This document shows, in pieces, positions 1 to 64,000 of a DNA stretch of 64,000 bases. The stretch is taken from positions 1 through 64,000 of the forward strand of contig CACPDB010000006.1 in NCBI GenBank assembly GCA_902632605.1, in the 5' to 3' direction. Numbering within the stretch: the first letter of the stretch is position 1; each line of letters begins with the position of its first letter. The position numbers were made by a program, and so were the translations under genes. The DNA comes from an uncultured SAR86 cluster bacterium (GTDB taxonomy: Bacteria; Pseudomonadota; Gammaproteobacteria; Magnimaribacterales; AG-339-G14). The notes below the pieces were generated by a model that saw only the letters and a program-made list of their open reading frames with translations, made no database searches and had not been told where the DNA came from.

Positions 1-1802
1 ATGGACAAACCAAGTTTGTAAATATCTCTAAAGATCAAACGATCATGAAGGACGTAGAATTTTCAAGCTGTCCTTGTGAAGATAAAATATGGTGGGTTGA
101 ATCAGAAGAATTGGAGTTTCAAAATAGTAATAATCTTCTTTCAGCAAAAAAAAGCAAATTAATTGTTCAAGGAAAAACTCTAGCCTACTTAAATAAAGCA
201 AACTTTCCAATTAGCGCAAAAAGAAAGACTGGAATTCTTCTTCCAGAAATTTCTATAAATGAAAGGTCTGGTCTAGATCTGAAAATTCCAGTTTATCTAA
301 ATCTAAAAGAAAACCTTGATTTAACCGTTGAACCAAGATTAATGACACAAAGAGGTTATGGAATAACGAATCAACTTAGATATTTAGGAAAAAATTATGA
401 GGGATTTTTTAATTCCTCAATCTTATTTGATAGTGAATCGTCGTTCAAAACATTAGTAAGAGATGAAGCTAGATGGTCGTACAATCTATCACACCAACAA
501 AAAATCGAAGATTATGTCTTTTTTAATTTAGAAACTTCCTCTACTGGAGATCCTTTCTACTTATCTGATCTAGGAAGTTTTATGAGCGGACTTTCTAGAA
601 CTTTTGTCTTGCCCCAGAGAGCAGAACTAACATTTTTTGATAAAAACCTCTCTATAAAAGCAGATATAAATTCCTTTAAACTCACTAATCCCCTTGGAGT
701 TAATCAATTTCAAAGGATGCCAGGAATTGAGATTAAATATTTTATGAATAGAAAAAACTTTAGTTTTCATCTTGAATCTGATTTGGCAAATTTTAGAAAG
801 GGAGGTTCATTTAGAAATGAGGAAAAGCAAAAAGCTCAAAGATTGATATTAAAACCAAAATTTTCTTATGCCTTCTTCAAAAATAACTATCTTCTAGAAA
901 CATCTTTCTTGGTAAGTTATGTTCATCTAGATACAAATGCAGATGAGACTAGTTCCTTTCTTCCAACTTTAAAATTAAATCAATCTTTAAAATTTTATAA
1001 ACAAAATAAATCAGAAAGATTAATATTTGAACCTTTCTTAAATATTTCAGTTTCAGATCAAAAAAAAGTACTTAACGAATTATTGGTTGATTCTGGCATC
1101 AGAATGACATCCTTAAATGAAGATGCAAATTTTGGAGACTTATTCTTAAGTTACCAAAGGGACTTAAACATAGGGGCGAAATTATTCAAAGCAAGCTCAA
1201 GAAAAAAAAATTTAAGTTTGAAAGTAGAAAAATTATTTTCTGCAGGAAAGAAAAGTATCTTTTATGATGAAATAAGATTGGATTTACCGGAGCCTTTTTC
1301 TATTAGATTTAATTATAAGTCTCCTCTAGGGGTTATTTTTAATTCTGATATTTCTATAGATAATAATGAAAACTTTTCATCCTATAAAAATACTCTGAAG
1401 ATAAACTCAAAAAAATATGAATTATCTTTTAGTCATTATTTTGCAGAAAATATTCAAATTTTTAATTTGAAAACTAATAACTTGAAAATGAAGAAAATAA
1501 ATTCTTTTGATTTTACGGCAAAATTTAAATTATCTAAAAATTGGGCTGGCGGTTTTAAATTTATAAATGATTTAGAACATAAAAAAAATATTAATTCTGT
1601 TATTTCTTTAGATTATGAAAATGATGGAATGACTGTGGGTTTAGCTTATTTGAAATCTATAGAGCTTGACTGGTTTAGCATTTTGGAAAATAGTACCTTT
1701 AGAGATTATCATAAAGATAGGTTTAGACTATTTTTTGAATTAAAGGGTCTTGGGTCTATAGGAAGGCCAAAGGAAGATTACCTAAAGAGAAGAAGTTTAT
1801 GA
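1..1802 (+). CDS. lptD: LPS-assembly protein LptD, 3' part (5' end outside window)
   Basis: Outer-membrane beta-barrel that, with LptE, inserts lipopolysaccharide into the outer leaflet. The frame is open to the window edge, so the track's ATG at 45 is internal; about 599 residues are visible, which would leave roughly the first 150 to 200 residues upstream. The first visible part is the end of the periplasmic OstA/LptA-like jellyroll (SSCPCEDKIWW motif), followed by the long LptD C-terminal barrel with the typical ELKGLGSIG end. The stop overlaps the surA start (ATGA). Odd point: the only cysteines in this fragment are the CPC pair; the C-terminal Cys-Cys used for the interdomain disulfides in E. 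coli is absent. Identity rests on family motifs plus the lptD-surA-pdxA-ksgA order. Confidence 0.93.
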   Translation, partial: GQTKFVNISKDQTIMKDVEFSSCPCEDKIWWVESEELEFQNSNNLLSAKKSKLIVQGKTLAYLNKANFPISAKRKTGILLPEISINERSGLDLKIPVYLNLKENLDLTVEPRLMTQRGYGITNQLRYLGKNYEGFFNSSILFDSESSFKTLVRDEARWSYNLSHQQKIEDYVFFNLETSSTGDPFYLSDLGSFMSGLSRTFVLPQRAELTFFDKNLSIKADINSFKLTNPLGVNQFQRMPGIEIKYFMNRKNFSFHLESDLANFRKGGSFRNEEKQKAQRLILKPKFSYAFFKNNYLLETSFLVSYVHLDTNADETSSFLPTLKLNQSLKFYKQNKSERLIFEPFLNISVSDQKKVLNELLVDSGIRMTSLNEDANFGDLFLSYQRDLNIGAKLFKASSRKKNLSLKVEKLFSAGKKSIFYDEIRLDLPEPFSIRFNYKSPLGVIFNSDISIDNNENFSSYKNTLKINSKKYELSFSHYFAENIQIFNLKTNNLKMKKINSFDFTAKFKLSKNWAGGFKFINDLEHKKNINSVISLDYENDGMTVGLAYLKSIELDWFSILENSTFRDYHKDRFRLFFELKGLGSIGRPKEDYLKRRSL

Positions 1803-3055
1803 AATTTAATTTTTTTGTTTTTTTTGTTTTATCAAATCTAATTTTTTCGGATGTTGATTTTCTTGATCGTATTGGAATCATTGTGGACGAAGGCATCATT
1901 ATGGAATCTGAAGTAAATGACGCTTTAGAACGAACAATAAATAATTTTAAAGAAAATGGAGAAAGACTTCCTCCAAGTGAAATTCTTTTTCAGAGAGTGC
2001 TAGAAAGATTAATCATTGATGAAATTCTTTTGCAAAAGGCAAAAAAATTTGGAATAAGAATCAGCGATCAGGAATTAAACGAAGCATTAGCTAACTTTGC
2101 AGATCAAGACGGATTATCTCTCAAAGAATTTAAAGAAAAAATTGAAAGTGAAAGTAAATCTTTCGCAGTTTTCAGAGAAGAAATGAAAGCGGAAATGATT
2201 AAGAGAAGAGTTCAATCTGGCCTAGTAGGACCCAAGGTCATAATATCTGAAGAAGAAGTTATGAACTATATTAACTCCGCAGAAGGAGAAAGTCTTTTTT
2301 CTATTGAGTATAAAATTAATCAAATATTACTTAAAAATGATGATTTAGAAGAAGCGATAAATAAAGCCGAGGTCATTATCACCGAAATAGAAAATGGTCT
2401 TTCTTTCAAAGAAGCACAAAAAAATTACTCATCATTATTTGATAATGACCAAAACGGAAGTTTGGGTTGGAGAACAAGATCTCAAATACCTACTTTATTT
2501 TCAAAAAAAATTATTGAAATGGAAAAAAATGAAATTTTTGGACCAATAAAAAGTGGTGCGGGAGTGCACATCATAAAACTAGAAGATATAAGAGGAGAAA
2601 CCATACAGACAGAGTCACAAACGTTAGTCCAACACATTCTCATAAAAGAATCAGAAATAAGAAGTGAAAAGCAAGCTAAAGATCTTATAGATAATTTGCA
2701 CAACAGATTAAAAAATGGTGAAGAAATGTCAATTTTGGCAAGGGTTTATTCTGATGACCCAGGATCAAAACTTGATGGAGGAAGACTAGATTGGGCTCCA
2801 CTAGGCATTTATGATAAGAATTTTGAGGAAATAATGCTCAAAACCGATATCGATACTTTTAGCAAACCATTTAAAAGCTCTTTTGGATGGCATGTTTTAA
2901 AGGTTCTAGATAGAAGAGAAAAAAATATTTCAGATGATTTGCTGAAAGATAAAGCATATGGAATTCTGTTTCAAAGAAAATATAGGGAACAACTCCAAAA
3001 TACTCTTGAAGAAATTAGGGCAGAAGCTTTTGTTGATATAAAAATCTCTTCATGA
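1799..3055 (+). CDS. surA: Periplasmic chaperone / peptidyl-prolyl isomerase SurA
   Basis: Escorts unfolded outer-membrane proteins, including LptD itself, across the periplasm to the BAM complex. The 418-aa protein starts with a signal peptide (hydrophobic to about residue 17, then FSDVDF), followed by the SurA N-terminal chaperone domain (DRIGIIVDEGIIMESEV) and two parvulin domains at about 165-262 and 275-373, the second beginning QHILIK and ending SSFGWHVLKV. Length is close to the family norm of about 430. The start overlaps lptD by four bases (ATGA), and pdxA overlaps its stop in the same way, so translation is probably coupled through the operon. Confidence 0.96.
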   Translation: MKFNFFVFFVLSNLIFSDVDFLDRIGIIVDEGIIMESEVNDALERTINNFKENGERLPPSEILFQRVLERLIIDEILLQKAKKFGIRISDQELNEALANFADQDGLSLKEFKEKIESESKSFAVFREEMKAEMIKRRVQSGLVGPKVIISEEEVMNYINSAEGESLFSIEYKINQILLKNDDLEEAINKAEVIITEIENGLSFKEAQKNYSSLFDNDQNGSLGWRTRSQIPTLFSKKIIEMEKNEIFGPIKSGAGVHIIKLEDIRGETIQTESQTLVQHILIKESEIRSEKQAKDLIDNLHNRLKNGEEMSILARVYSDDPGSKLDGGRLDWAPLGIYDKNFEEIMLKTDIDTFSKPFKSSFGWHVLKVLDRREKNISDDLLKDKAYGILFQRKYREQLQNTLEEIRAEAFVDIKISS

Positions 3056-3996
3056 AAAAATTTTTCATATCTCCTGGAGATCCAGCTGGGATTGGTCCAG
3101 AAATTTCACTTCGAGCTTTATCAGAAAACAAGAGTATTCAGAAATATTTTGTTTTAGCTGGAGATAGGAATTTTTACCAAGATTTGATTGAGACAAATGA
3201 TATTGACTTAAAACTTATTGATAAAGAATCTCAAGAAAATGGGGTTTTGTTTAAACACTTCCCCTTGCAAAACAAAGTTATTATAGGTCAACCAGATATC
3301 TCAAATTCGAACTACATAATTGATGTCCTTTCCCATGGTGCTTTAGGTTGTTTGAATAATGAATTTAAAGGTCTTATTACAGGACCAGTAAACAAAGAAA
3401 TCATAAATCAGTCAGGTTTTGAATTTTCAGGTCATACAGAATTTTTATCTGATATTGCTAACGTGAAAAAAGTTGTGATGCTTTTAATGAATGAAAAGTT
3501 AAAAATTGCTCTTTTAACAACTCACATTCCTCTATCTGAAGTGCCATTTAAAGTAACAAAAAAAAATTTGGAAGAAACAACATCAATTATTATTAGAGAA
3601 TTTGAAAATACTTGGAAAATTTCAAATCCATCAGTATGTTTATTGGGACTTAATCCTCATGCTGGTGAAGGAGGTTATATAGGGCATGAAGAAGAAGAAA
3701 TCATCAAGCCTTTTGTAAATTCTGCCAATGAGAATGTTTATGGTCCGATTTCTGCTGATACAGCTTTCATAAATCAAAACATCAAAAAATATGATGTTTT
3801 TTTGGCTATGTATCATGATCAAGCTTTGCCAGTAATCAAATCAATGGGTTTTGGAAATACACTTAATATTACTCTGGGACTGCCATTTATAAGAATATCC
3901 GTTGATCACGGAACTGCTTTTGATCTAGCGGGAAAAAATATAGCTGACTTTTCAAGTATGAATGAAGCGCTAAAGACTTCAATGAAATTTCTTTAA
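3052..3996 (+). CDS. pdxA: 4-hydroxythreonine-4-phosphate dehydrogenase PdxA
   Basis: Cytosolic NAD-dependent enzyme of the DXP-dependent pyridoxal phosphate pathway; it oxidises and decarboxylates 4-phosphohydroxy-L-threonine. The 314-aa protein shows the family motifs GDPAGIGPEI near the N terminus, the metal-binding histidines in GHTEFL and NPHAGEGG, and MYHDQALPVIK near the C terminus. Start ATG overlaps the surA stop by four bases, and ksgA begins one base after its stop, matching the conserved surA-pdxA-ksgA operon. No deviations seen. Confidence 0.97.
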   Translation: MKKFFISPGDPAGIGPEISLRALSENKSIQKYFVLAGDRNFYQDLIETNDIDLKLIDKESQENGVLFKHFPLQNKVIIGQPDISNSNYIIDVLSHGALGCLNNEFKGLITGPVNKEIINQSGFEFSGHTEFLSDIANVKKVVMLLMNEKLKIALLTTHIPLSEVPFKVTKKNLEETTSIIIREFENTWKISNPSVCLLGLNPHAGEGGYIGHEEEEIIKPFVNSANENVYGPISADTAFINQNIKKYDVFLAMYHDQALPVIKSMGFGNTLNITLGLPFIRISVDHGTAFDLAGKNIADFSSMNEALKTSMKFL

Positions 3997-3997
3997 A

Positions 3998-4759
3998 ATG
4001 CATCCAAAAAAAAGATTTGGACAGAATTTCTTAACTGATAAAAAATTGTTAGAAGATTTAGTTAAGCTCATTGATATCTCCAATGAAGATAAAATTTTAG
4101 AAGTCGGTCCAGGAAAAGGTGATTTTACAGAGAACTTAATTAGATTCTGTGATTCTTATTATGGAATTGAAATTGATAAAGATCTATTTAGTTTTTTAGA
4201 AGATAAATTTCCAAAAAATAAAAATTCTTTTTTTAACATGGATATTTTAAATCTGAAGCTTAGTGAAATTGTTGATTCAAGTAATGTAAGAATAATTGGT
4301 AATATTCCCTACAACATATCTAGTCCTCTTCTAGACTGGTGTGAAAAAAACTTTGAAAGGATAATCGATATGCATTTTATGCTTCAGAGGGAATTTGCTT
4401 TAAGGTGTGCTGGAGATGAAGGTTCTTCATCTTATGGAAGATTAAGTGTGATTTGCAATTATTTATACGAAGTAACAATCTTAAAGGACATACCGAGAGA
4501 CTATTTTGATCCGCAACCCAAGGTAGATAGTCTCTTTGTAAGATTTACTCCGAAAGTAAAAAAAATAAATCTTAAAGAGTTAAATTCGTTGAAACAAGTT
4601 ACCAGAGCGTTATTCAACAAAAAGAGAAAAAAAATATCCAATTCTTTAAAAGATATTATGGATGACGACAATCTAGATAAGTTAGATTTAGATTTGAACC
4701 TGCGACCAGATCACCTTTCGCTAAAAGATTATCTAAAAATATCTGCACTTTTAAAATAA
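3998..4759 (+). CDS. rsmA: 16S rRNA dimethyladenosine transferase KsgA (RsmA)
   Basis: Dimethylates the two adjacent adenosines in the loop of the 3' terminal helix of 16S rRNA (A1518/A1519 in E. coli) using S-adenosylmethionine, as a late 30S maturation step. The 253-aa protein carries the N-terminal RFGQNFLTD signature, SAM-binding motif I EVGPGKGDFT and catalytic motif IGNIPYNISSPL, followed by the small helical C-terminal domain. Its stop codon overlaps the apaH start (TAATG). In many relatives apaG lies between ksgA and apaH; it is missing here. Confidence 0.97.
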   Translation: MHPKKRFGQNFLTDKKLLEDLVKLIDISNEDKILEVGPGKGDFTENLIRFCDSYYGIEIDKDLFSFLEDKFPKNKNSFFNMDILNLKLSEIVDSSNVRIIGNIPYNISSPLLDWCEKNFERIIDMHFMLQREFALRCAGDEGSSSYGRLSVICNYLYEVTILKDIPRDYFDPQPKVDSLFVRFTPKVKKINLKELNSLKQVTRALFNKKRKKISNSLKDIMDDDNLDKLDLDLNLRPDHLSLKDYLKISALLK

Positions 4760-5577
4760 TGTCTAATTATGTAGTTGGAGACATACAAGGTTGTTATGGA
4801 GAATTCATAGAAGGTTTAAAACTTATTGAATTTGATACCTCAAAAGATTTTTTGTGGATTACTGGCGACCTCATAAATAAAGGACCAGATTCCTTAAAGG
4901 TCATTAAACATATTCTCTCCATCAGAAGTGCTGTACACATTGTTCTTGGAAATCATGATTTACACTTCTTGAACTGTTTCTATAATGAGAAAAGTTTAAG
5001 TAAAACTGATACCTTTGAGTCGCTTATCAATCATAAAAAAGTATCAATAATGGCAAGTTTTCTTTTAAAACAGCCTTTTGTTTTCTCAAAAAGAGTTCAA
5101 ACCAAAAAAAGAACAATTAAAGTTGGGATGGTACATGCCGGTATTCCAAAAAATATGTCCCTTAAAAAGGCTGAAACTTTATCAAAGCTTTCTAGTCTTA
5201 AGCTTAAAGGTAACCCAAAAAAAGTTTTAAAAACAATCTTTGAACGAGATAAAAAAAATTACTCTATAGACACAATAAGAGGTGCAATAAGTTTTTTTAC
5301 GAGAGCAAGGGTAACAAAAAAAAATGGGCTGCCAAATTTTTCTTTCAAAGGGAAAATAAAAGATATTCCATCACATTTGTTTCCATGGTTCGATGAGAAG
5401 AATAAGGTAATGGATGATCTTGATTACCTCGTATTTGGTCATTGGGCGGCTCTTGAAGGCAAAACAAATTTATCAAAAATCATTGCTATGGATACTGGAT
5501 GTTGTTGGGGAAAAGAACTAACATTTTTAAGGCTAGAAGATAAAAAAAAATTTGCAGTTAAGAGTAAACATAGATGA
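4759..5577 (+). CDS. apaH: Symmetrical bis(5'-nucleosyl)-tetraphosphatase ApaH
   Basis: Metallophosphoesterase that splits Ap4A into two ADP and can remove nucleoside-tetraphosphate caps from RNA 5' ends. The 272-aa protein shows the phosphoesterase blocks GDIQGCYGEF, GDLINKGPDS and GNHDLHF in order, a later VHAGIP block, and FGHWAA, all expected metal ligands or nearby residues. Length matches the family (about 275 to 280). It overlaps ksgA at TAATG and overlaps cca by four bases (ATGA), so it sits in the middle of a tightly coupled operon. Confidence 0.95.
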   Translation: MSNYVVGDIQGCYGEFIEGLKLIEFDTSKDFLWITGDLINKGPDSLKVIKHILSIRSAVHIVLGNHDLHFLNCFYNEKSLSKTDTFESLINHKKVSIMASFLLKQPFVFSKRVQTKKRTIKVGMVHAGIPKNMSLKKAETLSKLSSLKLKGNPKKVLKTIFERDKKNYSIDTIRGAISFFTRARVTKKNGLPNFSFKGKIKDIPSHLFPWFDEKNKVMDDLDYLVFGHWAALEGKTNLSKIIAMDTGCCWGKELTFLRLEDKKKFAVKSKHR

Positions 5578-6656
5578 AGGTTTTTTTAGTAGGAGGAGCA
5601 ATAAGAGATGACTTATTGGGTATTCCTTTTACTGAAAAAGATTGGGTTGTTGTGAATTCATCCCATAAAGAAATGATTGAAAAAGGTTTCAAACAAGTTG
5701 GAAAAAACTTTCCAGTATATTTGCACCCAAAGACAAAAGAACAATATGCTTTGGCTAGAAAAGAAAGAAAGACAGGAAAGGGTCATAAAAATTTTTCTTT
5801 TGATACAAAATCAAAAATTTCTCTTCAGGATGACCTAAAAAGAAGAGATATAACAATCAATGCCATTGCGAAAGATAATTCTGGAAATATATTTGATCCT
5901 TATGGAGGTATCAAAGACTTAAAAGATCGAAAGATTCGAACAGTTTCTGAAGCTTTTTCTGAAGATCCTTTGAGACTTTTTAGGGTTGCAAGATTTAAAT
6001 CAAAACTAGCCGACTTTAATTTTTCAATTACCAAGCATACTTTAGAAGTTTTGAAGTCAATGTCTTCAGGAGACGAAATAGACTTTCTATCAGGAGAAAG
6101 AATTTGGGATGAGACACAAAAAGCATTGAGTTACAAAAATTCTAGTACATATTTTAAGACTCTAAAGAAAGTAAATGCCCTTAAATATTTTGAAGGGCTT
6201 GAAAAAGTATATTCAAGAAATTTAAAGTTACTTAAAAAGATTGATAATAAAAAAAATATGATCCAAGAAAAATGGGCATTAATTAACCTTGCTTCTAATG
6301 AAGCAGATGTAATTGAGGAAAAGATCAGGGTCCCTAATAAAATTTCAAATTTCAGAAAAACTCTTAACGGAATATTTCAATTAAATAAAAAAAAGAAAAC
6401 TTTAAGTGAAAAAAATATTTTAACGAATCTTAATAAGATGAATTATTTTAGAGATGAGTCAAATTTATTAAATTCTTTGAAATTACTTCATGACGTAGAA
6501 TTAATTTCTCCCAAAGAATTTAAAAAGTGGAACTCCCTTTTGAATGATCTTATGAAGATAAAAATAAAAACATCAAATCTAAGCTCGAAAGAAATAAAAG
6601 AAAAGTTCTATCAAGGAAGACTAGAGATAATAAAAGGCTACAAAAATGACTTATAA
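5574..6656 (+). CDS. cca: CCA-adding tRNA nucleotidyltransferase
   Basis: Adds or repairs the 3' CCA end of tRNA. The N-terminal class II nucleotidyltransferase head is clear: VGGAIRDDLLG, then EKDWVVV, the LARKERKTG block, DLKRRDITINAIA and EDPLRLFRVARF. At 360 aa it is shorter than E. coli Cca (412), and no HD phosphohydrolase motif is visible in the C-terminal half, which is lysine-rich and poorly conserved. The first metal-binding carboxylate is Glu (ExD instead of DxD), a conservative change. The gene overlaps apaH at its start and the following SDR by 11 bases at its end. The tRNA-Phe in this window already encodes CCA, so for that tRNA the role would be repair. Confidence 0.93.
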   Translation: MKVFLVGGAIRDDLLGIPFTEKDWVVVNSSHKEMIEKGFKQVGKNFPVYLHPKTKEQYALARKERKTGKGHKNFSFDTKSKISLQDDLKRRDITINAIAKDNSGNIFDPYGGIKDLKDRKIRTVSEAFSEDPLRLFRVARFKSKLADFNFSITKHTLEVLKSMSSGDEIDFLSGERIWDETQKALSYKNSSTYFKTLKKVNALKYFEGLEKVYSRNLKLLKKIDNKKNMIQEKWALINLASNEADVIEEKIRVPNKISNFRKTLNGIFQLNKKKKTLSEKNILTNLNKMNYFRDESNLLNSLKLLHDVELISPKEFKKWNSLLNDLMKIKIKTSNLSSKEIKEKFYQGRLEIIKGYKNDL

Positions 6657-7368
6657 AACTGCACTTGTCACAGGGGGGGCAATAAGAATTGGCAAAGATA
6701 TATGCAAAAAACTTCATGAAAATGGTTACAACATTCTTTGTCACTACAATAAATCTAAAGATGCTGCAGAGGATCTTAAATCTGAATTAAATAAATCAAG
6801 GAAAAATAGTTGTGAGATATTTTGCTTAGATCTGAATGAACTGAATCAAGTTGAAGATCTTTTAACAAAGATTAATAAAAATTTTAATTCTTTAGATTTA
6901 TTAGTAAACAATGCTTCCTCTTTTTTTAAAACAGATTTAGAAGGCCACCATGATTCTGATTGGGATGACCTTATTAACTCAAATTTAAGAGGACCTTTCT
7001 TATTAGCAAAACACTGTAAAAAAATGCTTTCAGAGTCTAAAGGTTTAATTATCAATATATCTGATGCGATGGTTAGTAGAGGAATGAAAAATTACGTTAT
7101 TTATTCCATAGCAAAAGCAGGACTTGAAAATTTAACTAAAACTCTTGCTCGAGAACTTGCGCCCGAAGTGAGAGTAAATGCTGTTGCTCCAGGGGCGATA
7201 TTACTGCCATCTGATGGTTCGTCAGTAGAGGAAGAATTAATAAAAGAAATTCCCTTAAATAGAATTGGAACTGAGAGAGATATTTCCGATGCGGTAGTAG
7301 GTTTGACAAAATTTTCTTACGTAACAGGTCAAATCTTAAAAATTGATGGCGGCAGATCTTTAAATTGA
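6646..7368 (+). CDS. SDR oxidoreductase, pteridine reductase / FolM-like
   Basis: A 240-aa short-chain dehydrogenase with Rossmann motif TGGAIRIGKDI, the NNASSFFKT block characteristic of pteridine reductases, catalytic Ser in INISDA, catalytic YSIAK, and VRVNAVAPGAILLPS. This signature set points to a pteridine (dihydromonapterin/dihydrofolate) reductase of the PTR1/FolM type, using NADPH. folK and folB lie a few kilobases downstream and folA in the last part of the window, which fits a pterin role. The exact substrate cannot be read from sequence. It starts inside the end of cca, so it is co-transcribed. Confidence 0.8.
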   Translation: MTYKTALVTGGAIRIGKDICKKLHENGYNILCHYNKSKDAAEDLKSELNKSRKNSCEIFCLDLNELNQVEDLLTKINKNFNSLDLLVNNASSFFKTDLEGHHDSDWDDLINSNLRGPFLLAKHCKKMLSESKGLIINISDAMVSRGMKNYVIYSIAKAGLENLTKTLARELAPEVRVNAVAPGAILLPSDGSSVEEELIKEIPLNRIGTERDISDAVVGLTKFSYVTGQILKIDGGRSLN

Positions 7369-7395
7369 TGTATATTTACTTTTTTTGGGAAATGA

Positions 7396-8445
7396 ATGGA
7401 TAGTAAATTTAAAGGGGAATATTCGGGTACTAAAAGTGTATCTGAAAGACATGAGATTGATAAAAAGAAACTTCAAGAATATCTGAGTGATAAATTAACA
7501 AACTTTGGAGAAATAAATTCAATCGAAGAATTCATTGGAGGACAATCCAATCCTACCTACCTTTTAAAAACTCAAAGCGAGTCTTATGTCTTAAGAAGAA
7601 AACCTCCAGGAAAGCTTTTGAAATCTGCTCACGCTGTTGATAGAGAGTACAGAGTAATTGCTGCTTTGAATAAAACTGATGTTCCGGTTCCAAAAGCTCA
7701 TATACATTGCGAAGATGAATCAGTTATTGGAACAGAATTCTTTCTAATGAGCTTTGTTGATGGAGAAGTAATGTGGGAGCCACATATTCCGCAAGCATCC
7801 AATAAAGAAAGGCAAAAAATTTATCATTCCATGAATGAAACAATTGCAAAGTTGCATGGTGTTGATCATAAAAGTATTGGATTGGAATCTTTTGGAAAAC
7901 CAGGAAATTATGTTGGCAGACAAGTGGCGAGATGGTCCAAACAATATATTGCATCCGAAACAAGAGAAATAAAATCTATGAATAATCTTATGGAGTGGTT
8001 GCCAAAAAATCTGCCTACTGAAAAAACCACCAAACTTGTTCATGGTGACTTTAGCTTGAGTAATGTCATGATTAACTTAAGTACCTTTAAGGTTTGTGCG
8101 ATATTGGATTGGGAGCTTTCTACACTTGGAGATCCCTTTGCAGATTTTAGTTATCACTGTATTCAATATAAGTTGAACCCTGTTTTGTCAGATGAAAAGC
8201 AATGTAAAGATTTAGGTATTCCTACTGAAATGGAATATTTGGAAATGTATGAAGAGAAAACAGGTTATCAAATAAAGCCAGAGTGGAATTTGTACATGGG
8301 TTTTAACCTATTTAAATTAGCAGCGATTAGTCAGGGAATAATGGGTAGAGTCAGAGATGGAACAGCAGCAGGAAAAAATGCTGACTCTTTTGGCGAAAAT
8401 GCCGTTATGATGGCTGATGCAGCATGGAAATTAATTAACGAGTGA
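7396..8445 (+). CDS. Aminoglycoside-phosphotransferase-fold kinase (ACAD10/11-like)
   Basis: A 349-aa APH-fold protein with nucleotide-binding GGQSNPTYLL near residue 50, the catalytic loop HGDFSLSNVM and the metal-binding LDWELSTLGDP. This subgroup resembles the kinase domains associated with acyl-CoA dehydrogenases (ACAD10/11), proposed to phosphorylate 4-hydroxyacyl-CoA species, rather than drug-resistance enzymes. The two MaoC-type hydratase genes immediately downstream, with an 8-base gap, support a role in acyl-CoA or hydroxyacid breakdown. The start at 7396 is an ATG; no strong ribosome binding site is visible. Substrate unknown. Confidence 0.75.
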   Translation: MDSKFKGEYSGTKSVSERHEIDKKKLQEYLSDKLTNFGEINSIEEFIGGQSNPTYLLKTQSESYVLRRKPPGKLLKSAHAVDREYRVIAALNKTDVPVPKAHIHCEDESVIGTEFFLMSFVDGEVMWEPHIPQASNKERQKIYHSMNETIAKLHGVDHKSIGLESFGKPGNYVGRQVARWSKQYIASETREIKSMNNLMEWLPKNLPTEKTTKLVHGDFSLSNVMINLSTFKVCAILDWELSTLGDPFADFSYHCIQYKLNPVLSDEKQCKDLGIPTEMEYLEMYEEKTGYQIKPEWNLYMGFNLFKLAAISQGIMGRVRDGTAAGKNADSFGENAVMMADAAWKLINE

Positions 8446-8452
8446 GGTAAGA

Positions 8453-8935
8453 ATGTCAAAAATCAAAATGCCAGTAGAAAAAAGTCACATCATGATGTTC
8501 GCTAGGTCTATCGGTGATGCGAATCCAAAATATTATGAAGAAAAAGATGAAGATGTCATTGCCCCGCCTACCTTCATTCAATCTAGCGCTCAATATGATC
8601 CTGACTATTTTTTAAGACCAAAAATTGGTGGTGACAATTGGTTTGGGTCAGGAAAAGAAGCTACAGGAATGAAATCATCAGGTTCTGGTTCAGGCGGTGG
8701 TGGAGCAGCTATGGGTCTGCATGCAGAACAACATTATGAATATCATCAACCACTTAAAGTGGGCGATGTCATTAGCGCTGAAGTAAAACCGGGAAAAACT
8801 TGGGAAAAAGAAAGCAAAAGAGCTGGGAAATTAAAATTTAGTGAAAGTGTAACGGAATACAGAAATCAAGAAGGAGAGTTGATTATCACTGCAACCTCTG
8901 TTGGTGTGGTTACGGAAAAACCTGTAGAAAATTAG
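8453..8935 (+). CDS. MaoC-family hydratase, N-terminal (FAS1-like dehydratase) subunit
   Basis: A 160-aa hot-dog-fold protein of the MaoC N-terminal / FAS1-like dehydratase type, with ARSIGDANPKYYEE near the N terminus and APPTFIQ following. A glycine/serine-rich loop (SGSGSGGGG) lies around residue 80. By analogy with the two-subunit HadAB-type hydratases it probably pairs with the next gene product to hydrate or dehydrate an enoyl/3-hydroxyacyl thioester. The gene is preceded by GAGGTAAG a few bases before ATG and followed after 9 bases by its partner. Confidence 0.8.
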   Translation: MSKIKMPVEKSHIMMFARSIGDANPKYYEEKDEDVIAPPTFIQSSAQYDPDYFLRPKIGGDNWFGSGKEATGMKSSGSGSGGGGAAMGLHAEQHYEYHQPLKVGDVISAEVKPGKTWEKESKRAGKLKFSESVTEYRNQEGELIITATSVGVVTEKPVEN

Positions 8936-8944
8936 GAGTAGGAT

Positions 8945-9361
8945 ATGTTAAAGAAAAATGAAATCAAAGTCGGAGATACTTATTCTGAAAAAATAGTAGA
9001 AGATTTGAAAAGAACACAAATAGTTCAATATGCCGGTGCATCAGGAGACTATAACCCACTTCATTCTGATGATAAATTTACAAAAGAAATTGCTGGTTAT
9101 CCCGGTGTATTTGCCCATGGTATGTTATCGATGGGAATGACAGGAAAAATGCTCACAAATTTTGTTGGTGACGGAACGCTTAAAAAATTTGGTGTTCGTT
9201 TTACTAACCAAGTTTGGCCCGGAGATTCTTTAGAAAGCACTGCAACAATAATAGACATCAAAGAAGAAGATGGTGAAACCCTGGCTGAAATTGTAATCGA
9301 AACAAAAAATCAAGATGGTGCAACCGTTATAACTGGCTCAGCTATTGCAAAAGTAGGTTAA
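8945..9361 (+). CDS. MaoC-family (R)-hydratase subunit
   Basis: A 138-aa single hot-dog MaoC dehydratase. The hydratase motif is intact: YAGASGDYNPLHSDD supplies the catalytic Asp and His, followed by FAHGMLSMGM. This is the catalytic member of the probable heterodimer with the preceding gene; it would hydrate enoyl-CoA to 3-hydroxyacyl-CoA. RBS GGAGTAGGAT precedes the ATG. An MFS permease follows after 12 bases, so kinase, two hydratase subunits and transporter look like one transcription unit. Confidence 0.85.
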   Translation: MLKKNEIKVGDTYSEKIVEDLKRTQIVQYAGASGDYNPLHSDDKFTKEIAGYPGVFAHGMLSMGMTGKMLTNFVGDGTLKKFGVRFTNQVWPGDSLESTATIIDIKEEDGETLAEIVIETKNQDGATVITGSAIAKVG

Positions 9362-9373
9362 TAACTGGGCTTA

Positions 9374-10972
9374 ATGAACAATTCTTCTATTCCAGAAGTT
9401 GGTGGGCGTAGTGCAAAATTTGCACTAATCTTACTTGTCATTGTCTATGTCTTTAATTTTATAGACAGACAGATCTTAACCATTCTCGCCGAGGATTTAA
9501 AAGCAGACTTAAATATCTCTGACAGCGACATTGGTTTCTTGTACGGAACAGCTTTCGCAGTCTTTTATTCAGTCGTTGGTATTCCAATGGGAAAACTAGC
9601 TGATACCTGGAATAGAAAAAATTTAATAAGCTTGGGTTTAGCTTTTTGGAGTTTGATGACGTTTTTATCAGGAACTGCTAAATCCTTTTTATCATTATCA
9701 ATTTATAGATTTGGTGTTGGAATTGGAGAATCCAGCGCATCTCCAGCTTCTTACTCGCTTTTATCAGACTATTTCTCTCCAAAAGTAAGAGCAACGGTAC
9801 TTTCAATTTATGCTAGCGGACTCTATATAGGTTCGGGAATAGGTATTTTCATTGGAGGACTTATAGTAGATAACTGGAATGAAGCTTTTCCAACAATATC
9901 TGAAGCTCCTTTTGGATTAAAGGGATGGCAAGTAGCTTTTATGGCAGTTGGTCTACCAGGTATTTTATTGGCTTTAATAACATGGCAGATCAAAGAACCG
10001 CCTAGAGGTCTAAGTGAAGGACTTACAGAAACAAAAAAAGAAAACCCCCTCAAAGCAGCATTTGGAGAGCTAGTAGGGTTAACTCCTTTTGGACTACTTC
10101 AAGCTGAAAATACTCAAAAAGAATTGATAAGAAATTTTGCTTTACTAATTTTTGTTGTGTCTGGAGCTTATTGGTTAATTCAAACTACCGGAGACTACTT
10201 ACAATGGATTGCCTTTGGAATAGGTTTTTATATTGTAAGTAATTGGATTCAGGGACTTAGAATAAGAGATAAAGTAGCTTTTGAATTGATGTTCAAAAGC
10301 AAGGCCTTATTGCTTGGTCTTTTAGCTTTTCCTTTCATTACTTTCGTTACCTATGCATTAGGTGCCTTTGGACCTGCTTTTTACATAAGAAATTTTGGTA
10401 TGTCAGCTTCTGAGGTTGGAGTTATATATGGTTTGATTACTGCTTTTGGATCCATGGTAGGAGTAATTGGGGGCGGTTTCATTGGAGACAAACTTAGGGA
10501 AAAGTACACAAATGGAAAGCTTTATTTGATAATGGCATCTGCCCTATTAACTGCAATAACAGGTTTGGGATTTTTGTATTCTCCTGAAGCCAATATCTCT
10601 TTTGCATGGAAATTTTTCTATCATGTTTCTTCAACAGCTTGGTTAGGTTGTGCAGCATCAACAGTAACCGAACTTGTTTTACCTAGGTTAAGAGCTGTAG
10701 CAAGTGCATTTTTTATCTTAATGCTAAGCATGGGAGGATTAGCTCTTGGACCATATTTAACAGGTATGTTGAGTGATATTTATACAATACAGTTTCTTAC
10801 TGAAGGAATGAATAAGTCAATGGCTGAAGCTATTGGGTTAAAACAAGCTCTTGCTCAATCTTTGATAGTTTTATTAGTGCCAATGGTTTTATTAGGTTTT
10901 GCTTGTAGATTTTTAAAAAAAGATGAAGATAATCTTTTTGCAAAAGCTAGAAATCTAGGCGAAGCTGTTTAA
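9374..10972 (+). CDS. MFS transporter, spinster-like
   Basis: A 532-aa integral membrane permease, longer than a standard 400-430-aa MFS protein. The N-terminal segment VFNFIDRQILTILAEDLK and the loop GKLADTWNRKN are typical of spinster-type MFS members. About twelve or more hydrophobic segments can be picked out; the extra length lies in the middle (about 225-310), between the two six-helix halves, where two added hydrophobic stretches are visible. The substrate is unknown; its position after the MaoC pair suggests an organic acid or lipid-like compound. Its end overlaps convergent folK by 18 bases. Confidence 0.82.
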   Translation: MNNSSIPEVGGRSAKFALILLVIVYVFNFIDRQILTILAEDLKADLNISDSDIGFLYGTAFAVFYSVVGIPMGKLADTWNRKNLISLGLAFWSLMTFLSGTAKSFLSLSIYRFGVGIGESSASPASYSLLSDYFSPKVRATVLSIYASGLYIGSGIGIFIGGLIVDNWNEAFPTISEAPFGLKGWQVAFMAVGLPGILLALITWQIKEPPRGLSEGLTETKKENPLKAAFGELVGLTPFGLLQAENTQKELIRNFALLIFVVSGAYWLIQTTGDYLQWIAFGIGFYIVSNWIQGLRIRDKVAFELMFKSKALLLGLLAFPFITFVTYALGAFGPAFYIRNFGMSASEVGVIYGLITAFGSMVGVIGGGFIGDKLREKYTNGKLYLIMASALLTAITGLGFLYSPEANISFAWKFFYHVSSTAWLGCAASTVTELVLPRLRAVASAFFILMLSMGGLALGPYLTGMLSDIYTIQFLTEGMNKSMAEAIGLKQALAQSLIVLLVPMVLLGFACRFLKKDEDNLFAKARNLGEAV

Positions 10973-11416
10973 CCTCTTTTTCCAAATTTCTGAGATTTTT
11001 TCTTGATATTTTGGATGAACTAAATCAGGTGCAATTTCTGCTAAAGGCTCTAAGACAAACCTGTATAAATCAATGTCTTTATGAGGTATATCTTTGCCTA
11101 AAACTTTTCCTACGTAGTTTCCATAAAGCAGTAAATCAATATCTATTTCTCTGTCTGAAAACTTTTCAGTTCGTTTTTTTCTTCCAATTTTTTTTTCGAT
11201 ATCTTTCAATTTAGCAACTACCCTATCTGGAGAATCTTCTGTTGTAAAACAAACTACTTGATTAAGAAAATCTTCACCTTCAAAACCTTCTGATTTTGTC
11301 TTATAAGTGTTCGATTCAAGTTTTGGTTGATACTCTTTTTTCAAAAGTTCTTTGGCTTTATTTAAATTTTCCTCTGCGTTGATATTACTGCCGAGACTTA
11401 AATATATTTTTGGCAT
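10955..11416 (-). CDS. folK: HPPK, 6-hydroxymethyl-7,8-dihydropterin pyrophosphokinase
   Basis: Transfers pyrophosphate from ATP to hydroxymethyldihydropterin in folate synthesis. The 153-aa protein shows LSLGSNINAEENL at the N terminus, ENTYKTK-like pterin-loop residues, and the metal-binding REIDIDLLLYG motif followed by IPHKDIDLYRFVLEPL. Its start directly abuts the folB stop (one-base overlap), and folB in turn overlaps tsaD, giving a tsaD-folB-folK unit on the minus strand. The 3' end overlaps the convergent MFS gene. Confidence 0.96.
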   Translation of the reverse strand: MPKIYLSLGSNINAEENLNKAKELLKKEYQPKLESNTYKTKSEGFEGEDFLNQVVCFTTEDSPDRVVAKLKDIEKKIGRKKRTEKFSDREIDIDLLLYGNYVGKVLGKDIPHKDIDLYRFVLEPLAEIAPDLVHPKYQEKISEIWKKRLNSFA

Positions 11417-11769
11417 TATCTTGAACGAAAAATTGTGAGCCCTACTTCCTTTGATCCGCGAAGTGCGCCAGGCTTTGAAACAGAAAGAGAGAGATTTAAG
11501 ACTTTTTCATCTTGCATAATAATTCTTGAAATTTTTTCAGCAAGAGCCTCAATTAGCTGAAAAGATGATTTTTCAACAAATTTAATTATTTTCTTTGAAG
11601 TGCTTTTGTAGTCAAAAGTATCTTCTATGTTATCTGACTTGAAAGCCCTATTAATATCAACTTCAACTTCATAAGATATTTTTATTAATTGCTTAACCTC
11701 TCTCTCCCAATCAAAAATTCCAATTATGGTTTCAATTTCTAAATCTTTTACAAAAATCTTATTCGACAT
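11416..11769 (-). CDS. folB: Dihydroneopterin aldolase FolB (or epimerase FolX)
   Basis: A 117-aa member of the tunnelling-fold DHNA aldolase/epimerase family. The motif DLEIETIIGIFDWERE is the signature N terminus (catalytic Glu in the I-G-I-x-x-W-E block), and the rest (AFKSDNIEDTFDYKS, SSFQLIEALAE, SLSVSKPGALRG) follows the family through the conserved Lys of SKPGA. It would release glycolaldehyde from dihydroneopterin to give the FolK substrate. Adjacent folK makes FolB more likely than FolX. It overlaps the tsaD 3' end by 11 bases. Confidence 0.93.
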   Translation of the reverse strand: MSNKIFVKDLEIETIIGIFDWEREVKQLIKISYEVEVDINRAFKSDNIEDTFDYKSTSKKIIKFVEKSSFQLIEALAEKISRIIMQDEKVLNLSLSVSKPGALRGSKEVGLTIFRSR

Positions 11770-12775
11770 TTTCTAAACTCCATCTTGGCGCAACATCAAT
11801 TCTAAAATCTTTGGTTTGCTCTGTAATTTTTTGGAAACCTGTAAATGCAATCATCAACCCATTATCAGTACAGTGTTTTTGATCTGGATAATAAAGATTT
11901 ATTGCTCCTTTTTGTTTTTCAAGTTCTGCTCTAAGGTATTTATTTGCTGCAACTCCACCAGATAAAACAAGTGATTGACTGCGTTCAATTTTGCATGCTT
12001 TAAGGGATTTTTTAACTAGACAATCTATTGCAGCATTTTGGAACTCAAACGCAATATCATTTACTGTATCCTCTGATAAGTCCTCTTTTTCGGATAAATC
12101 TCTCACTTTATAGAGAACGGAAGTTTTCAAGCCACTAAAACTAAAATTTAAGTCCTTTGAGTCAATCATGGGGCGTGGAAAAGAAAAATGATTTTTTCCT
12201 CCGGAAAGCATAGCTCTTTTTTCAATTTCTGGACCTCCTGGATAACCTAATTTTAATAATTTAGCTGTTTTATCAAAAGCTTCTCCCACTGCATCATCTT
12301 TTGTTTGCCCAATAACTTTATATGCATTGGGTGATGAAACTTTAACTATTAAAGTATGCCCTCCTGAGACTAACAAACTAATAAAGGGGTAGGATAAATC
12401 TTCTGCATCATATTTTGCCATTATTAAGTGCGCTTCCATATGATGTACTGGTATTACAGGAATATTTAGGGCATAGGATAAAGAGTTTGCAAAGCCAGCT
12501 CCAACCATTAAAGGACCTCTTAAACCAGGACCATTAGTAAACGCAATTGCCTCAATCTCATTCATCAAGACACTTGATTCTTTCATTTTATTTTTTAATA
12601 AGGGCAAGAGGCGATTAATGTGATCTCTTGCTGCTAACTCAGGTACTACGCCTCCATATAAATCGTGTTCTTCTGCCTGACTATATAAAGCTTCAAATAT
12701 GACTTTATTTGCTTTGCCATCATATAAAGCAATTCCAGTTTCATCGCATGAAGTCTCTATTCCTAATATTTTCAT
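11759..12775 (-). CDS. tsaD: tRNA threonylcarbamoyladenosine transferase TsaD
   Basis: Transfers the threonylcarbamoyl group to A37 of ANN-decoding tRNAs with TsaB and TsaE. The 338-aa protein has GIETSCDETGIALYD at the N terminus, the metal-binding HHMEAHL motif, SGGHT, and the C-terminal LSGGVAANKYLR and CTDNGLMIAF blocks. Length equals the family norm. It is divergent from rpsU, an arrangement widespread in Gammaproteobacteria. plsY, which often sits between tsaD and folB in relatives, is absent from this locus. Confidence 0.97.
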   Translation of the reverse strand: MKILGIETSCDETGIALYDGKANKVIFEALYSQAEEHDLYGGVVPELAARDHINRLLPLLKNKMKESSVLMNEIEAIAFTNGPGLRGPLMVGAGFANSLSYALNIPVIPVHHMEAHLIMAKYDAEDLSYPFISLLVSGGHTLIVKVSSPNAYKVIGQTKDDAVGEAFDKTAKLLKLGYPGGPEIEKRAMLSGGKNHFSFPRPMIDSKDLNFSFSGLKTSVLYKVRDLSEKEDLSEDTVNDIAFEFQNAAIDCLVKKSLKACKIERSQSLVLSGGVAANKYLRAELEKQKGAINLYYPDQKHCTDNGLMIAFTGFQKITEQTKDFRIDVAPRWSLENVE

Positions 12776-12792
12776 TTTGTTTAAAAGTTATT

Positions 12793-12821
12793 TTGCAAAA
12801 TATCTTAACTCTCTATAGAAT
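12793..12821 (+). promoter_or_regulatory. Candidate promoter for rpsU-yqeY
   Basis: TTGCAA (12793-12798) and TATAGAAT (12814-12821) are separated by 15 bases and lie upstream of the S21 gene in the divergent tsaD/rpsU gap. The same TATAGA-type -10 occurs before the tRNA-Phe gene. Prediction by eye only. Confidence 0.4.
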
Positions 12822-12839
12822 TGCGGTCCTAATATAAAT

Positions 12840-13058
12840 ATGCCTATTATAAAGCTAAAAGATAATGAATCTTTCGATTCTGGACTCAGGAGATTTAAAA
12901 GGTCTTGTGATAAAGCTGGAATCATTTCTGAAATAAGAAAAAGAGAGTTTTACGAAAAGCCCACCTCCGTAAGGAAAAGAAAAGCTGCTGCTGCAGTAAA
13001 AAGACAAGCGAAAAGAAGAAAGTTTGGCAAAATGCCCCCTTTGAGAGCAAGAGTCTAA
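12840..13058 (+). CDS. rpsU: 30S ribosomal protein S21
   Basis: Small basic ribosomal protein involved in translation initiation on the 30S subunit. The 72-aa sequence has the family body ([36 protein letters not shown]) and an arginine/lysine-rich C terminus. Length matches E. coli S21 (71 aa). The gene is divergent from tsaD and directly abuts yqeY with no gap; the familiar dnaG-rpoD continuation of this operon is not present here. Confidence 0.97.
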
Positions 13059-13508
13059 ATGTCCAAAGATTTGAAAAGCTTGATTAAAACTCAAGTCACA
13101 ATTTCTATGAAAGATGGGAACAAGTTTAGGACTACCGTCTTAAGAATGGTTCTCGCGGAAATTCAAAAAATTGAAATCGAAGAAAAGTCAGATCTTGATG
13201 AACTCCAGATTACCTCAATTCTTGAAAAGATGATTAAACAAAGAAATGATGCAATAGCTCAATTTGAACAAGCAAAAAGACAAGAATTAGCAGATAAAGA
13301 AAAACAAGAAATAGAAATTGTAAAAGAATTTTTACCAGAACAAATGTCAGAAGAAGAGGTTTTTGAATTAGTTTCTAAAATTATCTCTGAAGTTGATGCT
13401 AAGGATATGAAGGATATGGGCAAAGTAATGGGTTCTTTGAAACCTTTGATTTCCGGAAAAGCAGATGCTGGCATTGTAAGCCAATTGGTAAAAAAAGCTC
13501 TAAGTTAA
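13059..13508 (+). CDS. yqeY: GatB/YqeY domain protein
   Basis: A 149-aa protein of the YqeY family, which resembles the C-terminal tRNA-binding domain of GatB. Visible family features are the N-terminal helix with RTTVLRMVLAEIQKIEIEE, the RNDAIAQFEQAKRQELADKE block, and the C-terminal KDMGKVMGSLKPLISGKAD segment. Function remains poorly defined; a tRNA-related role is inferred from the GatB similarity. The start follows the rpsU stop without a gap, so both share a transcript. It ends convergent with ribE, overlapping by 9 bases. Confidence 0.92.
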   Translation: MSKDLKSLIKTQVTISMKDGNKFRTTVLRMVLAEIQKIEIEEKSDLDELQITSILEKMIKQRNDAIAQFEQAKRQELADKEKQEIEIVKEFLPEQMSEEEVFELVSKIISEVDAKDMKDMGKVMGSLKPLISGKADAGIVSQLVKKALS

Positions 13509-14093
13509 TTTTTTTACAGTCTCAACAATAGAAATAGTTTGTTGATCTGCTTCAACGTTCACAAAATCTCCTTTTTTTAGATAAGATAAATTAGTTTTAG
13601 ATAAAGTTTCTGGAATTATGGAAATCGTAAAAAATCTGTTTGTCACATGAACGACAGTAAGACTAATTCCATTTATAGAAACATACCCTTTTTTAAAAAT
13701 GTATCCCTTTAAGTTAGAAGGTATCTTGATTTTCAGAATTGTTTCCTTTTTACTCTCAAAGCTAATTATTTCGGCAACATTATGAACATGTCCAGAGACA
13801 AAATGTCCTCCTACTTCGTCGCCTATTTTTAAAGATCTCTCTAAGTTGAAAGGTATAGAAGAAAATTTCTCTGATATGTTGGTTAATTTTATTGATTCAT
13901 GAACAACATCAAATTCTATCAAGTCTTTTTTGAAGCCAACTACCGTTAAACAAACTCCATTTACCGCAACGCTATCTCCTTTCTTTATTTTCTTTGTAAA
14001 ATTAGATGGAACTGTGATGGATAACTTATATCCATAATCCTTTTCTTCAAATATTACTTTCTTTGATAAAGCTTGAACTATTCCACTAAACAT
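13500..14093 (-). CDS. ribE: Riboflavin synthase alpha chain
   Basis: Dismutates two molecules of 6,7-dimethyl-8-ribityllumazine to riboflavin. The 197-aa protein consists of two repeated lumazine-binding barrels: MFSGIVQALSKK with GDSVAVNGVCLTV in the first half, and GHFVSGHVH with KGYVSINGISLTV in the second. N-terminal MFSGIVQ is the family hallmark. The ATG at 14093 overlaps the pyrE 3' end by 8 bases on the same strand. The other riboflavin genes are not in this window. Confidence 0.96.
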   Translation of the reverse strand: MFSGIVQALSKKVIFEEKDYGYKLSITVPSNFTKKIKKGDSVAVNGVCLTVVGFKKDLIEFDVVHESIKLTNISEKFSSIPFNLERSLKIGDEVGGHFVSGHVHNVAEIISFESKKETILKIKIPSNLKGYIFKKGYVSINGISLTVVHVTNRFFTISIIPETLSKTNLSYLKKGDFVNVEADQQTISIVETVKKLT

Positions 14094-14652
14094 TTTTTAT
14101 TTTTTTAAGTTCCGAAATTTTTGCGATTGAATGTATTTTAATACCTTGCTCAGCATAAAACTCTTGAAAGGTTTTATCTGGGTCATAAGGTTCTTCTCTA
14201 TCTAGAGCAACCAATGCTCCCACAAAAGTCCCTCTATTGTTTTCGATGATTTCTATTGAGTTCTTAATAGCAGTTCCAGCAGTTAGAACATCATCAATCA
14301 ACAAAGCTTTCTTTCCTTGTAAATTTCCCATAATAGTTCCTCCTTCGCCATGATTTTTCTCTTCCTTTCGATCAAAGGCTAAAGGGATATTTTTTTTTGT
14401 TGCTTCAAAGTATTTTGTTGCGACAACTGACGCCAATGGAATACCTTTGTAAGCAGGACCAAAAAACAAATCAAAATCTATTTTTAAGTCTAATATTTTA
14501 GATACATAGCAATCAGCTAAAAAAGAAAGTGATTCAGAATCAAAAAAGGCAGCAATATTAAAAAAATAATCACTATTCATCCCGGATTTAAGTTTAAAGC
14601 TTCCAAACTTAAGCGCTTCTAATTCAATGGCTTTTTCTAAAAAATCTTGCAT
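14086..14652 (-). CDS. pyrE: Orotate phosphoribosyltransferase
   Basis: Forms orotidine 5'-phosphate from orotate and PRPP in pyrimidine synthesis. The protein shows ALKFGSFKLKSGMNSDYFFN at the N terminus, the GPAYKGIPLA block, and the PRPP-binding motif ALLIDDVLTAGTAI. I chose the ATG at 14652 (188 aa, MQDFLEKAIEL) over the track's TTG at 14682, because the family N terminus begins there and the TTG would overlap the divergent gmk start. The divergent pyrE/gmk arrangement leaves only 29 bases between the starts, so their promoters must overlap or lie inside the opposing gene. Confidence 0.95.
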   Translation of the reverse strand: MQDFLEKAIELEALKFGSFKLKSGMNSDYFFNIAAFFDSESLSFLADCYVSKILDLKIDFDLFFGPAYKGIPLASVVATKYFEATKKNIPLAFDRKEEKNHGEGGTIMGNLQGKKALLIDDVLTAGTAIKNSIEIIENNRGTFVGALVALDREEPYDPDKTFQEFYAEQGIKIHSIAKISELKKIKNV

Positions 14653-14681
14653 ATTGGTTTCAACGTTTTCATACTTTATCA

Positions 14682-15305
14682 ATGCCTGAAAATCTCCACA
14701 AACTTTTTGTTATTTCCAGTCCTTCAGGAGGTGGTAAAACGTCTCTGATAAATAAACTTTTTGAAGATTCAAGATCTCTGGATTTTGAAAAAAGTATTTC
14801 AGATACCACGAGGCAAAAACGTCAAGGAGATGTAGAAGGTATAGATTATTATTTTTTATCTGAAAAAGATTTCAAAGAAAAAATCCAAAAAGAGGAATAT
14901 GTTGAATACGCAACTGTCTTCAAGAATTTTTATGGCACATCAAAAAGGGAAATCAAAAAAAAATTTAAAAATTCAAACCTGGTTTTAGAATTGGATTGGC
15001 AAGGAGCTTATGCTGTTAAAAAACTTTATGATGATGCTCAGCTTATTTTTTTAGTTCCACCATCTTTGAAGGATCTAAAAAAAAGACTTATTTCGAGAAA
15101 TTTAGATTCTCCTGAATCAATAGAAAAGAGACTTTCGGAAGCAAAAAAAGAAATCAGTAAGTCTGAAAAATATGATTTTTTAGTCTTAAATGATGATTTC
15201 GAAAAAGCTTTAGAAGACCTCTCGCTAATTCTTTTTGAAAGAATTTCAGCTTTTGATTATGACTCAAGAGTATCAAAAGACTTGATTAAAAGATTAGTAG
15301 AATAA
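14682..15305 (+). CDS. gmk: Guanylate kinase
   Basis: Phosphorylates GMP to GDP with ATP. The 207-aa protein has the P-loop SSPSGGGKTSL, the GMP-binding region SDTTRQKRQGDVEGIDYYFL, the YGTSKRE segment, and the LELDWQGAYAVK block, all in order. Length matches E. coli Gmk (207). It starts the gmk-rpoZ-spoT-ridA-recG cluster conserved in Gammaproteobacteria and is divergent from pyrE. Confidence 0.97.
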   Translation: MPENLHKLFVISSPSGGGKTSLINKLFEDSRSLDFEKSISDTTRQKRQGDVEGIDYYFLSEKDFKEKIQKEEYVEYATVFKNFYGTSKREIKKKFKNSNLVLELDWQGAYAVKKLYDDAQLIFLVPPSLKDLKKRLISRNLDSPESIEKRLSEAKKEISKSEKYDFLVLNDDFEKALEDLSLILFERISAFDYDSRVSKDLIKRLVE

Positions 15306-15349
15306 TTAATAAAAATTAAGTAGAATCCACATCCTCAAGAGGTTTACGC

Positions 15350-15619
15350 ATGGCTAGAATTACTGTCGAAGATTGTTTAAAAAAAATCCCTAACAGATAT
15401 GAAATGGTGAAACTTGCTGCAAAGCGAGTTAAGCAACTAGCTATAGATGGAAGAGAACCTACCATTGATCCGGAAGACGATAAACCTACGGTAATAGCTC
15501 TTAGAGAAATTGCTGCTGGTACTGTAACTATTGAAAATATAGACAGCTTTAATTTCGATGCCCTTGAAGAGGAATTCTCTGACAAATTAAATTCAGAAGA
15601 CGAAGAAGGCATAGAATAA
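15350..15619 (+). CDS. rpoZ: RNA polymerase omega subunit
   Basis: Small subunit that helps assemble beta-prime into core RNA polymerase and takes part in the ppGpp response. The 89-aa protein begins [20 protein letters not shown] and continues with [16 protein letters not shown] and the [13 protein letters not shown] block, all family-typical. RBS AGAGG lies 8 bases before the ATG. It is followed 27 bases later by spoT, the usual gammaproteobacterial order. Confidence 0.97.
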
Positions 15620-15646
15620 CTTTTTTTTGGTAAAATCTCTTTGCTT

Positions 15647-17824
15647 ATGGCAACTGAGACAAAAAACCTTAAAAAACTCACCAAAAACCTTGGAAAGTAT
15701 CTTGATCAAGTTCAACTTGAACAGGTAAAAAAAGCTTATTTTTTTGCCGCAAATGCTCATTCAGGTCAGTTTCGTGTAAGTGGAGATCCTTACGTATCTC
15801 ACCCTCTTGCTGTTGCAGAAATACTAGGAAATTTAAAGATGGATCAAGACTGCCTGTCTGCAGCAATGCTTCACGATGTTATCGAAGACTCGGGAATTCC
15901 AAAGACCTTTCTAAAAAAAGAATTTAATAAAGAAGTTGCTAATTTAGTTGATGGTGTAAGCAAACTAGATAAAGTTGAATTGACTTCAAAAAAAGACTTG
16001 CAAGCTGAGAGCTTTCAAAAAATGGTTCTTGCAATGTCAGAAGATATAAGAGTTATTGTTGTAAAGCTTGCAGATAGATTGCACAACATGAGAACAATAA
16101 AATTCCTTAATAAAGAAAAAAAATTAAGAATTGCTAATGAAACAGTTGAAATTTACGCACCAATTGCGCATAGATTAGGTATGCATCAAATATACAGGGA
16201 GCTTGAAGACTTAGCCTTTGAAATTTTATATCCATTGAGGTTCAGAGTTATTGAGGAAGCTGTAAAAAGAAATACCAGAGGAAGAAAAAAGATTCTGAAA
16301 AAAGTTGAATCATCTATAAATCAAAAATTGCAAGAGCAAGATTTGAGTTGTGCTATTTCCAGCAGGAGAAAGCATTTCTATGGAATTTATAAAAAAATGA
16401 AAAGACAGTCCAAAACTTTGAAAGAAGTTTTGGATGTCTATGCTTTAAAAATAACTACATCAAACGCTATAGATTGTTACAAGGCTTTAGGTGTAATACA
16501 TAATGCCTTTAATCCAATCGAAGGAAGATTTAAAGACTATATAGCCATACCAAAATCTAATTCTTACCAATCACTTCACACCGGAATAATGACTTTTGAG
16601 GGACTGCCTATAGAAATTCAAATCAGAACTAGTGAAATGGATGAATTAGCAGAGTTTGGAATAGCGACACATTGGGTTTATAAATCTGGAGAGACGGATA
16701 ATCCAGTTCAAGCAAGAGCAAGAAGGTGGGTTAATGGTTTGATGGAAATAAATGCTCGATCAGAAGATGCCTCAGATTTTGTTGAGGTTATTAAAACAGG
16801 ATTAGTCTCCAATGAGGTTTATGTTTTTACTCCTCAAGGAGATATCATTGATTTACCAAAAGACTCTACGCCAATAGATTTTGCCTTCGCTTTGCATTCA
16901 GATATTGGACTTCATTGCAGCGGTTGTAGAATCAATAAAAACCTTGCTCCTTTAAGTGTCCCTTTAGAAAGTGGTCAGACAGTAGAAATTATTACGGATA
17001 AAGTTCCACAAACAAACCCAAGCTGGCTAGATTTCATTAGAACATCCAGAGCAAGGTCAGCTATTCGCCATAATTTAAAAAATCTTAAAGAGTCAGAATC
17101 AAGAAAATTCGGAAAACGGCTCTTGGAGCAATCTTTATTTCCTCATCAAACAAAACTAAGAGATGTTCCTAAAAATAAAATGAAAAAACTTCTCACCTCC
17201 TTGAACTATAAAAGTGTAAGAGAGCTTCTTGAAAGCATAGGCTCAGGAAAAAGATCTAGTTTAGTTGTTGCACATCAAATCATGCAATTTCTTGATGAAA
17301 AAGAAAATGATGAAATCCAATTCTCTAACTTACAAATTACAGGTGCTGAGGGCTTGGTGGTAACCTATTCAAGTTGTTGTCGACCTATTCCTGGAGATCA
17401 TGTAATTGCACACTTTTCAACAAGCAGAGGTATTGTCATTCACCAAGAAAGGTGTAAAAACATTCTACCAATTCGTCATGACCCCGCTTTGTGTTCGCCG
17501 GTTCAGTGGGAAGATACTCTGTCAGGAGACTTTTCAGTAGAGATAAAAATTGTTGCAGAAGATAAAGCTGGAATACTTGCGGAAGTTTCAGCGGTAATCG
17601 CAGAGTACTCTACTAACATTGAAAGCATAAAAAGTGATCCTTCTGCTGGAAATAAGGTGGATCTATATATTTTACTTGCAGTAACGGATAGAAATCATTT
17701 AGCAAAAATTCTAAGAAGATTGCGTCGAAAAGACTTTGTCATATCAGCTACAAGAATTCATAGCTGGGAGCAAAGAAACGCTACCCTTCCAATTATTGAA
17801 GAGGAAATAAGTGAAGATAATTGA
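15647..17824 (+). CDS. spoT: Bifunctional (p)ppGpp synthetase/hydrolase SpoT
   Basis: Makes and degrades (p)ppGpp in the stringent response. Domains in order: HD hydrolase (SHPLAVAEIL and the catalytic LHDVIED near residue 68), RelA/SpoT synthetase (GRFKDYIAIPKSNSYQSLH, then IEIQIRTSEMDELAEFGIA), TGS (VFTPQGDIIDLPKDSTPIDF), a zinc-finger-like CCRPIPGD segment and C-terminal ACT. The intact HD motif indicates a SpoT-type rather than RelA-type enzyme. I prefer the ATG at 15647 (725 aa) to the TTG at 15641 because MATETK is a simpler start; no strong RBS distinguishes them. Position after rpoZ supports spoT. Confidence 0.96.
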   Translation: MATETKNLKKLTKNLGKYLDQVQLEQVKKAYFFAANAHSGQFRVSGDPYVSHPLAVAEILGNLKMDQDCLSAAMLHDVIEDSGIPKTFLKKEFNKEVANLVDGVSKLDKVELTSKKDLQAESFQKMVLAMSEDIRVIVVKLADRLHNMRTIKFLNKEKKLRIANETVEIYAPIAHRLGMHQIYRELEDLAFEILYPLRFRVIEEAVKRNTRGRKKILKKVESSINQKLQEQDLSCAISSRRKHFYGIYKKMKRQSKTLKEVLDVYALKITTSNAIDCYKALGVIHNAFNPIEGRFKDYIAIPKSNSYQSLHTGIMTFEGLPIEIQIRTSEMDELAEFGIATHWVYKSGETDNPVQARARRWVNGLMEINARSEDASDFVEVIKTGLVSNEVYVFTPQGDIIDLPKDSTPIDFAFALHSDIGLHCSGCRINKNLAPLSVPLESGQTVEIITDKVPQTNPSWLDFIRTSRARSAIRHNLKNLKESESRKFGKRLLEQSLFPHQTKLRDVPKNKMKKLLTSLNYKSVRELLESIGSGKRSSLVVAHQIMQFLDEKENDEIQFSNLQITGAEGLVVTYSSCCRPIPGDHVIAHFSTSRGIVIHQERCKNILPIRHDPALCSPVQWEDTLSGDFSVEIKIVAEDKAGILAEVSAVIAEYSTNIESIKSDPSAGNKVDLYILLAVTDRNHLAKILRRLRRKDFVISATRIHSWEQRNATLPIIEEEISEDN

Positions 17825-18185
17825 AACAAATAATGCTCCAAAGGCTATTGGGACTTACTCCCAAGCTGTGAGGGTTAATGGTTTTTTGTTTATTTCTGGT
17901 CAGATACCCTTAGATCCCTCAACAATGGAATTGGTAGAAGGAATTGAAAATCAAATCAATCAAGTTTTTGAAAATATCAATCAAATTTTAAAAGCCGATG
18001 GAATGGATTTTTCAAATGTAGTAAAGCTTTCTGTATTACTTGACGACTTAAATCACTTTGAAAAAGTTAATGAAATAATGGCTAAAATATTTTCAAAACC
18101 TTACCCTGCAAGAGCTGCATATGAAGTATCAAAATTACCAAAGGGAAGTTCAGTAGAAATCGAAACCATTGCTTTTAAAGAGTGA
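17811..18185 (+). CDS. ridA: RidA/YjgF enamine/imine deaminase
   Basis: Hydrolyses reactive enamine/imine intermediates, such as 2-aminoacrylate released by PLP enzymes. The 124-aa protein has APKAIGTYSQAVRVNGFLFI, SGQIPLDP, and the C-terminal YPARAAYEVSKLPKGSSVEIE with the conserved Arg of the active-site cleft. Start is GTG, preceded by GAGGAAATAA, and lies inside the end of spoT (14-base overlap). It overlaps the recG GTG start by four bases (GTGA), so spoT-ridA-recG are translationally linked. Confidence 0.96.
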   Translation: MKIIETNNAPKAIGTYSQAVRVNGFLFISGQIPLDPSTMELVEGIENQINQVFENINQILKADGMDFSNVVKLSVLLDDLNHFEKVNEIMAKIFSKPYPARAAYEVSKLPKGSSVEIETIAFKE

Positions 18186-20275
18186 AAAGCAAATCACTTC
18201 AAAAAAACATCTCAGAAATAAAAGGGGTTGGTCCCAAAGTTAAAGAGGAGCTTAATAAAATTGGTATTAACTATATCGAAGACGCTCTCTTTTTATTGCC
18301 TAAAAAATATGAAAATAGAACAAAATTAACCTCTATAAAAGATTTAGTACCAGGGGAAGCGTTTCAATTTGAGGGAGAAATTCTTGAAAGCAAAACTATA
18401 TTTCCAGGCAGAAGGTCATTTATAGCAAGAATATCTGACGGCACAGGATTTTTACAAATTAGGTTATTCTATTTTTCATTTGCCCAAGCCAAAGCTTTTA
18501 AAGTTGGTTTGCATGTTAGAGGTTATGGTGTTGTAAGGACCAATGGCTCTTTGCTTCAGGTATTTCATCCAAGCTATAAAATCTTTGCATCATCTAATCG
18601 CCCTGTTTTAGATAATACTCTTACTCCAATATATTCTCTTGGCTCTTCGAAACTAACTCAATTTAGAGCAAGAAATATAATTAAAGAATGTTTAAAAGAA
18701 ATTGAGGAACTAAATCTTAACGAAAAAGAAATTGATTCGATATTTACACAACAAAAAATAAGTTCTTTATCTATTAAAGATGCACTGCTGAAAATTCATA
18801 GCCCATCAATTGAAGATGACATTATTAAAATCAATAGTTACAAGCATGAAGCTCAAGAACGTTTAATAGTAGAAGAATTAGCGACAAATCTTATTGGAGT
18901 AAAAATCGCCTCCGAAAAAATAAATAAACTTAAAGCAAAGCAAATGCCAATTTCAATAGAAGAAGTACAGTTATTTAAAGAAAATTTACCTTTTAAATTA
19001 ACTAATGCTCAAGAAAGAACGATTAAAGAAATTTCAGATGATATATCCCTTGCCAAGCCTATGAGGAGACTGGTCCAAGGTGACGTTGGTTCAGGAAAGA
19101 CAGTAGTAGCAGCGGTAAGTATGTATATATCTGCAAAAAATAATACTCAATCTGTTTTACTCTGTCCTACGGAGGTTTTAGCTGAACAACATTTCAAAAA
19201 CTTTTCATCATGGTTTAAAAGCTCAAATATAAAAATTGAATCATTAACTGGGAAAATGCCTGTCTCTAAAAGAGGAGAAATCTACCAAGGCTTAGAACAT
19301 GGCGAAATTGATATTTTGATTGGCACGCATGCGGTCTTTCAAGATAAAGTAAAAATGAAAAATCTAGGTCTAGTCGTAGTTGATGAACAACAAAGATTTG
19401 GTGTTAAACAAAGATTTGATTTAGTAAAAAAAAGTTCCAATCAAATAATGCCTCACCAATTATTTATGACCGCTACGCCCATACCAAGAACCCTAGCAAT
19501 GACTATTTTTGCTGATCTAGAAACTTCTAAAATTGATGAATTGCCGCCAGGCAGAAAACCAGTAGAAACTTTGGTCTTTAGTGATAAGAAAAAAGATGAA
19601 ATAGTTAAAAGATTGGAAACCGTATGTAAATTAGGTAATCAAGTTTTTTGGCTTTGTACTATGATTGAAGAATCCGAAAATCTAGATGTTCAAGCAGCAG
19701 ATGAAGCTAAAGAATGGATTAAAGAAAATACTAATGGTTTGAATGTTGGTCTTGTGCATAGCAAACTTCCAAAAGACCAAAGAGATAAGGCAATAGAAAA
19801 TTTTAGAAGTGGAAAAACTGATGTATTGGTATGTACGACTGTTATTGAAGTAGGTATGGATGTTCCTAATGCTAGTTTGATGGTTATTGAAAATGCCGAA
19901 AGACTGGGTTTAAGTCAATTACACCAATTAAGGGGAAGAGTCGGAAGGAAAGCAGATTTAGATGCTTATTGCGTTCTAATTTATCACGGGGAGATTGGTG
20001 AAATTGCTAAAGCTAGACTCGAAGCGATGAAATCGACTAATGATGGATTTGAAATCTCAGAGATCGACATGAAGTTGAGAGGTACTGGAGAAATTTTAGG
20101 CACCAAACAGTCTGGAGGAATAGAACTTAAAATCTCAGATTTATCTAGAGATGCTCATTTAATAAAAAAAGCAGAAAAACTTGTAGAGGGCTTAAATCAA
20201 AAAGATGAGGAGATATCTAAAATTCTTCTTGATAGGTGGCTGGGCGATAAACAAAATTTGATTATCGCCCAGTAA
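18182..20275 (+). CDS. recG: ATP-dependent DNA helicase RecG
   Basis: Branch-migrating helicase that regresses stalled replication forks and processes Holliday junctions and R-loops. The 697-aa protein has the N-terminal wedge domain with OB fold (IKGVGPKVKEELNKIGI start, FEGEILESKTIFPGRRSF), then SF2 helicase motifs: GDVGSGKTVVA (I), VVDEQQRFGV (II), TATPIPRT (III), and QLRGRVGR (VI), followed by the C-terminal TRG-type region. Length matches the family (about 690). Start codon is GTG overlapping ridA. A perfect 11-bp inverted repeat lies at the 3' end of the coding region. Confidence 0.96.
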   Translation: MKSKSLQKNISEIKGVGPKVKEELNKIGINYIEDALFLLPKKYENRTKLTSIKDLVPGEAFQFEGEILESKTIFPGRRSFIARISDGTGFLQIRLFYFSFAQAKAFKVGLHVRGYGVVRTNGSLLQVFHPSYKIFASSNRPVLDNTLTPIYSLGSSKLTQFRARNIIKECLKEIEELNLNEKEIDSIFTQQKISSLSIKDALLKIHSPSIEDDIIKINSYKHEAQERLIVEELATNLIGVKIASEKINKLKAKQMPISIEEVQLFKENLPFKLTNAQERTIKEISDDISLAKPMRRLVQGDVGSGKTVVAAVSMYISAKNNTQSVLLCPTEVLAEQHFKNFSSWFKSSNIKIESLTGKMPVSKRGEIYQGLEHGEIDILIGTHAVFQDKVKMKNLGLVVVDEQQRFGVKQRFDLVKKSSNQIMPHQLFMTATPIPRTLAMTIFADLETSKIDELPPGRKPVETLVFSDKKKDEIVKRLETVCKLGNQVFWLCTMIEESENLDVQAADEAKEWIKENTNGLNVGLVHSKLPKDQRDKAIENFRSGKTDVLVCTTVIEVGMDVPNASLMVIENAERLGLSQLHQLRGRVGRKADLDAYCVLIYHGEIGEIAKARLEAMKSTNDGFEISEIDMKLRGTGEILGTKQSGGIELKISDLSRDAHLIKKAEKLVEGLNQKDEEISKILLDRWLGDKQNLIIAQ
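20240..20272. repeat. Perfect 11-bp inverted repeat at the recG 3' end
   Basis: CTGGGCGATAA and TTATCGCCCAG flank an 11-base loop, forming a strong GC-containing hairpin in otherwise AT-rich DNA, right before the recG stop and between the convergent recG and hppA genes. Neither strand has a proper T-run directly after the stem (plus strand continues with an A-run), so it is not a standard intrinsic terminator. It could stabilise mRNA 3' ends or stop transcription in another way. Confidence 0.5.
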
Positions 20276-20282
20276 AAAAAAT

Positions 20283-22265
20283 TTAAAGCAATGGGGAAAT
20301 AACTAAACTCACTATTGCCATAACATTAATAAGAATGTTCATTGAAGGTCCTGAAGTATCTTTAAAGGGATCCCCCACAGTATCTCCAACAACGGCTGCC
20401 GAATGAGTATCGGTACCCTTCCCTCCAAGGTTTCCTTTTTCAATATATTTTTTAGCGTTATCCCAAGCTCCACCGGCATTAGCCATCATTAAAGCCATCG
20501 CAACACATCCGATGAGTCCACCACCAAGCATTCCGCCCAAAGATTCTGCACCTAAACCAAAACCTACGACAGCAGGAGCACCAACTGCGATAACGCCTGG
20601 AATAAGCATTCTTTTCAAAGCTGCTGAAGTAGCAATGTCTACGCATTTCGCTGTATCTGGTTCTGCATTTCCTTCGAGTAATCCTGGAATTTCCCTGAAC
20701 TGTCTTCTGATTTCATTAATCATCTCAAAGGCAGCGTCTCCAACTGCAGTCATTGTGATTGAAGAAATTAAAAAAGGAATTGAGATACCAATAAACATTC
20801 CAACTAAAACGCGAGGATCTGAAAGAAGCAGTTCAAACTCTCCTTTATTATGAGCAACCGTTTCTACGAAAGCTGCGATAATAGCTAAAGCTGCTAAGGC
20901 AGCAGCACCAATTGCAAAGCCCTTTCCTATAGCTGCAGTTGAGTTTCCTACCTCATCTAGGCCATCTGTAATTTCTCTAGTTTCAGGGCCCATACCAGCC
21001 ATTTCAGCAATACCACCGGCATTATCTGCGACAGGTCCATAAGCATCTATAGCCATGGTTATACCAACTGTAGCAAGCATTCCTACAGCAGCTATTCCAA
21101 CTCCATATAGACCAGTCAAACTTGTTGATATCCAAATTATTGTTGCAAGCACAAGGATTGGAAGAACCACAGATTGCATACCAACAGCTAAGCCAGTAAT
21201 CATTACAGTTGCCGGGCCAGTTTCTCCTGATTTTGCAATCTGCCTAATTGGACTGCTTCCAGTGTAATACTCAGTAATCAGTCCTATGAGAACTCCTCCG
21301 ACTGCACCAGTTAGAACAGCAAGCCAAATGTTAACAAATCCTTCTCCAATGAATAATTGAATTAGAAAATACGCAGCTACGATGAATAAAACAGCTGACC
21401 CTATGGTACCGGTTCTTAAAGCAGCATCAGGTGACATTGAAGAAAATGCTTTGACAATAATTATTCCAAGAACTGAGGCTATTAGTCCAATAGAAGCAAG
21501 CGCAAGAGGTAGAAGCATCATTCCAGAATCGTCTAATGTCGATGCAATAGCAATTGAAGCAATCATCGCTCCGCAATAAGATTCAAAAATATCAGAACCC
21601 ATACCAGCAACATCACCAACATTGTCTCCAACGTTATCAGCAATTACGCCAGGATTTCTTGGATCATCTTCGGGAATACCTGCCTCAACCTTACCTACTA
21701 AATCAGCACCAACATCCGCACTTTTGGTATAAATCCCGCCACCTACTCTTGAAAATAAAGCTACACAGGATGCTCCCATTCCAAATCCTTCGATAGCTCT
21801 GGCAGTTGCTGGATCTCCTCCAAAATAAAAATACAATCCACCTAAACCTACAAGTCCTAAAGAAGCTACACACAAACCCATAATCGAACCACCATAAAAG
21901 GCAATTGAAAGGGCTACTTTTGAGCCTTTTTCAGCTGCAGCGGTTGCTGTTCTGGAGTTTGCTTTGGTTGCAGAAAACATTCCAAGCCAACCTGCTAAAG
22001 ATGAAGAAAGAGCTCCTGCTGTAACTGCAAGTGCGGTATTAAAACCCAGAGCAAAATAAGATAAAGCAATTAAAACTAAAACAAAGAAAAATAAATATGT
22101 GTATTCTCGGCGCATGAAAACCATTGCTCCTAAGTGAATTTGGTCAGCAATTTTTTTTACTTTTTCAGAACCTTCGTCATAACTGACAACAATAAAATAA
22201 ATAACTAATGCTATTAACAAACCGAAAAGGCCGAAAATTGGTGGCATAGAAATATAAGTTTCCAT
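20283..22265 (-). CDS. hppA: Membrane-bound proton/sodium-translocating pyrophosphatase
   Basis: Couples hydrolysis of pyrophosphate in the cytoplasm to export of H+ or Na+. The 660-aa multi-helix protein carries the substrate-site motifs [36 protein letters not shown] and, near the C terminus, [15 protein letters not shown]. The diagnostic position in [14 protein letters not shown] is Ala rather than Lys, which places it in the K+-dependent class; whether it pumps Na+ or H+ cannot be decided by eye. It recovers energy from biosynthetic PPi. RBS GGGAG precedes the ATG. Convergent with recG. Confidence 0.95.
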
Positions 22266-22318
22266 AAGTGACTCTCCCGAGAATAAAAACGCTAATTTAC
22301 CAGATTAGTAACTATTTT

Positions 22319-23554
22319 TTAACTAATAAAATCTTTTCTTGAGAGCTGATTTTCTGAATTTGCAACAATGCAAGAGATAGTCGCATCTCCTGATACGTTT
22401 ACCGCTGTTCTTAACATGTCCAATAATCTATCAACACCAATGATTAAAGCGATTCCTTCAACTGGTAATCCTACTTGTTGGAGAACCATAGCTAACATGA
22501 TAAGTCCTACCCCAGGAACTCCGGCGGTTCCAATTGAAGCTAAAGTTGCTGTGATGATAACCATTAAATATTCCACCATGCTCAAATCAACTTGGTAAAC
22601 CTGAGCAATAAATACAGTTGCTACACCTTGCATAATTGCAGTGCCATCCATATTTATGGTTGTTCCCAAAGGAATACAGAAAGAACTTACGGATTTATCA
22701 ACGCCTAGTTTTTCTTCTACAGTTTTCAAAGTTACGGGCATGGTTGCACTGCTTGAAGATGTACTGAAAGCAAAAATAATGGCTTCTCTCATTTTTGTGA
22801 AGAAAATAAAAGGATTAATTTTTGCTAACGAAGTTAGTAACAAGCTATAAGTAAATGCAGCATGAAATATTAAAACCCCTACGACGATTAGAAAATAATT
22901 AATCAATGTGAAGATAATTGATATTCCCAAAGACGAGAAAGTTGAGAATATCAAACAAAATACTCCTATCGGCGAAAGCCAAATTACAAAATTGACAATG
23001 TTTAAAATAATTTCATTTAAATCTATGAAGAACGATCTTACTTTTGAAGTTTCGTTTGAAATTTTGTTTATGCCATACCCAAATAAAATAGCAAATATTA
23101 TGATCTGAATCATATTTCCCGCTGCCATGGCTTCAATTGGATTGCTGGGAAACAAATTTACAAAAGTATCTTTAAGAGATGGAATGGAATCTTGTTCAAA
23201 AGATGAATTACTTACCATGCTAACTCCATTTGCCATTTCAAAGAAAGAACTTACAAATAAAGCGCTAATAATTGCCAACGCAGTGGTGAATAAATAAAGT
23301 GCTATTGCTTTAGAGCTGATGGACAGAAGCTGCTTATTGGAACTTAGGTTAGAAACTCCCACTACCAAAGATACAAAGACCAAAGGAACAACTAACAATT
23401 TAAGAAGAGAAAGAAAAATACTTCCTAATGCATCAATAAATTCTGAAAAGAAATTTAAAAAACTTGGTAAATTTTCCTGAAAAACAGAGTTAGAGATACT
23501 TCCTAAAATTATTCCCAGAAGCATTCCAAGAAGGATTTTTGCAGTTAAAGACAT
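22319..23554 (-). CDS. Dicarboxylate/amino acid:cation symporter (DAACS, GltP-like)
   Basis: Inner-membrane symporter of the SLC1 / glutamate transporter fold that takes up dicarboxylic amino acids or C4-dicarboxylates with Na+ or H+. The 411-aa protein shows the serine-rich re-entrant loop FSTSSSSATMPVTL (hairpin 1), the NMDGTAIMQG cation/substrate motif in helix 7, and GIDRLLDMLRTAVNV-type helix 8 residues (GVDRLLDMLRTAVNVSGD), with the Arg often linked to acidic substrates. The 53-base gap to hppA contains a weak stem-loop. Exact substrate not assignable. Confidence 0.9.
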   Translation of the reverse strand: MSLTAKILLGMLLGIILGSISNSVFQENLPSFLNFFSEFIDALGSIFLSLLKLLVVPLVFVSLVVGVSNLSSNKQLLSISSKAIALYLFTTALAIISALFVSSFFEMANGVSMVSNSSFEQDSIPSLKDTFVNLFPSNPIEAMAAGNMIQIIIFAILFGYGINKISNETSKVRSFFIDLNEIILNIVNFVIWLSPIGVFCLIFSTFSSLGISIIFTLINYFLIVVGVLIFHAAFTYSLLLTSLAKINPFIFFTKMREAIIFAFSTSSSSATMPVTLKTVEEKLGVDKSVSSFCIPLGTTINMDGTAIMQGVATVFIAQVYQVDLSMVEYLMVIITATLASIGTAGVPGVGLIMLAMVLQQVGLPVEGIALIIGVDRLLDMLRTAVNVSGDATISCIVANSENQLSRKDFIS

Positions 23555-23560
23555 TTGAGA

Positions 23561-23752
23561 TTAGTAGCTTTTTCCGCCCTCCAAAGGAACCATCTCAAAA
23601 TCCTCTTTTCCAACTCCGCAGTCAGGACAAACCCAGTCAAATGGAACATCTTCCCATTTTGTTCCCGGTTCGATGCCATCTTCAGGCCAGCCTTCAGCTT
23701 CATCGTAAATCAATCCGCAGACAATGCATTCCCACTTAATGTATTCTTCCAT
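23561..23752 (-). CDS. rubA: Rubredoxin
   Basis: A 63-aa one-iron electron carrier with both cysteine knuckles intact: [13 protein letters not shown] near residue 9 and [14 protein letters not shown] near residue 40, plus the typical PGTKWEDVP loop. Divergent from ubiA with 43 bases between the starts; rubredoxin genes next to ubi genes are also known in Pseudomonas. Its partner is not obvious: no alkane hydroxylase AlkB or rubredoxin reductase is encoded in the window, although oxidative enzymes including a P450 lie further along. The symbol denotes the family. Confidence 0.94.
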
Positions 23753-23795
23753 AACTAAATAAGTTTAATATCTCTATGAAGTTTGGATTATATTC

Positions 23796-24647
23796 ATGTT
23801 GGGCATTTTAAAAAACTATTTTTTCCTTCTAAGACTAGATAAACCCATTGGCGTGTATCTTCTTCTGTGGCCGTCTTTAACGGCGTTATGGCTTGCTTCT
23901 GAAGGCAATCCAGAGCTTTTAATTGTAATAATTTTTTGTCTTGGCAGTTTTTTCATGAGATCCGCAGGAGTAATCATGAATGATTTCCTTGATCAAGACA
24001 TCGATAGAAAGGTATTGAGAACATTTAATAGGCCTATAGCCAATTATTCTGTCTCAAATAAAGAAGCTCTAGCTTTGTTCTTAATATTGATGATTTTGTC
24101 TTCAAGTTTACTTCTTTTTTTAAATCTCAAAAGTTTATATATAGCTTTATTTTGCATTCTATTAATTTCTACCTATCCTCTGATGAAAAGATTCTTACCT
24201 ATTCCTCAACTGTACTTGGGGGTTTGTTATTCCATGGGAATATTTATGGCCTATGCATTCTATCAAGGAACATTTCCTTTAAGTTGTTGGCTGTTGTTTT
24301 TTGGAAACATCTTTTGGGTACTTGCGTACGATACAGTTTATGCATTGTCAGACAGACAAGATGATTTATTAATCAACGTAAAAAGCTCTGCAATTTATTT
24401 TCAAGGTAAAGAAAAGTTAATTTTATGGATAAGTTATTTTTTACTTATAACTTTTCTCCTAATAATAGGAGTTTTTAATTCCTTTTCTTTATTATATTAC
24501 TTAGCGCTTTCAGCAAATATTTTATTGATCCTTTTTTTGATGATCACTACTAATTTTGAAAAACCATCTGATTGTTCTAAATTTTTTAGAAAAAACCATT
24601 GGCTGGGTATAGGAATATTTTTGAGCTTTGTTGCTGCTTTTGTATAA
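23796..24647 (+). CDS. ubiA: 4-hydroxybenzoate polyprenyltransferase
   Basis: Integral membrane prenyltransferase that attaches the polyprenyl chain to 4-hydroxybenzoate in ubiquinone synthesis. The 283-aa protein shows the first Asp-rich motif NDFLDQDIDRKVLRT and the second DTVYALSDRQDD, with LDKPIGVYLLLWPSLTALWLA at the N terminus typical of UbiA. About eight hydrophobic helices are visible. The stop is followed directly by the FemAB-like gene (no gap). ubiC, often adjacent, is absent. Confidence 0.95.
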   Translation: MLGILKNYFFLLRLDKPIGVYLLLWPSLTALWLASEGNPELLIVIIFCLGSFFMRSAGVIMNDFLDQDIDRKVLRTFNRPIANYSVSNKEALALFLILMILSSSLLLFLNLKSLYIALFCILLISTYPLMKRFLPIPQLYLGVCYSMGIFMAYAFYQGTFPLSCWLLFFGNIFWVLAYDTVYALSDRQDDLLINVKSSAIYFQGKEKLILWISYFLLITFLLIIGVFNSFSLLYYLALSANILLILFLMITTNFEKPSDCSKFFRKNHWLGIGIFLSFVAAFV

Positions 24648-25796
24648 ATGAAAGAAATTAAATTTAATAATTCGATTAGCACAATTGACAAAAAAAACTG
24701 GAACAAACTAATTCCAGAAAATGATTACCCTTTTTTAAAATACGAATTTCTTGAGCTACTAGAAATAACAAATTGTGTAGGAAAAAATACTGGTTGGCAT
24801 CCTGCGCACATTTCCATAGAAGAAAATAACGAAATTTTAGGGGCAATGCCTCTTTACATTAAAACCGATTCCTCTGGAGAGTTTGTTTTTGATTACTCTT
24901 GGGCAAACGCTTTTTATCAACATGGTTTAGATTATTATCCTAAATTGGTTTCCTCCATACCCTTTACTCCTGCTACTGGTCCAAGAATTCTTCATCAAGA
25001 TAAAGAATCAGCAGATCATATATTTTCTCTAATTCTTTCAGGTGTTAAAAAGCTTAGCGAGGAAAATAATATATCTTCCTGGCATGTCTTGTTTCCAGAA
25101 GAAAAAGATATAAACGTATTTTCTGAGAAATCTCTCAGCGTAAGGAAAAATGCTCAGTTTATTTGGTTTAATGAAAACTTTAATACATTCGATGACTTCG
25201 TTGATACTTTTAGATCAAGACATAGAAAAAATGTAAAAAAAGAAAGAGAAAGGGTTTTAAGCCAAGGCATAGACATACAAACTTTCTCAGGAACTGATTT
25301 GAACCAAGAGTTGATGATGCAGTTTTATGAATTTTACTTATCAACAAATCTAAAGCGCAGTGGACATTTTGGATATCTTACAAAAGAATTTTTTGAAGGA
25401 TGTCTTGATACGATAAATGAAAATATCGTTCTTGTGCTAGCAAAAGATACAAATAATAATTCCTTGGTTGGAGGATCAATGTTTTTTAAAGATAGGGAAA
25501 ATTTATATGGACGTTATTGGGGCTGCTCAGCTGAATACGATTGCTTACATTTTGAATGCTGTTACTACCAAGGAATAGAGTTTGCAATTAAAAATAAACT
25601 CAATAAGTTTGACCCTGGCGTTCAAGGCGAACATAAAATTAAAAGAGGTTTTAAGCCAACAATTACATATTCTGCACATTGGATATCTGAACCCAGCTTT
25701 AGAGATGCGATAGAAAATTTTGTGAATAACGAAGAACAACATATAAACGCCTATGTCAAAGCAACAAGCAAATACCTCCCTTTTAAAAGTATTTAA
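24648..25796 (+). CDS. FemAB-like / GNAT-fold acyltransferase (COG3146 type)
   Basis: A 382-aa protein of the FemAB-like GNAT superfamily (PF04339 type, once labelled peptidoglycan-biosynthesis related). Recognisable parts are the early GWHPAHISIEENNEILGAMPLY, the central SRHRKNVKKERERVLSQG motif and the C-terminal FDPGVQGEHKIKRGFKPT block typical of this family. It presumably transfers an acyl or aminoacyl group, but no substrate is established for the family. It begins immediately after ubiA and overlaps the next gene by 44 bases, so the three are likely one operon. Confidence 0.75.
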   Translation: MKEIKFNNSISTIDKKNWNKLIPENDYPFLKYEFLELLEITNCVGKNTGWHPAHISIEENNEILGAMPLYIKTDSSGEFVFDYSWANAFYQHGLDYYPKLVSSIPFTPATGPRILHQDKESADHIFSLILSGVKKLSEENNISSWHVLFPEEKDINVFSEKSLSVRKNAQFIWFNENFNTFDDFVDTFRSRHRKNVKKERERVLSQGIDIQTFSGTDLNQELMMQFYEFYLSTNLKRSGHFGYLTKEFFEGCLDTINENIVLVLAKDTNNNSLVGGSMFFKDRENLYGRYWGCSAEYDCLHFECCYYQGIEFAIKNKLNKFDPGVQGEHKIKRGFKPTITYSAHWISEPSFRDAIENFVNNEEQHINAYVKATSKYLPFKSI

Positions 25797-26391
25797 AAAT
25801 CATAAATCAAAAGAAAAGATTTTTTATCTCGCCAAAAAAGACAAAGATTTAATTGATTTGTTTATCAATTTTTCTGATTTCGAGGAATATAAAAGGGACA
25901 AAGGCTTTAAAGGAATTTTGCAATTGATTATTGAGCAACAGCTATCTGTTGCTTCAGCAAACGCAATATTTAGAAAGCTAAAGATAAAAATGCCAAATAT
26001 TTCTCCAGAATCTTTTTTAAAAATAAAAGAATCAGATTTAAAAAAATGCGGTTTAAGCAAACAGAAAATTGATTACTTAACTGGCCTAGCGAAAAAATGT
26101 AAGAATAAGGAAATCAATTTCAGGAAAATTCACAAAATGGATGATGAAAATTTAGTGAAAGAAATTACTAAAATTAAAGGCATTGGACCATGGACAGCTC
26201 AATGTTACATGCTTGCTTCACTTAGAAGAAATGATGTGTGGCCAGTAGCTGACTTAGGTTTAATGGAAGCGGTGAAAAGAATAAAAGGACTTAAAAAGAG
26301 ACCTTCAGAAGAAGATATGGAAAAAATTTCTCAAATTTGGAGACCTTATAGAAGTACTGTGGCTAATGTGCTATGGGCATCTTATGACTAA
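25753..26391 (+). CDS. DNA-3-methyladenine glycosylase II, HhH-GPD family (AlkA-like)
   Basis: Removes alkylated bases from DNA to start base excision repair. The 212-aa protein has the HhH-GPD fold: IIEQQLSVASANAIFRKL, the helix-hairpin-helix ITKIKGIGPWTAQCYML and the catalytic Asp in WPVADLGLM. It lacks the N-terminal beta domain of E. coli AlkA, so it is of the shorter Mag/AlkA2 type. The ATG start lies 44 bases inside the preceding gene. The C-terminal WRPYRSTVANVLWA block is family-typical. Confidence 0.9.
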   Translation: MSKQQANTSLLKVFKNHKSKEKIFYLAKKDKDLIDLFINFSDFEEYKRDKGFKGILQLIIEQQLSVASANAIFRKLKIKMPNISPESFLKIKESDLKKCGLSKQKIDYLTGLAKKCKNKEINFRKIHKMDDENLVKEITKIKGIGPWTAQCYMLASLRRNDVWPVADLGLMEAVKRIKGLKKRPSEEDMEKISQIWRPYRSTVANVLWASYD

Positions 26392-26427
26392 ATTTTAAAA
26401 TGAATAAAATCTCTATAGACTGATTAA

Positions 26428-26868
26428 ATGTTTAAAACCTATCGAAATTTAAAAAGCTTGCATACCCTTTATGAGCAGAATTTCGTTTTAATAGATAAGC
26501 TCTCTGGCGAACTCAATAAACACAATAAATTTTCTTTTCAAGTTGGAAATCTTGCAATCAAAAGCCAAGTTAGCATTTCAAAAAAGCAGTTATCAAAATT
26601 TACCGATGAACTTGAATTCCTAATCAATGATGTTACCGGAATAAAAGATATTGTTATCAAATGCAGAACTTACAAAGAAGCTAAAATGGTTGAAGTGATT
26701 GAATTTCAAAATTTTCATAAAGATTTGTTGTCTATTTTTAAATTAAAAAAAATGAATTTTGAAAAAGATGAACGATTTCAATGGAATCTTTTTATGAATC
26801 AATTTTTGAATTATTCTATTCTCCATGGAAGTGCAGTTGAAGATTATTTACCTTCATGGATTCAATAG
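26428..26868 (+). CDS. DUF1249 family protein (YqiB-like)
   Basis: A 146-aa protein with weak but recognisable similarity to E. coli YqiB (DUF1249): it begins with an acidic, aromatic N-terminal helix (LYEQNFVLIDKL) and ends with KDERFQWNLFMNQFLNYSIL, which parallels the YqiB RDEKHQINQFLADWL segment. Function unknown. The following gene is yqiA-like and overlaps it by 44 bases; in E. coli yqiB and yqiA also lie in one cluster with cpdA and parE, which supports the assignment. cpdA and parE are not here. Confidence 0.7.
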   Translation: MFKTYRNLKSLHTLYEQNFVLIDKLSGELNKHNKFSFQVGNLAIKSQVSISKKQLSKFTDELEFLINDVTGIKDIVIKCRTYKEAKMVEVIEFQNFHKDLLSIFKLKKMNFEKDERFQWNLFMNQFLNYSILHGSAVEDYLPSWIQ

Positions 26869-27400
26869 TTCAGCAGAATCAAAAAAATCAAAAATTTTAG
26901 ATTCTTATTTAGAAAGAAAAGAACTTATCAATTTAGAATCTCCTAACTTAAATACCTCTCCCTCAAAAGCTATCTCTCAAATAGAGAAAATAATTAAAGA
27001 AAGTTCTAATAGGGTTTGTGTAGTAGGAAGTTCTCTCGGAGGATTATATGCAACTTTTGTGGCAGATAAATTCGATCTTAGATCAGTGACAATAAATCCA
27101 GTAGTGACAAATCATATCTCCGAAATGAAGGACCTAGTAGGTCCTCATAAAAACTTTCATACGGATGAAGAATATGAGTTTTCAATGAAGGATTACTTAG
27201 ATTTACAAAAATTAGGTCTAAAAGAACTTAAAGAACCCTTAAATCACTTATGTCTAATAAAGATGTCAGATGAAGTTTTAGATCACAATAAAACGTTAGA
27301 ATATTTTTCTAAATCTTATGTGCTTAGCGAAAAAGGGGGGAATCATAGTTATGATGACTTTTTTGAAAAAATTCCTTTGATTTTAGACTATATGTACTAA
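26825..27400 (+). CDS. yqiA: YqiA-like alpha/beta-hydrolase esterase
   Basis: A 191-aa member of the UPF0227/YqiA esterase family. Motifs: IIYLHGFNSSAESKK at the N terminus, nucleophile elbow GSSLGGLYAT (Ser), then SDEVLDHNKT supplying the acid and GGNHSYDDF with the catalytic His. E. coli YqiA hydrolyses short acyl esters in vitro; the natural substrate is unknown. The track start is the ATG at 26825, but a TTG at 26837 with GGAAG just before it would give the more family-like N terminus MKIIYLHGF. An NtrC-like palindrome overlaps the stop codon. Confidence 0.85.
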   Translation: MEVQLKIIYLHGFNSSAESKKSKILDSYLERKELINLESPNLNTSPSKAISQIEKIIKESSNRVCVVGSSLGGLYATFVADKFDLRSVTINPVVTNHISEMKDLVGPHKNFHTDEEYEFSMKDYLDLQKLGLKELKEPLNHLCLIKMSDEVLDHNKTLEYFSKSYVLSEKGGNHSYDDFFEKIPLILDYMY

Positions 27401-27409
27401 AATAGTGCA
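27393..27409. promoter_or_regulatory. Candidate NtrC-binding palindrome upstream of the GSII gene
   Basis: TGTACTAAAATAGTGCA is a 17-bp palindrome with one mismatch that resembles the enterobacterial NtrC site (TGCAC-N7-GTGCA). It overlaps the yqiA stop and lies about 75 bases upstream of the predicted transcription start of the glutamine synthetase gene. Further half-sites follow (GCACTA at 27416 and TGCACTATTTTATAGCA at 27437-27453). A nearly identical sequence occurs at 45487-45503. Binding by NtrC is inferred from location and consensus recalled from E. coli. Confidence 0.6.
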
Positions 27410-27448
27410 AATTAAGCACTAAATAGAGACAAAAAATGCACTATTTTA

Positions 27449-27469
27449 TAGCAATTACTTTGCTAATAT
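27449..27469 (+). promoter_or_regulatory. Candidate glutamine synthetase promoter (sigma-54-like, alternative extended -10)
   Basis: TAGCAATTACTTTGCT (27449-27464) fits the sigma-54 pattern TGGCACG-N4-TTGCW in spacing and in the -12 element, but the -24 GG is AG. The same bases also contain an extended -10, TGCTAATAT (27461-27469), usable by a sigma-70-type holoenzyme. Either way transcription would start near 27475, just before RBS GGAG (27492) and the ATG at 27502. This also shows that the track's ORF start at 27436 lies upstream of the promoter core. Confidence 0.5.
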
Positions 27470-27501
27470 TTTCTCCTAAATTTATTTACACGGAGAATAC
27501 A

Positions 27502-28485
27502 ATGACAGACTTTAAAACGTACGAATATATTTGGCTAGATGGATACACTCCTGAAGCAAATATGCGAAGTAAAGTAAAAGCTACTGATGAAGATACAGCT
27601 CCAGACTGGTCTTTTGATGGTTCATCAACACAACAAGCAGATGGAGGCAGTTCAGATTGTCTTTTGTTACCTGTACAAACTTATGAAAACCCCAATGGGC
27701 ATGACTTAGTAATGACTCAGGTGCAGGCAGCAGACCATACAACACACCCTTCTAATTTTAGAGCCGCTGCTGCGGAAGTAGTTACAGATGAATGGTGGTT
27801 TGGATTTGAACAAGAATTTTTCTTTACCGATCCAAAAACTGGTGAACCTCTTGGTTGGGAAGACGGCACTCCAGAAAGAGAACAAGGAGAATATTATTGT
27901 GGTGTTGGTGCAAGTAACGTTGTGGGTAGAGAAATTTCTGATGCTCATTTGCATGCCTGTCTTGATCTTGGAATCACACTGACAGGAACAAATGCTGAAG
28001 TTGCTTTAGGACAATGGGAATACCAATGTTTTGGAAAAGGAATCAAAGCTGCTGATGACTTGTGGGTAAGCAGATATATGCTTTTCAAAATAGCTGAAGA
28101 ATTTGGCGTTGGGGTAAATATTCATCCTAAACCAAAAACAGGAGACTGGAACGGTTCTGGTATGCACACTAACTTTTCTAATGAAGAAATGAGATCAAAA
28201 GGTTCAAAAGAGCTTTTTGAAGGAATGTGTGAAAAACTTGGAAAAGTTCATGATGATGGAATTGCTTCTTATGGTTCTGACAATGACATGAGACTAACAG
28301 GACTGCATGAAACTCAAAAAATCACGGAATTCTCCTACGGAGTAAGTGATAGAGGAGCCAGTATTAGGATACCAGTCTATACAGTTGAACATGATTGGAA
28401 TGGATATTTAGAAGACAGAAGACCTGCTTCTAATGCAGATCCTTACAAAATTTTAGCGCACATTGTAGGTACGCTGACTAAATAA
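27502..28485 (+). CDS. glnII: Glutamine synthetase, type II (GSII, eukaryotic-type)
   Basis: ATP-dependent synthesis of glutamine from glutamate and ammonia. Motifs are those of GSII rather than the large GSI (GlnA): WSFDGSSTQQADG, GFEQEFFF, DWNGSGMHTNFS, SDRGASIRIP and YLEDRRPASNADPY. With the ATG at 27502, preceded by GGAG at good spacing, the protein is 327 aa, normal for GSII; the track's extra 22 residues would run through the promoter. No adenylylation-site region of GSI type is present. The gene occupies the glnA position in front of ntrB-ntrC, with a long hairpin between it and ntrB. Confidence 0.95.
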   Translation: MTDFKTYEYIWLDGYTPEANMRSKVKATDEDTAPDWSFDGSSTQQADGGSSDCLLLPVQTYENPNGHDLVMTQVQAADHTTHPSNFRAAAAEVVTDEWWFGFEQEFFFTDPKTGEPLGWEDGTPEREQGEYYCGVGASNVVGREISDAHLHACLDLGITLTGTNAEVALGQWEYQCFGKGIKAADDLWVSRYMLFKIAEEFGVGVNIHPKPKTGDWNGSGMHTNFSNEEMRSKGSKELFEGMCEKLGKVHDDGIASYGSDNDMRLTGLHETQKITEFSYGVSDRGASIRIPVYTVEHDWNGYLEDRRPASNADPYKILAHIVGTLTK

Positions 28486-28506
28486 ATCTCAAGGTGTAAA
28501 GTGTTT

Positions 28507-28560
28507 AAGACCATAGGATTGACCCAATCGGAAAAAATCTTTTGGTTAATCCTAGGTCTT
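28507..28560 (+). terminator. Long stem-loop between glnII and ntrB (possible attenuator)
   Basis: The arms AAGACC-A-TAGGATT and AATCCTAGGTCTT pair perfectly apart from one bulged A, and pairing probably extends inward with CCAA/TTGG, giving a roughly 54-base hairpin. There is no T-run directly after it (AACATTCAGCTTTTT follows), so it is not a textbook terminator. In E. coli a partial terminator separates glnA from glnL, and this structure could likewise lower ntrBC expression relative to the synthetase or protect its mRNA. Confidence 0.5.
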
Positions 28561-28603
28561 AACATTCAGCTTTTTAAATTAAAAATAAAAGTAATTTTCA
28601 AAG

Positions 28604-29683
28604 ATGATATTTTTTGAAAATGTTTTAGACGAATTATCTGCGAAAATTCTAGTTACAGATGACAATTTAGATGTTTTATTTTTAAATAAATCTGCTGAAG
28701 ACTATCTATGTACTTCTCTTGACGAATCTAAAGGAAAAAATATAGATGAAGTTTTCAAAGAGAAAACCAGTAATGAGCTAGAACTTCAAGAAATTCTTGA
28801 AAAGAAAAAATCTTTTAAACGTCACATAACTACAATTTTTCTTAAAGATAATCTTCAAAAGAAAACATCTTTTAAAGCTTCTTATTTTTCCAATGATGAA
28901 TTTAAAGGCATTATTTTTGAATTCTTTGATAATCAAAATCCCGAATCTATTTCAGATAGAATGAAGAAAAGAACGGCGGCATCGATTACTCAGGCTTTTT
29001 CTAGAGGGCTGGCGCATGAAATTAAAAATCCTTTAAGCGGTATTAGAGGCGCCGCACAGTTACTTTCCCAAAAAATAGAAGATCCCAAAAAAAAAGAATT
29101 CGCAAATATTATTCTTAAGGAGTCGGACAGACTCGTAAATATTGTTAATAAAGTTTCAGGCAACAGTTTCAAACTGGAACAGAATTTTCAAAATATTCAT
29201 ACCATTCTCGAAAAGATTCCTGCTTTCATAAAAAATATTGATAATCAAAAAGTCCAAGTTCTTAAGGATTATGATCCTAGCTTGCCCTTAATTGAAATAG
29301 ATAATTCGTTGATTTCTCAGGTATTTTTTAACCTTGCAACTAATTCAATTGAAGCTTTTAAAAAGAACAATAAGTCAGGGAAAATTACAATAAGAAGTAG
29401 AGTTGCTTACGAGGTTTTTATAAATAATAAAAAATATAATACGGCTTGCCAGATAGATTTCATTGATAATGGGCCGGGGATTCCAGACGATATTATTGAC
29501 TCTGTTTTTTTTCCATTGGTTTCATCAAAAGAAATAGCATCTGGTCTAGGTTTATCTATTGTTAAAGGAATTATCAATCAACATGGGGGTTCGATAGATT
29601 GTTCTAGTGACGATACTGGAACAACTTTCACGATTCTTCTGCCCATCACAGAAGTTAACTTTGAAAAAACAAAAGCAAACTGA
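28604..29683 (+). CDS. glnL: Nitrogen-regulation sensor histidine kinase NtrB
   Basis: Cytosolic kinase/phosphatase acting on NtrC in response to PII. The 359-aa protein has an N-terminal PAS domain (VTDDNLDVLFLNKSAEDYL), then the HisKA H-box GLAHEIKNPLSG with the phosphoaccepting His, the N-box NLATNSIEAFKK, DNGPGIPDDI (G1) and GLGLSIVKGI (G2). No membrane segments are present, as expected for NtrB. ntrC follows after 7 bases. All kinase residues look intact, in contrast to the altered residues in the NtrC partner. Confidence 0.95.
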   Translation: MIFFENVLDELSAKILVTDDNLDVLFLNKSAEDYLCTSLDESKGKNIDEVFKEKTSNELELQEILEKKKSFKRHITTIFLKDNLQKKTSFKASYFSNDEFKGIIFEFFDNQNPESISDRMKKRTAASITQAFSRGLAHEIKNPLSGIRGAAQLLSQKIEDPKKKEFANIILKESDRLVNIVNKVSGNSFKLEQNFQNIHTILEKIPAFIKNIDNQKVQVLKDYDPSLPLIEIDNSLISQVFFNLATNSIEAFKKNNKSGKITIRSRVAYEVFINNKKYNTACQIDFIDNGPGIPDDIIDSVFFPLVSSKEIASGLGLSIVKGIINQHGGSIDCSSDDTGTTFTILLPITEVNFEKTKAN

Positions 29684-29690
29684 GGAATAA

Positions 29691-31088
29691 ATGGCTAAAA
29701 ATAAAAAAATCTGGATTGCTGATGACGATGAATCAATCAGATTTGTTTTAAAGTCAGGTTTATCAGAAGCAGGTTTTAATGTTTCTACCTTTGAAGATGG
29801 AAACGAAGTAGTAAATAAACTTGATATTGAATCACCTCACCTTTTACTTACTGACCTTAAAATGCCTGGAAGAGATGGTATGGATTTATTGGAAACTTTT
29901 CGTAATGAGCATCAAAAGATTCCAATTATTATTATGACGGCACATTCTGATTTAGAAACCACTGTAGAGGCTTTTGAAGCAGGTGCTTGGGACTACATTG
30001 CGAAACCTTTTGATTTAAATACCGCAATAGAAAAAATAAACAAAGCAATTTCTGAAAAGAAAAATGTACAAAAGAAACTTTCAGAGAAAGAAGAAATCAG
30101 TCTCAGAGCAGGAAAAATTCTTGGAAAGTCTCCAGCAATGCAAGATTTGTTTAATTCTATAGGTAAATTGTCACACTCGGACAGCACAGTTTTATTGGTT
30201 GGTGAGTCAGGTACAGGAAAAGAGTTAGTGTCTCAAGCAATCTTCGAACACTCAGACAGGTCCAATAAAAAGTTAATTTCGCTTAATGTAGCGGATATAC
30301 CTGTCGAGCTATTAGAGTCTGAATTATTTGGTCACGAAAAAGGCGCTTTCAAAGGCGCTGGTGATCAAAGAATAGGTAGATTTGAGCAAGCTGATAAAGG
30401 AACCTTGTTTTTAGATGAAGTTGGAGATATGCCTCTAGAAACTCAGACTAGATTAATAAGAGTTTTATCGAGTGGCGAATTTTATAGAATTGGAGGAAAT
30501 AGTCCTATTAAAGTGGATGTTAGAATTATTGCAGCTACAAACCAAAACCTCGAGGAAAAAGTAAAGAATGGGTCTTATAGAGAAGATCTCTATCATAGAC
30601 TCAATGTCATAAAAATAAATTTACCTCCTTTAAGAGATAGAAAAGAAGATATCCTTTTATTAACCAGTTACTTTTTAAAGAAGTTCTCTGAAGAAGCAAA
30701 AATTAAAGTTAAAGTATTAAGTAAAGAGGTCGAAGAACTTTTCGAAAATTTAATCTGGCCTGGAAATGTCTTGCAATTACAAAATGTTTGCCAGTCTTTA
30801 ACTTTATTATCCTCAGGTCAAGAGATTTCTATGAGCGATATCCCCAAAGACTTGTCTTTACAAAGAAAGGGTCCAGAAATGAGCTGGAGTGATATGCTCG
30901 AATCCTGGGCTTCAAAAAAATTACTTAAAGGAGATGACCATATTCTAAATAGTGCTACTCCTATATTTGAAGGCACAATGATAAAAGCTGCTCTAAAGGC
31001 AACAAAAGGGAAAAAAAGTGAAGCGGCTAAACTCCTTGGTTGGGGAAGAAATACTCTAGCTAGAAAGATAACTGAACTCGACCTTTAA
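29691..31088 (+). CDS. glnG: Nitrogen-regulation response regulator NtrC with altered GAFTGA loop
   Basis: A 465-aa receiver-AAA+-Fis regulator. Receiver: phosphoacceptor Asp at about residue 55 (LLLTDLKMPG). AAA+: Walker A GESGTGKE (171-178), Walker B LFLDEVGDMP, Arg-containing TQTRLIRVL and VDVRIIAATNQ. C-terminal Fis-type HTH: GKKSEAAKLLGWGRNTLARK. Two unusual residues: the sigma-54-contact loop reads GAFKGA (Lys at about 221 instead of Thr), and sensor II reads WPGNVLQLQN (Leu at about 361 instead of Arg). Walker residues are intact, so ATP binding looks possible, but remodelling of sigma-54 polymerase may be impaired or changed. Preceded by GAGGAATAA. Confidence 0.93.
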   Translation: MAKNKKIWIADDDESIRFVLKSGLSEAGFNVSTFEDGNEVVNKLDIESPHLLLTDLKMPGRDGMDLLETFRNEHQKIPIIIMTAHSDLETTVEAFEAGAWDYIAKPFDLNTAIEKINKAISEKKNVQKKLSEKEEISLRAGKILGKSPAMQDLFNSIGKLSHSDSTVLLVGESGTGKELVSQAIFEHSDRSNKKLISLNVADIPVELLESELFGHEKGAFKGAGDQRIGRFEQADKGTLFLDEVGDMPLETQTRLIRVLSSGEFYRIGGNSPIKVDVRIIAATNQNLEEKVKNGSYREDLYHRLNVIKINLPPLRDRKEDILLLTSYFLKKFSEEAKIKVKVLSKEVEELFENLIWPGNVLQLQNVCQSLTLLSSGQEISMSDIPKDLSLQRKGPEMSWSDMLESWASKKLLKGDDHILNSATPIFEGTMIKAALKATKGKKSEAAKLLGWGRNTLARKITELDL

Positions 31089-31492
31089 TTTATTAAAGGC
31101 AATTTCTCCGATACCCAATTATTTATTCCGCCTTTTAGGACGAAAACATTTATTTCTTCTTTTTTTAGATCTGATGCCATACGAGATGAATTTGTTCCGT
31201 TTTGACAAACCAAGATAACTGGTTTGCCATCAGCTTTTGCTATTTCCTTCTTGCAAACATCTAAATCAGGACCGACATGTCTTGCCTGGCTAATTTTTCC
31301 TTCATCGAATTCTTTCTGAGTTCTTATATCAATAACGAGAGCATTTTTTTTATTGATCAAAACAACGCCCTTATGAGGTTCTAAATTTATAGCTTTTGAA
31401 ATCCTATCCAATAAGTAAAGGGCAAATAATGAAAAGATTAAAGGAATAACAATAAACCAATTGTCGATTAAAAATTCAATAAAATATGGCAT
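31085..31492 (-). CDS. Membrane-anchored rhodanese-like protein (YibN type)
   Basis: A rhodanese-domain protein with one N-terminal membrane helix (IDNWFIVIPLIFSLFALYLL) and a cytoplasmic single rhodanese domain: ALVIDIRTQKEFDEGKI, then the active-site Cys in LVCQNGTNSSRMA. Likely sulfur transferase or sulfide-carrier function, not specified further. I chose ATG at 31492 (135 aa) over the GTG at 31528, which would almost abut the divergent gpmA start; neither has a good RBS. A YibN-type rhodanese beside a phosphoglycerate mutase gene is a conserved gammaproteobacterial neighbourhood. Overlaps ntrC by 4 bases, convergent. Confidence 0.85.
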   Translation of the reverse strand: MPYFIEFLIDNWFIVIPLIFSLFALYLLDRISKAINLEPHKGVVLINKKNALVIDIRTQKEFDEGKISQARHVGPDLDVCKKEIAKADGKPVILVCQNGTNSSRMASDLKKEEINVFVLKGGINNWVSEKLPLIN

Positions 31493-31529
31493 AAGCGCGA
31501 TATGATAAACGTAAAACTGATTTGACACT

Positions 31530-32177
31530 ATGAATTCGGAAGAAAATTTTTCTCATTTAGTTCTCGTTAGGCATGGACAAAGCGAATGGAATGCAAAGAA
31601 TCTCTTTACTGGCTGGAAAGATCCATCTCTTACTGAAGAAGGAATTAAGGAAGCAAAAAATGCTGGAGAAAAAATAAAAGAGAAAAATATAAACTTTGAT
31701 ATACATTTTACGTCTGGACTCAAGAGGGCTCAATTAACTGGAGAAATTATCCTCTCAGAGATTAACCAAAATTCAATAGAGACGATAAAAAACATTGCCC
31801 TTAATGAAAGGGACTATGGTGAACTATCTGGACTTAATAAAGATGAATCACGTGAAAAATGGGGAGAAGAACAAATTCACATTTGGAGAAGATCATTTGA
31901 TCAGCCTCCTCCTGGTGGAGAGAGTTTAAAAGATACTGCAGAAAGAGTTATTCCATATTATAAAAAAGTAATTGAGCCTTATTTGGAAGAAAATAAAAAT
32001 ATTTTAATTTGTGCGCATGGTAACTCACTTCGTGCTCTAGTGATGCATATTGAAGCAATTTCTCCTGATGAGATTGTAAAAAAAGAAATTGCTACTGGAG
32101 AGCCTATTTTCTACAAAGTTAAGAATGTTGATATCTTAAAAAAGCTAAAGTCTTACCTCAAAACCTTCGTCTCTTAA
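31530..32177 (+). CDS. gpmA: 2,3-bisphosphoglycerate-dependent phosphoglycerate mutase
   Basis: Interconverts 3- and 2-phosphoglycerate in glycolysis/gluconeogenesis through a phosphohistidine. The 215-aa protein has the catalytic [18 protein letters not shown], the [14 protein letters not shown] block, PPPGGESL and second His in [11 protein letters not shown]. It is the short form of the enzyme, about 30 residues shorter than E. coli GpmA. The position next to a YibN-like rhodanese is where many relatives carry the cofactor-independent enzyme (gpmI/gpmM). The 3' end overlaps convergent hisF by 33 bases. Confidence 0.95.
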
Positions 32178-32903
32178 AGCATTCTTAACTTTTTTTATCG
32201 AAATTTCTTCGTAGTGAAAAATACTGGCTGCAAGTAAAGCATCTGCTTTTCCAAGCTTTACAGCATCAACTAAATGAGAAAGCTCTCCTGCTCCTCCAGA
32301 TGCAATAACAGGAATAGATAAATTGTTTGAAAGTTCCATATACAAATTATTATCAAAACCGCTTTTGGTTCCATCTTTATCCATGGAAGTCATGAGAATT
32401 TCCCCTGCGCCTAAATCTTGCCCTTTTTTCGCCCACTCAATAGCATTTAAGTCGGTTTTATTTTTTCCACCGTGAGTATAGACATTCCAGATTTCTCCGT
32501 CTTTTTTAGCATCTATAGCTAAAACAATACATTGAGCTCCATACTCTTTGGAAGCCTCCTCTATAAGTTTGGGGTTCAAAATAGCGCTTGTATTAATAGA
32601 AACTTTGTCAGCACCTGATTTTAGAAGCATATCAATATCTTTGAGAGATTTTATTCCACCTCCAACAGTAAACGGGATGAAGACTTGTGAGGCTATTGAT
32701 TTAACAGTCTCAATTGTTGTGGAACGTTCTTCAAAAGACGCGTCGATATCCAACATGCATATCTCATCTGCACCTTCAGCATCGTATCTTTTAGCAGCTT
32801 CTGCTGGATCTCCAGCATCAACGATATCCTTAAAATTAATACCTTTTACTACTCTCCCCCCTCTGACATCTAAACAAGGGATAATTCGAACTGCTAAACT
32901 CAT
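32145..32903 (-). CDS. hisF: Imidazole glycerol phosphate synthase, cyclase subunit
   Basis: Uses ammonia delivered by HisH to close the imidazole ring, yielding IGP and AICAR. The 252-aa TIM barrel begins [18 protein letters not shown] with catalytic Asp at CLD, and shows the phosphate-binding loops [10 protein letters not shown] and [10 protein letters not shown], plus the second catalytic Asp in [11 protein letters not shown]. Last gene of the minus-strand hisB-hisH-hisA-hisF cluster; 4 bases separate it from hisA. Confidence 0.97.
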
Positions 32904-32907
32904 TTTT

Positions 32908-33624
32908 TTAAAACATCTCTAAAGCTTCTTTGAAGTTTATTTTATTTTCATAAAGCGAAACACCACATATAGCCCCGACGACATTTGGGATTTTTGAAAG
33001 ATTTATCAAATCGTTGATATCTTTTACTCCGCCTGAAGCTATGACAGGAAAAGGAGATAGTTTTGCAACTTCAGATGTTTCTACTAAATTTGGCCCAGAG
33101 AGCATGCCATCTTTATTAATGTCGGTGTAAATTATTGATTTGATAGGCAGCTCTTTATAAGAATCAATCAAGTCTGAGGCTGACAATTTTGAAGCTTCTG
33201 TCCATGCTTCTGCAGCAAGAAAACCATTCATTGCATCAATTCCCAAAATAATTTTTCCTGGAAAGTTTATACATGCTTTCATGAATAATTCTTTATCCTT
33301 TATAGCAATGCTTCCTAGAATTACGTTATCTACTCCAGATTCGAAAATTAAATCTAAGGTTTCAAGATCTCTTACCCCCCCTCCCAGCTGAAGATTTACG
33401 TCTGGGAATTTTTCTTTAATCGTTAAAACATATTCTAAGTTTTCAGGTTTGCCTGACTTGGCGCCATCTAAATCAACCAAATGCAGTTTTTTTGTTCCTT
33501 CTTTTATCCAATGAGCTGCTGCATCGATGGGCTTTTCAAAATAAATTTTAGTTGAGGATAAGTCTCCTTTTTGCAAGCGAACACATTTTCCACTTTGGAT
33601 ATCAATTGCAGGAATTGGCAACAT
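32908..33624 (-). CDS. hisA: Phosphoribosyl-formimino AICAR ribotide isomerase HisA
   Basis: Isomerises ProFAR to PRFAR in histidine synthesis. The 238-aa TIM barrel starts [20 protein letters not shown] with the catalytic Asp in AID, and shows [26 protein letters not shown] with the second catalytic Asp, and [10 protein letters not shown]. The start codon directly follows the hisH stop. Length is slightly below the family norm of about 245. Confidence 0.97.
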
Positions 33625-34233
33625 TTAAATTTTCCAATTGATAAAATTTTCTAAAAATTTGAGACCTATCTCTCCACTTTTTTCCGGGTGAAATTGAGTA
33701 GCAAAAATGTTTTCAGTGGCTAACGACGAAACAAAATCTTCTCCATAGTTAGTAGTGGTGATGAAGGCTTCTGTTTTAGCAGCTACAAAAGAATGGACAA
33801 AATAAAAAAACTGCTTGTCTTCTATTCCTGAAAATAATTCGTGTTTTTTTTCAATCTTTACATTATTCCAACCCATGTGAGGTATTTTTAGATTTTCTTT
33901 ATTTATATCTTTTATTTTGGTGATGCATCCGTTTATTACACCTAAACCCTTCTCTTTACTTTCTTCGCTCGAATTAAAGAGGATTTGAAGACCTAAACAA
34001 ATTCCAAGAAAAGGTTTCGATTTAATTGCATCCAATAAAGGATTGATCATTTCCGTTTCTTTTAGTTTGTTTAGACAAGAACCCATAGAACCTTGTCCAG
34101 GGAAAACAAGCTTGTCGATTTTTTTGAATTTTTCGGGAGTATCGACTATTGAAACTTTTGAACCAAGTGATTGAAGAGCTCTAGCTACTGAATGTATGTT
34201 GCTGGCTCCGTAATCAATTACTCCTAGGCGCAT
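33625..34233 (-). CDS. hisH: Imidazole glycerol phosphate synthase, glutaminase subunit
   Basis: Class I glutamine amidotransferase that supplies ammonia to HisF. The catalytic triad is visible: Cys in LGICLGLQILF and His/Glu in ATQFHPEKSGEIG, plus the oxyanion-region FPGQGSMGSC. I chose the ATG at 34233 (202 aa, MRLGVIDYGASN) instead of the track's 34269, because the family N terminus starts there and this places the start 4 bases after the hisB stop instead of inside hisB. Confidence 0.96.
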   Translation of the reverse strand: MRLGVIDYGASNIHSVARALQSLGSKVSIVDTPEKFKKIDKLVFPGQGSMGSCLNKLKETEMINPLLDAIKSKPFLGICLGLQILFNSSEESKEKGLGVINGCITKIKDINKENLKIPHMGWNNVKIEKKHELFSGIEDKQFFYFVHSFVAAKTEAFITTTNYGEDFVSSLATENIFATQFHPEKSGEIGLKFLENFINWKI

Positions 34234-34237
34234 TAAT

Positions 34238-34825
34238 TTAAAGCAAACCTTTAGTGGAAGGGAGAACATCTCCTTTAGAAGGATCTATCATACATGCGGT
34301 TTTGAGAGCTAAAGCAAATGCTTTGAATATAGTTTCAGCTTGGTGGTGAGCATTTTCACCTTTGAGGTTGTCAATATGGACAGTAGCAAGAGCCTTATTA
34401 ACAAATCCATGGAAAAATTCTTTTAATAGACTTAGATCAAAATCATTTATAGATTCTTTGGTGAATTTTACGTCCCAATTTAAACCTGGCCTTCCTGAGA
34501 AATCTACTACTACTCTAGATAAAGCTTCATCCAAAGGCGCATAAGCAGAGCCAAATCTATAAATTCCTTTTTTATCACCAAGTGCCTTATTAAAAGCTTC
34601 ACCTAAACTAATTCCTACATCTTCGACTGTGTGGTGAGCATCTATTTCTAAGTCACCTTTAGCGTCCAACACAATATCAAACCCACCGTGTTTGGAGAGT
34701 TGATCTAACATATGTTCAAAAAAAGGTAGGTCAGCTTTTAAATTACTTTCGCCTTTACCATCTAGTTCCAAAGATACTTTTATTTGGGTCTCTTTTGTAT
34801 TTCGTTCTAGTTCAGCGTTACGCAT
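34238..34825 (-). CDS. hisB: Imidazoleglycerol-phosphate dehydratase
   Basis: Dehydrates IGP to imidazole acetol phosphate using Mn2+. The 195-aa protein is the stand-alone dehydratase, not the bifunctional phosphatase-dehydratase of E. coli. Motifs: [32 protein letters not shown] and the second metal motif [14 protein letters not shown]. First gene of the his cluster; RBS AGAGGAT precedes the ATG. The divergent mutY start is 57 bases away. Histidinol-phosphatase must be encoded elsewhere; the HAD protein at 54.1 kb is not clearly that enzyme. Confidence 0.97.
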
Positions 34826-34882
34826 TTTTATCCTCTTTTAAAAAACACATTATAACGGACAGAAATAAGTAAAATAATAAAC

Positions 34883-35896
34883 ATGAGTCAATTTTCTAAA
34901 AAAATAATTGATTGGCAGAAGCAAAAAGGAAGAAATAATCTCCCCTGGCAAATGAAGAGCGCTTATGAAGTATGGATTTCTGAAATTATGCTTCAACAGA
35001 CTCAAGTTGAAACCGTTATACCCTATTATCTGAAGTTTATAAAAAAGTTTCCTGAAGTAAAAAAGTTGGCAAATAGTCACGAAGAGGTAGTCATGAGTTT
35101 GTGGAGCGGTTTGGGCTATTACTCTAGAGCTAGAAATATCCATAAAACAGCAAGGATTATTTTAAAAAAATATAGTGGAGAATTTCCTAGAGATTTTGAT
35201 GATTTAATAGAACTCCCAGGAATAGGTCCTTCTACAGCAGGCGCTATCTTGTCTTTAGCTTTTAACGAACCTGGGATAATTTTAGATGGCAATGTGAAGA
35301 GAGTTATTGTTAGATATAAAGGTATTAAAAATCCAATTAATAACAATCAGACACAGAAAGAAATAAAAAGTTTTGCTGAAACTTTCTTACCAAAAGATTC
35401 TTTCAGGAGATATTCTCAAGGAATAATGGATTTGGGCTCAATTTTATGTAGACCAAAAAATCCATCTTGTAATTTATGTCCTATTAATAAAAACTGTATA
35501 GCCTTAAAAGATGACCTTCAAGAAATAATTCCACACAAAAATCCATCTAAACCTAAAAAAGAAAAAAATATTAATTGGCTCTTAATATCTTCAAAAAATA
35601 AAATTTTACTCAGAAGAAATGAAAATAAAGGTATCTGGAAAAACTTATGGCTCTTTCCTGAAAAAGATATTTTGAGTAATGAGAATCTTCAATTATTGGA
35701 AGAAAAAGAATCACTACCTAATCTTATACATAATTTATCTCATCGAAGATTAAATATATCTACAAAAAAATTCTCAATTAAAAATAAAGACAGATTAAAA
35801 ATTGATAGATCTCATTCTGTTTGGGTAAGCAAATCCGATTCAGTTAAAATGGGAATGCCAAAACCTATTAAAGAAATTATTAATAATTACTTATGA
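34883..35896 (+). CDS. mutY: A/G-specific adenine DNA glycosylase MutY
   Basis: Removes adenine mispaired with 8-oxoguanine. The 337-aa protein has NNLPWQ and SEIMLQQTQVETVIPYY at the N terminus, the HhH motif LPGIGPSTAGAILSLA, the catalytic Asp in LDGNVKRV, and the [4Fe-4S] cluster ligands in CRPKNPSCNLCPINKNC. The C-terminal third is the MutT-like 8-oxoG recognition domain, here short and divergent. Overlaps yggX by four bases (ATGA), a conserved pairing. Confidence 0.96.
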   Translation: MSQFSKKIIDWQKQKGRNNLPWQMKSAYEVWISEIMLQQTQVETVIPYYLKFIKKFPEVKKLANSHEEVVMSLWSGLGYYSRARNIHKTARIILKKYSGEFPRDFDDLIELPGIGPSTAGAILSLAFNEPGIILDGNVKRVIVRYKGIKNPINNNQTQKEIKSFAETFLPKDSFRRYSQGIMDLGSILCRPKNPSCNLCPINKNCIALKDDLQEIIPHKNPSKPKKEKNINWLLISSKNKILLRRNENKGIWKNLWLFPEKDILSNENLQLLEEKESLPNLIHNLSHRRLNISTKKFSIKNKDRLKIDRSHSVWVSKSDSVKMGMPKPIKEIINNYL

Positions 35897-36162
35897 AAAC
35901 TGTTTTTTGTAGAAAATATAAAAAAGATCTTCCTAAAATGGATAGGGCTCCTTTTCCAGGAGAAAAAGGAGAGGAACTTTTATCTAACGTTTCAAAACAA
36001 GCTTGGATGGAATGGCTACAACATCAAACAATGCTAGTGAACGAAAAGCAGTTAGATTTATCAAAAAAAGAGTCCAGAGACTACCTCAGTCAGCAGCTCG
36101 AAAACTTTTTAAATAACGAATCATTTGATAAAGCTGATGGTTTTGTCCCTTTAGATAAATAA
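35893..36162 (+). CDS. yggX: Fe(II)-trafficking / oxidative-damage protection protein YggX
   Basis: Small cytosolic protein that protects iron-sulfur clusters from oxidation. The 89-aa sequence has the conserved N-terminal CRKYKKDLPKMDRAPFPG with the key Cys, the KQAWMEWLQHQTMLVNEK block, and the C-terminal FDKADGFVP. Start overlaps mutY, itself an Fe-S protein, which fits a shared transcript. Length matches E. coli YggX (91). Confidence 0.97.
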   Translation: MKTVFCRKYKKDLPKMDRAPFPGEKGEELLSNVSKQAWMEWLQHQTMLVNEKQLDLSKKESRDYLSQQLENFLNNESFDKADGFVPLDK

Positions 36163-36184
36163 CTTTATTAGCTAGCTAAATATC

Positions 36185-36192
36185 TATAGAAT
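36185..36192 (+). promoter_or_regulatory. Candidate -10 box of tRNA-Phe
   Basis: TATAGAAT lies 14 bases before the mature tRNA-Phe 5' end, at a plausible distance for a short leader. It matches the TATAGA-type -10 seen before rpsU. No convincing -35 element is visible upstream. Confidence 0.35.
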
Positions 36193-36206
36193 TTGATTTT
36201 CTTTTT

Positions 36207-36282
36207 GCCCAGATAGCTCAGTCGGTAGAGCAAAGGACTGAAAATCCTTGTGTCGGTGGTTCGATTCCACCTCTGGGCACCA
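36207..36282 (+). tRNA. pheT-tRNA: tRNA-Phe (GAA)
   Basis: A complete 76-base tRNA. The acceptor stem GCCCAGA pairs with TCTGGGC, the D-arm reads GCTCAGTCGGTAGAGC, the anticodon stem-loop AGGACTGAAAATCCTT places GAA at 34-36, and the T-arm is GGTGGTTCGATTCCACC. Discriminator A and an encoded CCA follow. It closely resembles E. coli tRNA-Phe. It lies between yggX and a convergent DUF4345 gene; I saw no signs of integration such as a duplicated 3' end. Confidence 0.97.
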
Positions 36283-36296
36283 TTAAAATAAGCACT

Positions 36297-36689
36297 TTAA
36301 GCTTTTGCCTTTAGTAAATAAAAAGTAATTCCTGCAGCAATAAACTCAAAAATCATAAAGAATACAAAGATCATATCTGGCATACCATCTAGAATTAAAC
36401 TGAGTGCTCTTCCAAGGCCAATCCCGAGCATAAAGACAAACATACACCATAAAGCTGGGATCGTTAGGCTTTTATTAAAAGCTCCAGAAACCCATAACAA
36501 CACACAGCCAATATAGAGACCCATTACAGCTCTAAAGATATTTGACAAATTATTGTCTGCTACCTCAATTCCATAAAGAACTGGCAGAAACTCTTTTGGA
36601 TTTAATCCGTATCCCAAAGCAGCTGGAAATACTCCAATAGAAATAAATAATAAAAAATAGGATTCTTTAGTCATGGTCACCTTTGGCAT
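36297..36689 (-). CDS. DUF4345 domain membrane protein
   Basis: A 130-aa protein with four predicted membrane helices (about 10-30, 48-68, 75-98, 103-126), fitting the DUF4345 family: FFISIGVFPAALGYG-like first helix, FRAVMGLYIGCVLLW in helix 2 and GIGLGRALSLILDG after helix 3. No function is known for the family. It is a single gene between tRNA-Phe and the divergent CaiB gene, at the start of the accessory region. Confidence 0.75.
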   Translation of the reverse strand: MPKVTMTKESYFLLFISIGVFPAALGYGLNPKEFLPVLYGIEVADNNLSNIFRAVMGLYIGCVLLWVSGAFNKSLTIPALWCMFVFMLGIGLGRALSLILDGMPDMIFVFFMIFEFIAAGITFYLLKAKA

Positions 36690-36773
36690 TTAATTTTTAA
36701 AAATTAGTATAGTTTTGAAATTAATGATAAAACTTTTCTGCAATATATGCGCGTCCTTGTGTAATATTTGTCC

Positions 36774-38000
36774 ATGTCTGAAAAGTTTCTTTTAGAAGGT
36801 TTAAAAGTTATTGATGCGGGAAGTTTTATCGCAGGGCCGGTTTCAACCACAATTCTTTCTGATTTTGGTGCAGAAGTTATCAAGATTGAACCGCCAAAAG
36901 TTGGTGATAGCTTAAGACATTTAATTGCTCGAACAAAAAGAGTAAATCCTGTTTCCGATGAGGATTATTGTTGGCACTTAACCTCAAGAAACAAAAAAAG
37001 CTTGGCTTTGAATCTTGGGGACCCAAAAGGACAAAAAATTTTAAAAGAACTGGTAAAAATTTCTGACGTATTTGTAACCAATATGCCCCAAAGAATAAGG
37101 GATAAGTTGAAAATTAATGCCTCAGACTTGCTCCCTTTAAATGAGAGACTAATCTATGGATCTTTGACAGGCTATGGTGAAGATGGTCCAGACTCGCACA
37201 GAACTGCCTTTGATACGATGGCTTGGTGGGCTAGAAGTGGTTTGATGGATATCGTAAGGCCATCGGAAAATTCTACTCCGGGGATGCCGCCTATAGGTAT
37301 GGGAGATCAGCCTACTGGAGTGTCTTTATTTGCCAGCATCATGACGGCTCTTTATAGAAGAGAAAAAACAGGCAAAGGTGGAGAGGTAAATACTTCCTTG
37401 ATGGCAAATGGTGCATGGTCAAATGGATCTTTCATTCAAGCAGCACTTTTTGATGCTGATTTTCCAGAGAGGAAGGCTGAAGTTACTCCTCACCCTTTTG
37501 GTGGGAGATATGAAACTAAGGATGGCAGATATCTTTTGTTGGCAATCATTGATGCAGCTAAAGAATGGCCAAAATTACTAAAAGCTCTCGATATAGAATA
37601 TTTAAACGGCGATGAAAGATTTTCATCCTTTCAAAAAATGAACGAAAATCACCAACAGCTTTATAAGGAACTTGAAAAAATCTTTAAGCAATATGATTTG
37701 AATGAAATAGCTGAAAAATTAAGATTCTCTGAAGTTACCTTTGGAATTCTTAGTAAATCTACAGATCATAAAAAAGACGAACAATTTCTAAAAAGTGAGG
37801 TTTTGGTTAACTTTTCAAAGGATAGTTTTGAATCAGAGAACTTAACCATTAATAGTCCGGTATTTCTTAAAGATGAACCTAAAAAAACTCCCTCCAGAGG
37901 TCCCGACTTGGGAGAACATTCCAAAGAAATTCTGTCTGGCATTGGCATAGATTCAAAAGAACTCGACAAGCTTAAAGAAGAAGGCGTTATAGATTTTTAA
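36774..38000 (+). CDS. CaiB/BaiF-type (class III) CoA-transferase
   Basis: Moves CoA between carboxylic acids via aspartyl-CoA chemistry. Family motifs: GLKVIDAGSFIAGPVSTTILSD-type N terminus, VIKIEPPKVGDSLR, SRNKKSLALNLGDPKG, LTGYGEDGPDSHR and TPSRGPDLGEHSKEIL at the C terminus. I prefer the ATG at 36774 (408 aa) over the track's TTG at 36768. It probably activates an organic acid for degradation, fitting the MaoC hydratases and acyl-CoA kinase at 7.4-9.4 kb, but no partner gene identifies the substrate. Confidence 0.92.
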   Translation: MSEKFLLEGLKVIDAGSFIAGPVSTTILSDFGAEVIKIEPPKVGDSLRHLIARTKRVNPVSDEDYCWHLTSRNKKSLALNLGDPKGQKILKELVKISDVFVTNMPQRIRDKLKINASDLLPLNERLIYGSLTGYGEDGPDSHRTAFDTMAWWARSGLMDIVRPSENSTPGMPPIGMGDQPTGVSLFASIMTALYRREKTGKGGEVNTSLMANGAWSNGSFIQAALFDADFPERKAEVTPHPFGGRYETKDGRYLLLAIIDAAKEWPKLLKALDIEYLNGDERFSSFQKMNENHQQLYKELEKIFKQYDLNEIAEKLRFSEVTFGILSKSTDHKKDEQFLKSEVLVNFSKDSFESENLTINSPVFLKDEPKKTPSRGPDLGEHSKEILSGIGIDSKELDKLKEEGVIDF

Positions 38001-38057
38001 ATAGTAGAGAAAGATACTTTAAAAAACTAGAATATAATATTCAAAATAGGGGAAATC

Positions 38058-38585
38058 ATGAGAACTATAGAAAATCTATTAGAGGGCTTAATCTATGCCA
38101 GCAGATGGCTTTTAGCACCCATTTATATGATTTTGTGTCTTTGCTTGGCACTGATCGCCATAACTACAATTCAACATTTCATTCAATATGCTCCAGGTTT
38201 AATGAGCATGAAGTTAAAAGAAGTACTTTTATTTGTTCTGCAAGTGGTAGACCTTGCTTTGATTGCAAACCTTGTTGTGATGATTATTTTTTCCGGTTAC
38301 GAAAACTTTATTTCTAAAATTGATGTAGCGAAGGATGATAGAGATAGACCGGATTGGATGGGTTCGGTTGATTTTAGTGATCTTAAAATTAAATTGGTTG
38401 CCTCAATTTTAGCTATATCAGGTATTGGACTGCTTGAAACCTTTCTTAAAATAGCTGGTTCGGGCGATGTTGCAGTGAGCGAAGTTGAGATTAAGTGGAT
38501 GGTTATCATTCACATCATTTTTATAATCTCTGGATTGCTTTTGGCAATGATGGATTATGTAGCCCATCGAAGCAGCAAACATTGA
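38058..38585 (+). CDS. UPF0114 (YqhA/TIGR00645) membrane protein
   Basis: A 175-aa inner-membrane protein of the YqhA family: the N-terminal ENLLEGLIYASRWLLAPIY is the family hallmark, followed by four hydrophobic helices (about 12-38, 48-75, 108-130, 143-165). Function unknown. RBS AGGGGAAAT precedes the ATG and a TATAAT box sits at 38033-38038. It overlaps nothing and is convergent with the VTT protein. Confidence 0.85.
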   Translation: MRTIENLLEGLIYASRWLLAPIYMILCLCLALIAITTIQHFIQYAPGLMSMKLKEVLLFVLQVVDLALIANLVVMIIFSGYENFISKIDVAKDDRDRPDWMGSVDFSDLKIKLVASILAISGIGLLETFLKIAGSGDVAVSEVEIKWMVIIHIIFIISGLLLAMMDYVAHRSSKH

Positions 38586-38589
38586 GTAT

Positions 38590-39237
38590 TCAAATATATC
38601 TTTTTGCTAAAAGCCAAAACAAAAAAGGTATTGCCGCAATGCCTATAAATGCTATTGAGGCTGATTGACTGGTAAGGGCTGTCGTACCGATGATGGCATA
38701 AACTACTGAAATTAACAAATTACTCACAATCATTACGGTTAGAAAAATACTCCATTTCATGCCGGCTAACCCAGCAGCTACAGTTGAAATTTCCGCTAGA
38801 GCTGGAGCAGGCCTGGCAATCAATAAAATACTGACACCAAATTTTTTTGCCACCTCTTCTGATCTTGCTAAATCTTCTTGACTGAGTATTTTTCTTGCTA
38901 AAGGTTTGGCAGCATACTTTCCTATCGCAAACCCGATTATTGAACCCAAAGTAAGTCCTATCCAAATCACAGGTACGGATAAATAGAATCCTAGAATGGC
39001 TCCAGCAAAAGTATTGGTAACGCCATTTGGAACAGGTAAAAAAACATCTGCTGCTAACGCGAAGATAACCAAAATAGAGTTTAAAAATTGGTTGTTCCCA
39101 CTCCATTCAATAAACTCATTTGTTAAGTCAGCTATCGATGACTCAAGAAATGACAAAGGCAGAATTATGGATGTTAAAACTATTATGATTAAAACTAAAA
39201 GCTTCAAAAGCGTAAAGATATTCATTACTTTTTGCAT
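38590..39237 (-). CDS. VTT/DedA-like membrane protein
   Basis: A 215-aa membrane protein of the SNARE-associated/VTT (DedA-like) type, with FLPVPNGVTNTFAGAILGFY, the GSIIGFAIGKYAAKP segment and the re-entrant region ARPAPALAEISTVAAGLAGM typical of the family. Such proteins are thought to act as lipid scramblases/flippases in membrane maintenance; the specific role here is unknown. It is divergent from the DUF3604 lipoprotein gene with a 58-base gap (82 with the start I prefer). Confidence 0.78.
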   Translation of the reverse strand: MQKVMNIFTLLKLLVLIIIVLTSIILPLSFLESSIADLTNEFIEWSGNNQFLNSILVIFALAADVFLPVPNGVTNTFAGAILGFYLSVPVIWIGLTLGSIIGFAIGKYAAKPLARKILSQEDLARSEEVAKKFGVSILLIARPAPALAEISTVAAGLAGMKWSIFLTVMIVSNLLISVVYAIIGTTALTSQSASIAFIGIAAIPFLFWLLAKRYI

Positions 39238-39296
39238 TTTATATGTTTGTCCAATAGGAAAAAGTTTTATTCAAGATTTTTGTAAGTGTTAAAATA

Positions 39297-39313
39297 TGAC
39301 AGTTATACTGTCA
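39297..39313. promoter_or_regulatory. Perfect palindrome at the DUF3604 promoter/start
   Basis: TGACAGTTATACTGTCA has perfect 6-bp arms and overlaps a good -10 box, TATACT (39304-39309), with TTGTAA 18 bases upstream (39280-39285). It covers the track's ATG at 39296 but lies just before the better start at 39320. Likely an operator for an unidentified repressor; no regulator gene is adjacent. Confidence 0.5.
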
Positions 39314-39319
39314 TTTCTT

Positions 39320-41296
39320 ATGTTTAAAAATATATTTTGTTTCTTATTTGTAATTACGTTTTTTTTCTCTTGTTCTGAATTTGAGAAAAAAACAGAAAAA
39401 GAGTTAGCTCAAGAAAAATTCGGAGATATTCCTTTAGTCGAATACAAGCCTAGTCCCAATCCAGATAAAAATGCCTATTTTGGTGACTTACATGTTCATA
39501 CGGAAAATTCTTTTGATGCCTATAGCTTTGGAACTACTGCTTCTCCCGCTGATGCTTATAAATACGCTAAAGGGGAAGCAATAAAACACCCTACTGGTTA
39601 TTTCATTCAGTTATCAAGGCCTTTGGATTTTTATGCGGTCACGGATCATGGAGTATTTCTAGGTGTAGTTAAAGAAGCTGCTGACCCAAATAGTGAAATT
39701 GGACAATATGAACTTACTAAGCCTCTACATAATATGAATGAAAATATAAGTAATAGTATTTTCTCCATTATTAGCAGAGCAGGAACTTTTAGACCATTTG
39801 CCCAAAAATTGGCAAATAGCATTCAAGACGGAACTGTTGATATGAAGATTTTACAGAAAGTTATGAATGATACTTGGCTCAAAACGATTGAAGCTGCAGA
39901 TCAAGCTTACGTTCCAGGTTTATTTACAACCTTTGCTGCCTATGAATATTCATCTTCGGTTGAGATTTACGATAATTATTTGCACAGAAATGTAATTTTT
40001 AGAGACACAAAAAACTTACCCAAAAGAATTTTTACACGGGGTGACAGTTTAAATCCGGAAGATCTTTGGAAATGGTTGGACAGACTAAGACTTGAAGGTA
40101 TAGAAAGCTTGGCAATTCCTCACAATTCAAACATTTCAGCAGGTGCTGCTTTTAAGATGACTTACTATGACGGTAAACCAATAGATGAAGCATATGCGCT
40201 GCAAAGAACAAGAAATGAGCCTTTAGTTGAAGTTACTCAAGCAAAGGGTTCCTCCGAAACGCATCCTTTACTCTCAAAAAATGATGAATGGGCAGCATTT
40301 GAAATACCGGTAGAAAAGCAAGCTAAAGTTTTAGAAAATGCGAAAGGAAGTTATGTCCGAAATGCTTACTTAAGAGGACTAACTTTAGCCGAACAAGGCA
40401 TAACAAATCCCTACAAATTTGGTCTTGCAGGGGCAAGTGACACTCATGTTGCTGGAGGTTCCTACAGTGAAGAAGCTTTTTTTTCAAAAATTGGTCTGTT
40501 AGATGGAACTCCAGAACTAAGAGGTTCAATTCCTTTCAATTGGGCTTTAGCTAAAGCTGCAAAAATCTTTAGACCAGAATCTTTCGCTGAAATTAATGGT
40601 AAAGACTATATGGCAGTGACAGACAGGCTAATAGGCTTCTCAGCTTCAGGTCTTACTGGAGTTTGGGCGAAAGAAAACACTCGCGAGGATATTTATGACG
40701 CCTTTAGAAGAAAAGAAACCTTTGCTACCAGTGGTCCAAGAATCAAAGTGCGCTTTTTTTCAGGGTATGATTTTCAAGGTACTAAAATTAATGACTTAGA
40801 TCTTGTTAAAAAAGCTTATGAGGATAATTTATCTATGGGTTCCACCATTAATATAGAAAAAGAGAAGGAACCAAAGTTCTTGGTATGGGCTTCTGCAGAC
40901 CCATTGGGTGCGCCGCTTCAAAGAATTCAAATAATTAAAGGTTGGTTAGAAAATGGAGAACACCACGAAAAAGTATATGACGTTGCATGCTCAGATGGGT
41001 TAGTTGTCAATTCATCCACACATCGTTGTCCAGATAATGGTGCAAAAGTTAATATTGAAACCTGCGAAGTTACCCAAAATTCGGGGGCATCAGAACTTAA
41101 ATCCTTTTGGTTAGATCCTGATTTCTTAATGGATCAAAGAGCTTTTTATTACGTAAGGGTTTTAGAGAATCCAGTTTGTCGATGGTCAACCTGGGACTCG
41201 ATCAGAGAAGGTGTTGAACCAAGATCAGATATCCCATCTACAATTCAAGAAAGAGCTTGGACTTCGCCAATTTGGTTTGAACCAACCAATTCTTGA
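39320..41296 (+). CDS. DUF3604 (PHP-like) lipoprotein
   Basis: A DUF3604 family protein with PHP-type metal motifs: AYFGDLHVHTENSFDAY near the N terminus, VTDHGVF about 60 residues on, IPHNSNISAG, and GLAGASDTHVAGGSYSE. These His/Asp sites indicate a metal-dependent hydrolase; natural substrates of the family are not established. I chose ATG 39320 (658 aa), which gives a clean lipoprotein signal (MFKNIFCFLFVITFFFSC, lipobox ending FFSC) and removes 8 residues coded by the operator/promoter palindrome. DUF3604 genes are common in marine heterotrophs and often sit near TonB receptors, as here. Confidence 0.85.
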   Translation: MFKNIFCFLFVITFFFSCSEFEKKTEKELAQEKFGDIPLVEYKPSPNPDKNAYFGDLHVHTENSFDAYSFGTTASPADAYKYAKGEAIKHPTGYFIQLSRPLDFYAVTDHGVFLGVVKEAADPNSEIGQYELTKPLHNMNENISNSIFSIISRAGTFRPFAQKLANSIQDGTVDMKILQKVMNDTWLKTIEAADQAYVPGLFTTFAAYEYSSSVEIYDNYLHRNVIFRDTKNLPKRIFTRGDSLNPEDLWKWLDRLRLEGIESLAIPHNSNISAGAAFKMTYYDGKPIDEAYALQRTRNEPLVEVTQAKGSSETHPLLSKNDEWAAFEIPVEKQAKVLENAKGSYVRNAYLRGLTLAEQGITNPYKFGLAGASDTHVAGGSYSEEAFFSKIGLLDGTPELRGSIPFNWALAKAAKIFRPESFAEINGKDYMAVTDRLIGFSASGLTGVWAKENTREDIYDAFRRKETFATSGPRIKVRFFSGYDFQGTKINDLDLVKKAYEDNLSMGSTINIEKEKEPKFLVWASADPLGAPLQRIQIIKGWLENGEHHEKVYDVACSDGLVVNSSTHRCPDNGAKVNIETCEVTQNSGASELKSFWLDPDFLMDQRAFYYVRVLENPVCRWSTWDSIREGVEPRSDIPSTIQERAWTSPIWFEPTNS

Positions 41297-41334
41297 AATA
41301 TTTGTTTCCCTATTAGAAAATTTATAAGTATTTA

Positions 41335-42636
41335 ATGAATAAGTTATTTTCAAAATTAAAAAATTTTCTTCTTGTTGGTGCTTACAAGACTTTGGTAAGT
41401 TTTGAGAAGCTTATAAATAAAGGAGTGGTATTGGATTTTCTAGCTAACGATTTTGTCGAAGATCCTTATAAAACTTACAACTCAATGAGAATGCACAAAC
41501 CCATTTTATTTTCTCAGACAACCCGATTGCATTGGGTCACAAAAATGGAGTTTGCTCAAGAAATGTTAAGAGATAAAAGATTTAGCGTTGATGATCGAAA
41601 ATATCCTATTGCTGATAAACGCAGAAAAGAGTTTAAAAAGGCTGGTCGTGAAATAATGCTGGAACAGTTTGAAAATCCTAGTATGTTGAAACTGGATCCC
41701 CCTGATCATTCAAGAATCAGGAAATTGGTTCAATATGGTTTTACGAATAGGTATATCACCTCCCTGGAACCTGAGATTAAAAAGGTTGTAGATGATTGTC
41801 TGGATAAAATTCATAACCAAGAAAGTTTTGATCTTATTGAAAATTTAGCAAAGCCATTACCAGCAATAGTAATTGCAAAAATGATGGGTCTACCAGATAA
41901 AGACTTGGATCAATTTCAAGCTTGGTCAGAAGATTTATTATTAGGAGTAGGTGGAATTGGAACTTCTAAAGAAGATATAAAAAAATCTGGAGATGCTTAC
42001 GAATCTTTAATTCATTACTTTGAAGAAATAATTTTAAAAAGAAAGGACTCTCCTGGAGAAGATTTTATTGGCAAATTAATTCAGGCAGAAGAAGAAGGCG
42101 ATAAATTAAACATAAAAGAAATGTATGGTACCTGCCTGCTTCTGTTAATTGCAGGCCATGAAACCACAACTCGTTTGATTGGAAACGGCATGTACACTTT
42201 GTTCAATCATCAAGATCAAATGATGCATCTTAAAAATAACTACGATTTAATCCCAAATGCTATTGAGGAAATGTTGAGATATGAGCCGCCGGTGCACGCT
42301 ACTGTAAGATTTGCAGAAAGCGATATGATTTATAATGAAAAGTCTTACAAAAGAGGAACAGCTTTTGCCGTCAGCATAGCAGGAGCAAATAGAGATCCTG
42401 AAGCAAACACAAATCCTAATGAATTCGATATTTCAAGAGAGAATATCAAACACATATCTTTTGGCTATGGTCCACATATGTGTATAGGCGCAAGCTTAGC
42501 TAGGATCGAATCAAGAATTGCTTTTGAAAGCATATTCGATAGATTTTCTAAATTAGAACTCTTAGATGAAAATCCTTCTTGGGGGAAGAATTTAATCTTC
42601 AGAGGTTTCGACCATTTAAATTTAAAAGCTAATTAA
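41335..42636 (+). CDS. Cytochrome P450
   Basis: A 433-aa soluble bacterial-type P450 with the I-helix oxygen-activation motif IAGHETTTRLIG, the K-helix EEMLRYEPP (ExxR) and the heme-thiolate loop FGYGPHMCIGASLAR. The N terminus has an extra stretch of about 30 residues with some hydrophobic character before FVEDPYKTYNSMR. It hydroxylates an unknown, likely lipophilic, substrate; the region also has an alcohol dehydrogenase and SDRs able to oxidise the product. No ferredoxin or ferredoxin reductase gene is adjacent. A strong terminator follows at once. Confidence 0.95.
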   Translation: MNKLFSKLKNFLLVGAYKTLVSFEKLINKGVVLDFLANDFVEDPYKTYNSMRMHKPILFSQTTRLHWVTKMEFAQEMLRDKRFSVDDRKYPIADKRRKEFKKAGREIMLEQFENPSMLKLDPPDHSRIRKLVQYGFTNRYITSLEPEIKKVVDDCLDKIHNQESFDLIENLAKPLPAIVIAKMMGLPDKDLDQFQAWSEDLLLGVGGIGTSKEDIKKSGDAYESLIHYFEEIILKRKDSPGEDFIGKLIQAEEEGDKLNIKEMYGTCLLLLIAGHETTTRLIGNGMYTLFNHQDQMMHLKNNYDLIPNAIEEMLRYEPPVHATVRFAESDMIYNEKSYKRGTAFAVSIAGANRDPEANTNPNEFDISRENIKHISFGYGPHMCIGASLARIESRIAFESIFDRFSKLELLDENPSWGKNLIFRGFDHLNLKAN

Positions 42637-42666
42637 AAAAAAGGCGCCGGAAGGCGCCTTTTTTTT
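42635..42666. terminator. Bidirectional intrinsic terminator between P450 and TonB receptor
   Basis: GGCGCC-GGAA-GGCGCC is flanked by eight A's on one side and eight T's on the other, giving a U-tract after the stem on both strands. It therefore ends transcription of the P450 gene (plus) and of the TonB receptor gene (minus). It is the clearest intrinsic terminator in the window. Confidence 0.92.
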
Positions 42667-42678
42667 GTAATGGAAAGA

Positions 42679-45408
42679 CTAAAATTGATGAATTACTTCA
42701 ATACCTGCCCTCATTCCAGGATAGTATTTCAATCTAGCTCCTCCACCTTGGCTTTGAGGATAAATCAAGGTAAACGCAATATCATCTTTCTCGTCTAGAC
42801 AGTTGGTACAGAAACCTCTCAAAGAAGTACCGTTGTTAAAGTCTATCGTGGTAGAAAAATTCAATCTTTCTATCTTTTCTTCAAAAGTTAAACCTACGAC
42901 TCTTTCATCTCCAAGAGCTACATCGGCTTTGTAAGAATAAGAGGCGCTGATTATTACATCTCCTATGTTAGTAGGTTGAACATGATCTACTGAGAAAATC
43001 ATTGACTGTTCAGGAGTCCATGGCATGCCTCCGCCTGCACGTTGATAAGAACCAACTGCAGTTGCACTACAATCTGTAAATGTAGATCCATGAATTTCTC
43101 TCCAGTCTCTAGAATCGTCACAATAATTATCATACTTTGCATCTATGTAGGCATAGTTGAAATTCAAAGTTGTACCTTCAGATACTCGAGCAACTAGATT
43201 CAAATCCAAACCATTAATGGTTGATGCACCCGCATTTCTTGTTAACCCAAGAGGTAGACCTTGAACTACAGCCACCTTAATTAGTTGCTTATTAGTCCAA
43301 TCATAAGTGTAAGCTACAGCGCTTAAATTTAAGGAGTTATTTAAGAAAGCTCCTTTGTAGCCAACTTCATACATTTCAAGTTCTTCAGGATCAAAACCTT
43401 GATCAACAAGTTCTTTAAAGTAGGTTGCAAATTGCCATCCTCCACTTTTGAAACCGGTAGCATAGGTAAACCACGTCATCCCGTTATCATCTTTATAATC
43501 GATGGTTAATTTAGGATCTGTAGAAGACCAAGAGGCTTGATTATTTGCTGTGAAAGTTTGAACTGCTGAAGCAATTGGTGCAATACCTACACCTTGTATA
43601 TCCACTACCGAAGCAAATGCGGCTCTATAGTCTGCATCGCCAGCTACACTGTTGGCATCAATTGCATTAAGAGTTGCTATTGAAGGCGCAAAAGCGCCTA
43701 ATGCAGCAAATGCAGCAATAGTGCCATCAACAACTGCTTTTTGACCTGCAAAAGTAGCCGCCGTGTAATGTGTAGCACCATTAGCAGGATTAAATCCAGC
43801 ACCTGTCATATTATCAGGAATAATCAATGACCCAGGAACACCCACAGCATTTGAAGATGTGATGTAAGTCATTCCTTTTGTATCGTATGTATATCTTGCT
43901 CCTAAAGTAATGTTCCATCTATCAGCCATTGGAATAGTTACCTGACCAAATGCAGCAGTAGATTTATTATTAATTCTTAAATCCAACCCAGCAGTTCCTC
44001 GGTTTTCATATGCAGATGCGGTCGCTATACCCCAATCTTCATACAATAAGGATTTTGATGCCGAAGGTCCTGTGTAAGTACCACCTTGCAAAGCGGCAAG
44101 ACTTCCTACTCCATTTGCCGTAAAGATTCCTCCATCAGCAACTGCAATCGCAGCGGCTCCTTGTTGGTTGAAAGCACCGTGACGACCTGTTTTGAAAGTA
44201 TCAAGTCTATCTCCATAGTCTAAAAACTGATAAAGACCTGCAACCCATTGAATTTCGTCTTCAGGTTTTGAATTCCATCTCAATTCAAAATTTGATTGAT
44301 TTGTTTTTTGTGCACTTTCTTGAGAAAAAGACTCAGCCGCTGTTGCATCAAAATCTCTTCTTTCATCAGACTGATTTTGATTGGTAGACAATAAAATAGT
44401 TAAATCATAATCGTCTCTAAAAAATTTAACTTTTGCCGCTAGCAAGGCATCATCTCTTCTGTCCATTGAGTCAACGTCCTCAGAAGCTGAAAACTTGTCT
44501 GCCCTTATAGCAGCAAGACCTGCTGCATCTGAGCCGAAAGCTTTTGATAAATCAGTTTGAAATATATCTAGGCCGCCCGCTTGAGCTGCCACACTTTGTT
44601 GGATAAGGTTGGTCTGGGCAGTTGTACATTCTGTTGTGCCTCTTGTACAAACTACCGCTTCAGATACTAATGCGTCTGTTTTAGAGACAGCATGATCGGC
44701 AGTTAGGGACCATTCATAATCCTGACCTTCGCCAAATAAAGAAAATCTAAAACTTTCATTTGAAGGACCATCGTCACCGCCAAAAGAACTAGTATTTTTA
44801 TGAACGCCTTCTATATCTTGGTAGCCGATCACCATTCTTCCGTAAAGGTCTTGACCCAACTCTCCAGACAACATGTAGCTAAAATTTTGATAGCCAGAAT
44901 CTCCAGCACCGACTTTTATTTTTTGTTCCGTTTCGCTAGTTGGTTTTTTATAGAAAATACTTACAGCTCCTCCAAGAGCATTTCTTCCGTATAACGTTCC
45001 TTGAGGTCCTTTTAAGACTTCAATACGCTCAACATCCACAAGTCCTGACATAGAAGACTGAACTCTTGGCATATAGATTTCATCTACAAACAATGCATTA
45101 GAACTTTCCGAACCAATGTCAAATTTTGTTGAACCAATTCCTCTTAACCAAAATTGGGCTCGTCCTGCATTTTCACCTGATAACATCATATCTGGGACAA
45201 GTCTCATCAAGTCGTTAGTATCTCTAACACCTGCACCCTCAAGCATATCGCCTGAAAAAGCTTGCAGTGCAGACGGGACGTCTAAAAGGTTTTGTTCTCT
45301 TTTTTGAGAAGTAACTACCATTTCTTCAAGTGCAACTTGAGCAAGAGAAATAGTAGAGGTAATAAATAGTGATAGTGTCACTATATATTTAAGAAAATTT
45401 TTGAACAT
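42679..45408 (-). CDS. TonB-dependent outer-membrane receptor
   Basis: A 909-aa receptor: signal peptide (to about residue 23, SLAQ), TonB box EEMVVTSQK, plug domain (NLLDVPSALQAFSGDML, RGIGSTKFD, VLKGPQGTLYGRNALGG) and 22-strand-type barrel ending in the C-terminal Phe (VIHQF). The barrel has a long Ala/Gly-rich insertion at about 395-640. No SusD or siderophore genes adjoin it; neighbours are catabolic oxidoreductases, so uptake of an organic, perhaps lipophilic, compound is possible but unproven. Expression may be controlled by two palindromes upstream (see 45434 and 45488). RBS GGGGG sits 4 bases before the ATG. Confidence 0.93.
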   Translation of the reverse strand: MFKNFLKYIVTLSLFITSTISLAQVALEEMVVTSQKREQNLLDVPSALQAFSGDMLEGAGVRDTNDLMRLVPDMMLSGENAGRAQFWLRGIGSTKFDIGSESSNALFVDEIYMPRVQSSMSGLVDVERIEVLKGPQGTLYGRNALGGAVSIFYKKPTSETEQKIKVGAGDSGYQNFSYMLSGELGQDLYGRMVIGYQDIEGVHKNTSSFGGDDGPSNESFRFSLFGEGQDYEWSLTADHAVSKTDALVSEAVVCTRGTTECTTAQTNLIQQSVAAQAGGLDIFQTDLSKAFGSDAAGLAAIRADKFSASEDVDSMDRRDDALLAAKVKFFRDDYDLTILLSTNQNQSDERRDFDATAAESFSQESAQKTNQSNFELRWNSKPEDEIQWVAGLYQFLDYGDRLDTFKTGRHGAFNQQGAAAIAVADGGIFTANGVGSLAALQGGTYTGPSASKSLLYEDWGIATASAYENRGTAGLDLRINNKSTAAFGQVTIPMADRWNITLGARYTYDTKGMTYITSSNAVGVPGSLIIPDNMTGAGFNPANGATHYTAATFAGQKAVVDGTIAAFAALGAFAPSIATLNAIDANSVAGDADYRAAFASVVDIQGVGIAPIASAVQTFTANNQASWSSTDPKLTIDYKDDNGMTWFTYATGFKSGGWQFATYFKELVDQGFDPEELEMYEVGYKGAFLNNSLNLSAVAYTYDWTNKQLIKVAVVQGLPLGLTRNAGASTINGLDLNLVARVSEGTTLNFNYAYIDAKYDNYCDDSRDWREIHGSTFTDCSATAVGSYQRAGGGMPWTPEQSMIFSVDHVQPTNIGDVIISASYSYKADVALGDERVVGLTFEEKIERLNFSTTIDFNNGTSLRGFCTNCLDEKDDIAFTLIYPQSQGGGARLKYYPGMRAGIEVIHQF

Positions 45409-45433
45409 TTTTCCCCCTAAATAATAAAAGTCT

Positions 45434-45448
45434 TCGACACGGTGTCGA
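45434..45448. promoter_or_regulatory. Perfect 15-bp palindrome in the TonB receptor leader
   Basis: TCGACAC-G-GTGTCGA is perfectly symmetric about one central base. It lies 26 to 40 bases upstream of the receptor start codon, immediately downstream of the best -10 candidate for that gene. This placement suits a repressor operator. The binding protein is unknown; no regulator gene is adjacent. Confidence 0.55.
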
Positions 45449-45460
45449 TTGATGTTGCGA

Positions 45461-45469
45461 ATTCTATCA
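45461..45469 (-). promoter_or_regulatory. Candidate extended -10 of the TonB receptor
   Basis: On the minus strand TGATAGAAT matches an extended -10 (TGn-TATAAT with one mismatch), giving a start near 45454 and a leader of about 45 bases. No good -35 is visible; instead the NtrC-like palindrome at 45488-45502 is centred near -41, the usual position for an activator that compensates for a weak -35. Confidence 0.4.
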
Positions 45470-45487
45470 AAAAGAAAGACGATTTGT

Positions 45488-45502
45488 GCACTAAAATAGT
45501 GC
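45488..45502. promoter_or_regulatory. NtrC-like palindrome upstream of the TonB receptor
   Basis: GCACTAAAATAGTGC has perfect 6-bp arms and matches the site upstream of glnII at all but one base over this core. It lies in the divergent gap, 80 bases before the receptor ATG and about 100 bases before the alcohol dehydrogenase ATG. No GG-N10-GC sigma-54 element was found on either side, unlike a classical NtrC target. Confidence 0.55.
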
Positions 45503-45605
45503 TAGTTATCATATGAGACTTTAAGTGTCAAAATCCACGAACCTCCTATAAAAGGACTTCCACCAACTAAATAAATATGATTAGATTTTACATCGGAGAA
45601 ATATT

Positions 45606-46652
45606 ATGAAAGCTTATCAAGTAGTTGAAAATGGAAAACCTTTAGAAAAAAAAGAAATAGAGACACCAATACCAACTGGAAAGGAAATTTTACTTAAAAC
45701 AGTTTCTTGTGGAGTTTGTCATTCAGACGTTCACATTCATGATGGCTATTTTGATTTAGGTGCTGACATGAAACTTCCAATGCCGCTTGCTGAACCATTA
45801 ACTATGGGACATGAGATCTTCGGTGAAGTTGTCTCGGTAGGAGATGAAGTGAATTCTGTGAAAGTCGGGGAAAGATATGTTGCTTACCCCTGGATAGGCT
45901 GTGGAGACTGCGAACTCTGTAACACAGATAAAACGCATTATTGTCTTAATAACTCAAATCTTGGAATTAATGTAAGTGGTGGATACGGAGATCATGTTTT
46001 GGTACCGGCAGAAAAATATCTTTTTGATGCAGGCAACACTCCAGATAGCTTAGCAGGTAGCTATGCTTGTAGAGGATTAACTGCATTTAGTGCCTTAAAA
46101 AAAGCTGGTCCTTTTTCTAAAGATAATTCTTTAGTAATTGTAAGTGCAGGTGGATTGGGGCTCTTAGCTTTAAAAATAGCCAGAGCTGCATATGGTATAA
46201 ATCCAATAGTCATTGACATTGATGACGAAAAATTGAAAGTAGCTAAAGATTTAGGTGCATCAGAAGTAATAAATTCTTCCAAAGAAGGGGCCGCCGAAAA
46301 ACTTATGGAAGTTACAAACGGAGGTGCAAACGCAATAGTTGATTTTGTTGGAGCTGAGCAATCTGTAAATCTTGGTTATCAGTGTCTTGCTAAAGGGGGG
46401 ACTATTGTAGTTGTGGGATTATTTGGAGGACAAATAACTATTCCTCTTCCCCTTCTTACTTTAACTGAAAAAAAGATTTTGGGTTCTTATGTAGGAAGTC
46501 TTGGCGAAATGGAGGAATTAATGAAATTAGTAGCAGCTGGAAAAATTGAACCTGTTGAAGTTGAATCTAGAAATGTTTCTGAGGCTAATAAAACACTAGA
46601 AGAAATGAAGAATGGAGAACTTCTAGGGTTAGTTTCATTGACGCACGACTAA
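45606..46652 (+). CDS. Zinc-dependent alcohol dehydrogenase (MDR family)
   Basis: A 348-aa NAD(P)-dependent alcohol dehydrogenase. The catalytic zinc site shows in SCGVCHSDVHIHDG and TMGHEIFGEV, the structural zinc site in GCGDCELCNTDKTHYC, and the coenzyme fold in SAGGLGLLALKIA. It would oxidise a primary or secondary alcohol to aldehyde or ketone. RBS GGAG lies 8 bases before the ATG. The SDR gene follows after 2 bases, so they form one unit, divergent from the TonB receptor; alcohols produced by the P450 are possible substrates, by inference only. Confidence 0.92.
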   Translation: MKAYQVVENGKPLEKKEIETPIPTGKEILLKTVSCGVCHSDVHIHDGYFDLGADMKLPMPLAEPLTMGHEIFGEVVSVGDEVNSVKVGERYVAYPWIGCGDCELCNTDKTHYCLNNSNLGINVSGGYGDHVLVPAEKYLFDAGNTPDSLAGSYACRGLTAFSALKKAGPFSKDNSLVIVSAGGLGLLALKIARAAYGINPIVIDIDDEKLKVAKDLGASEVINSSKEGAAEKLMEVTNGGANAIVDFVGAEQSVNLGYQCLAKGGTIVVVGLFGGQITIPLPLLTLTEKKILGSYVGSLGEMEELMKLVAAGKIEPVEVESRNVSEANKTLEEMKNGELLGLVSLTHD

Positions 46653-46654
46653 AG

Positions 46655-47413
46655 ATGGAAAAGGTTTGCTTAGTTATAGGAGCTGGAGCAGGTATTGGTG
46701 GAACAGTAGCCAAGAGATTTGCAAAAGAAGGATACCACGCATATCTGGCAAGAAGGACAGATGAAGAAGGTCTTAATAAATTAATAAATGAAATTACTGA
46801 TGCTGGTGGAAAAGCTTCTGGTTCTTTACTCAACGTTATCGAAGAAAACTCAATAGAAGATTTAGTTAATAAAATTGAGTCAGATATTGGGCCTATTGAT
46901 ACTGTTATTTATAACATCGGAGCTCAAATAGGAGATCGTGCTTTAGCCGAAACAAGTTATAAAGCTTTTGAGATGGGTTGGCGCATGGCAACGTTTGGCT
47001 TATTTAGACTTGCTCAGGCCTTAACTCCGAAAATGAAAGAAAGACAGGAAGGAAATATTATTGTGACTTCTGCTACTTCGGCGGTAAGGGGTAATAAAGG
47101 ACAACACTCTCATGCAGCTGCAATGGGTGGTAGAAGAATGTTATGCCAGTCTTTGAACGCTGAGTTTGCTAAAGAAGGCATTCACGTTGCCCACGTCATT
47201 ATTGACGGTGCGGTGGATGCTCCTGATACTCTTGGTAAGATGCTTGGCTCTGACTTATTTGAAAAATTTAAAAAGCAAAAAGGTGTTGATGGCATGATTT
47301 TGCCTGAAAATGTTGCTGACACTTATCTCTTCTTAGCACAACAAACCAAATCAACTTGGACTCACGAAATTGATATTAGAGCTTTTTCAGACCAAGCTTG
47401 GTGGAATCATTAA
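46655..47413 (+). CDS. Atypical SDR-family protein lacking the catalytic Tyr/Lys
   Basis: A 252-aa Rossmann-fold protein with VIGAGAGIGGTVAKRFAKEG for nucleotide binding and the SDR body (VIYNIGAQIGD in place of NNAG). At the active site, Ser is present in TSATSA, but the YxxxK position reads HSHAAAMGG, without the Tyr or Lys. The following GIHVAHVIIDGAVDAP block matches a known SDR subgroup. It may bind NAD(P) without classical reductase activity, or use other residues. Immediately follows the alcohol dehydrogenase gene (2-base gap). Confidence 0.85.
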   Translation: MEKVCLVIGAGAGIGGTVAKRFAKEGYHAYLARRTDEEGLNKLINEITDAGGKASGSLLNVIEENSIEDLVNKIESDIGPIDTVIYNIGAQIGDRALAETSYKAFEMGWRMATFGLFRLAQALTPKMKERQEGNIIVTSATSAVRGNKGQHSHAAAMGGRRMLCQSLNAEFAKEGIHVAHVIIDGAVDAPDTLGKMLGSDLFEKFKKQKGVDGMILPENVADTYLFLAQQTKSTWTHEIDIRAFSDQAWWNH

Positions 47414-47431
47414 TTTTTATAGGAGATTTTC

Positions 47432-47896
47432 ATGAAATATCTTTCATTACTTTTAATCATTTCATCTACTGTTCTGTTTGGTATGCATCATGAAAAATTA
47501 GATGTAATAGTTTTTGCAATTGATTTGGAAATTATTGATGGGCAAAAAAAGAGTGCTAATAACTTTGTGTCAAGAATTACTGAGAATGTAGAAAATAAAG
47601 AGCCTCAAACTCTTGTTTATCAATATCACTTTTCAAAAAAAGAAAATAAAGTTTTTCTTTTAGAAATTTATCCAAATAACGAAGCAGCCTTGATTCATAT
47701 GAATAATTTTCTTGGAAGTAAATGGGAAGAAGAGTTTGTCAAAAACTTCTCAATAAACAATTTTCAGGTTTTAGGAAATGCAAATTCTAAACTCAAGAAA
47801 TCTTTAGAGCCATTCACTAAAGATTTCCGAAGTAACCTGATAGGTTTTGATAGAGTTGCAGAACAACTTGGCAAGGAAATTTCTAAAATTAGATAA
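47432..47896 (+). CDS. Secreted ABM-like (dimeric alpha/beta barrel) hypothetical protein
   Basis: A 154-aa protein with a short signal peptide (MKYLSLLLIISSTVLFG). The following part (LDVIVFAIDLEIIDGQKKSANNF, LVYQYHFSKKENKVFLLEIY, EAALIHM) has the pattern of an antibiotic biosynthesis monooxygenase / YgiN-like domain. The C-terminal third (about 115-154) is a helical, charged extension. Export of an ABM-type domain is unusual. RBS AGGAGATTT precedes the ATG, 18 bases after the SDR stop, so it is probably in the same unit. Function unknown. Confidence 0.6.
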   Translation: MKYLSLLLIISSTVLFGMHHEKLDVIVFAIDLEIIDGQKKSANNFVSRITENVENKEPQTLVYQYHFSKKENKVFLLEIYPNNEAALIHMNNFLGSKWEEEFVKNFSINNFQVLGNANSKLKKSLEPFTKDFRSNLIGFDRVAEQLGKEISKIR

Positions 47897-47898
47897 GT

Positions 47899-49038
47899 TT
47901 AACTTATAAAATTATTCAATCTTTCGTAAGCGTTAACAAAATCTTCTTTGAACTCTTGAACGACGTCACTTGCCGAGATGCTTTGGTTCATAAGACCAAC
48001 ACCCTGTCCTACCCAATAAGTTGCAAGATCTTTTGCTCCTTCATGACCTCCAGCAGCTAACTTATTAACTTTTTGCAAAGCTGGCTCTGCGACCATTGGT
48101 TGTAATGGCATCGGCAGGGGTTCCGGAGCGCTATCTGCCTCCCAAGCTTGAGTCCATGGAGTGACTAATTGTCTAGAATGTTTGCCAGTTCTACTTCTTG
48201 ACCTAACCGTTTGGCTTGAATTTGCAGCGACCATTTTTTCTTTAATAACCGGCTCTACTTCTGACTCAATTGTAGTTAACCAAACTGACCCACACCAGGC
48301 TCCTGAAGCTCCCATAGCCATGGCTGCCGCCATTTGCTTACCAGTTACAATTCCACCAGCAGCTAAAATAGGAACATCACCATAAGGTTGAATAGCTTGG
48401 TGAACCTCTGGAATTAAAACCATGGTGGAGACACTTCCACAGTGTCCTCCTGCCTCAGTTCCAGAAACAACTAAAATATCAACTCCTGCTTTAACTTGGT
48501 TAATCGCATGTTCTGCGGTACCCAATAATGCAGCAACTTTGCAGTTATTATCCTTGCCCATTTGAATCATCCAGTCTGGCGGGACGCCAAGTGCATTGGC
48601 AATGATTTTAATTGGGTGTTTAAAGGCAACATCTAAAAGTGCTTTAGCTCCATCAGATTGTGTATTTTGAGCAAAGCCTGATCCGCCAGTATCTATTTCT
48701 CTTAATTCTGGAGCATCAATACCGTGATTTTCCAAAACATCTGTTCTGAAATCTGCGTATTCTTGAGGAATCATTTTTGCAAGCTTGTCAGCATCAAATT
48801 TTTCATCTTTTCCAACCATTTTGTTTGGAATCAATACATCTACTCCATATGGTTTTCCATCAATGTGCTCGTCAATCCACTTCAATTCTTTTTCTAATTG
48901 TTCTGGAGACATGCCAACTGCACCTAAGACTCCACAACCTCCTGCTTTGGAAACTGCTACAACAACATCTCTGCAATGTGTAAATGCCACGAGAGGAAAC
49001 TCTATATCTAACATTTCGCAAATTCTTGAATTCATCAT
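47899..49038 (-). CDS. NPD / nitronate monooxygenase-like flavoprotein
   Basis: A 379-aa FMN-dependent TIM-barrel protein of the 2-nitropropane dioxygenase/nitronate monooxygenase superfamily. Visible: N-terminal EFPLVAFTHCRDVVVAVSKAGG, the FMN-phosphate region LAAGGIVTGKQMAAAMAMGA, and the catalytic-His-type motif GTEAGGHCGSVST. Enoyl reductases (FabK type) and nitronate monooxygenases share this pattern, so the reaction is not certain. It is convergent with the ABM-like gene (2-base gap) and divergent from the DUF1295 gene. Confidence 0.85.
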   Translation of the reverse strand: MMNSRICEMLDIEFPLVAFTHCRDVVVAVSKAGGCGVLGAVGMSPEQLEKELKWIDEHIDGKPYGVDVLIPNKMVGKDEKFDADKLAKMIPQEYADFRTDVLENHGIDAPELREIDTGGSGFAQNTQSDGAKALLDVAFKHPIKIIANALGVPPDWMIQMGKDNNCKVAALLGTAEHAINQVKAGVDILVVSGTEAGGHCGSVSTMVLIPEVHQAIQPYGDVPILAAGGIVTGKQMAAAMAMGASGAWCGSVWLTTIESEVEPVIKEKMVAANSSQTVRSRSRTGKHSRQLVTPWTQAWEADSAPEPLPMPLQPMVAEPALQKVNKLAAGGHEGAKDLATYWVGQGVGLMNQSISASDVVQEFKEDFVNAYERLNNFIS

Positions 49039-49117
49039 TTTTATACCTCTTTATTTCTAATCATTAATATCTTCTAAATTTCAATTCAAATCAAGATTTT
49101 TGTATTAAAATTTATGA

Positions 49118-49987
49118 ATGCCTAACAAAACTACTATTCCTGCATCTTTTATTGTCCTATTGCTTTCAACACTGATAGCTTTTGCCGCCAATCAAGGGAG
49201 TGTTTCAATATCAAACGTCCCGCTTTTTGGATTTGTAGTATTACTGATTTTTGTAATTCAATGGCTTGTATTCATTCCGTCTTTCATTAACAGAACAGAA
49301 CATTTTTTTGATTTAACCGGTTCGCTTACTTTTATGTCAGCTTCCCTTTTTACTCTTATGGCAATCCCCGAAATATATTTAAGGGATATCGTAATCACGT
49401 TGTTAGTTGTTGTCTGGGCTACCAGACTAGGTTCCTTTTTGTTTTTTCGAGTAAGAAAAGATGGAGGTGATGGAAGATTTGACATTATGAAAACCAAATT
49501 TTGGTGGTTTTTAATGACTTGGAATATTCAAGGAATGTGGGTATTTTTATCTTTAGCGGCTGGACTTGCTGCAATGACCTCGCAAAATAAGATTGAGGCG
49601 GATATCTTCTTGGTATTGGGTACCTTGATTTGGATTTTGGGTTTCTCTGTAGAAGTTATTGCAGATAATCAAAAATCCAAATTTAGATCTAATCCAGAAA
49701 ATAAAGACAAATTTATTACAACAGGAATTTGGTCCTGGTCTAGGCATCCAAATTACTTTGGTGAAATTCTTTTGTGGATTGGGATTACAGTAATAGCTTT
49801 ACCAGTTCTTCAGGGCTGGCAATTTATAACGCTCATCTCTCCAATCTTTATTATTATCCTTTTAACTCAAATTAGTGGAGTGAGATTACTAGAACTTAGA
49901 GGAAAGAAGAAATGGGGAGATAATGAGGAATACAAAAACTACATAAAAAAAACTTCGGTTTTAATTCCTTTACCCCCTAAAAATTAA
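49118..49987 (+). CDS. DUF1295 / steroid 5-alpha-reductase-like membrane protein
   Basis: A 289-aa integral membrane protein with about seven hydrophobic helices and the C-terminal signature WSWSRHPNYFGEILLW, typical of DUF1295 and the related steroid 5-alpha-reductase/ICMT fold that binds NADPH and lipid substrates. It may reduce a double bond in a lipid or methylate/modify it; the reaction is unknown. Located among other oxidoreductases, which fits lipid or sterol-like substrate metabolism, but this is inference. Confidence 0.82.
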   Translation: MPNKTTIPASFIVLLLSTLIAFAANQGSVSISNVPLFGFVVLLIFVIQWLVFIPSFINRTEHFFDLTGSLTFMSASLFTLMAIPEIYLRDIVITLLVVVWATRLGSFLFFRVRKDGGDGRFDIMKTKFWWFLMTWNIQGMWVFLSLAAGLAAMTSQNKIEADIFLVLGTLIWILGFSVEVIADNQKSKFRSNPENKDKFITTGIWSWSRHPNYFGEILLWIGITVIALPVLQGWQFITLISPIFIIILLTQISGVRLLELRGKKKWGDNEEYKNYIKKTSVLIPLPPKN

Positions 49988-49999
49988 GAATTAATTCCA

Positions 50000-50428
50000 T
50001 TATATTTGATAAGTTAGGCCGGCTGCTTCTACTCCAGCAATTGCACAGATTTCATCGCGGTCAGGCAAATCTCCTGAAACTCCAACGGCGCCAATTACTT
50101 CATCACCATTCTTGATCATTATTCCTCCAGGAGAAGGTGCTATTTTATTTCCAGATATAGCTCTGGCCGCATTAAAAAAATGAGTTTGTTCAGGTTGAGC
50201 GCCATAAAGATTTCTGATTGCTCTACTCGAAAAACCAATTCCAACACAGCCCCATGCTTTAGCAAATGCTATATCGGGTCTAATAAGAGCTGAATTATCT
50301 TCCATTGCTGAACTAACTAATACTCCTCGAGTATCAAGAACTGCAATTGTTATTGGCATCATATTCTCTTCTCTAGCTTTTTTTAAACAACCTTCAACTA
50401 TTTTTTGTGCATCTTTAAGGGTAATCAT
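50000..50428 (-). CDS. GlcG/HbpS-family protein
   Basis: A 142-aa protein of the GlcG/HbpS (PF03928) heme-degrading/heme-binding fold: ALDTRGVLVSSAMEDN-type beta strand, ARPDIAFAKAWGCVGIGFSS-type helix, APSPGGIMIKNGDEVIGAVGVSG, and DEICAIAGVEA near the C terminus. Some relatives bind heme or cobalamin-like cofactors; many sit next to catabolic operons with no known role. 27 bases downstream of the GST gene on the same strand, so likely co-transcribed. Confidence 0.85.
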   Translation of the reverse strand: MITLKDAQKIVEGCLKKAREENMMPITIAVLDTRGVLVSSAMEDNSALIRPDIAFAKAWGCVGIGFSSRAIRNLYGAQPEQTHFFNAARAISGNKIAPSPGGIMIKNGDEVIGAVGVSGDLPDRDEICAIAGVEAAGLTYQI

Positions 50429-50455
50429 ATTTATCTCCTAAATTAAAAAATTACA

Positions 50456-51073
50456 TTATTTCTCTTCAAACTTATAAGACTTAGATCTTTTAAAGGCCTC
50501 TCTTTCAAAAAGCATGTCCGTGTATCTCTTAATATTAGGTTTGAATGCTTGATCTATTCCAAGTGATTCAGCGACAACAAAAGCATAACTCACACAGATA
50601 TCTGCAATCGTAAAGCGATTTGAACATAAGAATTCTCTATCTTTTAAAGTTGTCTCTAATAATTTACACCTTGATACAAACCATCTGCTGTAACCATCTA
50701 CAGCAGCATCCGCAACGCCTGGCTCTTGAAGTTTGTATCTAAGAACAACTGTCTGTGGAAAAGTTAAAGTCGCATCGGAGTGGAAAAGCCAATTTAAGTA
50801 AGCTGGATAGTCAGGCTCATCTGGCATAACTCTTAAATCGGTCGGGCCATATTTCTCAACTAAATATTGAGACATCGCAACAGATTCGGTCATTTTTACA
50901 TCGCCATCTATCAAATAAGGAATGGTTCCTAGCATGTTGATATTCAAATACTCTTTCATGAACATCCGAGGTGGAAAAGGCATCATTTCTAGCTCGTAAT
51001 CTATGCCCATTTCTTCAGCAGTCCAAATTGGCCTCATTGCTCTTGAGGCTTCGGTTCCCCAAATCTTTATCAT
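50456..51073 (-). CDS. Glutathione S-transferase family protein
   Basis: A GST with N-terminal thioredoxin-like domain (MIKIWGTEASRAMRPIWTAEE, LGTIPYLIDGDVKMTESVAM with the cis-Pro and the Glu-Ser pair that binds glutathione) and an all-helical C-terminal domain (FTIADICVSYAF with the N-capping box). I chose the ATG at 51073 (205 aa) over 51088 because GGGAG lies 8 bases before it. It probably conjugates or isomerises an electrophile; catalytic residue is likely the Ser in TEASR. Divergent from the ABM gene. Confidence 0.9.
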   Translation of the reverse strand: MIKIWGTEASRAMRPIWTAEEMGIDYELEMMPFPPRMFMKEYLNINMLGTIPYLIDGDVKMTESVAMSQYLVEKYGPTDLRVMPDEPDYPAYLNWLFHSDATLTFPQTVVLRYKLQEPGVADAAVDGYSRWFVSRCKLLETTLKDREFLCSNRFTIADICVSYAFVVAESLGIDQAFKPNIKRYTDMLFEREAFKRSKSYKFEEK

Positions 51074-51143
51074 TTTCTTTTCTCCCAATATGATTTAGCC
51101 TTATATACTAAATTTTTAAACAACATTTATTATAGGAGAAAAC

Positions 51144-51431
51144 ATGATAGGAGTACTTGTTAAATTAAATATAAAAGAAGGTAGTGAAAAAGACTTCGAA
51201 GAAAATATGCTGAAACTTGTAGAAGCAACAAACGCAAATGAACCTGGTGTTTTCTACTATGGTCTATTAAAAACAGATAATCCTCAAACTTACCAAATGA
51301 TAGAGATATATAAAGATGCCGAAAGTCATGCTCATCATTCTCAAACTGAACACTTTAAAACTTTAGGTGGAGCACTGGCGCCATTTCTTGCTGGAGCACC
51401 AGAAATTACTGTTCACGAGGAAATAAAATAG
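51144..51431 (+). CDS. ABM-domain protein (putative quinol monooxygenase)
   Basis: A 95-aa single-domain antibiotic biosynthesis monooxygenase/YgiN-like protein: GVLVKLNIKEGSEKDFEEN, NEPGVFYYGLLKTD, YQMIEIYKDAESHAHHSQT and HFKTLG are the typical dimeric alpha/beta-barrel pattern. RBS AGGAG precedes ATG by 7 bases. Its stop (TAG) overlaps the proposed ATA start of zapE by two bases, and a GAGGAAAT sequence near its end could serve zapE. Substrate unknown. Confidence 0.85.
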   Translation: MIGVLVKLNIKEGSEKDFEENMLKLVEATNANEPGVFYYGLLKTDNPQTYQMIEIYKDAESHAHHSQTEHFKTLGGALAPFLAGAPEITVHEEIK

Positions 51432-52483
51432 CCCTAAAAGAAAATTATTTAAGAGCTGTATCAAGCCAAGAAATATCCTTAGATGACGCTCAGCTTAAAT
51501 TAGCTGAGCGTTTGGATGCTTGTTTGCAAGAAATAAATATTGAAAAAGGTTTTTTTAATTTTTTAACTAAAAAAGTACCCCAAAGAATTTATATTCACGG
51601 AGACGTAGGACGAGGAAAGACATTTCTCATGGATATGCTTTTTGAAGAAATTAATCATGAAAAAAAAATTCGGCTGCATTTTCACCGTTTCATGCAAAAT
51701 CTTCATGAGGAGCTTAAAAATTATGAAGGAGCAACAGATCCTTTAAAAAAAATAGTTAAAGATTTATCAAAAAAATACGAATGTCTTTGTTTCGATGAAT
51801 TTTACGTAGAAGATATTGCAGATGCCATGCTGCTGGGGAAATTTATGACTGAACTTTTTAAATCAGATTTATCTTTTTTTGCAACTTCAAATATAGCTCC
51901 AATCAATCTATATGAAGGAGGATTACAGAGAAAGTTATTCCTGCCAGCTATAAAAGCCATTGAAACTGCTTGTGAAATATATCATTTAGATTCTAATGTT
52001 GATTTTAGATTAAGAGCTTTAGAAAAAAGTGGAAGTTACTTTTATCCATCCGATAAAAATATTAAGATCATTGAAGAGATTTTCAATGAAATTACGCAGA
52101 ATAAAAAAGCCAAGGACAGTTTTATAACAATAAACAATAGAAAAATTGATATCTTGGCCTTTTCTAAAGGAGTCTTGTGGGTTAATTTTTTACAAATCTG
52201 TTCTTCTCCAAGAAGTGCTGCAGATTACATTGAAATTTCAAAAGAGTTTCATACAGTTATTCTATCCGATGTACCCATCATAAATTCTGATGATGAAGCA
52301 AGACGTTTTATCTCTTTTATCGACGAATGTTATGACAGAAAAGTAAAATTAATCATTTCAGCAGCTGAACTCCCTGAAAAAATTTATGTCAAATCTAGAC
52401 TAGAAGAAAAGTTTAAGAGAACTATTAGCAGAATGACCGAAATGCAGTCTAAAGATTACCTTTCTCAAGCTCATTTGGCTTGA
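51428..52483 (+). CDS. zapE: ZapE/AFG1-like cell-division ATPase, apparent ATA start
   Basis: AAA+ type ATPase that helps regulate the Z-ring; Walker A GDVGRGKTFLMD, Walker B CLCFDEFYVED, sensor FFATSNIAP and the C-terminal RTISRMTEM block are present. The track starts at a TTG (51512), but family-typical N-terminal sequence (LKENYLRAVSSQEISLDDA) is encoded in frame before it. Between the upstream in-frame stop at 51356 and 51511 there is no ATG, GTG or TTG. An ATA at 51428, preceded by GAGGAA at a 5-base spacing and overlapping the ABM stop, is the best start (351 aa). Either a noncanonical start or an ATG-to-ATA change. Confidence 0.85.
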   Translation: MALKENYLRAVSSQEISLDDAQLKLAERLDACLQEINIEKGFFNFLTKKVPQRIYIHGDVGRGKTFLMDMLFEEINHEKKIRLHFHRFMQNLHEELKNYEGATDPLKKIVKDLSKKYECLCFDEFYVEDIADAMLLGKFMTELFKSDLSFFATSNIAPINLYEGGLQRKLFLPAIKAIETACEIYHLDSNVDFRLRALEKSGSYFYPSDKNIKIIEEIFNEITQNKKAKDSFITINNRKIDILAFSKGVLWVNFLQICSSPRSAADYIEISKEFHTVILSDVPIINSDDEARRFISFIDECYDRKVKLIISAAELPEKIYVKSRLEEKFKRTISRMTEMQSKDYLSQAHLA

Positions 52484-52533
52484 AAATATAAGGATAGACT
52501 CCATATAGAAGGTATAAGTGGTAATATAAAATT

Positions 52534-52866
52534 ATGAAAGATGTAGTTGAAACTAACTTTGCAATTGGACAGGTTGTAAGACATAAACACTTAGACTTTA
52601 GAGGTGTTATTTTTGATGTAGATCCTGAATTTAATAACACTGAAGAATGGTATCAAAGCATACCAGCCCAAATAAGACCAAAAAAAGACCAGCCTTTCTA
52701 TCATGTTTATGCTGAAAACGAGGAGGTTTTTTATACTGCCTATGTTTCTCAACAAAATTTATTAGCAGATAATTCACTTGAACCAGTAGCGCATCCGGAT
52801 GTTCATGAAAACTTCGGTCCATTTGATGGGAAAAAATACGAAATTTTAGAAGTTACCAGGAACTAG
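52534..52866 (+). CDS. hspQ: Heat shock protein HspQ
   Basis: Small YccV-type protein that modulates DnaA and Lon-dependent proteolysis in E. coli. The 110-aa sequence has AIGQVVRHKHLDFRGVIFDV, the WYQSIPAQIRPKKDQPFYHV block and YVSQQNLLAD near the end, all family-typical. Length is close to E. coli HspQ (105). It is convergent with the aminotransferase gene, overlapping by 4 bases. Confidence 0.95.
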   Translation: MKDVVETNFAIGQVVRHKHLDFRGVIFDVDPEFNNTEEWYQSIPAQIRPKKDQPFYHVYAENEEVFYTAYVSQQNLLADNSLEPVAHPDVHENFGPFDGKKYEILEVTRN

Positions 52867-54074
52867 GTCTCTTCAGCTAGTAATACGCAAATACAAAACA
52901 AATCCATAGCGTCTGATAGTTCGTCAAGCTCAACTTGAGTAGGAGCTATTCGAATATTTTTATTTTCCAAGTCCTTGCCATAAGGAAAGGTTGCTCCCAA
53001 GGGAGTGAGTTTCAGACCCGCTTCCTCACAAAGCTTGTAAATTTTTGAAGCGTTGCCAGTTAAAGAATCAAAAGAGACAAAATACCCCCCACTAGGTTTG
53101 GTCCACTTTGCTAGGCCATCCGGTAAGGCGTCCAACTTGCCTAAAACAAGATCGAACTTAGGTTTTATTATTTTTGCTAATTTTTGCATATGCTTTGTTA
53201 AAGCTTTCTTTGAGTCAAAAATCCTAGTATGCCTTGCTTGATTTACTTTGTCCGAACCCAGTGAAAATTTAGAAAAATAATCAACAAAGTTTTCCATGTT
53301 GGCTGGTGACAAAGAAATAAATGCTAAACCTGATCCTGCTAATGAGATCTTACTTGTGCTACCGAGCATAATTAATGAATCGTGTGAATTTTTTTCTATA
53401 AATATTTTTTCTATATCGGGTAGTTTTTTTGAGTCATCAAAATCATGAACAGCATACGCATTATCAAAAATAATTTTGAAACCATCTCTTTTAATCTTTG
53501 CCAAAGCTTCTATTTTTTCTTTGGAAAAAATCTCGCCAGTAGGATTAGAATGTTTAGGTACACAAATCATGCCCTTTATAGTTTCATCGGTTTCCAATAA
53601 ATTTTCTATTAAATCTAAATCTGGACCATCCCCTTCTAAGGGGACCGATATCATTTTAATTCCTAATTTTTCTAACATGGCAAAGTGACGGTCGTATCCG
53701 GGAACGGGACACAAAAAAGTAACTTTATCGAGTTCTTTCCAAGCTGTTTGCCCATCGCCATGAAAAATCATGCTTTGCAAATAATGCCCTAGTAAAGTCA
53801 AGCTACTCGTACCATTTACGAAAATATTTGCTGGGTCAGAGTTTAGAACCCAACCACCTAATTTTCTTGCAGAGGGAAGCCCTTCTAAAAGTCCATAATT
53901 TCTTGTATCAACCTTATCTTGGATAAAGTCTCCTTTCATTGCGGTTTCTAAATTATCAGACAAGTCTAGCTGTTCAGGTGAAGGTCTACCCCTAGTCAAG
54001 TCTAAGACTTTTTTGGAATTTTTAAATTTTTCGTATTCTTCTTTTATTTTAGATAGATCGTCGCTTAGATTCAT
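52863..54074 (-). CDS. PLP-dependent aminotransferase (PF12897 aspartate-aminotransferase type)
   Basis: A 403-aa fold-type I aminotransferase. Landmarks: LTRGRPSPEQLDLS at the N terminus, VNGTSSLTLLGHYLQSM, CPVPGYDRHFAMLE, VPKHSNPTGEIFS, and the PLP lysine in MLGSTSKISLAGSG. These fit the MocR-like family PF12897 annotated as aspartate aminotransferase, smaller than the GntR-fused MocR proteins because no HTH is present. The amino donor is not determinable. Same strand as the HAD-rppH-NRDE genes but separated by 9 bases. Confidence 0.88.
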   Translation of the reverse strand: MNLSDDLSKIKEEYEKFKNSKKVLDLTRGRPSPEQLDLSDNLETAMKGDFIQDKVDTRNYGLLEGLPSARKLGGWVLNSDPANIFVNGTSSLTLLGHYLQSMIFHGDGQTAWKELDKVTFLCPVPGYDRHFAMLEKLGIKMISVPLEGDGPDLDLIENLLETDETIKGMICVPKHSNPTGEIFSKEKIEALAKIKRDGFKIIFDNAYAVHDFDDSKKLPDIEKIFIEKNSHDSLIMLGSTSKISLAGSGLAFISLSPANMENFVDYFSKFSLGSDKVNQARHTRIFDSKKALTKHMQKLAKIIKPKFDLVLGKLDALPDGLAKWTKPSGGYFVSFDSLTGNASKIYKLCEEAGLKLTPLGATFPYGKDLENKNIRIAPTQVELDELSDAMDLFCICVLLAEET

Positions 54075-54083
54075 AAGATTTAG

Positions 54084-54731
54084 CTATCGAGTAATGATTT
54101 GTAAATTATTTTTTTCTGCATGCTCTTTAAGTCTTTCATCAGGAGATACTACTATAGAATTTTTACATTTTTCTACCAAAGGTAAATCATGAATTGAATC
54201 TGTATAAAAAGTAGCTTCTTCCAAATTTACACTCTTTTTTTTACACCAATCTGAAACATGCGCTAATTTACCTTTGTAAAAATTAGGTTCTCCAATTGTT
54301 TTCCCTGTGATCTTATCTTCTACAAATTCTGTTTTTGTTCCTAAAAACTCTTCTACTTCAAAACAATTAGCAAATCCTTTTACAATAAAATCCAAGGCGC
54401 CTGAAGCTATAAGCACATTATCTTTTTTGTGTTTTTCCAATAACTCGAAAGTTAAACTATCCATTAAGATGTCTTTGGAAGAGTTAATAAAGTTCGCGAC
54501 TAATGAGTCTACTTCATTTTTATTTTTTCCAATTAAGGGATATAAAAGAAAACTCATATAGTCCCTAAAATTTAAATTACCTGAACGGTAATCGTTATCA
54601 AAAGCTTTAATCTTCTTAAGGTAATAATCTTTATCTAACATTCCCTGTTTAACAACGTATTTGGTAAAATGAAATTCACTATCAGTGCATAAAAGAGTGT
54701 CGTCTAAGTCAAAAATTACTAGTTTATTCAT
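54084..54731 (-). CDS. HAD-superfamily IB hydrolase (SerB-like)
   Basis: A 215-aa phosphatase of the HAD-IB type (TIGR01490-like): motif I VIFDLDDTLLCTD with the nucleophile Asp, motif II ASGALDF, and motif III YTDSIHDLPLV. The cap insert after motif I is the helical C1 type. Substrate unknown (serine phosphatase-like proteins and histidinol-phosphatase candidates share this fold; a stand-alone HisB is present nearby, so such a phosphatase is needed somewhere). Start overlaps rppH by 4 bases; HAD-rppH pairing is also known from Pseudomonas. Confidence 0.88.
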   Translation of the reverse strand: MNKLVIFDLDDTLLCTDSEFHFTKYVVKQGMLDKDYYLKKIKAFDNDYRSGNLNFRDYMSFLLYPLIGKNKNEVDSLVANFINSSKDILMDSLTFELLEKHKKDNVLIASGALDFIVKGFANCFEVEEFLGTKTEFVEDKITGKTIGEPNFYKGKLAHVSDWCKKKSVNLEEATFYTDSIHDLPLVEKCKNSIVVSPDERLKEHAEKNNLQIITR

Positions 54732-55201
54732 TTGCCTATTTGATTTTTAAACTCTATTAAAGCACTTCTATATGCTTCTTTTTTAAAATCTACAACTTGG
54801 TTTAATGGATACCAAAAAGGTACCCAGCTATATTGATCAAATTCAGGAGAATTTTCTTTATTTAAATCTATTTCTCCAGAAATAAGTTTTAATAAGAAGT
54901 ATTTTTGAGCTTGGCCTTTGTACTTTCCGCCAAGAACTCTAGTCCGAAGGTTTTTTGGAATATCGTAATAGATTAGGTCTTTGCTTACGGCTATTATTTC
55001 TACATTATCTTTGTCTAAGCCTACCTCTTCGTTTAACTCTCTATACATAGCACTCTCGATATGTTCGTCTTCATCTACTCCTCCTTGAGGAAATTGCCAA
55101 TTTTCAGTATTTCTTCTTTTACAAAATAAACTCTTCTTTTCTTCGTTAAGGACTATCATTGCAACATTCAAGCGATATCCAGTTTCAATTTTGAAGTTCA
55201 T
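54728..55201 (-). CDS. rppH: RNA pyrophosphohydrolase RppH
   Basis: Removes pyrophosphate from the 5' triphosphate of mRNAs to trigger RNase E decay. The 157-aa protein has the N-terminal GYRLNVAMIVLNEE, the NWQFPQGGVDE motif and a complete Nudix box (GGVDEDEHIESAMYRELNEE). Length matches E. coli RppH (176) less a short C-terminal tail. Overlaps the NRDE gene by 4 bases and the HAD gene by 4 bases, so translation is coupled. Confidence 0.95.
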   Translation of the reverse strand: MNFKIETGYRLNVAMIVLNEEKKSLFCKRRNTENWQFPQGGVDEDEHIESAMYRELNEEVGLDKDNVEIIAVSKDLIYYDIPKNLRTRVLGGKYKGQAQKYFLLKLISGEIDLNKENSPEFDQYSWVPFWYPLNQVVDFKKEAYRSALIEFKNQIGK

Positions 55202-55968
55202 TTTATCTTTAACTGGAATTTTTTTGATTCCACTATCTCTCTATCTTCATTAAAAGAAGTTTCCTCTATTTCGGCAGCATCATTTTTATCAACAATTATT
55301 GAGGTTGTTGACCTTGTGCCATAAATATCGGTGGCTATGAATCTATACGGAAATTCCTTTCCATGATTTTCTTTCGTGAAGGCTTCAGAAAATTCTAGTG
55401 GTTTGTTTATAGGCTTTTGCATCATATTAAAAAGATTTTTCCCAGAAATTTCAGAAGATAAGATTTTTTTGAAATCATTTTCAGCGCTTTTTATTTTTTG
55501 TGATTTCTGCTCAATGGGTCTATTCCCTATTGCATATGTTTCTCCTTTAATAAGTTTTTTCTCAAAGCCTCTATTCGAACAAATCAACCCATCAACACCA
55601 TCAAATAAAATCAAATTAAAACCTTGATAATTCAGACAATCAATTTCATCTAAATATTCTGATGAAGAATATTTAGATAGGACAAAATCTTTAACTAGAT
55701 CTCCTCTACTTGCTAAGTCTTCTAGAGATTTTTTTTGAGTGCTCAACGAAGTAAATTCTCTAACGTTAGTAACAGCAGCAAACTTTCCTTTTTCACTTAA
55801 AGCCATCCATGTTCCATCAAAACTCTTGTCTTTGCCAGCCAAAACTCTAGGACTTGAATCCCACCAATGCATACTTTGTGTTGGTCTTTCATAAAACTCA
55901 TCTCTATTAGAAGTAAGAACCAATTTACAGTCACTTTTTGGATTGAGAGCTAAAACAATTAGGCACAT
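55198..55968 (-). CDS. NRDE (TANGO2-like) family protein
   Basis: A 256-aa Ntn-fold-like protein with the N-terminal Cys (MCLIVLALNP) and the signature SNRDEFYERPT; later blocks (GTWMALSEKGKFAAVTN, IGNRPIEQKSQK) also match. TANGO2 in eukaryotes is implicated in heme/lipid handling; bacterial homologues have unknown function. First gene of the minus-strand NRDE-rppH-HAD group; divergent from the TSUP transporter with 54 bases between starts. Confidence 0.88.
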   Translation of the reverse strand: MCLIVLALNPKSDCKLVLTSNRDEFYERPTQSMHWWDSSPRVLAGKDKSFDGTWMALSEKGKFAAVTNVREFTSLSTQKKSLEDLASRGDLVKDFVLSKYSSSEYLDEIDCLNYQGFNLILFDGVDGLICSNRGFEKKLIKGETYAIGNRPIEQKSQKIKSAENDFKKILSSEISGKNLFNMMQKPINKPLEFSEAFTKENHGKEFPYRFIATDIYGTRSTTSIIVDKNDAAEIEETSFNEDREIVESKKFQLKIK

Positions 55969-56022
55969 AAAAAAGGAAAAAGTTTATCAGACTGTTTTAA
56001 TAAGGGATAATCATACTTCTAC

Positions 56023-56823
56023 ATGTTTGAATTTTTTCTAGGCTTAGTTTTATTAGGCATTCTGGCCGGTCTTTTATCTGGTTTCTTTGGAATTGGGAGT
56101 GGAGTTATCTTAGTTCCTGCCTATGTCTTTTTATTCAATTTATTAGATTTACCTCCAGAAGTAATTCCAATTTTAGCTACTGGAACGTCTATGACCACTA
56201 TGGCTATAACCATTCCAATAGCTGCTTATATTCATTTTAAAAATAATAATGTCGAGTTGGATATTGTTAAAAAAATGTTTTGGATGGCATTTGCTATGAC
56301 TTTATTTGGAAGGTATTTAGCGCTATTTATAGAAAGTTCAACTCTTCAAATTATCATTGCTGTATCTTTAATTTTGGCAGCTCTTCAGATAGCTTTTGAC
56401 TTTTCCCCAAAGTCAAAAAATATCCGGAAAAGTTCTCTCGAATTAATTGTCGTTGCGGGATTGTTGGGATTAGTCACTTCTTTCGTTGGAATTGGTGGAG
56501 GAATTCTTATGGTTCCATATTTCTTATATAAAGGAATAGATCCTCATAAGGCAATTGGTACTTCTTCTTTGATGGGCTTTGCCCTAGCATTATCTGGAGC
56601 ACTAGGGGCTTTATTGTTTGCGCCTGTTGCATCAAAAGACATTGAATTTTTTATAGGTTCAGCATTTTTGCCAGCAGTTATAGTAACAGGGTTGTCCAGT
56701 ATTTACTTCGCTAGACTTGGGGCTAATCTTTCTGCTAAAACTGATAGCAGGTATCTTAAGTTAGCTTTCTCTATTCTTATAATAATCGCAGCTTTAAGAG
56801 TCTTTTACATTACCTTTGTATGA
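56023..56823 (+). CDS. TSUP (TauE/SafE) sulfite-exporter-family permease
   Basis: A 266-aa membrane protein with eight or so hydrophobic helices and the two TSUP repeats: GILAGLLSGFFGIGSGVILVP and GLLGLVTSFVGIGGGILMVP. Members move sulfite, sulfolactate or other organosulfur anions; this specific cargo is unknown. The stop overlaps the lgt start by 4 bases, an arrangement also seen in Pseudomonas, which makes the gene part of a lgt-thyA-folA transcription unit. Confidence 0.9.
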   Translation: MFEFFLGLVLLGILAGLLSGFFGIGSGVILVPAYVFLFNLLDLPPEVIPILATGTSMTTMAITIPIAAYIHFKNNNVELDIVKKMFWMAFAMTLFGRYLALFIESSTLQIIIAVSLILAALQIAFDFSPKSKNIRKSSLELIVVAGLLGLVTSFVGIGGGILMVPYFLYKGIDPHKAIGTSSLMGFALALSGALGALLFAPVASKDIEFFIGSAFLPAVIVTGLSSIYFARLGANLSAKTDSRYLKLAFSILIIIAALRVFYITFV

Positions 56824-57623
56824 TTATTGAAATAGACCCCATAGCATTTTATATACCTCTTCCTTTTTTTGGTTGGTGGCCAATCTATTGGTATGGGATT
56901 TCCTGGTTAGTAGCAATTTTATCAATTAATTACATTGCTAAGCTTAATGCGCCCACTGATGGAGTTATCAATAAAAAGCTTATTGATGACTTTATTTTTT
57001 ATGGTGTTTTAGGAGCCATAATTGGAGGAAGAATTGGCTATATGGTCTTCTATGGGTTGGATAGTCTTATGAGAGACCCTATGACCGTTTTCAAAATTTG
57101 GGAAGGTGGATTGTCCTTTCATGGAGGATTGTTGGGTGTTTTATTTAGTTTTTTAATTTTTTCAAAAAATAGAAATATCTCTTTTTTTAATTTATCAGAC
57201 CATATGGCTATATATCTTCCGTTGGGTTTAGGATCGGTAAGGATTGGTAATTTTTTGGGTGGCGAATTACTTGGCAGACAGACTGAGATGCCTTGGGGAA
57301 TTATTTACTCGAATGACCCCCTTGGTTTAGTCAGACACCCTTCTCAACTCTATCAAGCTTTTTTTGAGGGCGCCTTAATGTTTATTATTTTATTTTTGGC
57401 AGCAAAGAAGGGTCCTCCGAAAATGTTTTTATCAGGATTATTTTTAATTTTGTATGGATCATTTCGAATTATTACAGAGAATTTTAGAACACCTGATGCT
57501 CATATAGGTTTTGATATGTTTGATATTCTGACAAGAGGGCAGCTCTTATCTATTCCAATGGTTATTTTTGGTATAGTTTTGATATATTTAAGTTTGATAA
57601 AAAACAATGAAACAGTATCTTAA
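56820..57623 (+). CDS. lgt: Prolipoprotein diacylglyceryl transferase
   Basis: Transfers diacylglycerol from phosphatidylglycerol to the lipobox Cys of preprolipoproteins. The 267-aa inner-membrane enzyme has [33 protein letters not shown] and the signature [16 protein letters not shown], with seven helices. Lipoproteins it would process include the DUF3604 protein of this window. It overlaps the TSUP gene and thyA (17 bases). Confidence 0.97.
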
Positions 57624-58401
57624 TCTTATCGAAAAAATACTTGAAGAAGGTATAGACAGATCTGATAGAACTGGAACAGGAAGAAAAAGTATCTTTGGTC
57701 ATCAAATGCATTTTGACCTTCAAGAGGGTTTCCCTTTAGTAACAACAAAAAAAGTCCATTTAAAATCTATTATTCATGAATTGATTTGGTTTATTGCAGG
57801 CTCAACAAATATTAAATATCTCCAAGATAACGGGGTTTCAATTTGGGATGAATGGGCAGATGAAAATGGAGATCTTGGTCCTGTCTATGGTGCTCAATGG
57901 CGATCTTGGCCTAACCCTAACGGTGGTTCAGTAGATCAGATAAAGATTCTCATAGAGAATATTAAACAAAACCCAAATTCAACAAGGCATGTTGTTAGCG
58001 CTTGGAACCCTGCTCTAGTTGACGAAATGGCTCTTCCGCCATGTCATACAATGTTTCAGTTCTTTGTAGCTGATTCTAAGATTTCATGTCAACTCTACCA
58101 AAGAAGTGCAGATGTTTTTTTAGGAGTGCCCTTCAATATTGCTTCCTATGCACTGCTAACCATGATGATCGCACAGGTATGTAATTTAAAACCAGGCAAA
58201 TTTGTTCACACCTTTGGAGATGCCCATCTATATTTAAATCATCTAGACCAAGCTAAGCTGCAACTATCTAGAAAACCTCTTAAATTGCCAAACATAAAAA
58301 TAAACTCCTCTATTAAAAGTCTAGAAGATTTTAGGTACGAAGATTTTGAAATTGTTGATTATGAAAGTCATCCTGCCATTTCAGCTCCAATTTCGGTTTA
58401 A
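57607..58401 (+). CDS. thyA: Thymidylate synthase
   Basis: Converts dUMP to dTMP using methylenetetrahydrofolate. The 264-aa protein equals E. coli ThyA in length. Landmarks: [32 protein letters not shown], the nucleophilic Cys in [29 protein letters not shown] and [13 protein letters not shown]. Next gene folA regenerates the dihydrofolate formed in the reaction. The start lies 17 bases inside lgt; the stop overlaps the folA start by one base. Confidence 0.97.
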
Positions 58402-58892
58402 TGTCTATAAAACTAATTTGCGCAGTCTCAAAAAATAACGTTATAGGAATTAACAACAAACTGCCTTGGAATATTCCTGCAGATTTAAAAAGGTTTAGAG
58501 AATTAACCAATGAAAATATCATCGTCATGGGAAGAAAAACTTATGATTCCATAGGAAGGCCTCTTCCAAAAAGAGAAAACCTAGTCTTGAGCAAAAATAA
58601 AAAACTAAAAATTGAAAATGTTAAGGTTTTTAACACGCCCCGAGAAGTTCTTGATCTTTATGATAAAAGAGAAGAAAAAAAGGATTTATTCATAATTGGT
58701 GGAACGTTTATATATGAACTATTTATTGAATATTGCGATTATCTTTTGATTACTTTTGTAGACAGAGAATATGAAGGAGATGCTTACTTTCCAAAGATAG
58801 ATTGGACTGAATGGGAACTTATAAACGAAGAGAGAAAATCCGAAGATCAAGAAAACTTAACTTATTATTTTAGAGACTATAGGAAAATTTAG
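58401..58892 (+). CDS. folA: Dihydrofolate reductase
   Basis: Reduces dihydrofolate to tetrahydrofolate with NADPH. The 163-aa protein shows the family landmarks: ICAVSKNNVIGINNKLPWNIPADLKRF-type N terminus (conserved Trp and Asp), VMGRKTYDSIGRPLP, and IIGGTFIYELF. Start overlaps the thyA stop (TAATG), a logical functional pairing. The 3' end overlaps the convergent TPR gene by 4 bases. Confidence 0.97.
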   Translation: MSIKLICAVSKNNVIGINNKLPWNIPADLKRFRELTNENIIVMGRKTYDSIGRPLPKRENLVLSKNKKLKIENVKVFNTPREVLDLYDKREEKKDLFIIGGTFIYELFIEYCDYLLITFVDREYEGDAYFPKIDWTEWELINEERKSEDQENLTYYFRDYRKI

Positions 58893-60280
58893 GACTGTTC
58901 TTCTAAATCTTTTATCCTAAGCTCAAGCATTTCAACTCTTCTCTTTTCTTTTTCAGTATAAGTAAGCCAGTTCAAAGCCTGAGTTCTCAACTTATCTTGT
59001 TTCTTTTCCCTGGCCTTTTTATCTTTAATTTTTATGTCTGAAAGTCTATCAATTGCAGTTCTAAAAAATTTTGTAGCCTCTTCAAATTCTTGCAGTTCAT
59101 ATGAAACCTGCCCCAATAAAATATTTACTGTTACAGGGTCATCTAATTTTCCTTTTTTAAGTCCCAATTTAAGAGCTTGTCTAGCTTCTTTATATCTATC
59201 TGTGGCTAAATAAATTTGACCAAGGAATACATAAAGTTCTCCTTTTTCCGATTTCTTTGCTGCTTTCTCATAGACTGGCTCAGCTTTTGCTAATTCTTGT
59301 GCCATATGCCATCCTTGAGCCAAATACTTTAGATGTTTTTCATTTTCTTTAACAAACTCCTTTTCTATTCCATAATCCATTACTCGTGCAGCTTTAAGAG
59401 GAGCTTCAGCTCTCATTAGGAGCTGGTATAGTGAAATATATTCATTTTCTTTATCCAGAAGTCTTTGATCATGAGCAGCTTCCAAGGCTGATAATTGCTT
59501 TTTTTCTTCTTTAAGTTCGCCGTATACCCCAGAGAGCTGAGTCCAGTATCTTTTCTTAGGATAAAACCTTACCAACTCTTCAAACAGAGGTAGCATATCT
59601 CCAATTCTTTCATTTTCATTATACAAAGCCACTAGCAAATTATAGGTAGATTCTTTTGGTTTGGATTTGTTAGCTTTTGCAACACAAAGAGCCCTCTCAG
59701 AAAATTTAAGGGCCTTCTTTTTATCTTTGAGTTGCCAATAAGAAGCTGCAATTATGTCAAATCCGAGGGAGCTTGGATTAGCTTCCATTGAAATCCATTG
59801 TTCCATATAGTCGATGGCAGTTTTGTAGCTGCCTTCAGCATAGGAGAGTTGTCCAAGCATCGAGATGACGTTGGATTTAAGCCTGGGATCAGCATCTTCA
59901 ATGGAAAGAAATTTTTTATAATTTGTTTTTGCAGATTTAAGGTCATCATTAACTGAGTCTATGTAGGCATAGTAGTAATACATCTGAGCTTTATCAGAAT
60001 CTGTTAGGTTTGAATCTGATTTCATTCTATCTAAGACACTTTTAGCTTTTACAAAATCTTCATTATCTGCCTGCAGGAAAGGAAAAAGTTGCTTCAAATA
60101 TGTTTGAGCTTGTTTACTTGGCAGCTTCGCAACTTGTCTTTTAGGATTTGGCAGGTCTGAACCCAAACACCCTTTTAGGGTATAACCAGGAAAGTCAAAC
60201 TTAGTTTGTTCCTGATTTTTTTGGTTTTGTAAAAAAACAGAATTTGTAAAAATTAAAACGAAAAAAAGTAATCTAATCAT
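58889..60280 (-). CDS. Periplasmic TPR protein of the TonB2-type operon
   Basis: A 463-aa protein with a signal peptide (MIRLLFFVLIFTNSVFL) and numerous TPR-like helical repeats from about residue 60 to 430 (for example YYYYAYIDSVNDDLKSAKTNY and VFLGQIYLATDRYKEARQAL), ending in a coiled-coil (KRRVEMLELRIKDLEEQ). TPR proteins accompany TonB2-type systems in vibrios and other marine bacteria and are thought to link the complex or its partners. Last gene of the operon, 3 bases after tonB. Confidence 0.82.
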   Translation of the reverse strand: MIRLLFFVLIFTNSVFLQNQKNQEQTKFDFPGYTLKGCLGSDLPNPKRQVAKLPSKQAQTYLKQLFPFLQADNEDFVKAKSVLDRMKSDSNLTDSDKAQMYYYYAYIDSVNDDLKSAKTNYKKFLSIEDADPRLKSNVISMLGQLSYAEGSYKTAIDYMEQWISMEANPSSLGFDIIAASYWQLKDKKKALKFSERALCVAKANKSKPKESTYNLLVALYNENERIGDMLPLFEELVRFYPKKRYWTQLSGVYGELKEEKKQLSALEAAHDQRLLDKENEYISLYQLLMRAEAPLKAARVMDYGIEKEFVKENEKHLKYLAQGWHMAQELAKAEPVYEKAAKKSEKGELYVFLGQIYLATDRYKEARQALKLGLKKGKLDDPVTVNILLGQVSYELQEFEEATKFFRTAIDRLSDIKIKDKKAREKKQDKLRTQALNWLTYTEKEKRRVEMLELRIKDLEEQS

Positions 60281-60283
60281 ATC

Positions 60284-61030
60284 TTAACCTTGAACTCCTC
60301 TACAATTTTCTGGAATATACCCAGGACCTTTATTTTCTCCTTCAAGTACAAATGTAATTCGCTGAGTTACCCCTTCAACTTCAACTGCATTTCCATCTCT
60401 AATTAAAGGTTTATATTTATATCTTAATGCAGCTCTGATTGCTGCTCTATCAAAAATTCCCTGAGGAATCGATTGAATTACTTCCGGATCTCTAACAGAA
60501 CCAACTTCAGTGACAACGTATTTTAATACTACACAGCCCTCTATTCCCCTCTCAGCAGCTCTTCTGGGATATTGAGGAGGAACTTGGAAAATTGGTACAT
60601 ATGAACCATCCATAAATACCCCAGATCTTCGTCGGGTAAAATTAAGATTAGGGTTAACGGACTGATCCAATAATTCTTCGATGTTCTCTATATCTACTTC
60701 TGGAGGTAGTTGGTCTGGTTCAGGTTCTGCTTCCTCAGGTCTTTCTACAGAATCTATTAACTCGGGATCTCTTACAGGCATGACCACATCAACTATTTTT
60801 CTTAATTCCATATCATCTAGAGAAACTTCACCTGTAGCAATCAATAAAGCCATAAGCAAAATCGATGCAAATGAAACTACTGTTCCTCCTGCAGCTGCTA
60901 GGCCATATTTCTGGTAAGGATTGTCATCAACAATAAGTTTCTTAAGAGAAAAAGAATTGTCTTCTTTCAACTGAGAAGATAAAACTTTTCTCGATATGAT
61001 TGAAATAATTTTTCTTAGGTAAAATAGCAT
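60284..61030 (-). CDS. tonB: TonB-family energy transducer
   Basis: Transmits proton-motive force from ExbB/ExbD to outer-membrane receptors. The 248-aa protein has an N-terminal cytoplasmic stretch of about 48 residues, one membrane helix (about 49-68, AAAGGTVVSFASILLMALLI), a Pro/Glu-rich spacer and the C-terminal TonB domain (PPQYPRRAAERGIEGCVVLK, GIFDRAAIRAALRYKYKPLI). The long N-terminal extension is unlike E. coli TonB and resembles TonB2-type proteins. Overlaps exbD by one base (TAATG). Confidence 0.93.
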   Translation of the reverse strand: MLFYLRKIISIISRKVLSSQLKEDNSFSLKKLIVDDNPYQKYGLAAAGGTVVSFASILLMALLIATGEVSLDDMELRKIVDVVMPVRDPELIDSVERPEEAEPEPDQLPPEVDIENIEELLDQSVNPNLNFTRRRSGVFMDGSYVPIFQVPPQYPRRAAERGIEGCVVLKYVVTEVGSVRDPEVIQSIPQGIFDRAAIRAALRYKYKPLIRDGNAVEVEGVTQRITFVLEGENKGPGYIPENCRGVQG

Positions 61031-61440
61031 TAGAAATTTGGCTCAGAAGCAATTGATATGTCAACTACGCCGGCTTCTCTTACTTCGTCCATTACATCAA
61101 TGATGGTATCTGCAGTAGATTTTTCATCTGCCTGAATGACTACAGTACCCTGTGGATTTTCAGCAATCATTCTAATCACATTGGCTTTGACTTGCCTTAC
61201 ATCGATTCTTCTACCATCCATATAAATTTCTCCAGCTGAACCTATAGCAATAAGAATGGCTGCATTCTCCGTAACTTCTGCCGTCTCTGAATCAGGTCTA
61301 TTGATTTCAAGACCTGGTTCTTTGATAAAGTTTGCAGTAACAATAAAGAAAATTAAAAGGATAAATACAACATCCAACATAGGAGTTATATTTGGCTCAT
61401 CTTTCTCTTCAACTGCTTGACTGATTAGTGATCTTCTCAT
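61030..61440 (-). CDS. exbD: ExbD-type biopolymer transport protein
   Basis: Proton-channel partner of ExbB with one N-terminal membrane helix. The 136-aa protein has NITPMLDVVFILLIFFIV with the essential helix Asp, and the periplasmic domain ends GVVDISIASE. The N-terminal SQAVEEKDEPNITPM start is typical. It lies between exbB and tonB, overlapping tonB by one base and 6 bases after exbB. Confidence 0.95.
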   Translation of the reverse strand: MRRSLISQAVEEKDEPNITPMLDVVFILLIFFIVTANFIKEPGLEINRPDSETAEVTENAAILIAIGSAGEIYMDGRRIDVRQVKANVIRMIAENPQGTVVIQADEKSTADTIIDVMDEVREAGVVDISIASEPNF

Positions 61441-61446
61441 TTTTCT

Positions 61447-61971
61447 TTACTCAAAAGTTAAGTGTTCTTGTAATAAATCTGATTGTTTTTTTGCTTTTTC
61501 TTCGAGTATTCTTGAAGCAAAAGTTGCAGGAATCGCCGCCATTAAACCAGCCATTGCAGGGATAGTGGATTTAGCAACGCCGCCTGCCATAGCTTTAGCA
61601 TCTCCTCCTCCTGTGACAGCCAATATGTGGAAAACTTCGATCATTCCTAAGATAGTTCCCAGCAAGCCTAGTAAAGGAGCCAGCACAATAGCAACTCTTA
61701 TGTACTCAAGGTTACTTCTAATTTTTACATTGGCTTGAGAAATAAGCATTGATCTTATTTGGTGACCTGACCATGACTTATGTTGCGGAGTTTCCTTCCA
61801 AGCATTTTGAATATCTTCTTCAACATCACTGTGGATATATTTAAAGTACCAAAACCTTTCAAGAATGAAGCTCCACATCAAAACAATTAGAAAACCTATG
61901 AATACAACTACGCCCCCTCCTTTTTCAAAAAAGTCTAAGAGAGTATCTTGAAGTCCAAATAGGAAAGCCAT
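61447..61971 (-). CDS. exbB: ExbB-type (MotA/TolQ/ExbB) proton-channel protein
   Basis: A 174-aa inner-membrane protein with the MotA/TolQ/ExbB fold: N-terminal helix (GGVVVFIGFLIVLMWSFIL) and the two pore helices (IVLAPLLGLLGTILGMIEVF and IPAMAGLMAAIPATFASRIL). Shorter than E. coli ExbB (244 aa), as is usual for the ExbB2 type. Next to exbD; it probably forms the proton channel of this system. The preceding TolQ-like gene ends 5 bases upstream. Confidence 0.93.
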   Translation of the reverse strand: MAFLFGLQDTLLDFFEKGGGVVVFIGFLIVLMWSFILERFWYFKYIHSDVEEDIQNAWKETPQHKSWSGHQIRSMLISQANVKIRSNLEYIRVAIVLAPLLGLLGTILGMIEVFHILAVTGGGDAKAMAGGVAKSTIPAMAGLMAAIPATFASRILEEKAKKQSDLLQEHLTFE

Positions 61972-61976
61972 GCTTA

Positions 61977-63350
61977 CTATGCTTTATTTTCCTCTGAAGC
62001 TGCAGCAACCATACCCGTACTCTGTTCTTCAAGAACTGTAAGAATATTTTTTGCATAATTTGCCATGATAGCAGCCATAAAAGTAGCAGGAATGGCTGTC
62101 ATAAGACCTAGCATAGTGGTTACTAAGGCTTCAGAAATACCATTTGCCATTGTTTTTGGATCCCCAGTTCCAAATAAAGTAATAGCTTGGAAAGTGTTGA
62201 TCATTCCAGTAATTGTCCCAAATAATCCTAACAATGGGGCTACTACTGATATCAACCTTACTAACCAAATTCCGGTATCTATAGATGCTCTTTCTACTAA
62301 AATTTGCTCCGCAAGCTTAAGCTCTAATGTTTCAACATCTGAACCCTTGTTTTGTTCAGCAACATCGAAAATTCTTGATAATGGATTATTACCTTGCTTA
62401 CTTCCTGATGCTTCTTTTTTAACATTTTTATCAAGGTTGAAAAGGATATAAGTTCTCCATCCAAAAATTCCAGTTGCTAAAAGGAAAAGAAGGATGATGG
62501 TATATCCAGTTATTCTTCCATATTGTATTTGCTCAAAAAAACTTGGGAGAGATATTAAATTTGTAAGTAAAGCACCGCCTTGGGGTCCTGTAGGGTCTAT
62601 TGCAAACTCAACAAATCCAGTTGACTCGTCATGAACATCATAGGTTCCACCTAAATATCTGCCTGGTTGTCTTGGAAGAGTTTCATAAGCGCCTCTAGCG
62701 GGAAGATAGGTAAGGTATTGTCCTTCTGTTACTGCATTGAAGTTTCCAACTCTAACTACATTTTGTTGTGAAGTTTGTCCTTCATTATCAACAACTGTCG
62801 CTTGGAACTTTTGAACGTTTCCTGAGGCGATTAGTTCTCTCTGTAATTCGTACCAAAGTCTTTCAAGTTCTTCAACAGAAGCTAAACTTATCCCTTCTCC
62901 CATTCTTTTTGAGAGATCTTTTAAGAAAATTTCTCTATCTTGACCGAATTGTCCTGATGTAACTGCAGACTCAAATTGTTGTTGAGTATCTGATGCAACT
63001 CCTTGAAGATGACCAAAAGTCTCATATAAAGACCCAAGTCTAGTTTTAAGCTGTTCTTCAAGAACGACGAGCTTTGCGTCATTTGCTTCAAATCTTGCCT
63101 CAAGTTGAGTAGCAATTGCCTCTAGTCTTGATCTTTCAGCTTTTGCATTAGCAAGTAAAGTTGCTTGACGACTTCTTTCTCTTGCAAATTTTTGCTCTCT
63201 TTCAGTAGCTTCTTCTGACTCAGCAAATTTACCTTGTTGAACGAGCTCTAGAAGCTGCTCCAGGGATAATGCTGTATCAGGTTTTTCTTCCTGGAGATAT
63301 GCAAAAGGAAGAAATAAAGCAAAAAGAATCGTTAATAATTTTGTTTTCAT
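61977..63350 (-). CDS. Large MotA/TolQ/ExbB-family protein with periplasmic coiled coil (TtpC type)
   Basis: A 457-aa protein: signal peptide (FALFLPFAYLQ), a periplasmic coiled-coil (EATEREQKFARERSRQATL, KAERSRLEAI), a membrane helix around 280-300 (YTIILLFLLATGIFGWRTYI) and a C-terminal MotA/TolQ/ExbB proton-channel domain (LVRLISVVAPLLGLFGTITG, TTMLGLMTAIPATFMAAIMA). This matches the TtpC type of protein that joins ExbB2-ExbD2-TonB2 in vibrios and is required for that system. Overlaps the DUF3450 gene by 4 bases. Confidence 0.9.
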   Translation of the reverse strand: MKTKLLTILFALFLPFAYLQEEKPDTALSLEQLLELVQQGKFAESEEATEREQKFARERSRQATLLANAKAERSRLEAIATQLEARFEANDAKLVVLEEQLKTRLGSLYETFGHLQGVASDTQQQFESAVTSGQFGQDREIFLKDLSKRMGEGISLASVEELERLWYELQRELIASGNVQKFQATVVDNEGQTSQQNVVRVGNFNAVTEGQYLTYLPARGAYETLPRQPGRYLGGTYDVHDESTGFVEFAIDPTGPQGGALLTNLISLPSFFEQIQYGRITGYTIILLFLLATGIFGWRTYILFNLDKNVKKEASGSKQGNNPLSRIFDVAEQNKGSDVETLELKLAEQILVERASIDTGIWLVRLISVVAPLLGLFGTITGMINTFQAITLFGTGDPKTMANGISEALVTTMLGLMTAIPATFMAAIMANYAKNILTVLEEQSTGMVAAASEENKA

Positions 63351-64000
63351 TGTGTCACCTCCGCAGCTGGTACAGGCAACTCTAAGATATCAACGGTTTT
63401 TACTTTTTTAGCCATCGCAATACCATCTCTTATAGAGTTTCTGTATCTGCTTGGCAGAGATTCCCATGATTGTGTTTCTTTATTATAGATTCCAGTTTCA
63501 GATAAATCGGATGTTTGATAAGCAAGAACCAATCTTCCAATTCTCAAGATATTAACATCACGTTCTTGACCATCGATTAAAATAGTGTCTTTGTAAGTAT
63601 CTATTTTTCTTCCATATTCAGACTCAACCGAATAGCCATCCAAAACCTGTCTAAGTTTTTCAGCAGGAGACACAACTGGATTATCTAATGCAGCTTGAAT
63701 GAATGAGAGTCTTTCAGTTCTTTCACCAGCTCTAAAGGGGATATCAAGAGCTATAAATTGCTTCAAACCTTCAAACATTCTTCTAGCTAATGGAGGAATT
63801 TGACGCTGAAGAACAGTAGAGTCTTTCATCGTTTTTTCGATCTCTTCCATTCTTTTCAATTGACGTTCAATTTGTTTTCTTTTCTGAGCATTGTAGACTT
63901 TTAAACCTTCAATTTGCTTGCTGACACTTTTGTACTCAGCAGAGTCTTTATCGGTTTTTTCTTGAAAAGAATCTATTTTTTGTTGTGAAGCTTGAGCAAT
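63347..64000 (-). CDS. DUF3450 protein, 5' end outside window
   Basis: The frame runs open past the track's TTG at 63859 to the window edge, so the N terminus lies outside. At least 218 residues are visible: a coiled-coil (EGLKVYNAQKRKQIERQLKR) followed by the conserved DUF3450 body (PPLARRMFEGLKQFIALDIPF, PVVSPAEKLRQVLDGYSVE, EYGRKIDTYKDTI). DUF3450 proteins are periplasmic and almost always precede TtpC-type TolQ proteins in TonB2-like operons; function is unknown. First visible gene of the operon running DUF3450-TtpC-ExbB-ExbD-TonB-TPR. Confidence 0.88.
   Translation of the reverse strand: MAQASQQKIDSFQEKTDKDSAEYKSVSKQIEGLKVYNAQKRKQIERQLKRMEEIEKTMKDSTVLQRQIPPLARRMFEGLKQFIALDIPFRAGERTERLSFIQAALDNPVVSPAEKLRQVLDGYSVESEYGRKIDTYKDTILIDGQERDVNILRIGRLVLAYQTSDLSETGIYNKETQSWESLPSRYRNSIRDGIAMAKKVKTVDILELPVPAAEVTQ

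Follow-up and report, generated by a model that had tools for sequence, protein, structure and literature searches.

Is a TonB-dependent receptor of SAR86 controlled by the nitrogen master regulator NtrC and, if so, through which type of promoter? Since SAR86, a group of marine bacteria with tiny genomes that is abundant in the sea, is hard to culture, its nutrient control is read mainly from genomes. The question is raised by a palindrome found upstream of the receptor gene in a 64-kb window (the whole stretch of DNA analysed) out of a 1.22-Mb draft genome. By far the best explanation, and one that we hold with good confidence, is that NtrC has turned into an activator of sigma-70 promoters and that the receptor belongs to its regulon. 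The features around the palindrome are as follows.

42679-45408, minus strand: TonB-dependent receptor of 909 aa (PF00593, PF07715), with orthologues only in the window's genus
45461-45469, minus strand: extended -10 TGATAGAAT of P2, a predicted NtrC-dependent promoter; the 18-bp gap to the box is invariant
45487-45503, no strand assigned: predicted 17-bp NtrC box TGCACTAAAATAGTGCT, centred at -41 for the receptor promoter P2
45503-45531, minus strand: P1, a putative second, NtrC-independent promoter composed of TTGACA (45531-45526), 17 bp and TG-A-TAACTA (45511-45503)
45606-46652, plus strand: divergent zinc alcohol dehydrogenase; several relatives have an unrelated dehydrogenase in its place, with the box retained

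Sequence identity of the receptor among relatives is mostly 60-76%, far lower than the 83-98% seen for most comparisons of the neighbouring SDR, P450, and DUF3604. The divergent gene encodes a zinc dehydrogenase in some relatives and an iron-type one in others.

The box TGCACTAAAATAGTGCT fits the consensus TGCACCAnnnTGGTGCA published for E. coli NtrC (PMC8743547), with both core halves, GCAnnA and TnnTGC, being present. Its core GCACTAAAATAGTGC (45488-45502) differs by a single base from the glnII-upstream site GTACTAAAATAGTGC (27394-27408), and likewise by one base from the gltB site. The original prediction had claimed this near-identity to the glnII site as well as its improbability by chance, and both claims hold. 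Genome scans, run as pattern searches, yield four matches with at most one mismatch, against about 0.14 expected by chance on both strands per 1.22 Mb (0.008 per 64-kb window) and none for a reversed control. A looser scan at three mismatches gives 29 places versus 9 in the control, the weak ones being left uninterpreted. A terminator reading of the receptor palindrome was rejected, as no T run follows it. The fourth strong match (C1:176944-176960) was first taken for an NtrC box, but is now read as an RNA hairpin because it falls within a glutamine riboswitch (RF01739) here and in two relatives.

A scan for the motif had been set beforehand as a check, and the motif proved not to be widespread. 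The search covered 40 genomes of the family, including 16 of the window's genus, and places were assigned by locus. With at most one mismatch, 15 of these 16 genomes harbor the box, at 41 places in all: glnII (13), the receptor (13), gltB (12), and the glutamine riboswitch hairpin (3). The reversed pattern gives none in this genus. There, the box is almost confined to the receptor and two genes of nitrogen assimilation. G028, the one member of the genus that yielded no receptor, lacks all of these strong boxes and carries the weaker TGTTCTAAAATAGTGCA at its glnII. The gltB box, found in 12 genomes of the genus, is centred at -42 in a receptor-like layout. In the sister genus g3, glnK-amtB is preceded by a conserved -10-like element with a related box at -41, and in the sister genus g4 a -35/-10 pair follows the gltB box, whose centre at -63 is a class I position. 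In the window's genome, the region ahead of glnK-amtB (L006, 8705-8780) was found to contain no full NtrC box and just a pair of TTAGTGCA half sites separated by about 42 bp, a difference from g3.

The geometry of the receptor promoter is equally constrained. When the last base of TGATAGAAT is taken as -7 (the -10 positions being predicted), the centre of the box is computed at -41, the spot that had been claimed relative to an extended -10 on the receptor strand. The predicted start of P2 lies near 45454, and its -35 hexamer is absent, its place being taken by the box. A centre at -41, overlap with the -35 position, and a good predicted -10 together correspond to a class II arrangement. The box is present in 13 of the 14 distinct orthologous receptor loci (receptor identity 60-97%), and in these 13 it always stands 18 bp ahead of TGATA(G/A)AAT, although all 13 come from one genus and, because of this shared ancestry, do not count as independent events. 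At L018/G034 the receptor is kept and the box lost, with TTGACT and TATGAT remaining.

These remnants bear on P1, which by its pattern (TTGACA-N17-TG-N-TA) would be a second functional promoter. An alternative is that NtrC bound to the box mainly represses, blocking P1 and lowering the receptor under nitrogen limitation. The layout offers something to this reading, since in loci that keep the box TTGACA stands 28-31 bp away from it, the P1 -10 abuts the box, and the P1 start would fall inside it. However, the P1 -10 is weak, and an extended -10 that lacks a -35 and keeps a constant 18-bp distance from the box favours activation of P2. A like geometry at gltB (-42) and at g3 glnK (-41), both of which should be switched on when nitrogen is limiting, argues in the same direction, so that we regard repression as unlikely. 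Still less probable, to the point of being a slim chance, is that a regulator other than NtrC occupies the receptor palindrome and that the likeness to glnII reflects convergence. NtrC binding to the box is itself a prediction, but the core is one base away from the glnII and gltB sites and matches the E. coli consensus, the box is restricted genus-wide to nitrogen genes, the receptor, and the riboswitch hairpin, and no strong match of this kind other than NtrC was found in the genome. That the box, lying about 103 bp from the dehydrogenase start in an intergenic region shared by both genes, serves the dehydrogenase can be almost entirely discounted: this distance varies from 102 to 131 bp across loci, the replacement gene in several of them is an iron-type dehydrogenase (named from its sequence), and because the box and the 18-bp gap persist through these changes the receptor is the likely target and the zinc alcohol dehydrogenase probably is not.

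Activation of the receptor by NtrC thus remains the preferred reading, and the locus encoding this regulator is found in the same window, where glnII, a sensor kinase gene, and ntrC are consecutive (27502-31088).

27393-27409, plus strand: distal NtrC box of glnII, TGTACTAAAATAGTGCA, centred at -75
27415-27431, plus strand: middle, imperfect NtrC box of glnII, AGCACTAAATAGAGACA, centred at -53
27437-27453, plus strand: proximal NtrC box of glnII, TGCACTATTTTATAGCA, centred at -31
27461-27469, plus strand: extended -10 TGCTAATAT of glnII, occupying the place of the sigma-54 promoter of family f3
27502-28485, plus strand: glnII glutamine synthetase (PF00120, PF03951), with a conserved start context
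28604-29683, plus strand: ntrB-type sensor kinase (PAS, HisKA, HATPase_c), located beside glnII and ntrC in other families too
29691-31088, plus strand: ntrC, with GAFKGA replacing GAFTGA and with Walker A/B, the arginine finger, and the NtrC HTH kept

The true start of glnII is probably 27502 and not the listed ORF start at 27436, judging from the conservation of the former and its ribosome site; 27436 falls inside the promoter. With the start at 27502, the third box (27437-27453) therefore lies within the promoter. The three boxes are spaced by 22 bp in all four genera examined; none has its centre at -41, and the distal box is out of phase by roughly a quarter turn. Sigma-54 -24/-12 elements at glnII were found in 9 of 11 promoters of family f3, in none of five of family f2, and in none of 28 of the window's family. 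The extended -10 is present in 25 of these 28, and the three g3 promoters carry TGATAATTT.

The assignment of the regulator itself relies on several features. The protein passes the NtrC equivalog model TIGR01818 (599.9 bits, cut-off 558.6) and scores 578.9 with the narrower PRK10923, under its cut-off of 620. It combines a receiver, an AAA+ domain, and a Fis-type HTH, is encoded beside ntrB and a glutamine synthetase gene, and has an HTH resembling the solved NtrC DNA-binding domain 1ntc. No other protein of the window's genome gives a strong match as a sigma-54 activator. As a bEBP, however, the regulator departs from the type in two respects: the GAFTGA loop is changed to GAFKGA, and sigma-54 was not found in the genome. 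Among the genomes compared, which are draft single-cell and metagenome assemblies, searches for rpoN/sigma-54 (PF04552) found none in the window's genome or in 15 congeners, and the sigma-54 core-binding domain (Sigma54_CBD, PF04963) was found in none of the 40 family genomes. GAFKGA is present in every NtrC examined from the window's genus, where Walker A, Walker B, and the arginine finger are intact; the ATP-binding motifs are thus kept, a trait of sigma-54-independent NtrC of the R. capsulatus type. Taken by itself, the T-to-K change carries little weight, since the sigma-54-less genus g2 and most g4 genomes retain GAFTGA (two g4 genomes have GAFAGA); families f2 and f3 have GAFTGA or GSFTGA. 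The strongest protein evidence comes from g3, a genus that lacks the receptor: each of the seven NtrC genes examined there codes for a 256-aa protein made up of a receiver, a short linker, and the HTH, which has cleanly lost the AAA+ domain. The sigma-70-type promoter that had been proposed for the receptor thus finds agreement in the sigma-54 gene not being found, the altered GAFTGA, and the fixed -41/-42 position at extended -10s. On these sequences, the NtrC of SAR86 appears to have abandoned the sigma-54 machinery that this regulator normally requires and to work on normal promoters like any ordinary switch.

A side observation concerns the usual rpoN place in the sigma-54-less g2 and g4. 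After lptB and before mgtE stands an ORF of 78-91 residues consisting only of the RpoN box, the end of PF04552 (L136 2317-2589, L137 2318-2554, L138 2047-2298, L139 2108-2341). Its core RKTI(A/S)KYR is conserved across genera, and the ORF may therefore be functional.

The NtrC tree branches in the order f3, then f2, then g3, then g1, the window's genus, with g2 and g4. The states of the regulator and its promoters can be arranged in a series. In f3, rpoN and the sigma-54 promoters at glnII are both kept. In f2, sigma-54 and GAFTGA are kept, yet two glnII promoters have a box at -40 of an extended -10. The series would thus run from intact sigma-54 in f3 to -40 boxes in f2, followed by loss of sigma-54 in the family, alteration of GAFTGA in the window's genus, and deletion of AAA+ in g3. 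The simplest history is that NtrC shifted to sigma-70 promoters, that sigma-54 was then lost, and that the parts contacting sigma-54 decayed afterwards. We consider it fairly likely that a sigma-54 enhancer-binding protein became a sigma-70 activator stepwise within one order, that the promoter switch preceded sigma-54 loss, and that the TonB receptor was recruited afterwards. Such a series makes it testable how an ATP-driven enhancer-binding protein becomes a recruitment activator and then discards its motor domain.

For the receptor, we infer that NtrC, encoded 14 kb away, binds the box, that it activates rather than represses, and that it depends on phosphorylation. At low glutamine, NtrB would phosphorylate NtrC, and during nitrogen limitation the NtrC-P dimer on the -41 palindrome would recruit sigma-70 RNA polymerase to the -35-less extended -10. 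The same NtrC would drive gltB (box at -42) and glnII (boxes at about -75, -53, and -31), and the receptor, raised alongside glutamine synthetase and glutamate synthase, would bring this very small nitrogen regulon to three members. P1 would probably provide basal expression and be blocked once NtrC is bound.

Two RNA elements were noticed as well. In the gltB leader (L007, about 9540-9660, minus strand), the stretch from the NtrC-box promoter to gltB carries one or two units GGCAU-AUCAC-AUGCC-UUAAAA-GUGA and, after that, CGCAU-UGUCC-AUGCG-UUAAAA-GG(A/G)CA, which are small hairpins. Their loops are complementary to the tail, and loop and tail covary between genera in a tandem pseudoknot-like manner; downstream of the units, a possible hairpin covers the gltB start codon. 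The units, also seen in L064-L071, L073, L074, L034, L036, L037, L039, and L040, occur in 12 g1 and 8 g4 genomes and almost nowhere else in the order. They gave no Rfam match above cut-off and could possibly be an unknown regulatory RNA of glutamate synthase. The glutamine riboswitch (RF01739; L006 6844-6974, minus strand; also in L087 and L088) precedes an ORF of 55 codons with YRG repeats and no Pfam match, and would represent a second layer of nitrogen control in a gammaproteobacterium.

What the receptor transports is a separate matter. Family and PDB searches return just a generic likeness to siderophore, B12, and heme receptors, and no substrate is therefore claimed; the structure model (mean pLDDT 36) is too poor for use. 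Strong expression of SAR86 TonB receptors in the ocean has been reported (PMC4410273; PMC13096325), the particular receptor and the nitrogen state not being given. That the substrate is relevant to nitrogen is a guess. If the proposed control is true, this one receptor could be read in ocean metatranscriptomes as a nitrogen reporter for SAR86 that is defined by sequence, and the compound it takes up would be a candidate organic nitrogen source.

Several known systems can be set beside this one. Escherichia coli NtrC shares its DNA box with SAR86, and the two-promoter layout of glnAp1/glnAp2, with a box beside a sigma-70 promoter, resembles P1/P2 of the receptor. The activated promoter is a sigma-54 promoter in E. 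coli, whereas that of the receptor is of the extended -10 sigma-70 type, sigma-70 being proposed at both P1 and P2. The NtrC sites of Rhodobacter capsulatus are tandem and far upstream, whereas the SAR86 box lies at -41/-42; a further difference is that the SAR86 family studied yielded no sigma-54 gene. Both Rhodobacter and Caulobacter have an NtrC that works independently of sigma-54 (PMC10274813). According to the same paper, R. capsulatus has an NtrC-family protein with reported sigma-70 activation and a deleted GAFTGA loop, whereas SAR86 keeps the loop with one change, GAFKGA (PMC10274813). Caulobacter crescentus NtrC, as presented there, also lacks GAFTGA, is needed for glnBA expression, and acts at sigma-70 promoters, but it differs by an eight-residue loop deletion and by a genome that keeps other GAFTGA regulators and sigma-54-dependent genes; no AAA+-less relatives are described alongside it (PMC10274813). 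In the open full-text literature, no papers were found on SAR86 NtrC or on AAA+ loss in NtrC. The RegA/PrrA/ActR response regulators have a receiver and a Fis-type HTH without AAA+, a make-up equal to that of g3 NtrC. Unlike them, g3 NtrC derives from NtrC by internal deletion, is encoded behind glnII-ntrB, and keeps the NtrC HTH. Judged against the open literature, several points look new: the occurrence in a gammaproteobacterium, the -41 layout, the gradation seen within a single order, an NtrC that lacks AAA+, and the presence of a TonB receptor in the regulon.

Follow-up and report, generated by a model that had tools for sequence, protein, structure and literature searches.

The comparison of related genomes makes it very probable that translation of zapE in this SAR86 genus begins at an AUA codon, located at position 51428 of the window (the whole 64,000-nucleotide stretch that was analysed, corresponding to C6:1-64000 of the source genome G000, a SAR86 draft of 1.22 Mb in 19 contigs). 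The evidence comes from the fixed sequence around this codon in all members of the genus that carry the gene, from purifying selection on the codons that follow it, and from related genera in which the conserved N-terminus of the protein likewise begins at a non-canonical codon.

A probable ATA start codon in zapE

The gene order between 51144 and 52866, all on the forward strand, is ABM, zapE and YccV/HspQ-like. The first gene encodes an ABM-domain (antibiotic biosynthesis monooxygenase-like) protein of 95 amino acids (51144..51431; Pfam PF03992, E=8e-17) with AAA TAG as its last codons, and the downstream neighbor, included as context only, is a YccV-like/HspQ-type gene (52534..52866; PF08755, E=5e-29). 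The open frame of zapE spans 51359-52483, from after the TAA at 51356-51358 through the TGA at 52481-52483; counted from the ATA at 51428..51430, the gene (51428..52483) has 351 codons, followed by TGA. Its product has the features of an AFG1-like ATPase, namely the AFG1 domain (PF03969, E=7e-106, and E=1.6e-106 in a whole-genome search) and a Walker A motif or P-loop, GDVGRGKT, at 51599..51622, which begins at codon +57 from the ATA. The Pfam AFG1_ATPase homology covers residues 3-344 when residues are numbered from 51434.

The first-pass annotation had reported that this frame lacks ATG, GTG and TTG between the TAA and a TTG at 51512, and had placed family N-terminal residues upstream of that TTG; re-reading of the sequence agrees with the former, and the domain match from residue 3 bears out the latter. 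Its description of the ribosome-binding region is also correct, with a Shine-Dalgarno-like GAGGAA at 51417..51422, five bases before the ATA (seven bases for the GAGG), and an ATA that overlaps the TAG of the ABM gene by 4 nt (ATAG). Two explanations had been offered, a genomic change from ATG to ATA and a genuine ATA start codon, and the comparison across relatives supports the second.

Fifteen of the 16 genomes of the genus carry zapE, the relatives being 98 to 76% identical in protein, and the public records among them come from different projects and include single-cell genomes and MAGs besides other assemblies. All 15 have ATA at this place. The window does belong to a draft genome of 19 contigs, and errors in sequencing or assembly, or a private change from ATG to ATA in the source strain, might be considered for that reason, but all 15 genomes agree, among them differently named assemblies of single-cell, MAG and other origin, which leaves such explanations with next to no probability. 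An ATG in relatives, which the annotation had named as the observation that would speak for a recent variant, was found in none of the 15.

The ATA and its Shine-Dalgarno sequence fall within a 14-nt block, GAGGAAATAAAATA, that is invariant in the 15 genomes, and variation resumes directly after the start, where the first codon is GCC, GCT, GTT or ACT and the second is CTA or CTT. Across the ABM gene and the zapE start region, GAGGAAATAAAATA ties for the longest invariant nucleotide run, the other equally long run being situated near the ABM gene's own start. None of the four ABM wobble positions inside the block varies among the 15 genomes, and the third base varies in 62 of the 81 ABM codons (77%) in which the amino acid is constant; the rough chance of four invariant wobble positions is 0.3 to 1.4% if the relatedness of the genomes is ignored. 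It should be noted that the last two bases of the ATA are partly forced, because both belong to the ABM stop codon, which is TAG in 13 genus members (ATAG) and TAA in two (ATAA). Conservation of the ATA is therefore weak evidence when taken alone, and the argument rests on the combination of features. Likewise, given the codon frequencies, a run of 28 codons that lacks a canonical start is not rare by itself in this composition, and hence the weight of the case comes from conservation. The predicted duplex between the Shine-Dalgarno sequence and the 16S tail has an energy of about -5.9 kcal/mol for the ATA of the window (genus range, -5.6 to -5.9), and an intact anti-Shine-Dalgarno sequence, CACCTCCT, was read in the related genomes G003 and G021. 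The mRNA around the zapE start was also folded, and no shared structure was found.

The position of the start can be narrowed from both sides. In nine genomes of the genus an in-frame TGA closes the zapE frame four codons upstream of the ATA, so the start must be downstream of this TGA. Between the closing TGA and codon +14, ATA is the only near-cognate triplet common to all 15 genomes, and two genomes have an additional near-cognate AAG in this interval. Codons +1 to +27 after the ATA, which make up the N-terminal stretch before the TTG (51431..51511), have a dN/dS of 0.10 (0.12 among eight diverged genomes), and the same interval read in the two shifted frames gives 1.2 and 1.8. As the ratio is low in the zapE frame only, these 27 codons are protein coding.

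These observations bear directly on initiation at the TTG (51512..51514), which the annotation had put forward as the alternative that N-terminal data might reveal and which would produce a ZapE shorter by 28 residues. This codon is the first ATG, GTG or TTG of the frame in the window and the one that a gene finder would choose by default. It is, however, not conserved, being absent in the close relatives L004 and L005, its Shine-Dalgarno match is weak (-3.2), and strong constraint acts on the 27 codons that precede it. Seven genus members have no canonical start before codons +59 to +67, which are past the beginning of the P-loop, so that a protein initiated there would be an ATPase with no intact ATP-binding loop. 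Across the family, 22 of 35 zapE genes have their first canonical start no earlier than the first codon of the P-loop. Initiation at the TTG is thus extremely unlikely.

Non-canonical zapE starts in sister genera

None of the 35 family genomes has a canonical start (ATG, GTG or TTG) for the conserved ZapE N-terminus. All 20 genomes of the sister genera have CTG at this place (seven in g2, six in g3 and seven in g4), and in most of them a stop closes the zapE frame three or four codons before the CTG. In g2 and g4 the CTG shares bases with the ABM stop (CTGA), and in g3 it is positioned 2 nt after TAA, so that every stop-start arrangement of the ABM-zapE pair (ATAG, ATAA, CTGA, or TAA plus 2 nt) is within the coupling window of -8 to +6 nt. 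The Shine-Dalgarno energy of the CTG starts is almost nil (+0.8 to -1.5 kcal/mol), and the ATA and CTG variants thus seem to depend on different help, the former having a good Shine-Dalgarno sequence and the latter almost none. In genomes with CTGA or ATAA, one substitution would turn the zapE start into ATG.

The CTG of the sister genera raises the question of whether the genus under study initiates at the corresponding codon, since the CTA or CTT at 51434 occupies, in the protein alignment, the position of the CTG with which g2, g3 and g4 start. The third base of this codon varies between A and T within the genus, as in an ordinary leucine codon, both triplets differ from ATG at two positions, and the GAGG is 13 bases away, which is too distant. 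We therefore regard initiation at 51434 as very unlikely.

Another alternative would dispense with a separate zapE start altogether. The ABM frame ends in ATA AAA TAG, and a lysine tRNA could slip back by one base on AAAA and resume at ATA GCC; such a -1 frameshift at A AAA TAG would generate an ABM-ZapE fusion, and the AAAATA at the junction is invariant. However, the ABM gene does not end in a full X XXY YYZ heptamer, and sister genera with the same gene order have no site for re-pairing (GTC TAA, AGC TGA) and have zapE starts that lie three or four codons after an in-frame stop. The conserved Shine-Dalgarno sequence at start-codon spacing before the ATA also speaks against a fusion, for which we see only a slight probability, comparable to that of initiation at 51434. 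Initiation at the ATA remains the preferred reading.

Outside the family, among the zapE genes read, the start is TTG in most members of f3, and one f3 genome has ATG, as does f2. In f1 loci an ABM-like frame runs right up to the zapE start, and the sequence upstream of zapE is different in f3; the coupling of ABM and zapE therefore goes with the non-canonical starts. On the zapE gene tree the genes with ATA form a single clade (support 98/99), and the branching order of the genera is left unsettled. A strict series from ATG through TTG and CTG to ATA was considered and dropped, as the gene tree gives no genus order, and only a single origin of the ATA is claimed.

Proposed mechanism and published precedents

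The arrangement of ABM and zapE, the fixed ATA, the fixed Shine-Dalgarno sequence and the constrained N-terminus are established by sequence comparison. They are most likely explained by a translationally coupled AUA start, assisted by the Shine-Dalgarno sequence, that would keep ZapE synthesis low. Ribosomes would reach the AUA by termination and reinitiation at the ABM stop through the 4-nt ATAG overlap, the GAGG would assist initiation, and the ordinary fMet initiator tRNA would read the AUA with a mismatch. Such initiation would be inefficient and subject to IF3, and its low yield may hold ZapE below the level of the upstream ABM protein. Altered decoding as a cause was also sought, and no sign of it was seen: besides the intact anti-Shine-Dalgarno sequence, the tRNA set is ordinary and no tRNA with anticodon TAT was found; three tRNAs with a CAT anticodon are present, as expected for the initiator, the elongator and Ile2, and so is the gene for IF3.

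The family-wide pattern of ATA and CTG, set against TTG or ATG in other families, suggests that a weak zapE start has been kept rather than merely tolerated once. In a stronger proposal, the weak start is actively maintained in the family (ATA in the genus under study, CTG in its three sister genera); it would set ZapE dosage below that of the coupled upstream gene and make it follow IF3 and growth state, and over time one weak codon would have given way to another instead of reverting to a canonical start. We consider this a tentative possibility that is somewhat more likely to be wrong than right.

Conserved non-canonical starts are already known, for example in infC, ccpN and sigR, and what distinguishes zapE is the depth of its conservation together with the alternation of weak codons. 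The infC gene starts with ATT in E. coli and ATC in Streptomyces (PMC5472188), and in S. aureus infC, ccpN and citZ all have AUA starts (PMC13009471). Like infC, zapE is an otherwise ordinary gene whose near-cognate start is conserved, and in S. aureus the infC codon is also AUA. Unlike infC, zapE does not encode IF3, hence no direct autoregulatory loop is expected, and its start overlaps the upstream stop.

The AUA start of ccpN is conserved between S. aureus and B. subtilis, and AUA reporters of S. aureus ccpN and citZ reach about 10% of AUG, with ccpN rising to as much as 30% in rich medium (PMC13009471). The zapE AUA is similarly backed by a properly spaced Shine-Dalgarno sequence and conserved between species, and the ccpN reporters provide an instance of reduced, medium-dependent initiation. 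The two cases differ in that ccpN encodes a transcription repressor of Firmicutes and has an extended Shine-Dalgarno sequence, whereas zapE has a shorter GAGG core, a coupled overlap, and sister genera that use CTG with almost no Shine-Dalgarno sequence. In E. coli, a change of the rpoS start from ATG to ATA lowers RpoS up to five-fold (PMC12864459), and ATA is reported to reach at most about 1% of the efficiency of AUG (Hecht et al. 2017 as cited in PMC12864459), a low figure that weighs against an AUA start.

The GTC start of sigR in Streptomyces is repressed by IF3, with a demonstrated function in the ratio of sigma to anti-sigma factor (PMC5472188). It resembles zapE in being conserved across a genus and replaced by GTT in a few species, much as ATA and CTG alternate in zapE, and differs in that a function was demonstrated for sigR, whereas a dosage role of the zapE start is proposed. 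An overlap of 4 nt is the commonest coupled arrangement (PMC10666635), and ATAG and CTGA share the geometry of the -4 nt overlaps ATGA and GTGA (PMC10666635). The canonical -4 overlap depends on a TGA stop, whereas with an ATA start either TAG or TAA can serve.

The zapE gene adds a case spanning 35 genomes in which the start stays non-canonical while changing its identity, and the case concerns a division-linked ATPase, outside the few reported examples. Throughout this SAR86 family, ZapE would be truncated or missed by gene finders that accept no start other than ATG, GTG and TTG.

Other unusual starts in the genomes

Two relatives, G003 of the same genus and G021 of g2, were rebuilt, and 1,086 orthologous ORF pairs were screened for conserved coding sequence ahead of the first canonical start, a screen that is blind where that start lies within about five codons. 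The zapE gene ranks first, with 30 such codons in G003 and 65 in G021, and prfB, a known programmed frameshift, was recovered as a control. Most of the other matches were set aside as shadow ORFs of rRNA or tRNA genes, as out-of-frame overlaps with upstream genes, or as prfB itself. Non-canonical starts are thus rare in these genomes, but zapE is not the sole example.

Another case is infC, encoding IF3, in g3 (L077-L085; e.g., L077, + strand), where TAG AGG TTY AAA ATA GCT TCN was read in 9/9 genomes and the next canonical start is at least 35 codons downstream. The infC gene of g3 must therefore start with ATA, which provides strong internal support for the ATA of zapE. The gene has ATG in the g1, g2 and g4 genomes read, and this difference between one genus and the others offers a natural comparison for the coevolution of IF3 and weak starts in streamlined genomes.

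A hexapeptide-repeat acyltransferase has ATT as its apparent start, and the only plausible one, in both genera (L169:12610, equivalent to G003 C1:52610, + strand; L120:9040, equivalent to G021 C1:269040, + strand). In G021 the stretch from the upstream stop to the conserved N-terminus contains only AAA and ATT, and the family matches have similarly short open frames upstream. The rsmI gene of G021 (L148:1359, minus strand; C1 about 821359) has no canonical start for 78 codons, and the sequence GGAGGA TTA ATC ATT AGT suggests a start at ATT or ATC; rsmI of G003 starts with ATG.

Two further frames differ at their 5' ends between the rebuilt genomes. The frame at 586256-587701 (+) of G021 C1 starts with RVFSKGAEKILLAQIKQEF and lacks the first residues of its G003 orthologue (MAGLEKPSKGAEK..); having no start before a TTG, it may reflect a frameshift, an assembly error or an unusual start. 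On the minus strand of G003 C2, a Glutathione S-transferase-like frame (359709-360207, reverse coordinates) appears 5'-truncated relative to G021, its alignment starting at residue 84 of the G021 orthologue, and this truncation probably represents a frameshift or decay.
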